Source: Fidelibacterota bacterium (GTDB lineage Bacteria; Pseudomonadota; Alphaproteobacteria; Rhodospirillales; Rhodospirillaceae). From it: 49,833 nt of DNA. Made by a program: the position numbers and the translations under genes. Below the pieces are notes generated by a model. It was not told the DNA's origin. It made no database searches and saw only the letters and a program-made list of their open reading frames with translations. This document shows positions 1 to 49,833 of the stretch, piece by piece (positions within the stretch are counted from its first letter, which is position 1; the number at the start of each line of letters is the position of its first letter). The stretch is taken from contig CANJBL010000017.1 in NCBI GenBank assembly GCA_947472795.1, positions 1 through 49,833 of the forward strand, in the 5' to 3' direction.

Positions 1-120
1 CATGGCGAACTCGTCCATATAACTCCACGCCCTTCATCCCTCCGCCTTCCGCCAACCAGGCAAAAGGCTATCTGCTGACGGAGTTTTACTCCGGCGCAAC
101 CAGATTATCCGGCCGCTTCA

Positions 121-1341
121 GTGAGGGATTATTGCTCCGGCGCTTACACGGCGGCGATATCCAACGTCACCACCGAGACCGCCGATCTTGCCGCCGATAT
201 GTCCAGCCCCGCCGCGCTCACAGCCAGCGGCCAAGTCATCAAAGGCAGCGTCGGCGGCACAGATGCATCCGATTGGATCAAGCTGCGCGTGCCCGCCTAT
301 CACCGCTATCTCATCACGTTGAAAGGCGTGGACGGCGCCGGCGGAACGCTCGCCGATCCTGTGCTGCGCTTGCGCGGGCCCGAGGGCCAGGTCTACGCCG
401 TGCGCGACGACACCGCCGGCACTCATGACAGCAGTTTGATTTTTTATCAGAACTTCGACGAGGACGATTGGCTCGAGGTCACGGGCTTCGGTGCAAGTAC
501 CGGCACTTACACGCTGGCCATCAGTGAGCTCTCTCTCGCTCCCACGGCGCTTAATATGCTCGCCGCTACCGACGCCCCCAACGCGCGCACCACCGGAGCT
601 GCTCTTGCGCTCGATCTTCTCACTGGCGGCAGCATCCGCACGGCTATGGACTTTCACGCCTACCGCGCGCTCATGAGCACCGGCAACACCTACACCGTCA
701 CCGCCGCACCCGCCTCTGCATCTTTGGGTACGACTGGCGTCCAGCAACTCTGGATCGCCCTCGAAGCGCCCGATGGATCTCTGGTGACGCAGAGCAAGGC
801 CACCATCGGCCAGTCCACATCGCTCCAGGTGCAGCCGCCCACAAGCGGTGTCTATATCGTGCATGTGGCGTCTTATGATTTTCACGAGACCGGCGGCTAC
901 ACCGTCACGCTCGGCCTCAACGCTGCTCCAAGCGCCGACGACGCGCCCGACACACCCTATGCCCTCACGGCACCCAAGCTCGCGAGTGGCAGCGGGATCG
1001 ACCTGCAACTAAACGGCATCGACGACCACGATTGGATCGAAACCGATCTGGCGCCCAACACCTGGTATTTAGTGAAAGCCACCGTCAGCGCCGGCGCCAC
1101 CATGACCGAGAGCCCCATCGTCGGCCTGGGCGATCCGCAGTTCACGAACGTGGACAACTATCACAACGCACCGCTGGCGTCGGGCGGGTATGACGCCTCG
1201 TCGGTCTATGTGCGCAGCAGGGCGGGCGGCACCTCGCGCTTCTTCGTCTTCTCTAATGCCTTTGGCGCCCCATTTGGTGACGGCCGCTATCACCTGACGC
1301 TCACGCAGAGCGATCCGCCAGCGGGACTGCTGGCCAATTAA
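121..1341 (+). CDS. Secreted-type protein with three PPC-like beta-sandwich repeats; 5' end unclear
   Basis: The protein is almost entirely three consecutive domains of about 120 residues that resemble the bacterial pre-peptidase C-terminal (PPC) domain. Hallmarks are D-WI/DW turns (SDWIKL near residue 50, DHDWIET near 305), a DPVLRLRGPEG strand pair, and a GASTGTYTLAIS closing strand; the second domain closes with GGYTVTLGLN and the third with DGRYHLTLTQ. PPC domains usually sit on exported proteases or adhesins, but no catalytic domain is visible. The start is doubtful: the given start is a GTG without a clear ribosome site, the frame is open from 79 after a stop at 76-78, and no signal peptide is present. 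A longer upstream gene, broken by a frameshift or continuing before the window in another frame, is possible. The domain assignment is fairly safe; the function is unknown. Confidence 0.6.
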   Translation: MRDYCSGAYTAAISNVTTETADLAADMSSPAALTASGQVIKGSVGGTDASDWIKLRVPAYHRYLITLKGVDGAGGTLADPVLRLRGPEGQVYAVRDDTAGTHDSSLIFYQNFDEDDWLEVTGFGASTGTYTLAISELSLAPTALNMLAATDAPNARTTGAALALDLLTGGSIRTAMDFHAYRALMSTGNTYTVTAAPASASLGTTGVQQLWIALEAPDGSLVTQSKATIGQSTSLQVQPPTSGVYIVHVASYDFHETGGYTVTLGLNAAPSADDAPDTPYALTAPKLASGSGIDLQLNGIDDHDWIETDLAPNTWYLVKATVSAGATMTESPIVGLGDPQFTNVDNYHNAPLASGGYDASSVYVRSRAGGTSRFFVFSNAFGAPFGDGRYHLTLTQSDPPAGLLAN

Positions 1342-1438
1342 TTCGTATCAGGACATTTTTCTCAAAAGTCCGCTCCCCGCCTGAAATTCCGCACGTCATG
1401 ATTTTGTGAGAGATCTCTTCGACGATCTCGTGACTTGG

Positions 1439-2350
1439 TTAGGAGGCCTTCGGCACAATTCCCGCCGTGCCCCCGAGCTTAAAGCAAAGTCTATCCATCT
1501 CCACCTTCACCGAGTCAATTTCCACCGGTGATTTTTTTCCGATCACTACCGCGAAAGAGGAAACACTCCCTCGACGTTCGAGCAACTCCACGCTGACAAC
1601 GCCATCAAGGTCAAGAAAAGCTTTTGCAACGGCGTCATCGTCGCCGGGAATAGTAAAATAGTGCTTGGTGCGACTGGAAGAAATGAGTCTTGTGCCCGTA
1701 GGTTGTGGCCTGTCTACAATTGTTCCAGCATGCTTTTCCATGGCGTTTAGTCGAATGCTAATTTCGTTGAGCTGCTTCAGTACGGCATCTTCGATAGACA
1801 TCTGACGATGGCTCGGCGAGATAACGTCAACCACGACGCCGCTTAGAAACGATTGATACTCTTTCTTTTGATGCAACCTGAACTTCTCCTGCAAAAGCTT
1901 TTGGAGTTTTTCGAAGAAGACCTCCATACGCAGCATATTCATGTCCGGCGGATAAAAAATGGCATGGAAATCTTTTATGTCGAACGGAATAGTGCAGTCG
2001 TCATTTGCTATGACAATGGTTGGCTTTTTAGAGGACAGCCTCAATCCCAATTCGAGCATTACGTTGGGGTTTTGATCGCTTATGTCCGCGACGACGATAG
2101 GAAGCTCAAAAATATTCGCTACAATTCGCTCGGAAATTCTATCGTTTGCCGCGCCCTCCCAGACATTTTGCGGATTGAAGCCAGCCATTCTTATCACTCG
2201 ATGTAAGAGTGTTTGCACATCAAGCCAGTATTTTTCGCTACGATTTGAAGTTGCAGAAATAGGCATAATCAATCCGCATTTGGGCGGTTCTGCGTTTGAT
2301 GTGTCAGTCGTATCCGAGCTGACAGGCTTATCTGCTTTAGTCTGAGACAT
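1439..2350 (-). CDS. Nucleoside 2-deoxyribosyltransferase-like protein, probably horizontally acquired
   Basis: Residues about 24-135 form a Rossmann-like domain with the signature of the nucleoside 2-deoxyribosyltransferase/TIR-like fold: CGLIMPIS at the first strand, then VVADISDQNPNVMLELGL (about 86-103), then KPTIVIAND and IPFDIKDFHAIFYP. The NPNVxLELG segment carries the Asn and Glu typical of these NAD- or nucleoside-cleaving folds. A short coiled-coil-like stretch follows (about 175-200), then a small alpha/beta C-terminal domain that I do not recognise. Such domains occur as nucleotide-hydrolase effectors of anti-phage systems as well as in nucleoside salvage; which applies here is inference. 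Base composition is far more AT-rich than the neighbours (about 40-45 % G+C by eye at 1861-1980), which suggests transfer. It lies alone, divergent from the atp operon, with no partner gene beside it. Confidence 0.6.
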   Translation of the reverse strand: MSQTKADKPVSSDTTDTSNAEPPKCGLIMPISATSNRSEKYWLDVQTLLHRVIRMAGFNPQNVWEGAANDRISERIVANIFELPIVVADISDQNPNVMLELGLRLSSKKPTIVIANDDCTIPFDIKDFHAIFYPPDMNMLRMEVFFEKLQKLLQEKFRLHQKKEYQSFLSGVVVDVISPSHRQMSIEDAVLKQLNEISIRLNAMEKHAGTIVDRPQPTGTRLISSSRTKHYFTIPGDDDAVAKAFLDLDGVVSVELLERRGSVSSFAVVIGKKSPVEIDSVKVEMDRLCFKLGGTAGIVPKAS

Positions 2351-2513
2351 TTTCGAAATTCCGCAGGGCCCAGTATTATTTCAATCTACCTCAACTTAGT
2401 ATTGTACGACGACATAAACACTCGGCACATCATATTTTGAGCGCACCTCCGGCGAGGCCAAAAGTCTCAAATTATTGTTTTTTTTCAACACATTAAGAAG
2501 AACTCCTTACTTC

Positions 2514-2542
2514 TTGACACCCTAAGTCCCCGCCCCTATGGT
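2514..2542 (+). promoter_or_regulatory. Sigma-70-type promoter for the F0 ATP synthase operon
   Basis: A perfect TTGACA (2514-2519) is separated by exactly 17 bases from TATGGT (2537-2542), about 90 bases upstream of atpI. The surrounding 2351-2632 gap is AT-rich and otherwise holds no gene. Motif match and position support the call; transcription is not shown. Confidence 0.65.
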
Positions 2543-2632
2543 GCGCGCGATTTTGCGCCGCAAGTGCTGGTTTTATTGGCTTTTCTTGCGCTCTCTGGGG
2601 GTTTTTGAGGCCATTTCTGAAGGGTCACACCC

Positions 2633-3025
2633 ATGAGCGACGAGCAGGACAGAGCCAGGCTGGACGATGTCGGTGCCCGGCTGAAGGCCATGCAGGCGGC
2701 CCAGGCCGAGACCAAACAAACGGAACAGACGCGCGAAGAGTCGGCGCAAGGGGTCGGAGTAGGTTTTCGGATCGGGATCGAGCTGATCGCAGGGGTGCTG
2801 GTAGGCGCCGGGCTTGGCTGGTTCATCGACGACAAACTGGGTACCAAGCCGATCTTTATGTTGGCTTTGATCGCTGTTGGGTTCGCCGCCAGCGTGCTGA
2901 GCGTGATCCGCGTCCTGAAGAATCTGGACGAGGCCGTGGGCCTGGGCCGGGCGATACGCGAGAAAGAGGCCAGGGACAAAACCAAGGCTCCCTCTGCAAA
3001 CGCATGGGATGATGACGACGAGTAG
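2633..3025 (+). CDS. atpI: ATP synthase protein I (AtpI/AtpZ-like)
   Basis: This small membrane protein of 130 residues heads the F0 operon. An N-terminal charged, helical stretch (residues 1-40) precedes two membrane segments (about 45-68 and 72-92) joined by a short FIDDKLGTKP loop. The arrangement GxGxGWFIDDKLGTKP is characteristic of the AtpI family, which is thought to help c-ring assembly or ion balance and is not part of the finished enzyme. The acidic tail ends in DDDDE. Its place directly before atpB, behind a good promoter, supports the assignment. The 143-base gap to atpB is longer than the other spacings in the operon. Confidence 0.85.
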   Translation: MSDEQDRARLDDVGARLKAMQAAQAETKQTEQTREESAQGVGVGFRIGIELIAGVLVGAGLGWFIDDKLGTKPIFMLALIAVGFAASVLSVIRVLKNLDEAVGLGRAIREKEARDKTKAPSANAWDDDDE

Positions 3026-3168
3026 AGGTTAAGCCTCTAAAGAGAATTGCGGATTTTGCGGAACTGAGATTTAAGTTCCCCCACAAAAGACGACGCAAAA
3101 CAGACGACGCGAAAACGACCTAAAAAGGCGGCCTCAGCGGCCCCGCAAAGAAAAGGCGAGAGACCACA

Positions 3169-3906
3169 ATGGCGCATGCCGAGGGCCATAGCCCCATGGA
3201 GCAGTTCAAGATTGAACCGCTCATCCCCATCCACATCGGGGGCACCGACATTTCCTATACCAACTCGGCTCTGTTCATGACCTTCGCGGTCATTCTCACA
3301 GGGCTCTTGTTCTGGGGCGCCACGCGTCACCGTACGATGGTGCCGGGCCGCCTGCAGGCCACCGCCGAGATGCTCTACGAGTTTGTGGCCGGCATGGTGA
3401 AAGAGAACACCGGTCTCGAAGGGATGAAGTATTTCCCCTTCGTCTTCACGCTGTTCATGTTCATTCTCTTCGGCAACTTCCTCGGCCTGATGCCGTATGG
3501 GTTCACCTTCACGTCCCATATCATCGTCACCGCCGCCATGGCGCTGTTCATCTTCACCGCCGTTACCATCATCGGCTTCGCCCGCCACGGCCTGCACTTC
3601 TTCGCGCTGTTTGTGCCGCCGGGTGCTCCGCTCGGCATTGCGATCATCCTGGCGCCCTTGGAGTTCTTCTCCTACCTCATTCGCCCGGTCAGCCTGTCCT
3701 TGCGTCTCTTCGCCAACATGCTGGCGGGTCACGTGCTGCTGAAGGTGCTGGCGGGCTTCATCATTACGCTCGGCGTCTTCGGTGTCGTGCCGTTCGCCGC
3801 GATTTTCGGCGTCACGTTCCTCGAACTGATGGTGGCGGCCATTCAGGCCTATGTCTTCTCGTTGTTGACCTGCATCTATCTCAACGACGCGATCCACCTG
3901 CACTAA
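3169..3906 (+). CDS. atpB: ATP synthase F0 subunit a
   Basis: Subunit a forms the proton half-channels beside the c-ring in the inner membrane. The 245-residue product has the usual length and about five or six membrane helices. The essential channel arginine lies in the SLSLRLFANMLAGH motif in the second half, followed by the conserved last helix ending near AIQAYVFSLLTCIYLNDAIHLH. The start at 3169 follows a GGCGAGAGACC stretch and gives MAHAEGHSPMEQFKI, matching the family N-terminus. It is followed 52 bases later by atpE. Confidence 0.97.
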   Translation: MAHAEGHSPMEQFKIEPLIPIHIGGTDISYTNSALFMTFAVILTGLLFWGATRHRTMVPGRLQATAEMLYEFVAGMVKENTGLEGMKYFPFVFTLFMFILFGNFLGLMPYGFTFTSHIIVTAAMALFIFTAVTIIGFARHGLHFFALFVPPGAPLGIAIILAPLEFFSYLIRPVSLSLRLFANMLAGHVLLKVLAGFIITLGVFGVVPFAAIFGVTFLELMVAAIQAYVFSLLTCIYLNDAIHLH

Positions 3907-3958
3907 ACGATCCCATCACTCACACACTCACTCTTCACTCAAAGGAAGGATAAGAACC

Positions 3959-4183
3959 ATGGAAACAGAAGCAGCAAAGATGATCGGCGCAGGCCTCGCG
4001 GCCATCGGCGTTCTCGGCGGCGGTATCGGCGTGGGCCAAGTCTGGGCCCAGTACATGAACGCCGTTGCCCGCAACCCGTCCATGGAAGCCAAGCTGCGTA
4101 CCCCGGCGTTCCTGGGCTTCGCGCTGTCGGAAGCTACCTCGCTGTTCGCGCTCGTCATCGCGCTGATCATTTTGTTCGGCTAA
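3959..4183 (+). CDS. atpE: ATP synthase F0 subunit c
   Basis: This 74-residue proteolipid forms the rotating c-ring. Two hydrophobic helices (about 8-33 and 50-73) flank the polar loop containing ARNP (Arg38-Asn39-Pro40). The proton-carrying carboxylate is Glu58 in FALSEATSLF, as expected for a proton-driven enzyme. The first helix carries the GxGxG packing pattern (GVLGGGIGVG). A strong AAGGAAGG ribosome site lies just before the ATG, in keeping with the high copy number of c. Position between atpB and the b-type subunits confirms it. Confidence 0.97.
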   Translation: METEAAKMIGAGLAAIGVLGGGIGVGQVWAQYMNAVARNPSMEAKLRTPAFLGFALSEATSLFALVIALIILFG

Positions 4184-4215
4184 TCGCTTAACAGCAGACG
4201 AGAAGGCCCGCCGCT

Positions 4216-4707
4216 ATGCCACAGTTCGATCCATCAAGCTTCGCGTCGCAGCTCTTCTGGCTGCTCGTGATGTTCGTGGCGTTGTATTGGATCGTCTCCA
4301 AAATAGCGGTGCCGCGCATCGGTGAAGTCCTGGAGCAGCGCGCCCGCGTTATCCAGGACGACCTCGACCGCGCCAGCCAGCTCAAGGCCGAGACCGACGC
4401 CGCCGTGGCCGCTTACGACAAAGCCATGGCGGACGCGCGCGGTCAGGCCTACGAGCACATGCGCGTGATGCAGGCCGAACTGAAAGCGGTCAGCGACAAG
4501 AAGACCGCCGAAGTGACCGACACCGTCACCAGGCAGATCGCTGATGCTGAAGCGCGCATTGCCGCGGCCAAGCAGAAAGCGCTGGAAGGTTTAAAGACCA
4601 TCTCGGCCGATACGGCCCGTGATGTGGTCAGCAAGCTCGCCGGCCTGACACCCGAGGGCGGCGCCGTCGATGCCGCCGTCGCCACAGCCCTGAAGGATGC
4701 CCGCTAA
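4216..4707 (+). CDS. atpF': ATP synthase F0 subunit b' (second b-type subunit)
   Basis: One N-terminal membrane helix (about residues 10-30, LFWLLVMFVALYWIVSKIAVP) leads into a long charged helix rich in Ala, Glu, Lys and Arg that forms the peripheral stalk. The first of two b-type genes downstream of atpE is normally b' in alphaproteobacteria and other photosynthetic lineages; the VPRIGEVLEQRARVIQDDLDRA segment fits that family. b and b' pair as a heterodimer. The stop codon overlaps the next start by one base (TAATG), so the two stalk subunits are probably translationally coupled. Confidence 0.93.
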   Translation: MPQFDPSSFASQLFWLLVMFVALYWIVSKIAVPRIGEVLEQRARVIQDDLDRASQLKAETDAAVAAYDKAMADARGQAYEHMRVMQAELKAVSDKKTAEVTDTVTRQIADAEARIAAAKQKALEGLKTISADTARDVVSKLAGLTPEGGAVDAAVATALKDAR

Positions 4708-5189
4708 TGTTCCAGGATCCTGAATTCTGGGTGGCGCTAGCGTTCCTTTGCGCCGTGGCCGTCATCTTCAAGCCCGTCGCCAAGGCCCTCGCCACGACGC
4801 TCGATACGCGCGCCGCCAAGATCCGCACGCAGATCGAGGAAGCCCGCAAGCTGCGCGAGGATGCGCAAGCTCTTCTGGCCGAGTACCAGAAGAAGCAGCG
4901 CGATGCCATGGCGGAAGCCGAGAAGATCATCGCCCAGGCCCGTACGGATGCCGCTCGCCTCAAGGTCGAGGCCGAGAAGGACCTGGTTGGTGCTCTGGAG
5001 CGTCGCAAGCAGCAAGCCTTGGAACGCATCGCGCAGAGCGAAGCTCAAGCCATCGCCAGCGTGCGCAACACCGCCGTCGATGTGGCCCTGGCCGCTGCCG
5101 AGAAGCTCATCCAATCCAGCCTCGATCCGGCCAAGAAGCAGGCCCTGACCGATAAGGCGATCAGCGAACTGCCGGGCCGCTTGAACTGA
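4707..5189 (+). CDS. atpF: ATP synthase F0 subunit b
   Basis: This is the partner of b' in the peripheral stalk. The product has a short N-terminal membrane helix (EFWVALAFLCAVAVIFKP) and then a long amphipathic, charged helix ending in the delta-binding tail (KKQALTDKAISELPGRLN). Length (160 residues) is normal. It is the last gene of the operon and is followed by a strong terminator, so the F1 genes must lie elsewhere, as is usual in alphaproteobacteria. Confidence 0.95.
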   Translation: MFQDPEFWVALAFLCAVAVIFKPVAKALATTLDTRAAKIRTQIEEARKLREDAQALLAEYQKKQRDAMAEAEKIIAQARTDAARLKVEAEKDLVGALERRKQQALERIAQSEAQAIASVRNTAVDVALAAAEKLIQSSLDPAKKQALTDKAISELPGRLN

Positions 5190-5225
5190 GTTCGCCTGAA
5201 CGAGGCTGACGTCACCATATTCCTG

Positions 5226-5256
5226 AAAAACCCCGGGCCAACCCCGGGGTTTTTTT
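5226..5256 (+). terminator. Rho-independent terminator of the atp operon
   Basis: An 11-bp stem (5226-5236 with 5244-5254, core ACCCCGG/CCGGGGT) with a 7-base loop ends in a run of seven T. It lies 37 bases after the atpF stop. Confidence 0.92.
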
Positions 5257-5549
5257 ATGCTCTGGAAGATCCGGCCTGAACGAGGCCGCTCCAGCTTTGA
5301 GATGTGCCGTCTTTGACACCCTGGTAATAATGCTGAAGAAAAATCTCCGCCAATATATTGATGTATAATGATAATTTATTCAAAACTCTGACTGGTCGGG
5401 TGTTATGAAGGGCCCGCATCCAAATTTCCGCGCGAAGCGGGCACATTTTGCAAGTTGCAGCGTTATCTCATTGCGCGGGGTTTTAACCCCTTCGCATCAC
5501 CGAAAAAAAATACGGCCGCCCCACGAAGAGGGCGCCTAAAAGGTAGGGG
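5257..5549 (+). other. Gene-free stretch before the TonB receptor
   Basis: No credible gene is seen. The stretch contains an AT-rich patch at about 5330-5390, which could hold a promoter, and a short palindrome GGGGTTTTAACCCC at 5477-5490 that could be an operator. Neither is proven. A weak AGGGG precedes the receptor start. Confidence 0.4.
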
Positions 5550-7457
5550 ATGGGGACATCATTGCGTAAATGCCGCCTGGCCGCCGGGAGCCTGATGCTT
5601 TTGGGCTGCTGCGCGTTCGCGTGGGCCCCAGCATGGGCAGACGACGGCGCTGCCGCCCTGCCGGATCTGAAGCGCCTATCGGTCGAGGAGCTTTCGAACC
5701 TCGAGGTCTCCTCGGTCTCGCGCACGCCCGAGGCCGTCAGCGGCGCGGCGGCGGCCATCTACGTTATCACCGGCGAGGATGTGCGCCGCTCGGGCTCCAC
5801 CACCCTCGCCGAGATCTTGCGCCAAGCTCCTAACCTGCAGGTGGCTCGCATCGATGCCGGCGACTACGTCGTCAGTGCGCGCGGTTTCAGCAACACCGTG
5901 TCCAACAAGCTCTTGGTGCTCGTCGACGGACGCACGGTCTATACCCCGCTCTATTCCGGCGTCTTCTGGGACTTGCAGAACGTCGTGCCCGCCGACATCG
6001 ACCGCGTGGAAGTCATCAGCGGGCCCGGCGGCACGCTCTGGGGCTCCAACGCCGTCAACGGCGTCATCAATGTCGTCAGCCGCGATTCCAGCGCGACCCA
6101 AGGTGCGATGTTGCGCCTCTCCGGCGGCAATGCCGACGTCAGCGGCGTGGCCCAGTACGGCGGTGCTATCGGTGATGCGTTCACCTACCGCGTCTACGGC
6201 AGCGGCCTGCGTCAAGGCCACACGCTGACGTCAGCCCAACTCAGCGGCCAGGACTCCTGGGACCTCTATCAGGGGGGCTTTCGCAGTGACTGGAAAGCCG
6301 ACGCCGACAAGATCACCCTTCAGGGCGACTTGCAGCGCGGCGACAACCGCCCCACGGTTGGAACCCACATCGCGCTCAATGGCGGTAATGTCCTAGGGCG
6401 GTGGCAACATCAATTGGACACCGACTCTGCCGTGGAGGTGCAGGCCTATTAAGATCATGCGGCCCGCGCCGTCGATGGCGGCATCCATGATGCACTGGAT
6501 ACCTACGACCTTGCCGCCCAGCACAGCTTCCTGATAGGCAGCAGCCACCGCGTCGTCTGGGGCGGCGGCTACCGCATGACCCGCGACGAACTCATCCCCG
6601 GCGCGCACACGTCCTTCCTCGTTCCTGGCGAGCGCACATTACGGCTCTCTAACATCTTCGCCAATGACACCATCGCGCTCACCTCATCTCTGAAACTCGC
6701 CATGGGCCTGAAGTGGGAGCACAACAGCTACACCGGGGCCGAATGGATGCCCGATGCCCGTCTGTCCTGGCAGGTGAACCCCGAGACGACCCTCTGGGCC
6801 GCCGTGTCGCGCGCCATGCGCACACCCTCGCGTTTCGATCGCGATCTCTACAACACCGGTCTCGTGGGCGGCGGACCCAATTTCCAGTCCGAGAAATTGA
6901 CGGCCTACGAAGCCGGATATCGCTCGCAACTGTCACGCAACGCCACGCTGTCGGTCTCGTTCTTCTATAATGTGTACGACCATCTGCGCACGGCGGAGCT
7001 GCCCTTCCCCCTCACTATCGCCAACCTCATGGAGGGCAAAACCTATGGCGTGGAAGCCTGGGCCACCTACGAGCCCTTGTCCTGGTGGCGCCTGAAGGCG
7101 GGCGGCATGGTCATGCACGAGGACCTGCGCTTAAAACCCAGCAGCCGCTCCTTCTTTGGCATCGCCGCCGAAGGCAATGATCCCAGCAATCAGGTCTCTC
7201 TGCGCTCCGAGATGAACCTTGCCAACGATGTGGAGCTGGACCTCGCGGTGCGCGCCGTCGGCAGCTTGCCCAATCCGCGTGTTCCCGCTTACGCATCCGC
7301 CGATGCCCGCATAGGATGGAATATCAGCGAGAGGGTTCAACTTTCTCTCAGCGGTTTCAACTTACTCGACGATCACCATCCCGAATTTGTCGCCTCTTCA
7401 CCACCCCGGCGTGATATGCGCCGTACAATTTACGCCACTGCCCGCTGGAGCATGTAG
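5550..7457 (+). pseudogene. TonB-dependent outer-membrane receptor interrupted by an in-frame stop
   Basis: Two open segments in the same frame (5550-6452 and a continuation to 7457) are separated only by a TAA at 6450-6452. Reading through it gives a continuous receptor of about 635 residues without any shift. The first half has a signal peptide (LMLLGCCAFAWAPAWA), a plug domain (TPEAVSGAAAAIYVITGEDV, then LLVLVDGRTVYTPLYSG and GGTLWGSNAVNGVINVVSRD) and early strands. The second half has outer strands and ends in ATARWSM with a terminal aromatic region. The residue lost is probably Tyr (a TAT or TAC changed to TAA), since the context reads VQAY-stop-DHAARAV. It is either a recent nonsense mutation or a base error. 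The gene starts a unit with the YfiR-like gene and sensor kinase downstream. Confidence 0.85.
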
Positions 7458-7461
7458 CCCT

Positions 7462-8013
7462 TTGCATCATCCTCGCCTCTTGCGTTGGTGTGCCGTAGCG
7501 CTGCTGTTCGCGATCCCAGCGCCCATGCGCGCCGCCGAGAGTCGTAATCTCGAATACGCGGTCAAAGCCAGTTTCCTCTACAAGTTTGGCGATTACGTGC
7601 GCTGGCCCTTGGCATCGTTCCCATCGGACACCACCCCGGTTGTTCTATGCGTCGTCGGCGACGACCCCTTCGGACGGACACTCGACGATGCGACCAACGG
7701 CGAGCACATCGGTATGCATCCCATCACCGTGCGCCGCAGCCCCGCCGTAGTCACCGAGTCCGGGTGCAACATCCTCTTCACACGCGGCTCGGCCGCGCAG
7801 AGTGTCGCGAACGTGTTGAAAGCCGTCGCGGGCCAGCCGGTACTCACCATCACCGAGACTATTGACGAGGGCCCGCGCGGCATCATCAACTTCGCTATCC
7901 GCGATAACCGCGTGCGCTTCGAGATCGACGAACAGACCGCCACTACCCACCAGCTGGAAATCAGTTCCAAGCTCTTGAGTTTGGCCGTCGCCGTGCGCCG
8001 AGACATGCCATGA
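7462..8013 (+). CDS. YfiR family (DUF4154) periplasmic protein
   Basis: The protein matches the YfiR/DUF4154 family: after a signal peptide (LRWCAVALLFAIPAPMRAA) come EYAVKASFLYKFGDYVRWP, VVLCVVGDDPFG and SGCNILFTRGS, a conserved C-terminal INFAIRDNRVRFEID, and finally LEISSKLLSLAV. In Pseudomonas, YfiR is a periplasmic repressor that binds the CHASE8 domain of the diguanylate cyclase YfiN. No ATG fits the signal peptide. I chose TTG at 7462 because GGAG lies at 7447-7450; a TTG at 7387 overlapping the receptor is the longer alternative. The gene ends with a 4-base overlap (ATGA) with the kinase gene, which suggests coupled translation and partnership. Confidence 0.85.
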   Translation: MHHPRLLRWCAVALLFAIPAPMRAAESRNLEYAVKASFLYKFGDYVRWPLASFPSDTTPVVLCVVGDDPFGRTLDDATNGEHIGMHPITVRRSPAVVTESGCNILFTRGSAAQSVANVLKAVAGQPVLTITETIDEGPRGIINFAIRDNRVRFEIDEQTATTHQLEISSKLLSLAVAVRRDMP

Positions 8014-9836
8014 CGGACGCACCCTTCCGCAAAAGCCGCTACAGGACGTGGGCCGAGACTCTGTCCGAGCGCTCGCGTTCGGCGCTGATCGCCGGGGTCA
8101 TGGCCGCGCTCATGCTGGTCACTGCGGGTCTCATTCTAGCACTCTATGACAGCCAGACTTATAAGGCCCAGAAGCTGCGCGAGATCACGGTACAGGTGCA
8201 AATCCTTGCTGCCAGCGTGTCCGCGCCGCTGGTCTTCGACGACCCATCCGCCACGCGTGAATATCTGAACGCCCTTCAAGTAAATCCGGAAGTCGATGCG
8301 GCAGCTGTCTATGACAAAGCCGGCGTACTGGTGGCCACGCTCGCCCGCGACGCCAAGCGCGCGACGCCCGAGAAGGCGCCGGACCAACAGTCCGTCTTCG
8401 CCGATGGCTTCCTCACGGTCGTGCTGCCGATCATGCAAGATACCCGCAGCCTCGGCACCGTCTATATTCGCGCCGTCACCGAACCGCTTTTCCGCCGCCT
8501 TGCGCGTTATGGCGGCATCTTCCTGCTCGTCACCATGGCCTCTCTCGTGGCCGCCGTGCTGATGGCCGCGCATAGCGCGCTCAGCCGCGCCAACACCCAG
8601 TTGGAAGCTCGGGCCGCACAGTTGGCCGAAAGCAACCGGCTGCTCCTTGTGCAGATTAAGGAACGCGAGAAGGCCGAGGATGCCTTACGTCAGGCGCAGA
8701 AGATGGAGGCCGTGGGCCAGCTCACCGGCGGTATCGCGCACGACTTCAACAATATGCTGGCGGTGATCGTCGGCAATCTGAGCCTGCTCTTACGCCGGGC
8801 CGCGCAAGGCGAGACAAACCTCACCCGCTATGCCGAAGGAGCATTGGAAGGGGCCAGCCGTGGCGCGCGCCTCACCCAGCAGCTCCTGGCTTTCTCGCGC
8901 CAACAACCGCTCGCCCCCGTACCGCTCGATCCCAATCACCTTGTCTCCAGTATGTCGGAACTGCTGCGCCGCGCGCTGGGCGAGCATATCCGCTTCGAGA
9001 CCGTCATTGCCGGCGGCATCTGGACCATTTACGCCGACAAGACCCAGCTTGAGACCGCCGTCCTCAATCTAGCCGTCAACGCCCGTGACGCCATGCTGGA
9101 AGGCGGCACGCTCACGCTGGAAACCACCAACGCGCGCTTGACCGAAGCCGACCTGGAGGGCGCGCAAGGCACCTCCTCCGGCGATTACATTCTGATCTCT
9201 GTCACCGACAACGGCAGTGGCATGACCCCGGCGGTCTTGGCAAAAGCCTTTGATCCCTTCTTCACCACAAAACCTGTGGGTCAGGGCACCGGTCTTGGCC
9301 TCTCGCAGGTCTATGGCTTCGTCAAGCAGTCGCGCGGCCACATCAAGATCCAGTCGGAGGTGGGCCGCGGCACGACGGTGAAACTTTATCTACCGCGTTA
9401 TGCCGGCGCGGCGAAAGCCGAGCGGCCGGAGCGCAGCGTGCACAACCTGCCCATGGGCAATGCGAAAGAAGTTCTTCTGGTCGTAGAGGATGACGAGACC
9501 GTGCGGCGCGTGGCTGTCGATTCCCTGCGCGACCTTGGGTACACGATTTATCACGCCTCGGGCGCACTCTCGGCCCTGAGTGTGTTGGAAGCGCATCCGG
9601 AAATCGTGCTGCTTTTCACCGACATCGTCATGCCCGACGGTAACGGCCGCAAGCTTGCGGACGACGCCCTCACCATGCGCCCCAACTTGAAGGTTCTGTT
9701 CACTACCGGTTATGCGCGCGATGCCATCATTCACAACGGCGTGCTGGATGAAGGGGTCGAGCTTTTGCCCAAGCCTTATTCCATCGAACAGGTCGCGCAG
9801 AAGATCAGAGAGATTTTGGGCCCTGCCAAGCCTTGA
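8010..9836 (+). CDS. Hybrid sensor histidine kinase with CHASE8-like periplasmic sensor and receiver domain
   Basis: Two membrane helices (about 24-46 and 168-188) bracket a periplasmic sensor of about 120 residues. Its [20 protein letters not shown] segment is typical of CHASE8 sensors. A coiled coil (about 190-232) leads to the HisKA helix with the phospho-acceptor His244 in [11 protein letters not shown], then an HATPase_c domain ([10 protein letters not shown] for the N box, [26 protein letters not shown]). A C-terminal receiver follows (about 486-608), with acidic pair EDD, phospho-acceptor Asp538 in FTDIVMPDG, and KP near the end. It overlaps the YfiR-like gene by 4 bases. By analogy with YfiR-YfiN, the periplasmic protein may control this kinase; that is inference. 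No separate response regulator is nearby. Confidence 0.9.
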
Positions 9837-10746
9837 GTTCTGCGGCGCTGCGCGGCATGTCGCTGCGTGGGGCTTGAGCTGGCGTTGGCGTGACTGTCCC
9901 CGGCAGCGCGGCCGCCACAGCCATGTTCTCCGGCGTCAAAACTCCAAAGCGCAAGCCCATGAACGACAGCATCTTCACGCTCAATCCCCCCAGGATCAGG
10001 GTAGCGTAAAGTGTCGCGAAAGCGATCCAGCCAGCCGCCTGGGTGGTCGGCTGTAGCGGCGCATCCTGTGCATGCACCACGATGGGGAACGTTTGGTCTT
10101 TCGACGAGACTTGCACGCGCGGCCCCGTGCCGCCCAGGCTCATATCCTGCGTCGTGAGGACATAAAAATCGTTTTTCTCGCCGGGCTTGATGACCGGGAT
10201 GCGCAGCAGCTTTGTCCCCAGGCTACGGAAGCGCGACGCGTCGACGGAGCCTTCCATAAACACTTGGCCGCCGTTCACATCGATTTTCACTTCTTCGACC
10301 GGCTTGCTGCTGACGTTCTCGATCCGCACCAGGACCGCGCCTTTGGCCGCTTGAATCACCTCGAGGCGATTAAAGAGGTCGCTATAGTTGCGCGACATGT
10401 AGTTGTTCATGCTCATGGTGAGGTCGGAGGCAAACTGCTGCGACCATGTCGCGCTATCTGTACCCTTCGCCAGCGGCGCAGCACGCTGCTGCATGATTTC
10501 GGCGGTGGCTTCGCTGAAAACGTTGGGCTTAAAGAAAGGATCGCCCAGCGCGCGGCCGCCTCCTGTCATATCCTTGAAGATGGATATGTGCGGGTGTGAA
10601 TAGACGTGGACCTGCAGCGAGGCCGCGCGGTTGATGCGTTCCTGTTGGAGCCAGGGGGTGGCTTTCCAGGCGCCGAATACTGTGGCGCCCGCCAGCACGG
10701 CGAAATACAGCCACTTCAGAGCGCGCGCGCTTTTATTCGCCTGCAA
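9805..10746 (-). CDS. Membrane-anchored protein of unknown function downstream of gcvPB
   Basis: I do not recognise this 313-residue protein. It has one N-terminal membrane segment (about 11-30), a predicted extracytoplasmic body (about 31-230) rich in beta-strand-like sequence, a second hydrophobic segment (about 232-262, GWIAFATLYATLILGGLSVKM) and a Pro/Ala-rich cytoplasmic tail. The start is TTG at 10746, supported by AGGAGG at 10753-10758. It begins 36 bases after gcvPB, so it may be read through from the gcv operon, although a 7-bp GC hairpin (10762-10778) sits between. Its 3' end overlaps the convergent kinase gene by 32 bases. A role in glycine metabolism should not be assumed. Confidence 0.7.
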   Translation of the reverse strand: MQANKSARALKWLYFAVLAGATVFGAWKATPWLQQERINRAASLQVHVYSHPHISIFKDMTGGGRALGDPFFKPNVFSEATAEIMQQRAAPLAKGTDSATWSQQFASDLTMSMNNYMSRNYSDLFNRLEVIQAAKGAVLVRIENVSSKPVEEVKIDVNGGQVFMEGSVDASRFRSLGTKLLRIPVIKPGEKNDFYVLTTQDMSLGGTGPRVQVSSKDQTFPIVVHAQDAPLQPTTQAAGWIAFATLYATLILGGLSVKMLSFMGLRFGVLTPENMAVAAALPGTVTPTPAQAPRSDMPRSAAELKAWQGPKSL

Positions 10747-10782
10747 ATCCGCCTCCTGGACCCCCGCCCGAGGCGGGGAGGA

Positions 10783-12363
10783 TTACTCCGCCGCCTGCTG
10801 CGCGCCTTTGTTCTGGCCATTACTCTGGCCACTACTCTGACCATTACTTTGGCCATTGTCGGCTGGGTCGGGCAACCAGCGCAAGATGGGTTTGCGCGCG
10901 GCCTTGGTCTCATCCAAGCGCCGGCGTGGAGCCAACAGCGGGGCCGCCTTGAATTCCGCGTCCGCCGTGCCGCTCTTGGCCTTGCGGGCGAGATGCAGCA
11001 TGGAGACGATGAATTGATCCAGGGTGGCTTTGCTTTCGGTCTCGGTGGGTTCCATCAACAGCGCGCCGTGCACCACTAGAGGGAAGTACATGGTGGGCGG
11101 ATGCACGCCCTCGTCGATGAGGGCCTTGGCGATATCGAGCGTTGTAACATTGGTGCCGCGCAGGAAGCGGTCATCGAACACGGCCTCGTGCATGCACGGG
11201 CCCTCGAAGGCCGGCGTCATCTCTTCCGAGAGGCGCGCGAGCAAATAGTTGGCGTTCAGCACGGCATCGCCCGAGGCTTGGCGCAAGCCATCCACGCCCA
11301 TGGCCATCATGTAGGACACGGCGCGCACAAACACACCGAACTGACCGTGATAGCCTTTCATACGGCCATAGCTTTGCTTGGCCGCACCGTGGCCCGCGAT
11401 CTCCTCGGCGTCGAAGCCTTTGCCGGCTTTGATAACCATCGGCACTGGCGCGAAGGGTGCCAACTTCTCCGAGAGCACCGTCGGGCCCGCACCCGGACCG
11501 CCACCGCCGTGCGGCGTGGAGAAAGTCTTGTGCAGGTTGATGTGCATGGCATCCACGCCCAGGTCGGCGATGCGCAACCGCGCCACGATGGCGTTGTAGT
11601 TGGCGCCGTCCATGTAGAAGTACGCGCCCGCCGCATGCACGGCTTCGGCGATGGCGATGCAATCGCGCTCGAAAAGCCCGCAGGTGTTGGGGTTGGTGAT
11701 CATCACCGCGGCGATTTCTGGACGCAGATGCTGCTTCAGAGCCGCCACATCGACGCGGCCTTCGGCATTGGCCGGGATGGCTTCGACCGCGTAGCCGCAC
11801 AGCGCTGCCGTGGCCGGGTTTGTGCCGTGCGCGGATTCCGGTACCAGCACAATTTTGCGATGACCTTGTCCATTGGCTTCGTGCGCCGACTTGATGCACA
11901 TCAGGCCACAGAGTTCGCCGTGCGCGCCCGCTGCCGGCGACATGGCAACAGCGCTCATGCCGGTCAGCGTCTTCAACCAGTGGGCGCAGGTGTCGATCAG
12001 CTCCAGCGCACCCTGCACGGTGGACAGCGGCTGGAACGGATGGATGTCGGCAAAGCCAGGCAGGCGCGCCATCTTCTCGTTCAGGCGCGGATTGTGCTTC
12101 ATGGTGCAGGAGCCCAGCGGATAGAAACCACTGTCGATGGAGTAGTTCTTCTGCGACAGGCGCGTGTAGTGGCGCACCACATCGGGCTCCGACAGGCCCG
12201 GCAGACCGACAGCCTGTTTGTTCTCCATATCGCCCAAGCGCGAGGTGACTTTGGGAACGGTGGGCAGGTCCACGGCGGTCATGCCTGCCGTGTCCTGTTC
12301 AAAGATCAGCTTCTGTTCGAGCTGAAGGCCTCGGTTGCCGCTGGCGGTGGTCGGAATACTCAT
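10783..12363 (-). CDS. gcvPB: Glycine dehydrogenase (decarboxylating) subunit 2, P-protein beta half
   Basis: This is the PLP-binding half of the two-subunit glycine decarboxylase; with GcvPA it decarboxylates glycine and passes the aminomethyl group to lipoyl-GcvH. Family signatures are YPLGSCTMKHNPR (about 82-94), PESAHGTNPA, MDGANYNA, and the PLP lysine in NLHKTFSTPHGGGGPG at about residue 279. The start is ATG 12363, which has AAGGAGG seven bases upstream and touches the gcvPA stop; an in-frame GTG one codon earlier overlaps that stop by 4 bases. The C-terminus carries an unusual low-complexity tail made of NGQS-like tetrapeptides, encoded by a 12-base tandem repeat that is not typical of the family. 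Confidence 0.96.
   Translation of the reverse strand: MSIPTTASGNRGLQLEQKLIFEQDTAGMTAVDLPTVPKVTSRLGDMENKQAVGLPGLSEPDVVRHYTRLSQKNYSIDSGFYPLGSCTMKHNPRLNEKMARLPGFADIHPFQPLSTVQGALELIDTCAHWLKTLTGMSAVAMSPAAGAHGELCGLMCIKSAHEANGQGHRKIVLVPESAHGTNPATAALCGYAVEAIPANAEGRVDVAALKQHLRPEIAAVMITNPNTCGLFERDCIAIAEAVHAAGAYFYMDGANYNAIVARLRIADLGVDAMHINLHKTFSTPHGGGGPGAGPTVLSEKLAPFAPVPMVIKAGKGFDAEEIAGHGAAKQSYGRMKGYHGQFGVFVRAVSYMMAMGVDGLRQASGDAVLNANYLLARLSEEMTPAFEGPCMHEAVFDDRFLRGTNVTTLDIAKALIDEGVHPPTMYFPLVVHGALLMEPTETESKATLDQFIVSMLHLARKAKSGTADAEFKAAPLLAPRRRLDETKAARKPILRWLPDPADNGQSNGQSSGQSNGQNKGAQQAAE
10810..10860 (-). repeat. 12-base tandem repeat encoding an (N/S)GQS tail in gcvPB
   Basis: On the minus strand four near-identical 12-base units encode NGQS, NGQS, SGQS and NGQN just before the gcvPB stop. 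Units differ mainly by single A/G or C/T changes. It is a coding minisatellite at the end of a metabolic gene, so its copy number may vary. Confidence 0.85.
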
Positions 12364-13706
12364 CACAGCACCTCCTTCAACGCAGCCACAAGTGCATCGA
12401 TATCGCCGGTGGTGTTGGTTTCCGTGGCCGTGAGCAGCAACAAGTTCGCAAGCTCGGGATAGGTCGGATAGAAGCGCGACGCGGGCACCCCGCCCAGGAT
12501 TTTGCGCTTGGCCAGCTCTTCGACGACGGGCGCTGCAGGCTTCGGTAGCATCACCGCGAACTCATTGAAGAAGGCACTGGGCAGCAACTTCACGCCGGGC
12601 AGCTTCTCGATCTTCTCGGCGAGCGTCACAGCCATGGCGTGATTGCTTTGTGCGAGCGAGGTAAAGCCCTTCTCGCCCAGCAGCGTCATGTGAATGGAAA
12701 ACGCCAGCGCAATCAGGCCCGAGTTGGTGCAGATATTGGAGGTCGCCTTCTCGCGGCGGATGTGCTGCTCGCGGGTGGAGAGCGTCAGCACCCAGCCGCG
12801 GCGGCCGTCCTCGTCGGTGGTCTCGCCGCACAGGCGACCAGGCATCTGGCGCAGGTATTTCTCGCGGGTGGCGAACAGGCCCACACCCGGTCCTCCGAAG
12901 CTCATGGGGCCGGCCAGCGACTGGCCTTCGCCCACGACAATATCCGCGCCGATATGACCCGGAGGTGTCACGAGACCCAGGGACACCGGCTCCGTGACCG
13001 CCACCACCAGCAGCGCGCCGGCCTTGTGGCACGCCTCGGCGAGGGCAGCGTAATTCTTGAGATGGCCAAAGAAACCCGGTGTCTGCACGACCACGCAGGC
13101 CAGCTCCGGCGTGATGCGCCCGATCAGGTCTTCCATCCCATATGGATCCGGCGCGAGGCAGTCCACCTTCACGTCCAGGAACTTCATGGTGGTCTCGGTG
13201 ACGTCGCGGTAGTGCGGATGCACATTGCCCGACACCAGGGCGGCGTTACGCTTGGTCACGCGGGCAGCCATGGCGACGGCTTCGGCGCAGGCGGTGGCGC
13301 CGTCGTACATGGAGGCGTTGGCGATCTCCATGCCGGTGATCAACGACACTTGTGTCTGGAACTCGAAAATCGCCTGCAGCGTGCCCTGGCTGATCTCGGG
13401 CTGGTACGGCGTATAGGCCGTCAGGAACTCGCCGCGCTGGATGATGTAATCCATGGACGCTGGCGTGTGGTGGCGATAGTTGCCCGCGCCGAGAAACGAC
13501 GGCCCTTGCCCGCAATTGAGGTTCTTGCCCGCCATGGCGGAAAGCGTGCGTTCCACCTCGATCTCGCTGGCCGTCTTCGGCAGATCGAAGCGTGCTGTGG
13601 CCAGCGCCGCCTTCGGTAGATCGCGGAACAACTCATCGACGGACGCAGCGCCGATAGCGCCCAGCATCTCTTTGCGTTGCGTGTCGTTCAGGGGCAGATA
13701 GCGCAT
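12363..13706 (-). CDS. gcvPA: Glycine dehydrogenase (decarboxylating) subunit 1, P-protein alpha half
   Basis: This is the N-terminal half of glycine decarboxylase. Signatures include MRYLPLND at the start, [61 protein letters not shown], and [26 protein letters not shown] 13706 is preferred over the TTG one codon upstream. Length (447 residues) is normal. It lies 36 bases after gcvH and is coupled to gcvPB at its 3' end, where the genes touch. Confidence 0.96.
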
Positions 13707-13742
13707 CAAACGGTCCTCGTCTTTGAGTATGCGTGTGGTGTT

Positions 13743-14123
13743 TTAGTGGTTTTGCTCGGCGACAAACTTCTCGTAAGCCGCCTTGTCCATGAGCTGATCC
13801 AGCTCTTTCGGATCCGCGAGTTCAATCTTGAAAAACCAGCCCGCCCCTTCGGGGTCGCTATTCACAGTCTCAGGCGCGTCGGGCAGACCAGCATTGCCCT
13901 CTTTTACCGTGCCGCTCACGGGCGAATAGACTTCGCTCGCGGCTTTCACGGATTCCACCACTGCGGCTTCGCCGCCGGCCTTCACCTGTTTGCCCGCTGC
14001 CGGCACTTCCACGAACACGATGTCGCCCAGCTGGCCTTGCGCGAACTGCGTAATACCGACAGTCCCAATCTTGCCTTCGATCTTGATCCACTCATGATCT
14101 TTGGTGAAACGCATGTCGCTCAT
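13743..14123 (-). CDS. gcvH: Glycine cleavage system H protein
   Basis: GcvH is the lipoylated carrier that shuttles the aminomethyl group between P, T and L proteins. The 126-residue product begins [16 protein letters not shown] and carries the lipoyl lysine in the canonical [18 protein letters not shown] segment. The fold markers [19 protein letters not shown] and [10 protein letters not shown] are present. It starts 18 bases after gcvT. Confidence 0.97.
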
Positions 14124-14141
14124 CCCTACTCCCCTTCTGTC

Positions 14142-15278
14142 CTAGTTCTTCTTCTTGAAATACCGGTGCGCTACGAATGTCGGCGACACCACTTCCGCCG
14201 GCAACGCACTCCCACGCACCATCAGCGATATCGGCGTACCCACCTTGGCGAACGCGCTCTCCACATAACCCATGGCGACAGGTCCGTTGGCGCTCGGGCC
14301 AAAACCGCCCGAGGTAATCTCACCAATCCGCTTCCCGTTTCCGTCCTGGATTTCCGTATGACCGCGCGCAGGTGTCCGGCCCAAGGCCTTGATGCCCACG
14401 CGCTTGCGCGCGGGTCCATTCTTGATCTCATTGAGAATTTTTTCGGCTCCCGGGAATCCCCCTTCGGCACGGCGTCGCGGACCGATCACCCAGTTGAGCG
14501 CGGCTTCGCTCGGTGTCGTGGTGGTGTCGATGTCGCTGCCGTAAAGGCACAGGCCCGCTTCCAGGCGCAGCGAATCACGCGCGCCAAGACCGATGGGCGC
14601 AACACCCGGCTGTGCCAACAAAGTCTTGGCCACACGCGCTGCCTCTTTCCCAGGCACCGAAATTTCATAGCCGTCTTCGCCGGTGTAACCCGAACGGAAC
14701 AGGCGAACCGGAATGCCTTCAAACTTAGCCGTGCGGCTGGTCATGAACTCCATGTCGGCTGCGTCCGGGATGAATTGCGCCATCACTTTGGCCGCCATGG
14801 GACCTTGCAGAGCAAGCAGCGCAGCGTCTTCAAAACGCGCGAGCTGCGCGCGGCCTTCGAGCTTGCCAGCGATGTGAGCAAAGTCGCCGTCTTTACACGC
14901 CGCATTCACGACGAGATAAAGCGTGTTCTCTTTGCCGGCCTCAGCGGGCCGCGTGACCATCAGGTCATCGATGATGCCGCCCGCTTCATTCAGCAGCAGC
15001 GTGTAGCGGATCTGTCCCGGCGCGAGGCTCTTGAGATCGCCCGGCACCAACGTCTCCAGCGCGGCGATCACATCGTTGCCCGTCAACTCCGCCTGCCCCA
15101 TGTGCGAGACATCGAACAGTCCGGTTTGCGCGCGTGTGTGCAGATGTTCCTTCAGCACGCCCATGGGATACTGCACGGGCATGCTGTAGCCCGCGAAGGG
15201 CACCATCTTGGCGCCCAGGCTCACGTGCAGGTCGTTCAACGGCGTCGACTTGAGATTTTCCGCAGCGGTATCTGGCAC
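14142..15278 (-). CDS. gcvT: Aminomethyltransferase (T protein) of the glycine cleavage system
   Basis: GcvT moves the methylene group from aminomethyl-lipoyl-GcvH to tetrahydrofolate. Family markers are GAKMVPFAGYSMPVQYP, FDVSHMGQ, SRTGYTGEDGYE-like FRSGYTGEDGYEI, and GARDSLRLEAGLCLYGSDI with the Asp and Arg of the folate and active site. I place the start at GTG 15278 (MPDTAAENLKSTPLNDLHVSLG), preceded by GGAG at a good distance, giving 378 residues. The longer open frame to 15389 would run into the riboswitch and is rejected. First gene of gcvT-H-PA-PB. Confidence 0.95.
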   Translation of the reverse strand: MPDTAAENLKSTPLNDLHVSLGAKMVPFAGYSMPVQYPMGVLKEHLHTRAQTGLFDVSHMGQAELTGNDVIAALETLVPGDLKSLAPGQIRYTLLLNEAGGIIDDLMVTRPAEAGKENTLYLVVNAACKDGDFAHIAGKLEGRAQLARFEDAALLALQGPMAAKVMAQFIPDAADMEFMTSRTAKFEGIPVRLFRSGYTGEDGYEISVPGKEAARVAKTLLAQPGVAPIGLGARDSLRLEAGLCLYGSDIDTTTTPSEAALNWVIGPRRRAEGGFPGAEKILNEIKNGPARKRVGIKALGRTPARGHTEIQDGNGKRIGEITSGGFGPSANGPVAMGYVESAFAKVGTPISLMVRGSALPAEVVSPTFVAHRYFKKKN

Positions 15279-15316
15279 TCGTTTTCTCCCACAGGGTTCG
15301 GCACGCCCACACATGG

Positions 15317-15344
15317 GACTCAGAGTCCCCACGGAATCTGAGTC
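15317..15344 (-). promoter_or_regulatory. Hairpin between glycine riboswitch and gcvT (possible expression platform)
   Basis: Perfect 8-bp inverted repeat GACTCAGA/TCTGAGTC with a 12-base loop, just after the second aptamer and about 40 bases before the gcvT start. No T run follows, so control of translation or of an alternative pairing is more likely than plain termination. Confidence 0.5.
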
Positions 15345-15361
15345 TTGTGTCTGGACGCCCT

Positions 15362-15554
15362 CCTCTGTCGGAAAACCTGAAAGAATCACCGGGGGAAGAA
15401 AGTCCCGGCTTACATCTTCGGTGAGGCGGCAAAGCGGAGCCGCCTACTTTCCAGAGTACCAATCCCTCGCGGTCCGTGGGCCTGAGAGGTTCCGAGGGCG
15501 GTTGCTCCTTCGGCGTCAATCCTTAGCGGTTAGGACTGAACTCTTCCACGAGGG
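15362..15554 (-). promoter_or_regulatory. Tandem glycine riboswitch upstream of gcvT
   Basis: Read on the minus strand, two glycine aptamers follow one another. Aptamer 1 has P1 CCCTCG/CGAGGG, the core GCCGAAGGAGCAA, then CTCTCAGGC and GGACCG. Aptamer 2 has P1 CTCTG/CAGAG, CACCGAAGATGTAA and TTTCAGGTTTTCCGACAGAGG. The linker is short. The arrangement and its place directly before gcvT match the known glycine-activated riboswitch class, which turns on the cleavage system when glycine is plentiful. The second aptamer departs from consensus in the core (GATGTAA, TTTCAGG). The region 15555-15626 upstream should contain the promoter; TTGACC is seen on the minus strand near 15597, with no convincing -10. 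Confidence 0.92.
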
Positions 15555-15626
15555 TATGCGGTAGGGGCGGAGTGTGGCCTGAGTCGGCGTTCGCGGTCAA
15601 TGACGCAACACTATCGGAATCTTTTT

Positions 15627-16178
15627 TCAGTTCCGCTGACTGCGATTGTACTCGAGCTGCGCATCGTCCACCTGGAAGCCAAGATAAACGTCGAACGTCG
15701 CGCCCGGCTGGTCCTTTTTCAACGGGATCACCACGCGCACACTCGATTCGGTGAACTTATCCACAGCCCCCGAGCGCGCTGGCAAACGACGCGTCACTTG
15801 CGTGATGCGCTTGCCTTCCACCTGCGGGAAGAACTGCGGAATGGCGACAAAATAATAGATCGGCGCCGTGCCGCCTTTGGCAGCGGGCCCACCGGTCACG
15901 GTGAAGTCCACATCCATGGTCACCTCGACCTCGGTGCCCTTTTTGTCATAGGTGCACTGGCCCTTATAGCCCGCGATCTCGGCGCGGTACTCGATGTCAT
16001 TCGTTTCGCGGCCCGGACCATCCTTGAATTTGGTCAGGCTCGCGGTGGCGTTATCCACACGCACCGGCGGGCACGGCGGCACGATCTTGCCGGCACAACC
16101 GCTCAGGATCATGAGGGTGGCTACAGGCAGCAAGGCCAGCAGGGAAAAACGCGCGCGCGGGGAACGGAACATCGGCAT
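15627..16178 (-). CDS. Putative lipoprotein of unknown function
   Basis: The N-terminus is a lipoprotein signal: RSPRAR, a hydrophobic core LLALLPVATLMI, then the lipobox LSGC with Cys28. The mature part (about 155 residues) has alternating hydrophobic strands (EYRAEIAGYKGQCTYD, VEVTMDVDFTVTGG, APIYYFVAIPQFF, ESSVRVVIPLKK, TFDVYLGFQVDDAQLEYN) that suggest a beta-sandwich. I do not recognise a named family. It is divergent from ispH and upstream of the gcv riboswitch on the same strand. Confidence 0.75.
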   Translation of the reverse strand: MPMFRSPRARFSLLALLPVATLMILSGCAGKIVPPCPPVRVDNATASLTKFKDGPGRETNDIEYRAEIAGYKGQCTYDKKGTEVEVTMDVDFTVTGGPAAKGGTAPIYYFVAIPQFFPQVEGKRITQVTRRLPARSGAVDKFTESSVRVVIPLKKDQPGATFDVYLGFQVDDAQLEYNRSQRN

Positions 16179-16290
16179 GGGTCTTGGGGGTCCTTCGGGG
16201 AAGGCTTTCAGTGTGGAGCTAACGGGCCGGATTTGCTATCAGAACGCCCGAAACGGCGCCAGTTATAACAGTGTATAGGCTGGTCGGGGA

Positions 16291-16334
16291 GCGTACTAGG
16301 CCCTCCGCTACTAGGCCCGCCCGCTACTATGCCC
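16291..16334 (+). repeat. Short tandem repeat in the ispH leader
   Basis: Three imperfect units of 15-16 bases with the core TACTAGGCCC (third unit TACTATGCCC) lie 40-85 bases before the ispH start. Function unknown; could be replication slippage or binding sites. Confidence 0.6.
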
Positions 16335-16375
16335 AGCTGCCCGGAAGCCTTAATCTGGCGACCCCAAGGAAAGAC

Positions 16376-17317
16376 ATGTCCCAGCCCGCTTTGAAAATCC
16401 TTCTCGCCGCGCCGCGCGGCTTCTGCGCCGGGGTGGACCGCGCCATCCTGGTGGTGGAGCGGGCCCTGGAGAAATATGGCGCCCCGGTCTATGTGCGCCA
16501 CGAGATCGTCCATAACAGCCACGTCGTGGAAACCCTGCGCTGCAAGGGTGCTGTTTTTGTGGAGGAACTGGACGAAGTGCCCGCCGGCCGGCCGGTGGTC
16601 TTCTCCGCTCATGGCGTGCCCAAATCCGTGCCCGCCGCCGCCGAGGCCCGCCAGCTTCTTTATGTGGATGCCACCTGCCCGCTGGTGAGCAAGGTCCATG
16701 TGGAAGCCGAGCGTCATTTTCGCCAAGGCCATCAGATTGTGCTCATCGGCCATGCCAACCACCCCGAGGTGGTCGGCACCATGGGGCAGCTGCCGCCGGG
16801 CGCCATGGTTCTAGTCCAGTCCGTGGACGATGCCGAAAAGCTCGAAGTGAACGACCCCGACAACCTCGCTTACGTCACCCAAACCACATTGTCCGTGGAC
16901 GACACGGCAGAGATCGTCGAGGTGCTGCGCCGGCGCTTCCCCAAGATCGCGATCCCGCGCAAGGAAGACATTTGCTACGCCACCACCAACAGGCAAGCCG
17001 CGGTGAAAGCCATCGCCGCGCGCTGCGACACCATCCTCGTTGTGGGCTCGCCGTCCTCTTCCAACTCCAATCGCTTGGTGGAAGTGGCGCAGAAGTCCGG
17101 CTGTCGCAGCGCCTATCTCGTGGAAGACGAAAGCAAGATCGACTGGAGTAGCATCAGCGGCGGCACCATCGGCGTCACAGCCGGCGCTTCGGCGCCTGAA
17201 ATTCTCGTCGGTGAAGTCATTGCGGCCGCCCGCCGCCGTTTCGACGTGACCGTGGAAGAGATTCCCGTCACAACGGAAACGGTGAAGTTTAGCCTGCCCC
17301 GCATCCTCAACGCCTGA
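16376..17317 (+). CDS. ispH: 4-hydroxy-3-methylbut-2-enyl diphosphate reductase
   Basis: IspH carries out the last step of the MEP isoprenoid pathway, reducing HMBPP to IPP and DMAPP with a [4Fe-4S] cluster. The three cluster cysteines are in [11 protein letters not shown] (Cys17), [11 protein letters not shown] (about 101) and [10 protein letters not shown] (about 200). The substrate-binding SHG/GVPKS and [11 protein letters not shown] motifs are present. I use ATG 16376 ([15 protein letters not shown]), with AAGGAAAG just upstream; the open frame extends upstream but without family similarity. thrB follows after only 7 bases, a common alphaproteobacterial order. Confidence 0.97.
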
Positions 17318-17324
17318 TCCACGC

Positions 17325-18296
17325 ATGGCCGTTTACACCGAAGTCTCCGATGACGATCTCAAGGCTCTCGCCTCCGCTTACGATTTCGGCGAGATCGTGA
17401 GCTGCAAGGGCATTGCGGAGGGTGTTGAGAATTCCAACTACATGCTCCAGACGACAAAAGGCCCCTACATCCTCACGCTCTACGAAAAGCGCGTGAACCC
17501 GGATGAACTGCCCTTCTTCCTTGGTCTCATGGAACATCTGGCCCGGGCGGGCGTGCAGTGCCCCGTGCCGCTGAAAGGCCGTGACGGCAATGCGCTGCGC
17601 ACGCTCTGCGGCCGGCCCGCGGCGATCGTCAGCTTCCTCACAGGCATATGGCCGCGCCGCATCACCATCGATCACTGCGCGGGGCTTGGACCCGCACTCG
17701 CCGGCCTGCACGCTGCCGGGCGCTCGTTCAACATGACCCGCGCCAACAATCTTTCACTTGCTGGCTGGCGCGATCTTTTCAGCCGTACTGGTGCGGCCGC
17801 CGAGAACATCGAGCGCGGCCTCTCCGTGCTCATCAGCGATGAACTTACGGCGCTCGGCAAGGCATGGCCCAATGGCGCGTCTGATCTGCCCGCCGGTGTG
17901 ATCCATGCCGATCTTTTCCCCGACAACGTCTTTTTCCTCGACGGCAAATGCTCGGGCCTCATCGACTTCTATTTCGCCTGCAATGATTTCCTCGCCTACG
18001 ACATCGCCATTTGTCTCAATGCTTGGTGTTTCGAGCCCGGCGGTGATTTCAACATCACCAAGGCCAATCGCCTGCTGGCGGGTTACGAGACCGTGCGTCC
18101 GCTGACGCCGGCGGAGAAAAACAGCTTGCCCTTGCTGGCCCGCGGCGCCGCCATGCGCTTCTTCCTGACGCGTCTTTATGACTGGGTGAACACGCCGCCT
18201 GGCGCCATGGTGCGCCCCAAGGACCCCCGCGAATACCTGCACAAGCTGAACTTCCACCGCGGTGTCTCTGGCATCGCCGCCTACGGGCTGTCCTAA
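17325..18296 (+). CDS. thrB: Homoserine kinase, ThrB type II (APH-like fold)
   Basis: This enzyme phosphorylates homoserine for threonine synthesis and belongs to the aminoglycoside-phosphotransferase-like ThrB of alphaproteobacteria and pseudomonads rather than the GHMP type. It begins [22 protein letters not shown], with [10 protein letters not shown] in the ATP-binding lobe, the catalytic loop [13 protein letters not shown] and the metal-binding [11 protein letters not shown]. Length (323) is normal. It sits between ispH and rnhA with almost no spacing. The next enzyme, thrC, is in the same window at 20770-22164. Confidence 0.95.
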
Positions 18297-18300
18297 AACC

Positions 18301-18762
18301 ATGGAGCAGACCGGCGAAGTGGTGGAGATTTTTGCCGACGGCGCTTGCCTCGGCAATCCCGGCCCTGGCGGCTGGGCCGCCCTCCTGCGTTTCAAAGGCA
18401 GCGAGAAAGAAGTCAGCGGCGGCGAAGGTCACACCACCAATAACCGCATGGAACTCATGGCAGTCATCGAAGGGCTGAAGGCTCTGACACGCGGGTGCAG
18501 CGTTGCCGTCACCACCGACAGCCAGTATGTGCAGAAGGGTATCACCCAGTGGATTCACGGCTGGAAGAAACGCGGGTGGCGTACCGCCGACAAAAAACCC
18601 GTCAGCAATCAAGACCTCTGGCAAATGCTGGATGAAGCCCGCCTCGCCCATGATGTGTCGTGGCATTGGGTGAAGGGCCACGCCGGGCATGTCGAAAATG
18701 AGCGCGTCGATGTGCTGGCCCGCGCGGAAGCCGAAAAGTTTCGAGACGCCCACAAAAAATAG
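18301..18762 (+). CDS. rnhA: Ribonuclease HI
   Basis: RNase HI cuts the RNA strand of RNA-DNA hybrids. The start is ATG 18301, four bases after the thrB stop, giving 153 residues. The metal-binding carboxylates are Asp13 (FADGA), Glu51 (NRMEL), Asp73 (TTDSQY) and Asp137 (NERVD). The handle region [21 protein letters not shown] and the VKGHAGH loop are intact. Confidence 0.97.
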
Positions 18763-18843
18763 TGCAAATTTAGCAGCCACGATTGTGGCGGCGCGCGGTT
18801 TTCAAGTCTTGTTTTCAAACTAGTGACGGCCCATCCTTAGGCT

Positions 18844-19437
18844 ATGTCAGCTTCTTACAAACGCTCCTCCGACACCGACGGCGGCTATCTCACCGGCCAA
18901 CTTCTCGTCGCCATGCCGAGCATGACCGACCCGCGCTTCGAACGCGCGGTTATCTATATGTGCGTGCATTCGCTGAAGGGTGTTATGGGCCTCATCGTCA
19001 ACAAGCCCATGCCCGACGTCCGGTTTGGCGACATCCTGCAGAATTTGAACATCGAACCCAAGTCCACACTTTGCTCCGAGATCCGCGTGCATCGCGGTGG
19101 CCCGGTGCAGATGCAACTCGGCTTCATCCTTCACTCAGGTGATTATCAGCAACCGGGCACGCTGGTTGTCGACAGCGAGATCAGCCTCAGCACCACCACC
19201 GAAGTCTTGAAGGCCATCGCCGAGGGCACGGGACCCGAGCGCAATCTCATGGCTCTGGGCTACGCCGGCTGGGACTACGAACAGCTCGACGACGAGATCA
19301 AGCGCAATGCCTGGCTCAACGTGCCGGCGGACCCCGATATTCTCTTCTCCACCGATTACGAGACCAAGTGGAATCGCGCGCTGGGCAAGCTCGGCATCAG
19401 CCCGCACATGCTGTCCTCGGAAGCGGGGCACGCCTAG
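18844..19437 (+). CDS. YqgE/AlgH family protein (UPF0301)
   Basis: This matches the YqgE/AlgH family in full: GYLTGQLLVAMPSMTDPRFERAVIYMCVHS at the N-terminus, GLIVNKPMPDVRFGDIL, VHRGGPVQMQLGFILHS, and FALGYAGW-like LMALGYAGWDYEQLDDE. The family is widespread and its biochemical role is not settled. Its TAG stop lies in the CTAG that opens an intergenic palindrome. Confidence 0.93.
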   Translation: MSASYKRSSDTDGGYLTGQLLVAMPSMTDPRFERAVIYMCVHSLKGVMGLIVNKPMPDVRFGDILQNLNIEPKSTLCSEIRVHRGGPVQMQLGFILHSGDYQQPGTLVVDSEISLSTTTEVLKAIAEGTGPERNLMALGYAGWDYEQLDDEIKRNAWLNVPADPDILFSTDYETKWNRALGKLGISPHMLSSEAGHA

Positions 19438-19480
19438 AGCATTTTTAGGTGAAGCGACTTCGCTTCACCGCCAAAATGCG
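19434..19480 (+). repeat. CTAGAGCATTTT-type palindromic repeat, copy 1
   Basis: A nested palindrome: outer stem GCATTTT/AAAATGC (19439-19445 with 19473-19479) and inner perfect stem GGTGAAGCG/CGCTTCACC with a 4-base loop. It lies between the convergent yqgE and M16 genes and may act as a two-way terminator. A second copy is at 27681-27730. Confidence 0.75.
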
Positions 19481-19513
19481 ACCCAATTTGAATCTAATTC
19501 CGCGATCTGCTTA

Positions 19514-20761
19514 TTAATTTAAAAGGCTCTGAAGCCCATCGAGGCTTTTGCCTTCGCCCAGCGCCGCCAACGTCGGCTTGCCGGAGAAGATGCGTTGCGC
19601 CACGCGGCAGATGCCGTCGGCATTCACGGCGTCCACCTTGGCGATGATCTCGGCCACTGTTAAGGGCCTGCCATAGACCATGATCTGGCGCGCACTCTGC
19701 GCGCAGCGGCTGCCGGGACTTTCCAGCGACATGAGCAGGCCCGCTTTGATCTGCGCGCGGGCCCGCTTCACTTCGTCCTCGGAGACTTTGGCTTGCACCT
19801 TCTCGATCTCGGCGCGCAAGACCGGCACCAGTTTCTGCACATCGCTCTGGCCTGTGCCCATGTAGATGGAGAACAGGCCGGTATCGGAAAAAGATTGTGA
19901 GGTGGAGAACACGGAATAAGCCAGTCCGCGCTTCTCCCTGATCTCCTGGAACAGGCGCGAGGACATACCCTCCCCCAGCAGTGTGGACAGCGCACCCAGA
20001 TTATAGAAATCCGGATCGCCATGCGGCAGGCCGCCGAAGCCCAGCACCACGTGAATCTGTTCCAAATCGCGTTCCTGGCGGAAGTCACCACCCTGATAAC
20101 GCCCCGCCACTTCGCTCACGGCCGAACGCCGCGGCAAGTTGCCAAAGGCATTCTCGATCAGCCGCACGAAAGCACCGTGGTCCACCGCCCCCGAAGCGGA
20201 CGCCACCATGTTGTCGGCGGCGTAGTTGCTGGACATGTAGGTGCGCAGGCGCTGCGAAGTCACGCCGCGCACCAAATCCTCGCGGCCCAGCACCGGCCAA
20301 CCCATGGGCTGCTCGGGGAACGCCGCCGCCTGGAAGTGATCGAAGATGATGTCGTCGGGCGTGTCGTCGGCCTGGTTGATCTCCTGCACCACAACATGCT
20401 GCTCGCGCGCCAGCTCTTCCTCGTCCATGGTCGAGTTGAGCAGGATGTCGGCCAGGATATCGACCGCGAGACCCAAATCTTCTTTCAACATCTTGGCGTA
20501 ATAGGCGGTGTGGTCGCGGCTGGTGTAGGCGTTGAGCTGCCCGCCAACATTATCCATCTCTTCGGCGATCAGTTGTGCTGTACGCCGCTGGGTGCCCTTG
20601 AAGGCCATGTGCTCGAGAAGGTGTGAGATGCCGTTGACATCCGCCGTCTCGTGGCGTGTGCCGGCCGCCACCCAAATACCAACCGCAACTGTCTCAACAG
20701 AGTCCATCGTGTCGGTAACGACGCGCAGACCGTTGGCAAGTGTGGTGACTTGGACTGACAT
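19514..20761 (-). CDS. M16 family zinc peptidase (processing peptidase-like)
   Basis: A 415-residue peptidase of the pitrilysin/mitochondrial processing peptidase class. The inverted zinc motif HLLEH (His47, Glu50, His51) and the downstream ligand Glu127 (VVVQEIN) are intact, as is the GGQLNAYTSRDHTAYY segment. The C-terminal non-catalytic half has the R/Y-rich EIREKRGLAYSVFS motif. The substrate is unknown. It follows thrC after 8 bases, an arrangement common in alphaproteobacteria, so the two are probably co-transcribed. Confidence 0.93.
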   Translation of the reverse strand: MSVQVTTLANGLRVVTDTMDSVETVAVGIWVAAGTRHETADVNGISHLLEHMAFKGTQRRTAQLIAEEMDNVGGQLNAYTSRDHTAYYAKMLKEDLGLAVDILADILLNSTMDEEELAREQHVVVQEINQADDTPDDIIFDHFQAAAFPEQPMGWPVLGREDLVRGVTSQRLRTYMSSNYAADNMVASASGAVDHGAFVRLIENAFGNLPRRSAVSEVAGRYQGGDFRQERDLEQIHVVLGFGGLPHGDPDFYNLGALSTLLGEGMSSRLFQEIREKRGLAYSVFSTSQSFSDTGLFSIYMGTGQSDVQKLVPVLRAEIEKVQAKVSEDEVKRARAQIKAGLLMSLESPGSRCAQSARQIMVYGRPLTVAEIIAKVDAVNADGICRVAQRIFSGKPTLAALGEGKSLDGLQSLLN

Positions 20762-20769
20762 ATATTCCT

Positions 20770-22164
20770 TTAACGACGGGCGTGCTGGCGGACGAATGCT
20801 TTAACTTCACTTAGGTCGTTATTCAGCGTTGTAAAGCGCTCCTTGCGGTCGAACAGGTCCGTCAGCGCCTGTGGCAACGGCGGATAAATGCCCGTCGCCG
20901 CTTCCACCGCCGCCGGGAACTTGGCGGGGTGCGCGGTGGCCAGCGTCAGGCGCGGAATGCCGCGGTCCAGCCCCGCATGACGGCCTGCGTAAACGCCGAC
21001 GGCCGTATGCGGATCGATCAGCTCGCCCGTCTCGCGATAAATCTCACTGATCACCCGCGTCGTGCCTTTGTCGTCCAGGCGCTGCCCGGCGAAATGCTTC
21101 AGCATCTCGCGGTGCGCCGCTTCGGGTACCGCGTAACCGTTGCTCTGCTTGAACTGATCCATGAGGCGGCTGACGGCAGCACCATCGCGTCCCATGCTCT
21201 CGAATAACAACCGCTCAAAGTTCGAGGATACCTGAATGTCCATGGAGGGGCTCAAGGTCGGCACCACGCCGGACATGGTCATGGCCCCGGTCTCGAAATA
21301 GCGTGTCAGGATGTCGTTGCTGTTGGAGCCGACGATAAACTTCGCCACCGGTAGGCCCATGCGTTGCGCCACGAAACCGGCGAACACATTGCCGAAGTTT
21401 CCTGTGGGCACCGAGAAGGCGACAGCCCGTTGCGGCGCGCCCACGTGCACGCCCGCCCAGAAGTAATAAACCACCTGGGCCATGATGCGCGCCCAGTTGA
21501 TCGAGTTCACGGCCGACAGACGTATGTCGTTGCGGAAAGCTTCGTCGGCGAACATGGCTTTCACCATATCCTGGCAATCATCGAAAGTGCCGCGTACGGC
21601 AATGTTGTGCACGTTGGCCGCATCTACCGTCGTCATCTGGCGGCGCTGCACGTCCGAGGTGCGGCCCTCTGGATGCAGGATGAAAATATCCACGGCATCT
21701 TTGTTCTTGGTGGCCTCGATGGCCGCCGAGCCCGTATCGCCCGACGTCGCGCCGACGATGGTGATGCGTGCTCCCCTGGCCTTCAGCACCCTGTCGAACA
21801 TCAGGCCCACAGCCTGGAGGGCGTAGTCCTTGAAGGCCAGCGTCGGCCCATGGAACAGCTCCACCAGCCAATCGTTGGCCGCCAGCTGCTTCAGCGGCGC
21901 CACGGCGCTGTGCGTGAAGCCGGCGTAAGCTTGGCGGGTGAGCCCTTCCAGATCCTTGGCCAGCACCGAGCCTTCCACGAAGGGCGCCATGATGCGCGCG
22001 GCCAGCGCGGGGTAATCCAGCCCAGCGAAGCTCGCGATCTCCGTGGCCGAGAACTGGGGCCAAGTGGCGGGCAGATACAGGCCGCCATCGTTGGCCAGGC
22101 CTGAAAGCAGGACATCATCAAAGCCCAACTGTGGGGCGCGGGCGCGGGTACTGATGTAACGCAA
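20770..22164 (-). CDS. thrC: Threonine synthase
   Basis: ThrC converts O-phosphohomoserine to threonine with PLP. The PLP lysine is in GPTLAFKDYALQ and the phosphate-binding loop is VGATSGDTGSAAIEA; PTGNFGNVFAG and FIVGSNSNDILTRYF are also typical. The family N-terminus is (M)RYISTRARAPQLGFDDVLLSGLANDGGLY, so I start at TTG 22164, with GGAG about 12 bases upstream. The frame stays open to an ATG at 22254 that lies inside the neighbouring palindrome; translation from there would add 30 residues not expected in the family. Confidence 0.93.
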   Translation of the reverse strand: MRYISTRARAPQLGFDDVLLSGLANDGGLYLPATWPQFSATEIASFAGLDYPALAARIMAPFVEGSVLAKDLEGLTRQAYAGFTHSAVAPLKQLAANDWLVELFHGPTLAFKDYALQAVGLMFDRVLKARGARITIVGATSGDTGSAAIEATKNKDAVDIFILHPEGRTSDVQRRQMTTVDAANVHNIAVRGTFDDCQDMVKAMFADEAFRNDIRLSAVNSINWARIMAQVVYYFWAGVHVGAPQRAVAFSVPTGNFGNVFAGFVAQRMGLPVAKFIVGSNSNDILTRYFETGAMTMSGVVPTLSPSMDIQVSSNFERLLFESMGRDGAAVSRLMDQFKQSNGYAVPEAAHREMLKHFAGQRLDDKGTTRVISEIYRETGELIDPHTAVGVYAGRHAGLDRGIPRLTLATAHPAKFPAAVEAATGIYPPLPQALTDLFDRKERFTTLNNDLSEVKAFVRQHARR

Positions 22165-22210
22165 GGGACTCGAAGGCTCCGGGAGGCCAATGGTCGGAAG
22201 GCGGCGGATA

Positions 22211-22289
22211 CTAGTACCGCCGATTAGAAGTTCCAGCACTGAATGTTTCGACATGCACGTCAGGAACTTCTGACCGAAAGCGGTACTAG
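22211..22289 (+). repeat. CTAG-ended nested palindrome A (thrC upstream)
   Basis: Outer perfect 10-bp stem CTAGTACCGC/GCGGTACTAG, an asymmetric internal loop (6 and 9 bases), then an inner perfect 8-bp stem GAAGTTCC/GGAACTTC and a 28-base apical loop with its own small stem (TGT-TTCG-ACA). It lies in the leader of thrC. Same plan as palindromes B, C and D, with different arm sequences. Confidence 0.8.
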
Positions 22290-22300
22290 ATTCAAATACT

Positions 22301-22380
22301 TACTAGTGCTCTTTGGTTTCCGAAATGCGTCGTGCGGATATTTGCCGCGAATCATGCATTTCGGAAACCGGGCACTAGTA
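22301..22380 (+). repeat. CTAG-ended nested palindrome B
   Basis: Outer perfect 9-bp stem TACTAGTGC/GCACTAGTA, a short unpaired step, then an inner perfect 14-bp stem GGTTTCCGAAATGC/GCATTTCGGAAACC and a 27-base apical loop containing GCGG/CCGC. It starts 11 bases after palindrome A. Its left arm aligns with that of D over CTAG(T/C)G and CTTTG(G/A)TT. The remainder of the gap up to 22633 holds no gene that I can see. Confidence 0.8.
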
Positions 22381-22633
22381 CGGCAGCCCCACCACGCATC
22401 AACAGGCGCAGCAGCGGGTTAAGACGCGGAAAACCGCCATTTCTTACACGGCGTCCAGCAATCCTGTGGATAACCCGCTTCTTTTGCGACTCTTTTTTGA
22501 AATCTTAAGTTGCTGGTGACGAATCCCATTACATCCGCCGCGCGTATCGCTACCTTCCCGTCAGCATCGAAGATGCAGTGCAACAAGGCCTCCCGGATCA
22601 ATCAAGAGAGGGGGCCTGTTGGGGACCCTGACA

Positions 22634-24103
22634 ATGAACCAAGTCACCGTGCCGATCGCGCCCAGCAGCCGTGGCCTAGACCTCTCCACCTCCAGCATCA
22701 TGGGGCGGATGCGTTATGCGGGCGCGCTCGACATCGCCTTTCAGCCCATCGTCGATATCCACACGGGCCGCGTCTTCGGCTTCGAGGCCCTGACCCGCAA
22801 CGTGGAGTCTCTGGGCTTCACCTCGCCCACGGAATTCTTCGACCGCTGCCACGACGACGGCCAGTTGGAAGCGGTGGAGGAATATGTCCTCACCCAGGCC
22901 TTCGACAAATTTGTCCGCATCGAGGGTCATAAGAACTTAAAGCTCTTCGTGAACCTGGACAGCCGCAACATCGTGGCGGGACCAAAGACCGGGCGCGTCA
23001 TCGCAGCCTTGCGCGACCGTTACGAACTCACCAACGCCAACCTCGCTCTAGAAGTCTCCGAGCGCCACGAACTGAGCGAGAACGCCGGCTTGCCCGCGCT
23101 GCTCGCGTTGCGCCGCCAGTTCGGCAGTTTGACATTGGATGACTTCGGCTCAGGCCACGCCAATCTTCAGCTTTTCTATCATATGGAGCCGTCGATACTG
23201 AAACTCGACCGCTTCATCATCTCCTCCATCGGTTCAGATCCGAAAAAGGTCGTGTTCCTGCAGTACATCGTCCGCATGGCGCACCTCCTGGGCAGCCTCG
23301 TCGTGGCCGAAGGCGTAGAAACGCCGCAGGAATACTACGTCTGCCGCGAGCTGGGCTGCGATCTGGTGCAAGGCTATGCGGTGGCGCGTCCCACCACGGC
23401 CTTGACCGAGCTCGAGCTCAGCTACGCCAACATCGCGAGCCTCAGGGGTCAGGACCGCCGCAAGGTCGAATCAGATGTCACGCTGATCATGGGGCAGCTC
23501 GACATGACCGATCCCATCCGCATCAACCAGGACATCATGGAAGTCTTCGAGCGCTTCAAGATCGAGCGCGAACGCACCTTCTTCCCGGTGGTGGATCAGG
23601 TGGGCTTTCCCGTGGGCCTCATCCACGAGCGCGACCTGAAGGTCATCATCTATTCCATGTATGGGCGCGAACTCTTGCGCAACCCTCGCCGCTCGGGGTC
23701 CACCACATTGGCGACTTTTGTAAAGCCCTGCTCCGTCGCCAACGTCAATGCGTCGCCCGAGAAGATCCTTGAGATATTCTCCGCGCAGCCCGAGTCCGAA
23801 GGCGTGCTGATCGTGCGTGAAAGTCAGTACGGCGGCTTTCTGCACGCGCGCTCGCTGCTGAAAATCATCAACGAAAAAAGCCTTCAGCTGGCCCGCGACC
23901 AGAATCCATTGACCAGGCTTCCCGGCAACATCCTGATCCAGGATTATCTCGCCGAGGCCGTTTCCGATGCGTCATCGGCATATCAGTTTGCCTATCTCGA
24001 TTTCGACTACTTCAAGCCGTTCAACGACAAGTTCGGTTTGTTGAGGCGACGTTTCGGTTATTTTCGAGGGCTGCGAGCTTGGCATGGGGGCACTATGCCC
24101 TGA
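22634..24103 (+). CDS. EAL-CBS protein with truncated GGDEF domain
   Basis: The N-terminal EAL domain (about 30-265) looks able to hydrolyse cyclic di-GMP: Glu51 in FGFEALTR, NLDSRN, EVSERHE, DDFGSGHANL, LKLDRF, AEGVE and VQGYAVARP are all present. Two CBS-like segments follow (about 285-410). A GGDEF domain begins at QNPLTRLPGN and reaches YLDFDYFKPFNDKFG, then the reading continues into unrelated sequence (LLRRRFGYFRGL) and stops. The GGDEF active-site motif is missing. In full-length relatives the GGDEF domain continues for another 100 or more residues, so the 3' part was probably lost in a rearrangement near 24035. Start is ATG 22634. It is flanked on both sides by CTAG-ended palindromes. 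Confidence 0.88.
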   Translation: MNQVTVPIAPSSRGLDLSTSSIMGRMRYAGALDIAFQPIVDIHTGRVFGFEALTRNVESLGFTSPTEFFDRCHDDGQLEAVEEYVLTQAFDKFVRIEGHKNLKLFVNLDSRNIVAGPKTGRVIAALRDRYELTNANLALEVSERHELSENAGLPALLALRRQFGSLTLDDFGSGHANLQLFYHMEPSILKLDRFIISSIGSDPKKVVFLQYIVRMAHLLGSLVVAEGVETPQEYYVCRELGCDLVQGYAVARPTTALTELELSYANIASLRGQDRRKVESDVTLIMGQLDMTDPIRINQDIMEVFERFKIERERTFFPVVDQVGFPVGLIHERDLKVIIYSMYGRELLRNPRRSGSTTLATFVKPCSVANVNASPEKILEIFSAQPESEGVLIVRESQYGGFLHARSLLKIINEKSLQLARDQNPLTRLPGNILIQDYLAEAVSDASSAYQFAYLDFDYFKPFNDKFGLLRRRFGYFRGLRAWHGGTMP

Positions 24104-24171
24104 CTCGGCAGGGGAGGACAACGAGGCCCCTTTTGTCTCCTAGGTGTGCCGCCAGCCCCCAAATCCCAACC

Positions 24172-24249
24172 CTAGTGGAGCCGATTTGACATTCGCCACG
24201 GGGGCGCCCCAAAACCTGGGCGCGAATGTCAAATCGTAAGCTCCACTAG
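24172..24249 (+). repeat. CTAG-ended nested palindrome C
   Basis: Outer perfect 9-bp stem CTAGTGGAG/CTCCACTAG, unpaired 2 and 5 bases, inner perfect 14-bp stem GATTTGACATTCGC/GCGAATGTCAAATC, and a 25-base apical loop with GGGCGCCC. Inner arm is close to that of D. It follows the broken end of the EAL gene; 24104-24171 shows no gene. Confidence 0.82.
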
Positions 24250-24261
24250 ATTTATAGATTT

Positions 24262-24336
24262 CTAGCGGTCCTTTGATTCGAACATTCGCAGCTAGCCCCC
24301 AGAACTGGTAGGCAAATGTTCGAATCGGACCGCTAG
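24262..24336 (+). repeat. CTAG-ended nested palindrome D
   Basis: Outer perfect 10-bp stem CTAGCGGTCC/GGACCGCTAG, inner 12-bp stem GATTCGAACATT/AATGTTCGAATC, and an apical loop with CCAG-AA-CTGG. It starts 12 bases after C. The right-hand CTAG supplies the stop codon of the convergent glycosyltransferase gene. Confidence 0.82.
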
Positions 24337-25355
24337 CGGGTGAGGCTCTCAAAAACTTCGCGGTACCGGTTCACAACGGTTTTTTCCGAAAATTCACGGG
24401 CGACGCGCACCTCGCCGCCCGCCATCAACCGCTTCCCCAAACCCTCATCCCGAATCACGGCATTCACCGCCGCCGCTAAAGCGCCCACGTCACCCACGGG
24501 CGCCTTCAGGCCATCGACACCGTCCTCGATGAGGAAATCCGGTCCCTGAGCCGCCGCCGCAATGACCGGGACACCATAAGTCCAGGCATTGACCACCACG
24601 TTTCCAAAGGGCTCATGGCGCGAAGGTACCAGGCACACGTCGGCCGCCCGCAGCAATGCGGCACGATCATCGCGCCATCCCAGAAAACGCACGCGGTTTT
24701 CCACCTTGAGGTCGGCAGCGAGGTTCTTGAGGTGCCGCTCCAAGGGTCCCTCGCCCGCGATCCACAAGTACGCACCCGGAATCGCCGGCAACGCTTTCAA
24801 AGCCACGTCGATTCCCTTGGCTTCGTGCAGGCGTGCGAGGATCAGCAGCACCTTGGCGTCCGCGGGTGTATCGAGTTCACCCCGCGCGATGGCCGGTTCC
24901 GCATCCGTGGGACAGAAATTGGGAATGTAGTGCACGTCGTTCGCAGACCAGCCTTCGCGGACGACGTAATCAACAATATCAGGCGTGTTGCAGATGAGCG
25001 TCTTGCAGCGACGATAATACTTGAGCCCGTAATATCCGCCGAGGCGCCCCACATTCACCCAAGGTCCCTTGGGCAAAATGCGACAAGCACGATTCATCCA
25101 GCCCATGATGATGTCGGGGTTCTCGGTTGCCGCCACCTTGCGCAGTTTCCAGGGCGTGACGAGATCGAGCGGCCCGCCAAAGACCATGGTGCTGACGCGC
25201 GCTCCCGCCGCGGACAACAAGGCCGCGCGCATGGGATAAGGTCTGATGACACATGCCTGGTCGACACCCGATCGCTGCAAAGCGCGCACGAGGTCCTCGT
25301 AGAACACCTCGGCGCCGCCATGTACGCCGCTGGCCATGACTTGAAGAACCCGCAC
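24333..25355 (-). CDS. GT4-family glycosyltransferase (GT-B fold)
   Basis: The N-terminal half shows MASGVHGGAEVFYEDLVRAL, the glycine-rich acceptor-side motif of GT4 enzymes. The C-terminal half shows ILARLHEAKGIDVALKAL, WIAGEGPLERHLKNLA, VRFLGWRDDRAALLRAADV and the nucleotide-sugar EX7E region SRHEPFGNVVVNAWTYGVP. Length (340) is normal. The enzyme probably builds LPS or another surface glycan on the cytoplasmic side; the sugar is unknown. It is divergent from the acyltransferase gene next door, an envelope gene. The stop codon lies in palindrome D. Confidence 0.92.
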   Translation of the reverse strand: MRVLQVMASGVHGGAEVFYEDLVRALQRSGVDQACVIRPYPMRAALLSAAGARVSTMVFGGPLDLVTPWKLRKVAATENPDIIMGWMNRACRILPKGPWVNVGRLGGYYGLKYYRRCKTLICNTPDIVDYVVREGWSANDVHYIPNFCPTDAEPAIARGELDTPADAKVLLILARLHEAKGIDVALKALPAIPGAYLWIAGEGPLERHLKNLAADLKVENRVRFLGWRDDRAALLRAADVCLVPSRHEPFGNVVVNAWTYGVPVIAAAAQGPDFLIEDGVDGLKAPVGDVGALAAAVNAVIRDEGLGKRLMAGGEVRVAREFSEKTVVNRYREVFESLTR

Positions 25356-25440
25356 GCTGATCGATCTTTCTTTCCGCTAAAACCTTGGTCCAGGCTATAA
25401 GCCACTGACGGATTACTCAACCGCCCGCTGACCCGACCTT

Positions 25441-26322
25441 ATGGATGATACTGCTCCGCCTGTGAAATTCCGCCACCGTTTCGAAGCGGCGGTCGCGCGC
25501 GTGCTGTTTGCCGTGCTGCGGAGCTTGTCTTTCGACGGCGCTTCGGGCTTCGGCGGCTGGCTGGGGCGGACCATCGGGCCCTGGACCGGCGCCCATCGCA
25601 CCGCCCAACGCAACCTTGCGCGTGCCATGCCCAAACTGTCGGAGAAAGAGCGCGCTGTCATCCTCAAAGGAGCCTGGGACAATTTCGGGCGCACCATGAT
25701 GGAGTATGCGGCTCTGCGTCAGCTTGCCCGTGAGCCCGCGCGCGTTATTGTTGAAGGAATTGAGCCTCTCGCCGCGCTGGCGGCGGAAGGTAAAGCCGTG
25801 GTGCTGTTCTGCGCTCATCTCGGCAACTGGGAGGTGATCCCGCAATCCCTCGCGCGCCTTTCCAAACCGCTCACCATTGTCTATCGCCCACCCAACAATC
25901 CGCTGGTCGACAAATTAATTGCGGATGTGCGCGCGCCTTACACCGCAGGCATGGCACCGAAGGGCCTTGCCGGCGCACGCCAGATGCTGAAGGCACTGAG
26001 CACCGGCGAGCACGTCATCATGGTCGTGGATCAGAAGATCAACACCGGCATGGAGATTCCCTTCTTCGGGCGCGGTGCGTTCACGGGCGACGCCGTGGCC
26101 CGCTTCGCCATGCGCTACAACTGCCCGGTGTTCCCCGTGCGCACCGAACGCCTGCCCGGCGGAAAATTCAAAGTGAGTATCGAGGAGCCCTGGACATTCC
26201 CAGCTTCAGGCACCGATGAGGAAGTGCGCGCCGCACTGACGCGCATCAACGCCCGCGTCGAGGATTGGGTGCGCGCCCATCCAGACCAATGGCTCTGGAT
26301 GCACAAGCGCTGGCCCGACTAA
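25441..26322 (+). CDS. LpxL/HtrB-type lysophospholipid acyltransferase
   Basis: Members add acyl chains to lipid A (or ornithine-type lipids). The catalytic HX4E motif is His126 to Glu131 in CAHLGNWE. Other markers are IVYRPPNNPLVDKLI, MVVDQKINTGMEIPFFGRGAFT, and PDQWLWMHKRW at the C-terminus. One N-terminal hydrophobic stretch is likely membrane-bound. Length (293) is normal. Which acyl transfer it performs cannot be told from sequence alone. Confidence 0.92.
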   Translation: MDDTAPPVKFRHRFEAAVARVLFAVLRSLSFDGASGFGGWLGRTIGPWTGAHRTAQRNLARAMPKLSEKERAVILKGAWDNFGRTMMEYAALRQLAREPARVIVEGIEPLAALAAEGKAVVLFCAHLGNWEVIPQSLARLSKPLTIVYRPPNNPLVDKLIADVRAPYTAGMAPKGLAGARQMLKALSTGEHVIMVVDQKINTGMEIPFFGRGAFTGDAVARFAMRYNCPVFPVRTERLPGGKFKVSIEEPWTFPASGTDEEVRAALTRINARVEDWVRAHPDQWLWMHKRWPD

Positions 26323-26329
26323 CTCGCTT

Positions 26330-26430
26330 GTCATCCCCGACGAGCGAAGCGAGATCGGGGATTCATGGTGCAAGTCACTCCAACTCATGCGGATGAGAAA
26401 TGGACCCCCGCTTTTGCGGGGGTGACAGCC
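26330..26430 (+). repeat. GTCATCCCCG-type palindromic element
   Basis: The element starts TTGTCATCCCCGA and ends GGGGGTGACAG, so the tips are inverted repeats, with two inner hairpins (CCCCGA..TCGGGG at the left; CCCCCGC-TTTT-GCGGGGG at the right). Elements of this look are common between genes in proteobacteria. It sits between the convergent acyltransferase and ferredoxin genes and may help end transcription. Confidence 0.7.
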
Positions 26431-26435
26431 GTAGG

Positions 26436-26753
26436 TTACTCTGCCGGCGCGACCGTCACCACGATACCGTCTAAGGGCGCCGTGAACTTGATCTGGCACG
26501 ACAGGCGCGAATTCAGCGGCTTGAAAGAATTGGTCTGTTCCACCAGCTCCTGCTCATCTGCGCTGCGCGGGCTGAGTTTGCCGGCCCAGGCATCATCGAT
26601 AAACACATGACACGTGGCGCAGGAACAACAGCCGCCGCAGATGGCCTCTACGTCCAAGTCGTTGTCGCGCAGGTTTTCCATGATGGTGTGGCCCAGCTTG
26701 CCGGTGATGGTCTGCTTTTGGCCGGCGCGGTTGGTAACGTGAATCACAGCCAT
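26436..26753 (-). CDS. [2Fe-2S] ferredoxin
   Basis: The 105-residue protein has the adrenodoxin/ISC-type pattern: Cys39, Cys45 and Cys48 in AICGGCCSCATCHV and a fourth ligand Cys86 in RLSCQIKF. An extra Cys42 and Cys43 lie in the loop. It begins MAVIHVTNRAGQKQTI. Such ferredoxins feed electrons to cytochromes P450, oxygenases or Fe-S assembly; no partner gene is adjacent. Confidence 0.95.
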   Translation of the reverse strand: MAVIHVTNRAGQKQTITGKLGHTIMENLRDNDLDVEAICGGCCSCATCHVFIDDAWAGKLSPRSADEQELVEQTNSFKPLNSRLSCQIKFTAPLDGIVVTVAPAE

Positions 26754-26861
26754 GTGCCGCTCGTATCCTCTAAATTGGGTTGGGAAAGGCTGTGCTAACG
26801 CATCGGGTTAAGGCCCGCAAAGCCTTATTCCGGGCCACTCTAAATTCCTGAAAATTAGAGA

Positions 26862-27335
26862 CTAATGTTCTCCAGAGAACACCGGCCCCGGTGGCAATGC
26901 CCGCGCCACCAGGGCTTTCTGGCTGGGCATCATATCGGCGGGAAAGGCTTCGGGGTGCACAAAGGTACCCTCGAAGATCTCGGCGTTAGGCCGCATCTCC
27001 CCCTCCACCACCGTGCCCATCACCGCCACTTCCATGTGCCGTTTGCGCAGGACGGTCACATCCAGGATGCGGTTAACGCGCGCTTCAAGGCCGATCTCCT
27101 CTCGCACTTCGCGCACGGCCGCCTCGGCCGGTGTCTCGCCGGCATTCACAAAACCCGCCGGCAACCCCCAGGGATACTTATGGCGATAGACATGGCGCAG
27201 GATCAAAACCCGCCCGCCGGATGCGAAAAACACCCCGACCACCGTGATATTAAAACGGGCGTGCAATAGACCCACGGCGGCCCGCGCCAACGGCAAGGGT
27301 ACAAGACGATAGAGCCGGGAAAGCAGCGTTTTCAT
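26862..27335 (-). CDS. NUDIX hydrolase
   Basis: The NUDIX box is complete: GFVNAGETPAEAAVREV followed by REEIGLEA, matching GX5EX7REUXEEXGU. Length (157) is normal. An N-terminal hydrophobic and basic segment (LYRLVPLPLARAAVGLL) precedes the domain. The substrate (a nucleoside diphosphate linked to another group) cannot be predicted. It is divergent from the small exported protein gene. Confidence 0.92.
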   Translation of the reverse strand: MKTLLSRLYRLVPLPLARAAVGLLHARFNITVVGVFFASGGRVLILRHVYRHKYPWGLPAGFVNAGETPAEAAVREVREEIGLEARVNRILDVTVLRKRHMEVAVMGTVVEGEMRPNAEIFEGTFVHPEAFPADMMPSQKALVARALPPGPVFSGEH

Positions 27336-27390
27336 TGGCTAGTGGGGATCCGTGGACAAGGGACCTCGAATTTTGCTATCGAATCGGACC

Positions 27391-27684
27391 ATGACGCCGC
27401 ATGAAAGTCGATACCTGCTTCTGTGTGTCCTTGCCCTGGCCGCCATGCTGAGCTGGGCCCTGCCCGCGCACGCCGTGGATATCGAGAACCGCGACAACGT
27501 ACCCCGTGACGTCACCATCAACAGCGCCGACGGCTCCAGCGACACCATCACCGTCAAAGCCGGCGCCAAGATGACCAATATCTGCGGTGATTGCGTCATC
27601 CTCACGCCCACCAGTTCCGTCGAGGCACGCGGCAAAGCTAAGGTGAAGATCGAGCGCGGCGACGTCGCCATCCTCTCCCGCTAG
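27391..27684 (+). CDS. Small exported protein of unknown function
   Basis: A 97-residue protein with a signal peptide (YLLLCVLALAAMLSWALPAHA, cleavage likely before VDIEN). The mature domain of about 70 residues has beta-strands and one CGDC motif (NICGDCVIL) that could form a disulfide or bind metal. I do not recognise the family. ATG 27391 is chosen because the signal peptide begins there. Its TAG stop lies in the CTAG of the following palindrome. Confidence 0.7.
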   Translation: MTPHESRYLLLCVLALAAMLSWALPAHAVDIENRDNVPRDVTINSADGSSDTITVKAGAKMTNICGDCVILTPTSSVEARGKAKVKIERGDVAILSR

Positions 27685-27730
27685 AGCATTTTCCGGCGAA
27701 GTGGAAACCGGTTCGCCTCAGAAAATGCGA
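27681..27730 (+). repeat. CTAGAGCATTTT-type palindromic repeat, copy 2
   Basis: Outer stem GCATTTT/AAAATGC (27686-27692 with 27722-27728), inner GGCGAA/TTCGCC. It begins in the TAG stop of the small exported protein, as copy 1 does in yqgE, and lies between convergent genes. Confidence 0.75.
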
Positions 27731-27746
27731 CCAAAAAACAATCCCT

Positions 27747-28553
27747 TCATTTTTGCTTGAGCGTGGCGCGGCCCATCCAGGCTGCCACCGACAGAAGCGC
27801 CAGTGTCACGACGATCAGGATGGTTGCGAGCGCATTGATCTTAGGGCTGACGCCCAGGCGCACACTCGAGAACACCACCATGGGCAGCGTCGTTGATTGC
27901 GGGCCGGAGACAAAGCTCGCGATCACGAGATCGTCCAACGACAGCACGAACGCCAGAAGCCAGCCTGCCGCCACCGCCGGGCGGATCATGGGCAGAGTGA
28001 TCGCACGGAAGACCGCAAAGGGCTTCGCCCCCAAATCCGCCGCTGATTCCTCCGCTTCGCGGTCCATACCGGCGAGGCGCGCCTGCACGATGATGGCCAC
28101 ATAAGCGGTGGTGAAGCTGGCATGAGCCAGCACAATCGTCAGCAGTCCGCGCCCCGGCAACCAGGTAAAAGTCTGCTCCAACGCCACGAACATCAGCAGC
28201 AGCGACAACCCGGCGATGACATCGGGCAGAACCAGTGGCGCGGCCAGCGCGCCCGATAAGGCTGCCCGTCCGCGAAAATATCCAAAACGTGCGAACACAT
28301 AACCCGCCGTCGTCCCCACCACCACCGCAAGACTGGCCGAGCACACGGCAACGATGAGGCTGTTCAGCGCCGCATCCAAGATCTGCCGGTCCGCGAACAG
28401 TTCACCGTACCAGCGCGGCGAGAAACCGGTCCACACCGTCACCAGCCGCGACGCATTGAACGAATTGACCATCACCACCAGCAGGGGCGCGTAGAGGAAG
28501 GCAAGGCCCGCGCCCAGCGCTGCCGTCGTGAAAGAGATGCGATGCCTATTCAC
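27747..28553 (-). CDS. potI: Polyamine-type ABC transporter permease (PotI-like)
   Basis: One of two inner-membrane permeases of a spermidine/putrescine-type importer. About six membrane helices are seen, with the coupling (EAA) loop EESAADLGAKPFAVFRAITLPMIRPAV. I start at GTG 28553, which overlaps the potH stop by 4 bases (GTGA), giving 268 residues; the longer frame upstream lies within potH. Last gene of potF-G-H-I. Confidence 0.92.
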   Translation of the reverse strand: MNRHRISFTTAALGAGLAFLYAPLLVVMVNSFNASRLVTVWTGFSPRWYGELFADRQILDAALNSLIVAVCSASLAVVVGTTAGYVFARFGYFRGRAALSGALAAPLVLPDVIAGLSLLLMFVALEQTFTWLPGRGLLTIVLAHASFTTAYVAIIVQARLAGMDREAEESAADLGAKPFAVFRAITLPMIRPAVAAGWLLAFVLSLDDLVIASFVSGPQSTTLPMVVFSSVRLGVSPKINALATILIVVTLALLSVAAWMGRATLKQK

Positions 28554-29437
28554 AGCCGCTTCTCCGCCCGCGCCTGCACAGTTTGAAAGAGAGCAACGGG
28601 CACCACCAATACAATCAGCAGCAGCACAGTTACGGCCGCGCTCAAGGGCCAATCGTGGTTGGTGAAGAACTCATTCCACAAGACGCGCCCGATCATGAGC
28701 GTGTCGGGCCCGCCCATAAGCTCGGGGATGACGAATTCTCCCACCGCCGGAATGAAGACCAGCAGACATCCCGCGAGCACGCCCGGCAGCGAGAGCGGCA
28801 ATGTCACGCGCAGAAACGCCTGCCATGGTCTGGCCCCCAGATCCGCCGCAGCTTCCAACAGTGCCGGGTCCTGCTTCTCAAGCCGCGCATAGAGCGGCAG
28901 CACCATGAACGGCAGATAGGCATAGACGATGCCGAGATAAACCGCGCCCGGGGTGTTCAACAAACGCAATGGCTCGTCGATCAAACCCAGAGCTTGCAAC
29001 GCCGTGTTGATCGTTCCGCCAGGCCGCAGGATTCCCATCCACGCATAGATGCGCACCAGAAAGGATGTCCAGAAAGGCAGCGTCACCAGCACCAGCAGCA
29101 GGGGGCGGCGCGTGGGTGCTGCGTGCGCAATGCCATACGCCATGGGATACCCCAGCAGCAGCGCCAGTACTGTCGAGATCGCGGCGATCTTCACGGAACT
29201 GAGATACGCCTTCACATACAGCGCATCGCTGAACAGCAGGCCGTAGTTATCCAGGTTCGCCCGGATGCCGGTGACAGCGCCGTTCGTGCGCGCGAAGAAA
29301 TCCGAATAGGGCGGCACGCTCAATTGCGACGTGGCGAGACTGATCTTCACCACCAGCGCCAGCGGCAAAAAAAAGAACAGCACCGTCCACAGCCATGGCA
29401 GAGCCAATACCGCGCGGCGGCGAAGCTTTGCACTCAT
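28550..29437 (-). CDS. potH: Polyamine-type ABC transporter permease (PotH-like)
   Basis: First permease of the importer, 295 residues with six hydrophobic helices. It carries the EAA loop LLEAAADLGARPWQAFLRVTLPLSLPGV and the SFLVRIYAWMGIL segment typical of PotB/PotH. It overlaps potG and potI by 4 bases at each end, so the three membrane-complex genes are tightly coupled. Confidence 0.93.
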   Translation of the reverse strand: MSAKLRRRAVLALPWLWTVLFFFLPLALVVKISLATSQLSVPPYSDFFARTNGAVTGIRANLDNYGLLFSDALYVKAYLSSVKIAAISTVLALLLGYPMAYGIAHAAPTRRPLLLVLVTLPFWTSFLVRIYAWMGILRPGGTINTALQALGLIDEPLRLLNTPGAVYLGIVYAYLPFMVLPLYARLEKQDPALLEAAADLGARPWQAFLRVTLPLSLPGVLAGCLLVFIPAVGEFVIPELMGGPDTLMIGRVLWNEFFTNHDWPLSAAVTVLLLIVLVVPVALFQTVQARAEKRL

Positions 29438-30444
29438 GGCGGCAACACCGCCAACGCTTCCGGCGGCCAGGAGAGCGAGACACCTTCGCCACGCTGAAAC
29501 ATCACGCCGCCCGGCGCCAGCACACGCACTGTTTCACCGGCAGACACCTGCACGAAGTAGGTCGTGGCGGTGCCAAGATAAACCACATCGCGCACGACAC
29601 CGCTCAGCGCACCATTTCCGCGCGCGATGCTGATCCGTTCAGGCCGCACCGCCGCCATGCTCCCCGCCGGCGCCATCGGTACCGCGACGCCTAGTTCAGG
29701 AATCCGCCCGCCTTCCATGCGCCACAGGTTGATATCGCCGAAGAAGCGCGCCACCGCCTGATTGGCCGGGCGTTCATAGACCTCGCGCGGGCCCGCCACT
29801 TGCAGGATGCGCCCCGCCTCCATCACCGCCACACGGTCGGCCATGGCCATGGCCTCGCTCTGATCGTGGGTCACAACAATGAAGGTGATGCCCAGCCGCG
29901 CGCGTAACGCCGTCAGCTCTAGCTGCGTGCGCTCGCGCAAGTGCTTGTCCAAAGCCGCCAGCGGCTCATCGAGCAAAAGAACGCGGGGGCGCTTCGCCAG
30001 ACACCGCGCCAGCGCCACGCGCTGACGTTGGCCGCCCGACAATTGGTGAGGTTTGCGCGGGCCCAGCCCTTCCATCTCCACCGCCGCCAAAGCCTCACGC
30101 ACACGCGCCGAAAGCTCCGCCCCACGCAGACCGTCCTGCTTCAAGCCGAAGGCAACGTTCTCCTCGACGCTCATATGCGGAAACAAGGCGTAGGACTGGA
30201 ACATCATATTGACGGGCCGCGCATAGGGCGGCGCTGCCGTCATATCTTCATCGCCGATGAGAATTTTTCCGCTGTCTGGCGTTTCAAGCCCTGCGATCAT
30301 GCGCAGCAGCGTTGTCTTGCCGCAGCCCGAGGCGCCCAGAAGCGCCAGGAACTCGTTCTCGCGTACATCCAAACTCACGTCGTCAACGGCGGTGACGGCG
30401 CCGAAGCGTTTGCTCACCGCTTCAATACGGACAAGGGCTGACAT
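29434..30444 (-). CDS. potG: Polyamine-type ABC transporter ATPase (PotG-like)
   Basis: The motor subunit of the importer. It shows Walker A GASGCGKTTLLR, Q-loop MMFQSYALFPHMSV, signature LSGGQRQRVALARCLA, Walker B VLLLDEPLAALD and the H-loop THDQSEA. A C-terminal TOBE-like domain (about 240-336) follows, as in PotA/PotG. Length 336 is normal. potF lies 15 bases upstream. Confidence 0.95.
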   Translation of the reverse strand: MSALVRIEAVSKRFGAVTAVDDVSLDVRENEFLALLGASGCGKTTLLRMIAGLETPDSGKILIGDEDMTAAPPYARPVNMMFQSYALFPHMSVEENVAFGLKQDGLRGAELSARVREALAAVEMEGLGPRKPHQLSGGQRQRVALARCLAKRPRVLLLDEPLAALDKHLRERTQLELTALRARLGITFIVVTHDQSEAMAMADRVAVMEAGRILQVAGPREVYERPANQAVARFFGDINLWRMEGGRIPELGVAVPMAPAGSMAAVRPERISIARGNGALSGVVRDVVYLGTATTYFVQVSAGETVRVLAPGGVMFQRGEGVSLSWPPEALAVLPP

Positions 30445-30459
30445 CTCAGGTGTGGGCCT

Positions 30460-31587
30460 TTACGTGCCGGTCTTTACCCGGTTCCAGATGCGCGTGCGCA
30501 AGCGCTCGATCTCCGGCGGTGGGTTGCTCTCGGAGACCAGCTTTCCCATCGTCGCGGTGTCTGGATAAACCGTCTTGTCGCCCAACAGCTTCTTGTCGAT
30601 GAAGGGCTTCGCCTGACCATTCGCGTTGGCGTAATAGACCTCGTTGCTGATGGGCCCAATCACCTCAGGCATCAGGATATAGTCGAGAAACGCGTGCGCG
30701 GCATCGGCATGCGGCGCGTCCTTGGGGATCGCCATGAAGTCAAACCACATCACGGCACCTTCCTTCGGGATGCTGTAGGCGATCTTCACGCCTTTCTTAG
30801 CTTCCTCGGCTCGGGCGCGTGCCTGAAAAACGTCGCCTGAATAGCCCATGGCCACGCAGATATCGCCGTTGGCCAGGGCCGAGATCAATTCCGAATTGCT
30901 GAACTTGGTGACGTAGGGCCGTATCTTCTGCCATACGGCGGCAGCGTCTTCGTAATCCTTGGGTACCGTAGAATGCGGATCGCGGCCCATGGTGTTCAAC
31001 GTCATCTCAAAAATATCGGCGGCGGAATCGAACACATAGAGTCCGCACTTGGAAAGCTTCTCGGCATTGGCGGGATCAAGGATAAGCTTCCAGCTGTCCA
31101 CGGGCGCATTGGGTCCCAGCACCTGCTTCACTTTCTCGACGTTGTAGCCAATGCCCGAGGTGCCCCACATATAGAGGACGCCGTGGTTGTGATCCGGATC
31201 CGCGCCGGCGGCGTGCGCAACGATCTCCGGATCTTGTGTGTTGATATGCGCGAGCTTGCTCTTGTCCAACTCGCGCACCACGCCTGCCTGGATGAAGCGC
31301 TTGAGCACAGGACCATCGGCCACGACCACGTCATAACCCGAGGCACCAGCGAACATCTTGCCCTGAAGAATCTCGGACGTGTCGTACACATCCATATTGA
31401 CCTTGATGCCGGTCTTCTTGGTGAAGTTCGCGAGCGTATCCGGCGCCAGGTAGTCGGACCAGATATAAAGGTTGAGCACCTTCTCCTTATCCGCCGCCGG
31501 CGCGCCATGCGGCACCAGGCTTACGCCGATCACGCTCGTGGCCATGGCCGAGACCCAAAGGTATTTCCGAACCCATTTGCGGATCAT
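30460..31587 (-). CDS. potF: Periplasmic polyamine-binding protein (PotF-like)
   Basis: A 375-residue extracytoplasmic binding protein. The signal peptide (MIRKWVRKYLWVSAMATSVI...APA) starts at ATG 31587, which has an ideal AGGAGA ribosome site. The mature part begins LNLYIWSDYLAPDTLANF, the PotD/PotF hallmark, with FAGASGYDVVVADG, MWGTSGIGYN and MGYSGDVFQARA typical of polyamine-site loops. First gene of the operon. Exact ligand (putrescine, spermidine or other) is not decided by sequence alone. Confidence 0.94.
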   Translation of the reverse strand: MIRKWVRKYLWVSAMATSVIGVSLVPHGAPAADKEKVLNLYIWSDYLAPDTLANFTKKTGIKVNMDVYDTSEILQGKMFAGASGYDVVVADGPVLKRFIQAGVVRELDKSKLAHINTQDPEIVAHAAGADPDHNHGVLYMWGTSGIGYNVEKVKQVLGPNAPVDSWKLILDPANAEKLSKCGLYVFDSAADIFEMTLNTMGRDPHSTVPKDYEDAAAVWQKIRPYVTKFSNSELISALANGDICVAMGYSGDVFQARARAEEAKKGVKIAYSIPKEGAVMWFDFMAIPKDAPHADAAHAFLDYILMPEVIGPISNEVYYANANGQAKPFIDKKLLGDKTVYPDTATMGKLVSESNPPPEIERLRTRIWNRVKTGT

Positions 31588-31682
31588 GTGCTCTTCTCCT
31601 CGTGGGAAGCTCTTCCCCCTCATAGCCGATTTTCGCCATCGCGGCGATGGTTCCCGCATGCCTCTTGGGCCATACTTGCTCC

Positions 31683-32723
31683 ATGTTCTCGCGGTGCACA
31701 CCTCTGCTCATCTTTGTTTTTGGCCTGCTTCTGAGCTCTCCCGCCCGGGCCGAGTCCGTGCTCGACCTCACGCGCACCTTGGGCACCGCTCAGAAGCGCG
31801 CCGACACGCTCACCAAAGATCAGGAACGTTTGCATGAAGCCACACTCACGGCTTTAAAGCGCCTTGAAGATGCGGAAAAAACGCCCGGCAACATATCTGG
31901 CAACACGTCGGCCCGTGACCGTGCCGCAGCAGCCTTTGCCATCGCGGACTCCCGCGAGAACGCCGCCGTCATCGGCATCCTGCAAAGTCAGGCTGCCTTG
32001 CGCCGCGCCCGTCAGGCGCTGAATGAAGCGCTTGCCGGTTATGTGGAGCAAGGCAAAGCCCTGGAGAATGCGGCGCTCCGCGCTGCCCGTGGCGAGGTCG
32101 CGCCGTCGGTCAGCGATCATATCGCCTGCGACGGACCTGATTGCGCTGCCATTGCACCCGCCGAGCATGCGGCTCTGGTGCTGATGGGTGCGCTCGGTTC
32201 CAGCTTCGATGCCGCCAAGTGGCCACCAGCCGGCGAAGCTGTTCCCATCACAGTCCTCACCACCACGCCGCCGTCCGCCTCACTCGCCGGTTTGCGCCGC
32301 GCCAGCGACGACGCCGAGGCCCGCGCGCGCGAAGCCAGCTTGAAAGCTGAAGCCGCCCATCAGGCCGTGCAGCGCAACACCACCGACAGCGCCGCCGTTG
32401 CGGCCTACGCCCAAACCCGTACCGCCGCCGACACCGCTGCCCACGACAAAGCCGCCGCCGCCGCTGTGCTCGAGGAAGCCTTTCATCGCTTCGCCGCCGC
32501 CGGCCGCGCCTTGCAACGCGCCGCACTGCTGGCGGGCGAGAGGTATAGCTTGCGCGCTCATCATCCATCGCAAATCTGTAACGAAGCGGGGTGTCAGCCG
32601 GCAGCGGGCGTGGAAGCGGCGGCCTTTGCGGTGCTGGGCGCTGCCGAAGACCGCGCCGACGCCTTGAAACAGTGGCCGGCTCTTATTATGGAAACCTCCG
32701 GCGGCACTGTGGTTTTCCATTAG
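31683..32723 (+). CDS. Exported, alanine-rich coiled-coil protein of unknown function
   Basis: ATG 31683 gives a signal peptide (LLIFVFGLLLSSPARA) and a mature protein of about 320 residues rich in Ala, Arg and Glu. Two long helical stretches (about 25-130 and 205-290) look like coiled coils; between them lies a Cys-containing segment (HIACDGPDCAAI), and a related one (QICNEAGCQPAAG) near the C-terminus. Both have a CxxxxC-type pair followed by an alanine-rich stretch with AALVLMGALG or AAAFAVLGAA, so the protein looks like two repeats of one unit. The family is unknown. It is divergent from potF. Confidence 0.7.
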   Translation: MFSRCTPLLIFVFGLLLSSPARAESVLDLTRTLGTAQKRADTLTKDQERLHEATLTALKRLEDAEKTPGNISGNTSARDRAAAAFAIADSRENAAVIGILQSQAALRRARQALNEALAGYVEQGKALENAALRAARGEVAPSVSDHIACDGPDCAAIAPAEHAALVLMGALGSSFDAAKWPPAGEAVPITVLTTTPPSASLAGLRRASDDAEARAREASLKAEAAHQAVQRNTTDSAAVAAYAQTRTAADTAAHDKAAAAAVLEEAFHRFAAAGRALQRAALLAGERYSLRAHHPSQICNEAGCQPAAGVEAAAFAVLGAAEDRADALKQWPALIMETSGGTVVFH

Positions 32724-32742
32724 ATCGGTTTTCCATTAGATT
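32711..32742 (+). repeat. 16-base tandem duplication over a stop codon
   Basis: GGTTTTCCATTAGATC and GGTTTTCCATTAGATT lie side by side; the first copy holds the stop of the upstream gene. A 9-bp inverted repeat (TTCCCCGTG/CACGGGGAA, 32751-32782) follows, without a T run. Confidence 0.7.
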
Positions 32743-32809
32743 TTGGGCCCTTCCCCGTGGCACATTCCGTGTTCACGGGGAAAACGAACCCAAGCAGAGA
32801 GATTAGCCC

Positions 32810-33622
32810 ATGAGCTCCCTTCGCGGGCCTTCTCACGTCCGGCGCGCCTACGCCAACGGCTCCTTCGGGCAAATCCACTATCGGCGCTCCGGCCCCGAAG
32901 GCACACGCAGTCCTTTGCTGCTGCTTCATTCCCTGCCCGGCGCCAGTTATCTTTTTGAGTCCTTCATGGCCGAGATGGGCAACGATCGCACCGTCATCGC
33001 GCCCGACTTCCCTGGCTTCGGCATGTCCGATGCGCCCGCCATGGCGCCTGGGATTACAGGCTATGCCGCCGCCCTTCGCGAGTTGGAAACCGAACTCGGC
33101 CTCGGCGTCTTCGACATCATGGGCTACCACGCCGGAAGTGCTGTAGGGGCCGAGCTTGCCCGCCAGCAGCCCGAAGCCCTGCGCAAACTGATAATGGTCG
33201 GCGCCCCGATCTTCACCGCCAAGGAGCGCGAGGAATTCAACGAGCGCTTCTCTGTCTTCGGGCCCGACGAGCGTGCCAAGCATTTCGAGAAGAACTGGCA
33301 GATGTTCAAAGCCAACTTCTGGAAGATGGAGAAAGATGCGGAACGCTCCTGGTACATCTACGTCGATAACCAGAAAAATCCCAGCGGCTTGGCCTGGGGT
33401 CTGCGCGCGGCGATCTCTTACGATCTCGAAAGTACAATGAAGGAGATCACCCAACCTCTGCTGGTGCTCAATCCCGCCGACGATCTCGCTTCCTATACGC
33501 CTCGCGCCGCCGGCATTATGAAGAACGGAAGCCTGAAAGACCTGCCGGAGTGGACACACGGCATGTTCGACGCCAAGACCACAGAGCTTTCCACCCTCGT
33601 CCGCGCCTTCCTCGACGGCTGA
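32810..33622 (+). CDS. Alpha/beta hydrolase-fold protein with His at the nucleophile position
   Basis: The fold is clear: LLLLHSLPGASYLF for the oxyanion region (about 36-49), APDFPGFGMSDAP, the nucleophile elbow, then LLVLNPADDLASY and WTHGMF for the acid and His regions. The elbow reads GYHAGS (residues 105-110), with His107 where Ser, Asp or Cys is expected in GxSxG. Enzymes with altered elbows are known in this superfamily, but this one may have a different reaction or none. Length (270) is normal. Confidence 0.85.
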   Translation: MSSLRGPSHVRRAYANGSFGQIHYRRSGPEGTRSPLLLLHSLPGASYLFESFMAEMGNDRTVIAPDFPGFGMSDAPAMAPGITGYAAALRELETELGLGVFDIMGYHAGSAVGAELARQQPEALRKLIMVGAPIFTAKEREEFNERFSVFGPDERAKHFEKNWQMFKANFWKMEKDAERSWYIYVDNQKNPSGLAWGLRAAISYDLESTMKEITQPLLVLNPADDLASYTPRAAGIMKNGSLKDLPEWTHGMFDAKTTELSTLVRAFLDG

Positions 33623-33625
33623 TTT

Positions 33626-34402
33626 TCACTCGCCGCAGAACTCGGCCCAGATCGGAACGTGATCCGAACTCTTCACGTGCGTCAGCGCGCGGCAATTTAG
33701 AAGCTTCAGCCCGCGATAGAACACGTGATCCAGCACTTGATTGAAGTGGCGCCATTGCGGCGCGGCCGCAGGCACGCGCGCGAGCCCCACGTCCGCCATG
33801 GATTTGAGCAGCAGATGCCAGCGCGCCGGATTCCAGGTGTTGAAATCTCCCGCCACGATGCACGGGCCCTTATGGGCGGCGACAGGCTCCGCGATTTGCT
33901 CAATCTGGCGCGCGAACTTCGACGTGGAGACCAGATTGATGGCGTGCACGTTCAGCACCAAAAGCGAGCCTCCGGCGAACGGGTAGGTTGTCAGCAGAAA
34001 AGTTTTAGGCGTGCCGATGAGAGGTTCGCGGTCCGGCGAGCGCACCGCTTGGCTAGTCAGTGAGGCGACACGGCTGCCGGTCTTAGGCCCTGTGGTCACG
34101 GACTGCTCAGAACCCAGGTTCTCCGCCATGATCCATTCGAGACCGCTGGTGAGATGGAACGGATGGGCCAGACCGCCGTGCAGCACGGCTTCTTGCAGAC
34201 ACGCCAGTTCAACACCGGCACTTAAGCTCGTGAGATCGGGCATGCAGCCGGCGCGGCGGGCCTTGAACATGTTCCACGAGATCATCTTGAGGGTCGCGCC
34301 GAAGCTCTCAGCGCTGGCGGTGCCGAGATGCTTGAGAGGAACAGATTCCGCCAAAGGCTGAAACTGGCTACGGATACGGATCATGGCGGCAAATGTACTC
34401 AT
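33626..34402 (-). CDS. Endonuclease/exonuclease/phosphatase (EEP) family hydrolase
   Basis: The EEP fold shows MISWNMFKAR (first metal Asn), CLQEAVL (Glu ligand), VLNVHAINL, CIVAGDFNTWNPAR (GDFN motif) and a final SSDHVPIWAEF with the catalytic His. A segment QVLDHVFYRGLKLLNC fits the DH(I/V)F motif. Members act on DNA, phosphoinositides or phosphodiesters, so the substrate is uncertain. No signal peptide is obvious. I take ATG 34402 (MSTFAAMIRIRSQFQ); ATG 34384 is possible. It is convergent with the hydrolase gene (3-base gap). Confidence 0.85.
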   Translation of the reverse strand: MSTFAAMIRIRSQFQPLAESVPLKHLGTASAESFGATLKMISWNMFKARRAGCMPDLTSLSAGVELACLQEAVLHGGLAHPFHLTSGLEWIMAENLGSEQSVTTGPKTGSRVASLTSQAVRSPDREPLIGTPKTFLLTTYPFAGGSLLVLNVHAINLVSTSKFARQIEQIAEPVAAHKGPCIVAGDFNTWNPARWHLLLKSMADVGLARVPAAAPQWRHFNQVLDHVFYRGLKLLNCRALTHVKSSDHVPIWAEFCGE

Positions 34403-34536
34403 CTCTATGGCACAACGAAGGAAATTCGAAGTGCACACGGTCAAGGTTGCAAAATTTTGCCGGCAAAACCTCCGCAACTAATCCGGGCCCAGGACGTTGG
34501 CTCTACCGATCGCTGTCTTTTACATGGAGAACGCGA

Positions 34537-35064
34537 ATGGCTGAGTATGCGATTGAAAATATTAAGGTTGTCCGCCGCCCCACCCGCACCACATTGGCGC
34601 TGGGATTGGCGGCCTGCATCGCCCTTCTGCCGGTAGCCGGGTGCGAAACCATCCGCCGTGAAACTGGTTTAAGCCGCGAGGCTCAAATCGGCGCCGGAGG
34701 CGGCGCGGCTTTCGGCGGTATTATCGCGGCCATTGCCGGGGCGAACCCGGCCTGGATCGCGGCCAGCGTCGTCTTGGGCGGCGTCACGGGCGGCCTCATC
34801 GGTGACCACCTTGGCAAAGAAGATGCCGAGCGTCATGCGCGCACCAATTCGGCGGCACTTGATCGTCTCGCCCAGGGCCAGACCGATAGCTGGAGCGACA
34901 AGAAGACCGGCAACTACGGCAGCACCACGGTCACGCGCGTGACCACCAATGCCGACGGCATCACTTGCAAGTCTTACCGCGAGCAGGTGCATACCCATGC
35001 CGAGAACGTCAGCAAGGAAGGCACGGTCTGCCGTGCGCCGGGCGGTTCTTGGCGCGCTGCTTAA
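34537..35064 (+). CDS. Outer-membrane lipoprotein with glycine-zipper, 17-kDa surface-antigen type
   Basis: A lipoprotein signal with the lipobox VAGC (about residues 25-35) is followed by a glycine-zipper segment (GAGGGAAFGGIIAAIAG and VVLGGVTGGLIGDHLG, about 50-95). The C-terminal domain has a conserved CKSYREQ...GTVCRAPGG pair of cysteines that resembles the 17-kDa surface antigen domain. It is probably anchored in the outer membrane; no function is known. ATG 34537 has GGAG nine bases upstream. A strong terminator follows. Confidence 0.82.
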   Translation: MAEYAIENIKVVRRPTRTTLALGLAACIALLPVAGCETIRRETGLSREAQIGAGGGAAFGGIIAAIAGANPAWIAASVVLGGVTGGLIGDHLGKEDAERHARTNSAALDRLAQGQTDSWSDKKTGNYGSTTVTRVTTNADGITCKSYREQVHTHAENVSKEGTVCRAPGGSWRAA

Positions 35065-35099
35065 AAGTTTAAAAGCGATATCACTTTTCGCATAAAATA

Positions 35100-35132
35100 C
35101 TGGCGGTTCCTGACGGGACCGCCAGTTTTTTT
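35100..35132 (+). terminator. Rho-independent terminator after the glycine-zipper lipoprotein
   Basis: An 11-bp stem (CTGGCGGT..ACCGCCAG, with one G-T pair) and a 4-base loop TGAC are followed by seven T. Confidence 0.93.
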
Positions 35133-35182
35133 GTGCGGAACCGGACGCTGCGCTATGGTGCCCCTCTCCAGGGGAACAGTCC

Positions 35183-36229
35183 ATGCGCCGCCACTTCCTT
35201 GAAAAACCCAAAAGCGCCGAGATGCACGCGGCTTTAAGCCGCTTCCAGTCGGGCCTCTACGAACACGCAGGGGTGCAGTTCCTTTCCATTCTGCGCAAGG
35301 ACCCCGCCGACAAGGAGGCATTGTTCTTCCTGCGCCTGGTGGAGCGGCGCCTGGATCGCAAAGTCCAGCGCCCGCCGCCGACTCTTATTTGGCAGTTCAA
35401 CCCGGAAGGCACGTGGGAAGGCGATTGGATCAGGCGTCTCTTCGGCGGCATCATCGGCAACGAGATTGTCGATACGCAATGGTCGCAAACGGCCGAGAGC
35501 ATGATCGTGGTTGATAACCGCTTGGTCGAAGCCAAGCTGCCCTACTACGCCGCTGCCTTCGAGCGCGGCTGCCGTATCGTGCTGATCCACCTCAGCGACG
35601 AAGCTTTCAGAGACGACACCAGTGCTTATCCCTATTGCGACGCCGTCATCCGCAACTACTATTCAGAGCTTCTGGCGGACGCCGCACGCGTCCATTTTTT
35701 TCCCCTGGGCTACAAGACCGGCTTTGCCACAGGCGCTCTGCACAAATCGGCGCCCGCGCAAAAATATCTGTGGAGCTTCGCCGGCGATCCCAAAAAGACC
35801 ACTCGCACCGAGATGCTGGCAGCCATGGAGAGCCTTGGCGGCGGCTTCAAGCATCTCACGAGCGACTTCAATTCCGCCGATGCTCTACCGGTCTCCGCTT
35901 ACCGCGCCCTCATGGACGAGAGCATCTTCATCCCCTGCCCCAGCGGCTGGTCGAACCTCGACAGTTTCCGCGTCTATGAAGCGCTGGAAGCCGGCTGCAT
36001 CCCCATCGTCGAGAAGCGCCCGAACTTTGATTATTTCGCGCGGCTATGTGGCCCTCACCCGCTGCCCACTGTTTCCACGTGGTCGGAAGTGCCGGCCCTT
36101 ATCCAGCGCTTGCAAGCAGACGGCAGTGTCGAGGCTCTCCGCCAGACATGCGCGGAGTGGTGGACATCCTATGTCCCAGCATTGAAGCAATCGTTGGAAA
36201 AGACTGTGAAGGACGCGATGGCGCTATAG
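35183..36229 (+). CDS. Exostosin-like (GT47-type) glycosyltransferase-like protein
   Basis: The N-terminus has a short TPR-like helical pair (about 10-60). The main part shows HFFPLGYKTGF and LWSFAGDPKKTTRTEML (a typical exostosin-type segment), then IFIPCPSGWSNLDSFRVYEALEAGCIPIVEKRPNFDYF, in which the SFRVYEALEAG motif corresponds to the nucleotide-sugar site of GT47/exostosin proteins. It likely modifies a surface glycan. Length 348. The neighbour at 36241 is convergent. Confidence 0.8.
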   Translation: MRRHFLEKPKSAEMHAALSRFQSGLYEHAGVQFLSILRKDPADKEALFFLRLVERRLDRKVQRPPPTLIWQFNPEGTWEGDWIRRLFGGIIGNEIVDTQWSQTAESMIVVDNRLVEAKLPYYAAAFERGCRIVLIHLSDEAFRDDTSAYPYCDAVIRNYYSELLADAARVHFFPLGYKTGFATGALHKSAPAQKYLWSFAGDPKKTTRTEMLAAMESLGGGFKHLTSDFNSADALPVSAYRALMDESIFIPCPSGWSNLDSFRVYEALEAGCIPIVEKRPNFDYFARLCGPHPLPTVSTWSEVPALIQRLQADGSVEALRQTCAEWWTSYVPALKQSLEKTVKDAMAL

Positions 36230-36240
36230 GCGACGGCGTT

Positions 36241-36858
36241 CTAGGCGACGTCGGTGGCGTCCGCTGCGTCGTTGGCCATGATGGAGGGCACCAGTTTCGG
36301 TGTTTGCGGCGCGACGTTTTTCAAATCATGACGGCGCTTGAACAGCATCCACCATACCGGAGCGCCTAGCTTCAAGGCCGCGCGGATTTGCTCATGAGCG
36401 GTTTCATCAGGCATGTGAGGAGCAGCCACCGAGGCCGACCCCAGCAGGATCAGCATGACTTTCGCCAGAAGATTGTCGGGCACCTTGCGTTGCATGAGCA
36501 ACGCACCCTTGCCCAAGCGGCCCATGATCAGGAACGCCAGCGTCGAGGCGTCGTCGTCCTCTCTGTAGATGACACTGTCCATGCGCGCGAAGACTTCACG
36601 CACCGTTTCCCGCGCCATGTCGGACGGAAACAGGTCGCAGATTTTGCACGCTTCCAGCGCGACCAGGCCGGCGTAGTACCAAGGATCGGGCGCGGTCAAA
36701 ATCGGACGATACGTGGCATAGGCCGACAGGCGCTTGCCTTCGTGCCATTCCGGCACGGCGTAGCCCGACACTTCGGCCATGTCGCGCAGGAACCACAGCG
36801 CCGCATCCTGCGGCGCCATGATGGTCTTAGCGCGAAATTCTGTAACGTTATCCGACAT
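36241..36858 (-). CDS. Conserved-looking protein of unknown function
   Basis: I do not recognise this protein of 205 residues. It is mostly helical and acidic. Features are an N-terminal MSDNVTEFRAKTIMAPQDAALWFLRDMAEVSGY, a central LVALEACKICDLFPSDMARETVREVF and a short hydrophobic stretch (LLAKVMLILLGSASVA). No signal peptide. Start ATG 36858 is used because no ribosome site supports the upstream extension. Confidence 0.6.
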   Translation of the reverse strand: MSDNVTEFRAKTIMAPQDAALWFLRDMAEVSGYAVPEWHEGKRLSAYATYRPILTAPDPWYYAGLVALEACKICDLFPSDMARETVREVFARMDSVIYREDDDASTLAFLIMGRLGKGALLMQRKVPDNLLAKVMLILLGSASVAAPHMPDETAHEQIRAALKLGAPVWWMLFKRRHDLKNVAPQTPKLVPSIMANDAADATDVA

Positions 36859-36909
36859 GCTTGTTCTTTGCGTCCGGCGTCTTCCTAGCAACTTTGGCCG
36901 AGATTTACT

Positions 36910-38847
36910 TTATAAATCGGCAACGATGCGCACGGCAAACCCCCGCGAAACACTGGGGGAGAAGCGTCCCGAAGCGCCGTCCACATTCCAGGCATAGCTG
37001 TTGAAGAGGTTCAAGACCTGGCCGCGGATCGAGGCGTTGACGTCCATGACCTTGAAAAGATAGCGCGCACCGATGCTTACAGTGGTCTCTGCCGGGACAC
37101 GTAAGGTGTCGAGGCGATTGGCGTACATGGACCCCTGGCTGTCGATCTGGGTTTCGAGCGAGAAGCCGTGCCAGGTCGGATGGCTGTACTGCAGGTTGAG
37201 ACGCAGGAGCCGTGACGGTGTACCGGGCGGCACGCGGCCGATGACACCCTGATCCACGGGCAGACCCGAGACACGCGCCTGTAGGAACAACGCGCCGGCC
37301 ACAACATTCAACCCTTCGATAGGCTTGCCCGTCAGCGACATTTCAATGCCGCGATGCTTCAGCTCGCCAACATGCGTGTAGAGGTTCACCGGGCTGAGGC
37401 CGAAGTAAGGTTTCACGACCTCGAAGCCGCCGGCCACAAGAACGATACCGGGTGTAAGGCGATAACGAATGCCGCCATCCACTTGCCGGGTGACACTGGC
37501 CGGCATGGGTTCGCCGGCATTGGTGGCGTTGTCGGGGGCGGCACCAAACTCCTCGATGCCACGCGTATAGCTCGCATACAACGTCACGTCTTTTGTCGCA
37601 AAGACCGCAAGCGTGGCGTTATAGAGCCAGGGCTCACTTTTGGTTTTGCCCGGCACCGCGCCTTGCTTGCCGAAACTCCTGCTGTAGAAACTTTTCTGCA
37701 CACCGACGCTGGCTTCACCCACATTGGCCCACTGGCCCACGTAAGCAACGCCCGGCGTGAACTGATCGACGAGATCCTTGTCGCGACGGCCGAAGGTGAA
37801 TGTCGGCTGGGGCAGATCCTCGACAACACCGACCGTGTGTTTTCCGAAGAGCACCGTGCCGCCGCCGCCAAAGACACGTGACGTCTCGCGGCCGCGTAGA
37901 TTGAAGTGCACGGTGTGGCGAAGATCGCCTTCGGTGAAAACGCCGCTCGCGCGTGCTTCGCCGGAGTAAGAAGCCAGCCGATGATGCGGGTAACGCAGGA
38001 TGTCGAGATTGGCCGTGCCGTCGGCCTGCGTGTTGCGGTAAGAGACCACGAAATTGTCGGGTCGCAGCAGATCGGAACGGAAGACAGCGCCCTGGATGCG
38101 CCAGTTCTCAAAGGGCCGCGACTTGACGATGACGCCGGCATTGATCTCGTTCATGGTCTGGTCGGCCCACTTCTGGCCCCAGAAACGATCGCGCGCGAAC
38201 TTCGGCGGCAGATACGCGCCGCCGGTATAGACAGCGGGACTTGCTTCGGCGTCCCGCGTCTCTTCGTAATAGAAGAAAGGGATCACCTCGAGGGTGTCGC
38301 TGGGAGTCAGGCGGAAGATGGTTGCCGTGTTCCAGTGACGCCCATTGACCAGCTGATCATTGATCTGGGCCCACAGGGCAGCGCCCAATTCCATGCCTAC
38401 CTTGCCCGGAACAAGCGGCTGCTTGTAATCGATACCCACGAGATTGAGGCCGCTCGGCGTCGCGTAATCGAGATTGAGGGTATAGACGCGCTTGTCGCCC
38501 GGCATGTAGATCGCGCTCTCGGCCACACCCGTGGGCGCGGGGAACGGGTAAGACTGCGCGGCCAAGCCGACGCGCATGGTCACGCTGCGCTGCAGGCGGC
38601 TGCCCATATGAGCCTGTTGGTCGAAGTAGAGTCCTTCGATGCGCCCGTTGCCAGCATTCATAGGATTGAAGCCGCGGGCACTCGTTGCGCTGTAAAGGCC
38701 GATGCTCTGTCCGCCCGTGCTCGTGCCGAAAGCATCCTCGGCGGATGTGACGGCATTCTCGCTTGCGCGCTGGGCGAAGGCAGACAGATTGAACGTGCTC
38801 AGAACGGCGAGTGCCGTTCCGCCCAATAAACGACGGTACGCTTTCAA
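36910..38847 (-). CDS. TonB-dependent outer-membrane receptor
   Basis: A receptor of about 645 residues. After a signal peptide (LLGGTALAVLSTFNLSAFAQ) comes a plug region with GLYSATSARGFNPMNAGNGRIEGLYFD, then a beta-barrel ending in VSRGFAVRIVADL with the aromatic/hydrophobic finish of the class. The start is TTG 38847, three bases after GGGGGA; an upstream TTG at 38871 has no ribosome site. The ligand is unknown. Two candidate control sequences lie upstream (38895-38916 and 38956-38979). Confidence 0.88.
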   Translation of the reverse strand: MKAYRRLLGGTALAVLSTFNLSAFAQRASENAVTSAEDAFGTSTGGQSIGLYSATSARGFNPMNAGNGRIEGLYFDQQAHMGSRLQRSVTMRVGLAAQSYPFPAPTGVAESAIYMPGDKRVYTLNLDYATPSGLNLVGIDYKQPLVPGKVGMELGAALWAQINDQLVNGRHWNTATIFRLTPSDTLEVIPFFYYEETRDAEASPAVYTGGAYLPPKFARDRFWGQKWADQTMNEINAGVIVKSRPFENWRIQGAVFRSDLLRPDNFVVSYRNTQADGTANLDILRYPHHRLASYSGEARASGVFTEGDLRHTVHFNLRGRETSRVFGGGGTVLFGKHTVGVVEDLPQPTFTFGRRDKDLVDQFTPGVAYVGQWANVGEASVGVQKSFYSRSFGKQGAVPGKTKSEPWLYNATLAVFATKDVTLYASYTRGIEEFGAAPDNATNAGEPMPASVTRQVDGGIRYRLTPGIVLVAGGFEVVKPYFGLSPVNLYTHVGELKHRGIEMSLTGKPIEGLNVVAGALFLQARVSGLPVDQGVIGRVPPGTPSRLLRLNLQYSHPTWHGFSLETQIDSQGSMYANRLDTLRVPAETTVSIGARYLFKVMDVNASIRGQVLNLFNSYAWNVDGASGRFSPSVSRGFAVRIVADL

Positions 38848-38894
38848 GAATCCCCCAAAACAGACTGCCAAGCGCCATTTAATGTTGGCGAAAT

Positions 38895-38916
38895 CTTGCG
38901 ATCAACGTATCGCAAG
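38895..38916 (-). promoter_or_regulatory. Perfect dyad CTTGCGAT-N6-ATCGCAAG upstream of the TonB receptor
   Basis: Two 8-base half-sites with a 6-base spacer (22 bases in all), 48-70 bases upstream of the receptor start. Spacing of two half-sites one helical turn apart suits a dimeric helix-turn-helix regulator. No regulator gene is adjacent, so the binding protein is unknown. Confidence 0.55.
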
Positions 38917-38955
38917 ACTTACATCAGCTTGTCTTCAAATGTCTGCGAGGCCATC

Positions 38956-38979
38956 GCGCAATCTGGATGCGCAATCTGG
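38956..38979 (+). repeat. Direct repeat GCGCAATCTGG x2 near the TonB receptor promoter
   Basis: Two exact 11-base copies, 13 bases apart, at 38956-38966 and 38969-38979, between the receptor and the DUF72 gene. May be regulatory or a small duplication. Confidence 0.6.
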
Positions 38980-39002
38980 GGTTGCGGGTGTGATGTGCCC
39001 GG

Positions 39003-39740
39003 CTAAAGGCGCGCGATCAGCGCTTCCGCGGCCGCCGGTGCGCGCACCTTAGCGCCCGAGATGAAGTAGACAAAGACATCGCCGCGCTTGGCCCAGCCCT
39101 TGGCCTTCTTGACCCAGGCGTCGAGGTCCTTCTCGCTGTAGCCGGTCTTGAGGTTTTCTTCGGTACGCATCAGCCGCGCATAGGTGAAATCCGCCGTGGG
39201 CTCGTCGATCTCTGGGAAGGTCTCATCGTCGGCATACACAATGGCGGCGTTGTATTTCTTGGCGAGCGCAAAAAAAGCTTTGTCCTTGAAGGTGGGGCTG
39301 CGCACTTCCAACACATGTCGCAGCGCCACCTTGCCAACCTTCTTGGGCAGCGCCTTCAGAAACGCTTCGAAGTCCTCGGCATCAAACTTCTTGGTAGCCA
39401 TGAATTGCCAATTGATGGGGCCGAGCCGGGCGCCCAGTTCGTTCAGGCCCTGGCCAACGAAGCGCTCGATGGACTCTGTGGCTTCCGCCAACACACGGCG
39501 ATTGGTGCAATAGCGTGAGGCTTTGACCGCGAAAACAAAGTCGTCGGGCGTTTCCTCGCGCCACTTGATCCAGCTTGCGGGCTTAAAGGTGGAGTAATAC
39601 GTGCCGTTGATCTCTATGGAGGTGAGCTTCTCGGCGGCGTAGGAAAGCTCTTTCTTCTGCGAAAGGCCCTTTGGATAGAAGGTCCCGCGCCAAGGCTCAA
39701 AGGTCCAGCCGCCGATACCACAATAAATCTTGCCCGCCAT
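39003..39740 (-). CDS. DUF72 (YecE) family protein
   Basis: The family signature is complete: IYCGIGGWTFEPWRGTFYP at the N-terminus, SIEINGTYYSTFKPASWIKWREETPDDFVFAVKASRY, then LGPINWQFM and the C-terminal VFVYFISGAKVRAPAAAEALI. It is a TIM-barrel-like family found widely, with no well-settled function. Length 245 is normal. Confidence 0.9.
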   Translation of the reverse strand: MAGKIYCGIGGWTFEPWRGTFYPKGLSQKKELSYAAEKLTSIEINGTYYSTFKPASWIKWREETPDDFVFAVKASRYCTNRRVLAEATESIERFVGQGLNELGARLGPINWQFMATKKFDAEDFEAFLKALPKKVGKVALRHVLEVRSPTFKDKAFFALAKKYNAAIVYADDETFPEIDEPTADFTYARLMRTEENLKTGYSEKDLDAWVKKAKGWAKRGDVFVYFISGAKVRAPAAAEALIARL

Positions 39741-39776
39741 AAGGCCCTCTCATTGCACGCTGAAGCCGATCTTCGG

Positions 39777-40091
39777 CTATTTGCAGACCTGTTGGTACTC
39801 GTAATTCCGCGTTTGCTCGTTGTAGGCAAGTTCTGGATGGCAGGTGGGAAGTGCCGGCTGCGTCGTCGGTGATGGCGACAAAAGCGGCGATGGCGGCGTC
39901 GGTGGGCAAATCGAAGGGCCGCAAATCTGCGTCGAGCCTGGCTGGGTGCACACTTGCAGTGGCCGGCCATCAATGCACGTACACGTACAGGCATTGTCCA
40001 GTGGCGGTGGTGTCTGCGCGCGTACCGGTGCTGCTACCATCAGCATTGCTAGAGCGAATAAAAGTACCGTCTTCTGAGCCATGATTTTCAT
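39777..40091 (-). CDS. Small exported cysteine-rich protein of unknown function
   Basis: A signal peptide (MKIMAQKTVLLFALAMLMVAAPVRA) is followed by an 80-residue Cys- and Pro-rich mature protein with eight cysteines (NACTCTC, QVC, QICGPSIC, TCHPE, QQVC), which suggests disulfides. ATG 40091 begins the signal peptide; ATG 40082 would also work. Three residues from the 3' end is a final Cys. It starts 56 bases after the S1/P1 nuclease gene on the same strand; the family is unknown. Confidence 0.65.
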   Translation of the reverse strand: MKIMAQKTVLLFALAMLMVAAPVRAQTPPPLDNACTCTCIDGRPLQVCTQPGSTQICGPSICPPTPPSPLLSPSPTTQPALPTCHPELAYNEQTRNYEYQQVCK

Positions 40092-40147
40092 GTAGGTGTT
40101 GATCGGTTCTGACGCCAGCGGTCTCATGCCTGAACGCGGTGTGAAGA

Positions 40148-40951
40148 TCACGGCGCGAACTCACCCGCCGCGCCCAACGTCTCGTTGATCGCATAGCTCA
40201 GGCGCACACCGGCGCGCTGGAGGCGCTCGCGCACCACCGTCACATTGGCCCGTTGATAAGCTTCACCCCAGGTGAAATCCTTCGCCTCAACAAATTTCAT
40301 CTCCGGGCGCTGCGTCAGCATCAGAGATTCATTGGCCCAATCCTCCGGCGTCGAGACCACCCACGCCGCCCGTTGTGCGTTAGTGATCCCCTTGTGCAAT
40401 TCCATCGCCAACTCCGGCCACGGCTTGTTCTCGGCGGCGATGATGTCGGAATCCCAGAGGTCGTGCATGTTAGTCTCGCGGCCGAAATAGGTGCCGTGGA
40501 TGGCGTACCCGATTCCGCTCCCTGCGTTGGTCACATGCAGAGGCTCGTGAATGTCGCCGACGAAATGCATCAGAAACTTAAGAGCGTCGGCCTTCTCCTC
40601 ACGTCCGGCATTGCCGTTCATGAGGCCCAGGTCGCGCTTGATCTGCACAATGGCGCAGCTCCACGTCTCATCACAGTCGCGGAGTGGGTCAACTTTCAAT
40701 TGCCCGGCGGCCACGCTCACGCCGTGCCAGCGGCGTGTCTCGGGATGCGTGTCGCGGTAACGGTCCGCCCACAGACACAGCTCGGAAAATTCCTCCGGCG
40801 TCTGGATGGCAAGAAGATCCTGGACCCGCGCGCGCGCCAGGGGCTGAAGGTCTGCCCACGCCACGGCGCAAAGGATGCGGTGCCCGTCATCGCCCCAGGC
40901 GAAAGCCGGCAACGGCAGCAACAGCAGAAGGGCAAACAAAAAGCGGTTCAT
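40148..40951 (-). CDS. S1/P1-type nuclease
   Basis: A secreted zinc nuclease of the S1/P1 family. The signal peptide (FLFALLLLLPLPAFA) ends before a mature N-terminal Trp, which in this family is the first zinc ligand: WGDDGHRILCAVAW. Other ligand segments are LWADRYRDTHPE, FLMHFVGDIHEPLHV and MHDLWDSDII with its His and Asp. It cleaves single-stranded nucleic acids, probably for nutrient use or in the periplasm. Length 267 is normal. Confidence 0.93.
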   Translation of the reverse strand: MNRFLFALLLLLPLPAFAWGDDGHRILCAVAWADLQPLARARVQDLLAIQTPEEFSELCLWADRYRDTHPETRRWHGVSVAAGQLKVDPLRDCDETWSCAIVQIKRDLGLMNGNAGREEKADALKFLMHFVGDIHEPLHVTNAGSGIGYAIHGTYFGRETNMHDLWDSDIIAAENKPWPELAMELHKGITNAQRAAWVVSTPEDWANESLMLTQRPEMKFVEAKDFTWGEAYQRANVTVVRERLQRAGVRLSYAINETLGAAGEFAP

Positions 40952-41010
40952 GATACAGCGATGAAACCAGAACTGTTTTCATCCTACCACGTCCCGCGTG
41001 GTCACGGGCA

Positions 41011-42588
41011 TTACAGTGTGAGGTCGTGAGCCACTTGCGCGAGAACATCATCCCACGCACCCACCGTCTCCTGCCGGTAGAGATGGGCCGTCGGGTACCA
41101 GGGGCTATCACTCCGTTTCAGCATCCATCGCCAGTCGGCGCCTGCACGCGGCAACAAGATGCGCACATCTTTGCCGAGCGCACCGGCCAGGTGAGCCATG
41201 GAGGTATCAACGGTAATGACGGCATCCATCAAACTCACGACCGCCGCCGTATCGTCGAAATCCTTCAAGGCCTCGCCCAGATGCTGCACGCCGGGCATCG
41301 ATTTCAGCAGATCGTCGTCGCCGGGGCGCACATCTTTTTGCAAACTGAACCAGAGCGCCCGCTGCGTGAGAAGCGGCACAAAAGCACCTAGACCGATGGA
41401 CCGCGCAGCATCGTTTCCATGATGACGGTTGCCGGCCCACACCACCCCGATCCGCCGCGCAGCACTCTCACCGCCCAACCGGGCTCGCCAGTGGGCCAGC
41501 GCCTCCGGGGAAGGTTGCAGATAAGGCACTTGCGACGGAATCGTCGTCAGCGTCGTGTGAAAAGCGCGTGGCAGACTCAACAGCGGACAATGCACGTCGA
41601 AAGCCGGCAATGCCTCACCCTCCGCTACAAGTTGCGATACGCCCTCAAGGCTTGCCATGAGCGCCATCAAGGGCCGCTGCACTTCCAGCACCACGCGCGC
41701 GCCGCGCGCGGCGAGCAGCGGCGCGTAGCGGCAAAATTGGATGCTGTCCCCGAAACCCTGCTCAGCATGGAGAAGTATTGTTTTGCCGGTAATGTCCTCG
41801 CCCAGCCATTGTGCCTGCGCGAAGGAACGCAGCTGGCGGTTCTGCTGCGCGGTGCGCCAGCGCCACTCATACCCTTCCCAGGCGGCAGCGCTGTAGTCGC
41901 CGGTAATCAGGCGGCAGAGCGCTTGATTGAGATGTGCACCGGCGTAATCCGGCTGCAAGGCGATCGCGCGCGCGTAATCAGCCAGCGCCTCATCGCTCCG
42001 GTGCATTTCGCCCAGCGCATTCGCCCGGTTGTAGAACGCGGGCCCGCTTCCCGGCGCCAATGCCAAGGCATCGCTGGCGCTTTGCACGGCTTCTTCCAGG
42101 CGCCCCAGGCTTGCCAATACAACGCTGCGATTTGCCAGGATCTCAGCGTCGCCGGGGTCCAGCGCCAGCGCGCGGTCGTAACTTGCCAGGGCTTCGGCCG
42201 ATCGTTTCAATTTGACCAGCACTACGCCGCGATTGTTGAGGGCTTTCACGTAATGCGGACGCAAAGCCAAAGCATGGTTGAAGCGGCGCAGCGCTTCCTC
42301 CGGCCGCTCCAGCGCGACCAGTGCCAAGCCGCAATTGTATTGGGCCACGGCATGATTGGAATTGAGGACCAGCGCCCGCGTCAGGAGATGAACCGCTTCT
42401 TCATTCTGGCCAAGCTGATGGGCCAGCGCGCCGCGCAACTGCAAGGCGTCGAAATGATCGGGCGCTACGGCGAGCACGCTGTCATATAGCTCCGCCGCTT
42501 CCGCAAAATCTCCCTGCTGGTGATACGCGAGGGCGCGTTGAAGGTCGGCAGCAAGATCGGCCGAAGGCAGCGCCCCGTCGTCGGACAT
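41011..42588 (-). CDS. TPR protein with C-terminal glycosyltransferase-9-like domain
   Basis: The N-terminal half (about 10-255) consists of about seven TPR repeats (e.g. ALAYHQQGDFAEAAELYDSVLAVAPDHF; RPHYVKALNNRGVVLVKL). The C-terminal half (about 290-525) resembles the GT-B type domain seen in TPR-GT9-like proteins: LLHAEQGFGDSIQFCRYAPLL, RIGVVWAGNRHHGNDAARSIGL and AAVVSLMDAVITVDTSMAHLAGALGK. Such proteins often modify cell-surface proteins or glycans. ATG 42588 follows AGCGGAGG. It starts 14 bases after the Kdo hydroxylase-like gene; the two probably share a transcript. Confidence 0.85.
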   Translation of the reverse strand: MSDDGALPSADLAADLQRALAYHQQGDFAEAAELYDSVLAVAPDHFDALQLRGALAHQLGQNEEAVHLLTRALVLNSNHAVAQYNCGLALVALERPEEALRRFNHALALRPHYVKALNNRGVVLVKLKRSAEALASYDRALALDPGDAEILANRSVVLASLGRLEEAVQSASDALALAPGSGPAFYNRANALGEMHRSDEALADYARAIALQPDYAGAHLNQALCRLITGDYSAAAWEGYEWRWRTAQQNRQLRSFAQAQWLGEDITGKTILLHAEQGFGDSIQFCRYAPLLAARGARVVLEVQRPLMALMASLEGVSQLVAEGEALPAFDVHCPLLSLPRAFHTTLTTIPSQVPYLQPSPEALAHWRARLGGESAARRIGVVWAGNRHHGNDAARSIGLGAFVPLLTQRALWFSLQKDVRPGDDDLLKSMPGVQHLGEALKDFDDTAAVVSLMDAVITVDTSMAHLAGALGKDVRILLPRAGADWRWMLKRSDSPWYPTAHLYRQETVGAWDDVLAQVAHDLTL

Positions 42589-42602
42589 TGCCGGCGCCTC
42601 CG

Positions 42603-43541
42603 CTAGGCCGCCGGCGAGGCGTTTTGCGCTTCGTAAGCTTGTGCCGCGGCGGAGAGTTCCACGGGCTTGGGGTTGGGGTCGATGCCGATGCCGGCATCCT
42701 TCAGCCACGTTGGTAGCAGGGCGTGCGGTGACTTTCCCGGGTCTAGCATGTCGCTGACCAAGCAGTGGCATTCCGCACCGACCATCCGCCGTCCGTACCG
42801 AACGGCATGACTGATGGACGACGCTTCGCCAATCACCGCGCCCATGGGCGGAATGTCGATCTCATGGTGCGGGATAGCTTGCAGGAACTCACGGCTGGTG
42901 CGGTATGTCAGCATGTCCAGATCGTTGCCAACCATCTCCGGGTATTCATGACGATGTCTTTTCAGGATTTCGGGCATGGTGAACGACGTCCACCACTTGC
43001 GCGGCTCTGAATCGATGTTCACGAACAATTTGACGCGGTGATAGTTCTTGGCCTGCGGATTTTGCGGCTTGCCGCCTCCGAAACCGTCAACATGAATGCC
43101 TTCATTCAGCGTGTCGGTCATGCGCCAGGTGATATTGCCGACGTTCAATGAATGGTAGTGCGGAAACAGTTGCCGCAACGCCAGGCGGAGCTGCCAGTTG
43201 GCTGAGACGATTTGCTCCTGCAGGTAGCCTAGCACTTGCGGTTGCGGAAACACGCCGCGCAGAATGTGCTGCTCGTTGAAGCGAAAGTTGCTGCCTTCCC
43301 GTTCAAACAAATTTTTCTCGATGCCGTTGACTGCGCCGATCTTCTTGAACTGGGGCGGGAAGGTCACGGCCCGCAGGAACTCCAGGTCCAGATCCATCGG
43401 AAAGTACGGGATATAAATGATATTCAGATCTTCATAACGGCGCGTGATCTCGTCGCCGTAGGTGCGGGCGTAATCGCCGATGGACTCATGCCGGCGGAGT
43501 TCAAAGATATTATCCGGGACTTCGGAATGGCGGCGAATCAT
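42603..43541 (-). CDS. kdoO: Kdo hydroxylase-family protein (Fe(II)/2-oxoglutarate-type oxygenase)
   Basis: The closest match that I recognise is the Kdo 3-hydroxylase family, which hydroxylates Kdo of LPS to Ko. Iron ligands are probably His150 and Asp152 in GIHVDGF and His245 in SISHAV. The segments HRVKLFVNIDSEPRKWW and SISHAVRYGRRMVGAECHCL correspond to conserved family stretches, and a late SPHALLP matches the typical C-terminal end. The hydroxylated sugar here is inference. It lies next to the TPR-GT gene, which supports a role in surface glycan modification. Start ATG 43541. Confidence 0.68.
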   Translation of the reverse strand: MIRRHSEVPDNIFELRRHESIGDYARTYGDEITRRYEDLNIIYIPYFPMDLDLEFLRAVTFPPQFKKIGAVNGIEKNLFEREGSNFRFNEQHILRGVFPQPQVLGYLQEQIVSANWQLRLALRQLFPHYHSLNVGNITWRMTDTLNEGIHVDGFGGGKPQNPQAKNYHRVKLFVNIDSEPRKWWTSFTMPEILKRHRHEYPEMVGNDLDMLTYRTSREFLQAIPHHEIDIPPMGAVIGEASSISHAVRYGRRMVGAECHCLVSDMLDPGKSPHALLPTWLKDAGIGIDPNPKPVELSAAAQAYEAQNASPAA

Positions 43542-43689
43542 GGTGACGTCTCATCAGGGTTCAGGCTTTGCGACATTGTAAACCAAAAATCCGACTGCTG
43601 TCCCGGCACAATCGCGCGCGCAAACCACGGGCCTCTCGACTATTCTGAGGGCCCATATCTCCAAAAATACTCGGAATGAGGAACCCGTC

Positions 43690-44523
43690 ATGCCACACCC
43701 CAGCCCCTGGTCCCATCAACGCCGTCCTGGCATCGCCGACGATATCGATTTTGAAATCAAAGGCGAGGAGTTGCAGTTCGTCGAGATCGAGCTGGACCCT
43801 GGTGAGAGTGCGGTGGCCGAAGCAGGCGCCATGGTCTGGAAAGATGCCAGCATCGGCATGGAAACGGTCTTCGGCGACGGCAGCGGCGGGGCGAACGCCA
43901 GCTTCACGGACAAATTACTGGGCGCCGGCAAGCGCCTCATCACCGGCGAGAGTCTCTTCACAACGGTCTTCACCCACAACGGCAGCGGCAAAGCGCGTGT
44001 GGCCTTCGCAGCACCGACACCCGGCGCCATCCTGCCCCTGCGTCTGGCCGATTACGGCGGCCAGCTTATTTGCCAGAAAGACAGTTTCCTCGCGGCGGCC
44101 AAAGGTGTGGCCATCGGCGTGCATTTTCAAAAGCGTATCATGACGGGGCTTTTCGGTGGCGAGGGCTTCATCATGCAAACCCTCACCGGCGACGGCTGGG
44201 TCTTTGTGCAAATGGGCGGCACGGTCGTGGAGCGTGAATTGGCGCGCGGCCAGGAGTTGCACGTGGATACGGGCTGCATCGCCGCCTTCACGCCTTCGGT
44301 CGATTTCGACCTCATCAGCGTGGGCGGTGTGAAGAGCATGTTCTTCGGCGGCGAGGGGATGTTCTTCGCCCGCCTCACCGGCCCCGGCAAAGTCTGGATC
44401 CAGTCCCTCCCCTTCGCGCGCCTCGCGGGCCGCATGCTCGCCGCCGCGCGCGGCGGTGGCTCCAACCGCGGCGAAGGTTCGCTGCTGGGCGCAATCGGCG
44501 ATATCGTCGATGGGAATAGGTAA
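43690..44523 (+). CDS. AIM24 / TIGR00266 family protein
   Basis: A 277-residue protein of the AIM24-like family, with the jelly-roll strands LQFVEIELDPGESAVAEAGAMVWKD, GLFGGEGFIMQTLTGDGWVFVQMGGTVVERELARGQELHVDTGCIAAFTPSVDF, and GGVKSMFFGGEGMFFARLTGPGKVWIQSLPF. The Gly-rich C-terminal tail is usual. Function is unsettled; no signal peptide. It is divergent from the Kdo hydroxylase-like gene. Confidence 0.9.
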   Translation: MPHPSPWSHQRRPGIADDIDFEIKGEELQFVEIELDPGESAVAEAGAMVWKDASIGMETVFGDGSGGANASFTDKLLGAGKRLITGESLFTTVFTHNGSGKARVAFAAPTPGAILPLRLADYGGQLICQKDSFLAAAKGVAIGVHFQKRIMTGLFGGEGFIMQTLTGDGWVFVQMGGTVVERELARGQELHVDTGCIAAFTPSVDFDLISVGGVKSMFFGGEGMFFARLTGPGKVWIQSLPFARLAGRMLAAARGGGSNRGEGSLLGAIGDIVDGNR

Positions 44524-44525
44524 AG

Positions 44526-44559
44526 AAAAACCCGGGCCTGGAATGAACCGGGCCCGGGT
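44526..44559 (-). terminator. Terminator of the ureohydrolase operon
   Basis: A 9-bp GC stem (ACCCGGGCC/GGCCCGGGT) with a 12-base loop. On the minus strand it is followed by TTTTT, so it fits termination of the ureohydrolase genes that end at 44577. Confidence 0.8.
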
Positions 44560-44576
44560 CAAGCGTCGGTGCGGAT

Positions 44577-45944
44577 TTAGCGCTTCGCTTTGCGCTGGGC
44601 GATGCCGGTCAGGCAAGAGTGCATAACCGAATTGGCGTTCATGGTCGTCTGGTAGGTGGGGTCCACCACCGGCGCCACGTCCAGCATGTCGAAACTCACA
44701 ACGTTGGTCGCGGCACAAAGCGTGCGTGCGAGATCCTTGGCTTCGATCACGGTTAGGCCGCCCGGCACGGGCCGCCCTGCCGCTCCAGCATAGGCAGGGT
44801 CGAGAGCGCTGATGTCGAAGGAGATGGCCGTCTTATCCGAACCGCGCCTTGCGTCCTTGGCGACGCTGTCCAAGGCCTTGGACCAGCCCACGCGGCGGAT
44901 CTCGCTCATGGGATACAGCTTCACGCCCTGACGTTCCAACTGCTGGCGTTCTTCGGGCGAGAGGTCAGGGTCGCGCACCGCCACGATCACCACATTCCCG
45001 GGCGCCACAATGCCATCCTGGATCAGACGGCGCAGCGATTGCTGATCGGAGATGGTGTGTGCATCCGAACCCATTTCAGCGTGGGCATCGACCAGCACCA
45101 GGTTGACCTTCCCTTTGCCGTGCTGATCCACGGCGGCGGCCACATCGGCGTACATCACGGAATGATCGCCGCCCACCACAAACGGTATGGCGCCCGCGGA
45201 TTGAATCTCCGCCAGCCGCTCGCGGGCGTGCGTGATGGTGCGCTCGCCGGCCATGTTATCGACGGTGAAGTTGCCGTAATCGGCAAGCCGGAGCGCGACA
45301 TTAGGATTGATGCCCGTGTCGGGATCCGTGCCTGTGAGACCAGTCATGACCCGTAGGAAAGCGGGGCCATGCTTGGCATCACGGTAGCCGGAACTGAGAT
45401 CGAGGGGGATGCCCACGAAAGCCACTTCAACTTTGCCGGCAACCAGATCTTCCTTGCGGATAGCGACAGGCGCCTTGGCAAACGTGGGGATGCCGCCCTT
45501 CTGGTTCACGTAGCGATCCAGGCTAAAGGGCCCCGGATCGCGCGGATACGTATCGAGAATGGCGGGGCGCAAGGTCATGCCGGCGTTGAACCGCGCGAAG
45601 TTCTTGTTCAACGGCGTTTCCGTGAAATCGCCGTCCTTATAGGCAGCCGACGCCACCGCCGTCATTAGCGCGGTGACGTAGGTATCCACCGCTGCGTCAT
45701 CGAAGCCAGCGATCGCGATGTCCACCTTCTCGCGCGTGAGTTCGAAACGCGCGAGTTGTTTCGGATCGTTGATGAAAGCTTTCTTCTCGGGTGACAGCCG
45801 GTCAAGTTTGGCCGATGGCTGAGCTGAGGCGGCATTGGAGACCGCGTTCGAGTGTGGCAACGCGTTGATACCCACGGCCACGGCGATGGCGGCGGCACCC
45901 GTGATGAGCGCAGCGGCCAGCAGTTTTGAGGACTTCTGGCTCAT
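44577..45944 (-). CDS. Agmatinase/arginase-fold protein with altered metal ligands, exported
   Basis: This 455-residue ureohydrolase-like protein has an N-terminal hydrophobic segment (LLAAALITGAAAIAVAVGI) and is probably periplasmic or membrane-anchored. The arginase fold is clear: VGIPLDLSSGYRDAKHGPAFLR, VVGGDHSVMYAD (His261), VDAHAEMG (Asp286, His288, but Glu290 in place of the third Asp of DAHxD), and SFDISALDPAYAG (Asp377, but Ser379 in place of the second Asp). Two of six manganese ligands therefore differ. The upstream paralogue has all six. Overlap with it is 4 bases. It may be a pseudoenzyme, a modulator or an enzyme with another metal. Confidence 0.88.
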   Translation of the reverse strand: MSQKSSKLLAAALITGAAAIAVAVGINALPHSNAVSNAASAQPSAKLDRLSPEKKAFINDPKQLARFELTREKVDIAIAGFDDAAVDTYVTALMTAVASAAYKDGDFTETPLNKNFARFNAGMTLRPAILDTYPRDPGPFSLDRYVNQKGGIPTFAKAPVAIRKEDLVAGKVEVAFVGIPLDLSSGYRDAKHGPAFLRVMTGLTGTDPDTGINPNVALRLADYGNFTVDNMAGERTITHARERLAEIQSAGAIPFVVGGDHSVMYADVAAAVDQHGKGKVNLVLVDAHAEMGSDAHTISDQQSLRRLIQDGIVAPGNVVIVAVRDPDLSPEERQQLERQGVKLYPMSEIRRVGWSKALDSVAKDARRGSDKTAISFDISALDPAYAGAAGRPVPGGLTVIEAKDLARTLCAATNVVSFDMLDVAPVVDPTYQTTMNANSVMHSCLTGIAQRKAKR

Positions 45945-47449
45945 TTCTTGTCCTTATAATAGTCGGTCTGACCATGCTCGGAGGAGATCGGGCTCAGGTA
46001 GTCGGGTTGGGTAATGCCTTTCTTGTGCATGGCGATGCCCGTCAGGCACGCGTTCATGATGAAGTTGGCATTCAGCGCGGTCTTGTAACTGCTGTCGAGA
46101 TAGGGTGCTACCTCGACCAGATCCATGCCGACCATGTTGTTCTCTGCGCACAGGCGGCGCACGATGGGCTCAGCCTCGCGCATGGTCAGGCCGCCCGGCA
46201 CCGGCGTTCCCGTACCCGGAACAAAAGCCGGATCAAGCACGTCCACGTCGAACGACACAAACAGCTTGTCCGTACCGGCTTTGGCTTCGGCCAGGGCACG
46301 CGTCATCACCGCGTCCCAGCCGTGCTTCTGTACTTCGGCCATGGTGTGATAGTGCATCTGCTGCTCGCGCATGTAGGCGAACTCGACTTCGGTATGCCCG
46401 CGGGCGCGCAGCCCCACCTGCACATAGTGCTTGCCCAAGACGTGGCCTTCGTTGATCACGCGGAAGACGGGCTGGCCGTGGTCCATAAGGTGCGTGTTGT
46501 AGTCGTGCCAGGCATCGAAGTGGGAGTCGAAGTGCACCACACCAATCTTGCCCTTGCCGTACACGTCTGCGAGACCGGCGATATCCGGATAGGCCAGCGA
46601 GTGGTCACCGCCGATGATCACAGGGATCACGCCGGCTTTGGCGATGTCGCGAATGGTTTCACGCACATGATCCATGGAGCGGTCGGTGCTCCAGTTATCC
46701 ACCGCGATGTCGCCGTAGTCGACAATGCGCAGTTCCCGGCTGGGATTGATCATCGTGTAGATGTCGGGGCCCGTGGCGCTCGGGGCACCCATGGCGGTAC
46801 GCACGGCATTCGGGCCGTGGAAAGCGTCGCGGAAACCTGAACCCATGTCCAGCGGCGCACCGACGATGGCCACGTTCACCTTGCCTGCGACCAGATCTTC
46901 GACGTTCAGCGCGACAGGAGCACCTGCGAACGTCGGAATGCCGCCGCCAAAGCCGCCGATATAGGCCGAGAGACTGATAGGGCCAGGCGTGCGTTTCGGA
47001 TTCAATGTGGCGGGCCGGCGCATTTTCCAGGCGTTGAAATCCGGTGCCGTTTTGTCGAGCGGCACGCCGGCGGGGTCGCGACCTTCCTTGAAATCCACGG
47101 CATCGGCGGCCGACCGCAGCGCGGCGATATAGGACGTCGTCTGCTGCGGCGTGCTGGTGCGGATGCGCCCAAAAAAGTCGTCGGGGCGGACGAAACGTGT
47201 CGCGCGGCCGCTCTCGACATAAGGCTGATCGGTGGCGGAGATCTTGCTGCGCACATCATCCGGAATTTTGACCGGCTCAAGCTCTTCCGAGGTGGTGCCA
47301 ACCTTCTCGCGCGGCGCCGTTGCTCCGGCGGCGGCTTGCGGCGGCTGCTGGGCGGCCGCACCTGCCACCATTGCGGCGAGAACCAGGGGCGTCAGCGCGA
47401 ACGAAAGCGCGCGGGCGCGTCGAAACGTGTGGGCCAACGTGGGATTCAT
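45941..47449 (-). CDS. Exported agmatinase-family ureohydrolase with intact metal site
   Basis: The product (502 residues) has a signal peptide (LSFALTPLVLAAMVAGAAAQ) and a long N-terminal extension (about 35-190) ahead of the ureohydrolase fold. The six manganese ligands are His283 (GGDHS), Asp308, His310 and Asp312 (FDSHFDAW), and Asp401 and Asp403 (SFDVDVLDP). It would remove urea from a guanidino compound such as agmatine, giving a polyamine precursor; the substrate is not proven. The start, ATG 47449, has GAGGGA just upstream. It overlaps the degenerate paralogue by 4 bases. Confidence 0.9.
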   Translation of the reverse strand: MNPTLAHTFRRARALSFALTPLVLAAMVAGAAAQQPPQAAAGATAPREKVGTTSEELEPVKIPDDVRSKISATDQPYVESGRATRFVRPDDFFGRIRTSTPQQTTSYIAALRSAADAVDFKEGRDPAGVPLDKTAPDFNAWKMRRPATLNPKRTPGPISLSAYIGGFGGGIPTFAGAPVALNVEDLVAGKVNVAIVGAPLDMGSGFRDAFHGPNAVRTAMGAPSATGPDIYTMINPSRELRIVDYGDIAVDNWSTDRSMDHVRETIRDIAKAGVIPVIIGGDHSLAYPDIAGLADVYGKGKIGVVHFDSHFDAWHDYNTHLMDHGQPVFRVINEGHVLGKHYVQVGLRARGHTEVEFAYMREQQMHYHTMAEVQKHGWDAVMTRALAEAKAGTDKLFVSFDVDVLDPAFVPGTGTPVPGGLTMREAEPIVRRLCAENNMVGMDLVEVAPYLDSSYKTALNANFIMNACLTGIAMHKKGITQPDYLSPISSEHGQTDYYKDKK

Positions 47450-47603
47450 GTTTTTCCCTCCCAAAAACGAATATCGACCGAGGTTTAGCAGATCGCTCCG
47501 AGCATCGCTTCTTTCCGAGCGCGCTGGACTTTTGTGTGCGGGCAGTACCGGCCAGGCGCCCCACGCGGACGACGTTCCGTTCATGACTTTATGAGGGATG
47601 GGC

Positions 47604-48833
47604 CTAAGGGGACGGCGGAGCGGTGTAATAGTGCTTCATGAAAGCATCCAGGATCAGCTTCACGGCTTGGCGGTTCACGTGACGCACGTTCCCGTCATCG
47701 CCGTACATGGGGAACGGTAAATGACCTGAAAGCCAGCGCACGATCTCGAATGACGGCCAATAGGCGACGCGCGGCAACCCGGCCCGCGTGACCTGTTCAA
47801 TGGCAACCCGCAATGTGGATTTAGAGACGCAGTCGGCCGTGATGCAGGAGCGGTCTTCAAATGTGGCTTTCAGCGGTACGGGCGAGAGCGTGAAAATGAT
47901 CTGCGCATTGGGCGCGACGGAATGCACGAGGTCCACAAGGCGGCGCATATTGGCGGCGTTTTCCTCCACGGTGGACATGCGGCAGACATGGCGCGCGGGA
48001 TCGTAAATTGATTTTGGGATGCCGCGCCAGAACGTCGTCTTGGTCTGCGTGTCCTCCCACACCTCCGCCAAGCCGATGGTAAAGACAAAGCCCGCCGCTG
48101 CTTTCACATTGGCGAGATAGGTGTCACGCTCAACCTCGGGCTTCCACTTAATGGCCCCGCCATCCTGTTCGTCGTACCAATAGGAATCCGACGACTGCTC
48201 GCCGGTGATGCACCATTCGAAGAACTGGCGCACGGCGAAAGTGTTGTTGAGCCCCGGCGGCACACAAACCCAGCCTGTCGTCATACCGCTCTCGGCGATG
48301 TAGCGATTGAGTTCCTCGGCAAAACACGAACCCACCGTCAAAAGGATTGACGAGCGGTCGAAGAGAGGCTTTTCCGGCAGATGGCCGGGCAACACATAAG
48401 TTTCGATAAGCTTGGGAAGATCCTGATACTCCTCCATCCGGCGCGGATGCAGGTTCATCTTTGAGGCCGAGAAATGCCAGGGTTCCACGGCAAGCCCTCT
48501 CGGCCCCGCGACGGTCTTTACAGCTGTGGCGTTCGGAAGCAGGCGGTTATACTGCAAGTATGCCCGCGTCTCCTCACCGATTTGACCCAGGGCGCGCACG
48601 ACGCTGCCAAGTGTAGCGTAGAAGTCGTTGCTCACCACACCAATGCGGACATATTCCTTGAAGTGTGCGAGGGTCGCCTCATTGTCTTTGCGGATGTGGG
48701 CGATAACACCGAGATAGAAGGAGGCCTCGCCGGCCCGCTGCTGGGCCACGACAGTACGTTGAAAGAGGGTTTGGGCCTCATCGAGGTGCTGCGCGTGCAG
48801 AGCGACAAGCGCCTCTTCGTAGAAAGTTGCCAT
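47604..48833 (-). CDS. GSCFA-domain protein with N-terminal TPR-like region
   Basis: The first 100 residues are TPR-like helices (ALHAQHLDEAQTLFQRTVV). The GSCFA domain follows: LTVGSCFAEELNRYI (Gly168, Ser169, Cys170), FVFTIGLAEVWEDTQTKTTFWRG, IIFTLSPVPLKATF and a late YWPSFEIVRWLSG. The GSCFA family is a group of SGNH-like hydrolases linked to polysaccharide or O-glycan modification. ATG 48833 is chosen over a TTG two codons earlier. Length 409. Confidence 0.88.
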   Translation of the reverse strand: MATFYEEALVALHAQHLDEAQTLFQRTVVAQQRAGEASFYLGVIAHIRKDNEATLAHFKEYVRIGVVSNDFYATLGSVVRALGQIGEETRAYLQYNRLLPNATAVKTVAGPRGLAVEPWHFSASKMNLHPRRMEEYQDLPKLIETYVLPGHLPEKPLFDRSSILLTVGSCFAEELNRYIAESGMTTGWVCVPPGLNNTFAVRQFFEWCITGEQSSDSYWYDEQDGGAIKWKPEVERDTYLANVKAAAGFVFTIGLAEVWEDTQTKTTFWRGIPKSIYDPARHVCRMSTVEENAANMRRLVDLVHSVAPNAQIIFTLSPVPLKATFEDRSCITADCVSKSTLRVAIEQVTRAGLPRVAYWPSFEIVRWLSGHLPFPMYGDDGNVRHVNRQAVKLILDAFMKHYYTAPPSP

Positions 48834-48989
48834 GCTCAAGATTTCCCGCGTGTTAGATGCGTAAGCGTCTTAGAGATAATATTAACATAGAACGCGACGG
48901 GCGAGATTTACATCCTGCGACGGTGGCGCGACAGAGCAAACCTGGGCCCGGCGGTATCAACTGCCGCGAAACCGCCGCGAAACCTAAGC

Positions 48990-49019
48990 AAAAAGCCCTG
49001 GACCGGTGGGCCCAGGGCT
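48990..49019 (-). terminator. Terminator-like hairpin on the minus strand
   Basis: Stem AGCCCTGG/CCAGGGCT with a 10-base loop. On the minus strand TTTTTGCTT follows. It would stop transcription coming from the right (tRNA side) before the GSCFA gene. Confidence 0.6.
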
Positions 49020-49060
49020 TCTGATTTTCTCTCATTCACAAGGCGGCGGCTCGATCTGAT

Positions 49061-49099
49061 CATGGGCACAGCTCATGGGCACAGCTCATGGGCACAGTA
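49061..49099 (+). repeat. 13-base tandem repeat, three copies
   Basis: Three units of CATGGGCACAGCT (third CATGGGCACAGTA) lie end to end about 85 bases before the chimeric gene. Copy number may vary; function unknown. Confidence 0.85.
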
Positions 49100-49181
49100 T
49101 GTGTACAAACACCGTCAGTCTTCCCGCACGGGCTTTTACCGCGTATCAATTCAGGACCGGAAAAACGTTGGGGGCACGGCC

Positions 49182-49748
49182 ATGAAACTGTCGATTTCCG
49201 CGTTCAAACGGATTCTTTTTCTATCAGCCGGGATCACAGTCTCCAGCGCCGCGCAGGCTTACGACGTTTTCGAAAAATCCATCGGCGACCTGCAGGCCGC
49301 GCTTGCTTCCGGCGAGGTCACGTCGCATCAACTGGTGGAAGGCTACCTCGCGCGCATCCAGGCTTATGACAAAGCCGGGCCGAAGCTCAATGCCATCGTC
49401 GTCGTGGAAAGCTTCTCAAACTGGTTTAGTGAAGCTTGTGAGCGCGCAGGACTTCCAAAGTGTTCCGCTCACGGGTTGCGGAAAGCTGGCGCAACGATTG
49501 CTGCAGAGAACGGCGCAACGGAGATGGAGCTTATGGCGATCTTTGGCTGGTCCAGCCCTCAGCAAGCCGCGGTCTATACCCGCAAGGCCAATCGCGTGCG
49601 GTTAGCAGACCGCGCCATACACCTGCTTGTCCCGGAACGGATCGAGGACAACGGGGGACAGAAGAGAAACGGCTTTGTCGCACCTTTTGACCCGCCAAAC
49701 GCGGGTGCGACCAAAACTAGGAAAAAAGCTAAGGCCAGCAATGGCTGA
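49182..49748 (+). CDS. Chimera: amidase N-terminus fused in frame to a tyrosine-recombinase C-terminus
   Basis: Residues 1-75 are the exported N-terminus of an amidase-signature protein: signal peptide (LFLSAGITVSSAAQA), then YDVFEKSIGDLQAALASGEVTSHQLVEGYLARIQAYDKAGPKLNAIVVV, whose own catalytic Ser-Ser-Lys core is absent. Near residue 75 (about 49405) the sequence becomes a phage-type integrase C-terminus: SFSNWFSEACERAGLP, SAHGLRKAGATIAAENGA (His and Arg of the active site), IFGWSSPQQAAVYTRKANRVRLAD (nucleophile Tyr in VYTRKA). The recombinase half lacks its N-terminal DNA-binding and first Arg regions. Both parts stay in one open frame to a lysine-rich tail. It ends 10 bases before the tRNA-Lys gene. 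It is probably a deletion scar. Confidence 0.85.
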   Translation: MKLSISAFKRILFLSAGITVSSAAQAYDVFEKSIGDLQAALASGEVTSHQLVEGYLARIQAYDKAGPKLNAIVVVESFSNWFSEACERAGLPKCSAHGLRKAGATIAAENGATEMELMAIFGWSSPQQAAVYTRKANRVRLADRAIHLLVPERIEDNGGQKRNGFVAPFDPPNAGATKTRKKAKASNG

Positions 49749-49757
49749 AGAAAGTAA

Positions 49758-49833
<76 letters not shown>

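What the first reader, a model, noticed from the sequence alone, without database searches (positions are those of the whole stretch)
22211..24336. Four nested palindromes with the same plan but different arms, all ended by CTAG
Palindromes A (22211-22289), B (22301-22380), C (24172-24249) and D (24262-24336) each have a perfect outer stem of 9-10 bp that begins at CTAG, an asymmetric unpaired step, a perfect or near-perfect inner stem of 8-14 bp, and a 22-28 base apical loop with its own mini-stem. Arm sequences differ but both sides of each arm have changed together, so pairing is kept (as in selection or in repair by gene conversion). B and D align along the left arms, and C and D share the inner arm (GATTTGACATTCGC vs GATTCGAACATTCGC), so they look related. 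They occur as two close pairs (11 and 12 bases apart) on both sides of one gene. Elements mobilised by hairpin-recognising transposases of the REP/IS200-605 kind are one explanation, but this is inference and no transposase is visible here.
Basis: partly seen in the sequence, partly recalled or inferred. Interest (0 to 1): 0.75.

Follow-up and report, generated by a model that had tools for sequence, protein, structure and literature searches.

The report
Paired-hairpin jumping DNA in Alphaproteobacteria
The four palindromes are two small gene-less jumping elements, each made of two hairpins, that insert at CTAG and carry end signals like those of the IS630 family of mobile DNA; what is unusual is the two-hairpin design and the way both sides of each hairpin keep changing together.

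Summary
A+B and C+D are each one ~166-bp bipartite element. C+D has 13 places in this genome, occurs in 9 of 19 genomes of the genus and widely in Alphaproteobacteria. A+B is a second family with the same plan; a structural scan found four. Each element reads N-TA-[G...unit 1...CTAG-linker-CTAG...unit 2...C]-TA-N. Foot variation, nested insertions and empty sites (clear at 3 of 15 sites) indicate insertion at CTAG/CTAA with TA duplicated. The arms resemble the ends of IS630-family insertion sequences (8.93/20 mean matches, 4.96 permuted; 0 of 2000 permutations), and those ISs also sit in C-TA-G (17 of 17). None of 29 Y1-transposase loci of the genus carries such a unit. No IS630 gene was found in this genome, and no IS with identical ends. 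Arms are ~98% conserved, loops 64-72%. Stems co-vary, even at target-derived feet, and same-site comparisons indicate that this followed insertion; template-switch repair is the likeliest cause. The plan matches a review's description of CIR repeats (Caulobacter, Brucella), whose mobility it left open; their sequences could not be compared.

The parts
22211..22378 (+). Element 1 (A+B family), bipartite, CTAG to CTAG; mobile part by the TA model is G22214 to C22375
22211..22289 (+). Palindrome A = unit 1 of element 1
   Evidence: (z -5.4)
22290..22302 (+). A+T-rich linker of element 1
22303..22378 (+). Palindrome B = unit 2 of element 1 (folded as 22301-22380)
   Evidence: (z -8.6)
24172..24336 (+). 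Element 2 (C+D family), bipartite, CTAG to CTAG; mobile part by the TA model is G24175 to C24333
24172..24249 (+). Palindrome C = unit 1 of element 2
   Evidence: z -8.3
24250..24261 (+). A+T-rich linker of element 2
24262..24336 (+). Palindrome D = unit 2 of element 2, with two compensated changes private to it in this genome (T-A to C-G in the outer stem, T-A to G-C in the inner stem)
24333..24335 (-). Stop codon (TAG) of the glycosyltransferase ORF 24333-25355, formed by the right foot of element 2

Best explanation
[quoted passage not shown] An IS630-family transposase supplied in trans would bind the outer ends (TA-GTGGAGYGGATTTGACATTCGC on the left, TA-GTGGTCCGATTCTAACATTCGC on the right for the C+D family), cut the element out and insert it at the TA of a CTAG (sometimes CTAA), duplicating TA. 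Shown here by sequence: many copies, target, TA anatomy, end similarity, nested insertion, some empty sites. Inferred: which transposase acts, and that any acts today. Each unit looks like two of these end repeats set face to face around a loop. The two inward-facing copies carry about 3 extra bases (AAA/TTT) between outer and inner box and the outward-facing ones do not, which I read as blocking use of the inner copies (inference). After insertion the arms, including the target-derived TA feet, are kept complementary by in-place correction, most likely replicative template switching between the arms (inference), which would account for conserved arms beside variable loops.
For: (2) Element edge: over 177 copies the outermost base of the left foot differs from C in 20 and the inner G in 3; at the right foot the last base differs from G in 13 and the C in 1 (33 of 37, p about 1e-6), as N-TA-[G...C]-TA-N predicts. 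(3) Empty sites: CTAG at the L243 site in L330 and L339; at the L258 site CTAG in L336 and GTAG in L311, L318, L329; at the L253 site CTAA in the closest relative L309 (94%), where the filled copy has CTGG on the left and CCAA on the right. (4) Nested insertions of three families at CTAG joints in one genome, G025. (5) IS630: 17 of 22 IS630 loci pass a test for TAGT...ACTA ends, 1122-1195 bp apart, and in 17 of 17 the base before TA is C and the base after TA is G; L357 and L358, outside that test's range, have TAGTGG ends. Without asking for TAGT, the best TA-bounded pair began with TAGT at both ends in 13 of 20 plasmid loci. MITE arms vs 34 IS ends: mean 8.93 of 20 positions beyond TAGT, permuted mean 4.96, 0 of 2000 permutations reach it. 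L358's transposase is IS630 (NF033545, 261 bits, cut-off 100; PF13358). (6) Covariation: 180 cells changed on both sides to another Watson-Crick pair, 14 changed on both sides without pairing, about 55 double changes expected. (7) Changes after insertion: the same-site pair L236/L252 differs by three paired double changes; at the L253 and L258 sites the TA seen in relatives has become, in the filled copy, the complement of the inner foot.
Against: No IS630 (PF13358) match in 7 of 10 genomes searched, including this one and the copy-rich G025 and G019; this genome and the genus relatives are in many contigs, so gaps are possible. No autonomous element with the exact C+D ends was found; in G025 only 100 of 176 end matches were listed. 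The best single IS end matches 13-14 of 20, so the cognate IS is not identified; the A+B left arm reaches only 10 of 20, which 88 of 7498 control words reach; in a small second control (124 words) four arms are equalled by 1-2 words. Of 15 sites searched, 9 gave no clear NTAN-like empty site; at the three sites counted as one base from CTAG (L244, L251, L223) only some relatives show it, and for L244 the two most similar relatives do not. One covarying position splits subfamilies and supplies 75 of the 180 double changes (expected 36.8), and 307 cells changed on one side only, so part of the covariation is shared descent and correction is incomplete.
Confidence: 0.85

Rival explanations
1. Single-stranded hairpin transposon of the IS200/IS605 or REP/RAYT kind: the inner foot acts as a guide that pairs with the left-flank tetranucleotide (target), so guide and target covary.
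For: The left-flank foot and the inner foot of unit 1 covary (13 and 21 paired double changes at the two TA positions, none unpaired), and hairpins with an asymmetric step resemble such ends.
Against: Feet changed after insertion: L236/L252 at one site; at the L253 and L258 sites relatives show TA where the filled copies do not. At the CTAA site the right-most base follows the target (one site). 0 of 29 Y1 loci of the genus hold a unit and Y1 presence does not track the family. Arms resemble IS630 ends.
Confidence: 0.04
2. DDE element with a 4-bp CTAG duplication (IS5-type), not TA.
For: A P. syringae MITE, MITEPsy1, duplicates CTAG or YTAA (PMC3189936, passages). CTAG targets alone cannot separate a 4-bp from a 2-bp duplication.
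Against: Asymmetric foot variation and the CTAA site with G on the left and A on the right put the element edge inside CTAG. Of 8 PF01609 (IS4/IS5-type) loci, from 4 of 6 genomes searched, the best TAGT...ACTA pair over an IS-sized span matched 13 of 26 (L383, 1358 bp), which is weak. Only this one IS4/IS5-type Pfam family was tried.
Confidence: 0.06
3. Fixed functional sites (regulatory or chromosome-organising, possibly linked to GANTC methylation) conserved by selection, mobility being ancient.
For: Inner arms 98% conserved across families of bacteria with loops at 64-72%; GANTC in 157 of 177 left and 153 of 177 right arms of unit 2.
Against: Of 41 loci compared, flanks aligned across genomes at one site only, L018/L038 (these species differ enough that some shared sites may be missed); empty sites in related genomes; nested bursts in G025; GANTC in 0 of 177 left and 1 of 177 right arms of unit 1.
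Confidence: 0.05

Closest known systems
CIR repeats of Caulobacter and Brucella (Chen and Shapiro 2003, not held; seen only through passages of the reviews PMC2229807, and PMC10969869)
   Same: Two long inverted repeats joined by a linker, TA at the termini, GANTC sites, spread over Alphaproteobacteria, mechanism of mobility left open in the review
   Different: Described as ~110 bp with GANTC at or in a terminal loop; here ~166 bp with GANTC mostly in the arms of unit 2. Sequences could not be compared
RUP of Streptococcus pneumoniae / IS630-Spn1 (PMC2229807, passages)
   Same: MITE whose ends resemble those of an IS630 element and that inserts at TA
   Different: 107 bp, and no two-arm plan in the passages seen
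IS630-family insertion sequences such as ISAr1, ISMex18 and the Nitrobacter element at L358
   Same: TAGT...ACTA ends, arm sequence, C-TA-G target
   Different: Carry a transposase gene, about 1.15 kb; none of the 17 tested had an exact 9-base internal inverted copy of its end within 120 bases (one search printed none)
Bru-RS1/Bru-RS2 of Brucella (PMC10800456 and PMC2267715, passages) and RIME of Rhizobium (recalled)
   Same: Palindromic intergenic repeats in Alphaproteobacteria
   Different: 103-106 bp (Bru-RS); sequences not compared here
REP / REPIN / RAYT (PMC3733652, abstract and passages)
   Same: Palindromes that can occur as inverted pairs
   Different: 20-40 bp, tagged GTAG or CGTC; GTAG types tied to Y1 transposases

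Membership tests
IS630-derived MITE | Short, dispersed, multi-copy, without a transposase gene | tested here: met
   ~166 bp, 13 places in this genome; 184 copies parsed, 177 kept
IS630-derived MITE | TA target duplication, CTAG preference | tested here: met
   NTAN empty sites at 3 of 15 sites, words one base from CTAG in some relatives at 3 more, 9 unclear
IS630-derived MITE | Ends homologous to the terminal repeats of IS630-family elements | tested here: met
   0 of 2000 permutations reach the observed mean; no IS with identical ends found; A+B left arm weak on its own
IS630-derived MITE | Mobilised in trans by an IS630 transposase | not testable with these tools
   No IS630 gene found in this genome; needs an experiment
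REP / RAYT | Copies flank or accompany a RAYT gene | tested here: not met
   0 of 29 Y1 loci of the genus hold a unit; 9 of 9 control loci do
REP / RAYT | 20-40 bp palindrome with GTAG or CGTC tag | tested here: not met
   75-79 bp units with CTAG feet; definition
IS200/IS605-type element | Left flank is the target; right end is carried by the element | tested here: inconclusive
   At site L253 the last base of the right foot follows the target CTAA, against it, but this is one site; with a TA or CTA right end the two modes look alike
CIR repeat | Two inverted-repeat arms joined by a linker, TA at ends | tested here: met
   description
CIR repeat | About 110 bp with GANTC at or in a terminal loop | tested here: not met
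   ~166 bp; GANTC mostly in the arms of unit 2
CIR repeat | Sequence similarity to CIR1-CIR4 | not testable with these tools
   Paper not held

The most novel reading that the evidence does not exclude
The hairpin units themselves, not just the outer repeats, are the functional form: a class of IS630-type elements in which each end is a self-complementary double repeat maintained as a foldable unit (for example a cruciform or single-strand substrate, or a decoy for the transposase), with inner copies switched off by a 3-base insert. Several families sharing this plan would make up a major mobile class of Alphaproteobacteria that includes CIR.
Probability: 0.2. Interest if true: 0.75.

Novelty: new variant of a known kind. 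Interest (0 to 1): 0.45.

Why it matters
It offers a mobility mechanism (IS630-type, TA in CTAG) for two-armed palindromic repeats of Alphaproteobacteria, a question that the 2007 review left open for CIR. The target-derived feet give a natural record of palindrome repair in chromosomes: bases that did not travel with the element have come to pair with bases that did. It also shows MITEs of several families nesting in each other's CTAG joints.

Tried and rejected
REP/RAYT and the guide-target reading were tested first and dropped. My first look at Y1 flanks covered 11 of 29 loci with fixed windows that miss the true flanks of minus-strand genes; one search replaces it. I held the guide-target reading for some time because the left flank covaries with the inner foot over about 4 bases; same-site pairs and empty sites turned it down. 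A search of one IS4/IS5-type family for matching ends found nothing convincing. Loop inversion as a sign of template switching was looked for and not found: 10 of 354 loops scored better inverted and no pair of copies passed the threshold. An autonomous element with the exact C+D ends was not seen in G025 (100 of 176 places listed); spans of 315-332 bp there turned out to be nested MITEs. Papers holding the arm sequences: (four 12-13-base strings) listed 12 papers, by title one on E. coli strain genes and the rest on human or animal cells; none opened. Br-REP1/2 of Bradyrhizobium (PMC5082802, outline and passages) have different printed sequences, compared by eye. My first background for the IS-end comparison was filtered by score and so circular; one search uses unfiltered backgrounds and a permutation. 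Ascertainment: the genome-contig scan demanded the right arm of unit 2, so its conservation is inflated; the other three arms were not selected by the scan, though the parser allows at most 3 substitutions per inner arm. Of 184 parsed copies 7 were dropped for poor outer stems. Of the 8 pairs, L264/L280 is not one site (their shared flanks belong to another element family), leaving 7.

Full report
WHAT IS THERE. The window holds two small elements. Element 1 is A + 13-bp linker + B (22211-22378). Element 2 is C + 12-bp linker + D (24172-24336). Each palindrome folds better as a DNA strand than all 200 of its dinucleotide shuffles. Element 1 lies between the threonine synthase ORF (whose longest reading overlaps A; the conserved domain starts only at residue 32) and an EAL-domain ORF. 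Element 2 lies between that EAL ORF and a convergent glycosyltransferase ORF whose stop codon TAG is supplied by the element's right foot.

COPIES. Element 2 has 13 places in this genome and element 1 has 4, one of them a half; both counts include the window's own (alignments). In the genus, 9 of 19 genomes have element 2 at E <= 0.001 and 3 of 19 have element 1. Contig lengths suggest that those 3 belong to genomes of this very genus (L131 and L164 match G012, L171 matches G008), so the titles look mistaken (inference). With one Bradyrhizobium-type copy as query, all 7 of 7 named-record genomes searched have matches, 16 to 113 each, lower bounds where only 40 candidates were scored. Two viral contigs match the pattern; 5 plasmid records and no phage record match that copy.

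ANATOMY. I parsed 184 full copies and kept 177. Consensus: CTAG-TGGAGY-GGATTTGACATTCGC-loop-GCGAATGTCAAATCC-AAA-RCTCCA-CTAG-linker-CTAG-TGGTCC-TTT-GATTCTAACATTCGC-loop-GCGAATGTTAGAATC-GGACCA-CTAG. The four inner arms are each about 98% identical on average, loops 64% and 72%, linker 71%; outer boxes 89-92% in unit 1 and 98% in unit 2. The spacer between outer and inner box, as the parser counts it, is 2 bases in 171 of 177 and 1 base in 176 of 177 at the outer ends, but 5 in 145 of 177 and 4 in 152 of 177 on the inner sides. So outer and inner copies of the same repeat differ by about three bases. A structural scan that knows only the plan found 107 distinct bipartite elements in four families (91, 9, 4, 3) in the loci held at that time; reversed and block-shuffled controls gave no bipartite element, the reversed one 2 single units. 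A further family, Y, appears nested in G025.

INSERTION. If the element is G...C between two TA, the outermost bases of the feet belong to the target and should vary, and the inner ones should not. At the left foot the outermost base differs from C in 20 copies and the inner G in 3; at the right foot the last base differs in 13 and the C in 1 (tests). For 15 copies, 8 from G019 (Afipia massiliensis by L118's title) and 7 from G023 (title not seen; flanks up to 97% like G019), I searched six genomes with the joined flanks. Site L243 is empty with a single CTAG in L330 and L339 (L344 and L352 are less clear). Site L258 is empty with CTAG in L336 and GTAG in L311, L318 and L329. Site L253 is empty with CTAA in L309, the closest relative (94%), while the filled copy has CTGG on the left and CCAA on the right; two more distant relatives show no TA there. 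Three more sites have words one base from CTAG in some relatives (L244: CGAG in L324, but not in the two more similar ones; L251: CCAG in L303, CTGG in L307; L223: CCAG in L317, CTTG in L331). Nine sites gave no clear word. In G025, families sit inside one another at CTAG joints (L363, L364, L369, a triple nest in L366; L365 has extra bases at the joint).

THE ENZYME. PF13358 (IS630 transposase) searches in ten genomes hit three. At L358 (the genome behind L126, Nitrobacter winogradskyi) the gene sits in a 1150-bp element with ends TAGTGGATGGAATCTAACACTTGG and TAGTGGATCGCGTCTGACATTTGAAT in a C-TA-G target. The protein is IS630 by NCBIfam and Pfam. It has relatives in 635 plasmid records. I examined 22 IS630 loci: 20 plasmid stretches out of those records (19 alphaproteobacterial, 1 P. 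syringae) plus L357 and L358. Seventeen passed the end test (at least 12 of 24 matching, TAGT required); L357 and L358 lay outside that test's range but have TAGTGG ends; 3 did not pass. Without requiring TAGT, 13 of the 20 plasmid loci still gave TAGT at both ends. In all 17 the base before TA is C and after it G. MITE arms agree with the 34 IS ends at 8.93 of 20 positions beyond TAGT against 4.96 when positions are permuted (highest of 2000 permutations 8.01). For six of ten arms the best IS end scores 13 or 14 and is reached by at most 1 of 7498 control words; X_R and Y_L score 13 (2 of 7498 each), AB_R 12 (3), AB_L only 10 (88). In a second, small control set of 124 words from the IS loci, X_L, X_R, F4_R and AB_L are equalled by 1-2 words. 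This genome has no PF13358 match, so the local partner is missing or lost, or lies in an assembly gap.

WHY ARMS CHANGE TOGETHER. Over 50 stem pairs in 177 copies, 180 cells changed on both sides to another Watson-Crick pair, 14 changed on both sides without pairing, 307 changed on one side; about 55 double changes were expected from the column make-up, two thirds of that from one subfamily position. Inheritance alone does not explain the feet: by the TA model the left TA is target DNA and does not travel, yet at the two TA positions of unit 1 there are 13 and 21 paired double changes (2.9 and 4.6 expected) and none unpaired, beside 22 changes in the left foot only and 13 in the inner foot only; unit 2 shows 7 and 4 paired and 2 unpaired. 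In the same-site pair L236/L252 three pairs differ on both sides, beside two unpaired stem differences. At L253 and L258 the TA seen in relatives has become the complement of the inner feet. In-place correction between arms is the simplest reading; replicative template switching is known to do this (PMC8794818, abstract and introduction). Selection for pairing is not excluded. Single-sided differences at other same-site pairs (L210/L235, L132/L232) show that correction is not immediate. I found no inverted loops, another expected trace of template switching.

WHAT IT IS NOT. The only Y1 gene of the genome scores as a REP-associated type, just below that model's cut-off, with its own palindromes; 0 of 29 Y1 loci of the genus hold one of the present units, and the family's distribution does not follow Y1.

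KNOWN OR NEW. Passages of the 2007 review (PMC2229807) describe CIR repeats of Caulobacter and Brucella as two long inverted repeats joined by a linker, with TA at the termini and GANTC sites, mechanism of mobility open; and RUP of pneumococcus as a MITE of an IS630 element. The present elements have CIR's plan and, by my reading, RUP's mechanism, with a different length and GANTC placement from CIR. In vitro work on ISY100 shows TA duplication and 24-bp end repeats for the IS630 family (PMC2170065, abstract and passages). That I found no name for this family rests over one open library; subscription papers, the CIR, RIME and Bru-RS originals among them, were not readable.

Noticed in passing
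window 22619-24103: The EAL-domain protein ends in a partial GGDEF domain (profile positions 5-51 of 161, below cut-off); the ORF stops about 70 bp before element 2, so the gene looks 3'-truncated.
   Followed up: no
window 15361-15558, minus strand: Tandem glycine riboswitch aptamers (Rfam RF00504).
   Followed up: no
G000:C2:163376-163702 (L017, L026): REP-type tyrosine transposase gene; 13 of 29 Y1 loci of the genus hold GTACCTGGTAC-like repeats: a separate REP system.
   Followed up: partly
L361-L369 (G025): Nests of at least three MITE families at CTAG joints; also 73-74 bp single units of unit-1 type (L361, L362) that lack the inner AAA and are symmetric.
   Followed up: partly
L110, L138, L200, L221, L222: Single hybrid units with the left arm of unit 1 and the right arm of unit 2, as expected from deletion between the shared GCGAATGT repeats; L221 and L222 are on viral contigs.
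   Followed up: no
   Followed up: no
G000:C1:347113-348339 (L025): A half A+B element and a full C+D element lie 1 kb apart around an ORF, as in the window.
   Followed up: no
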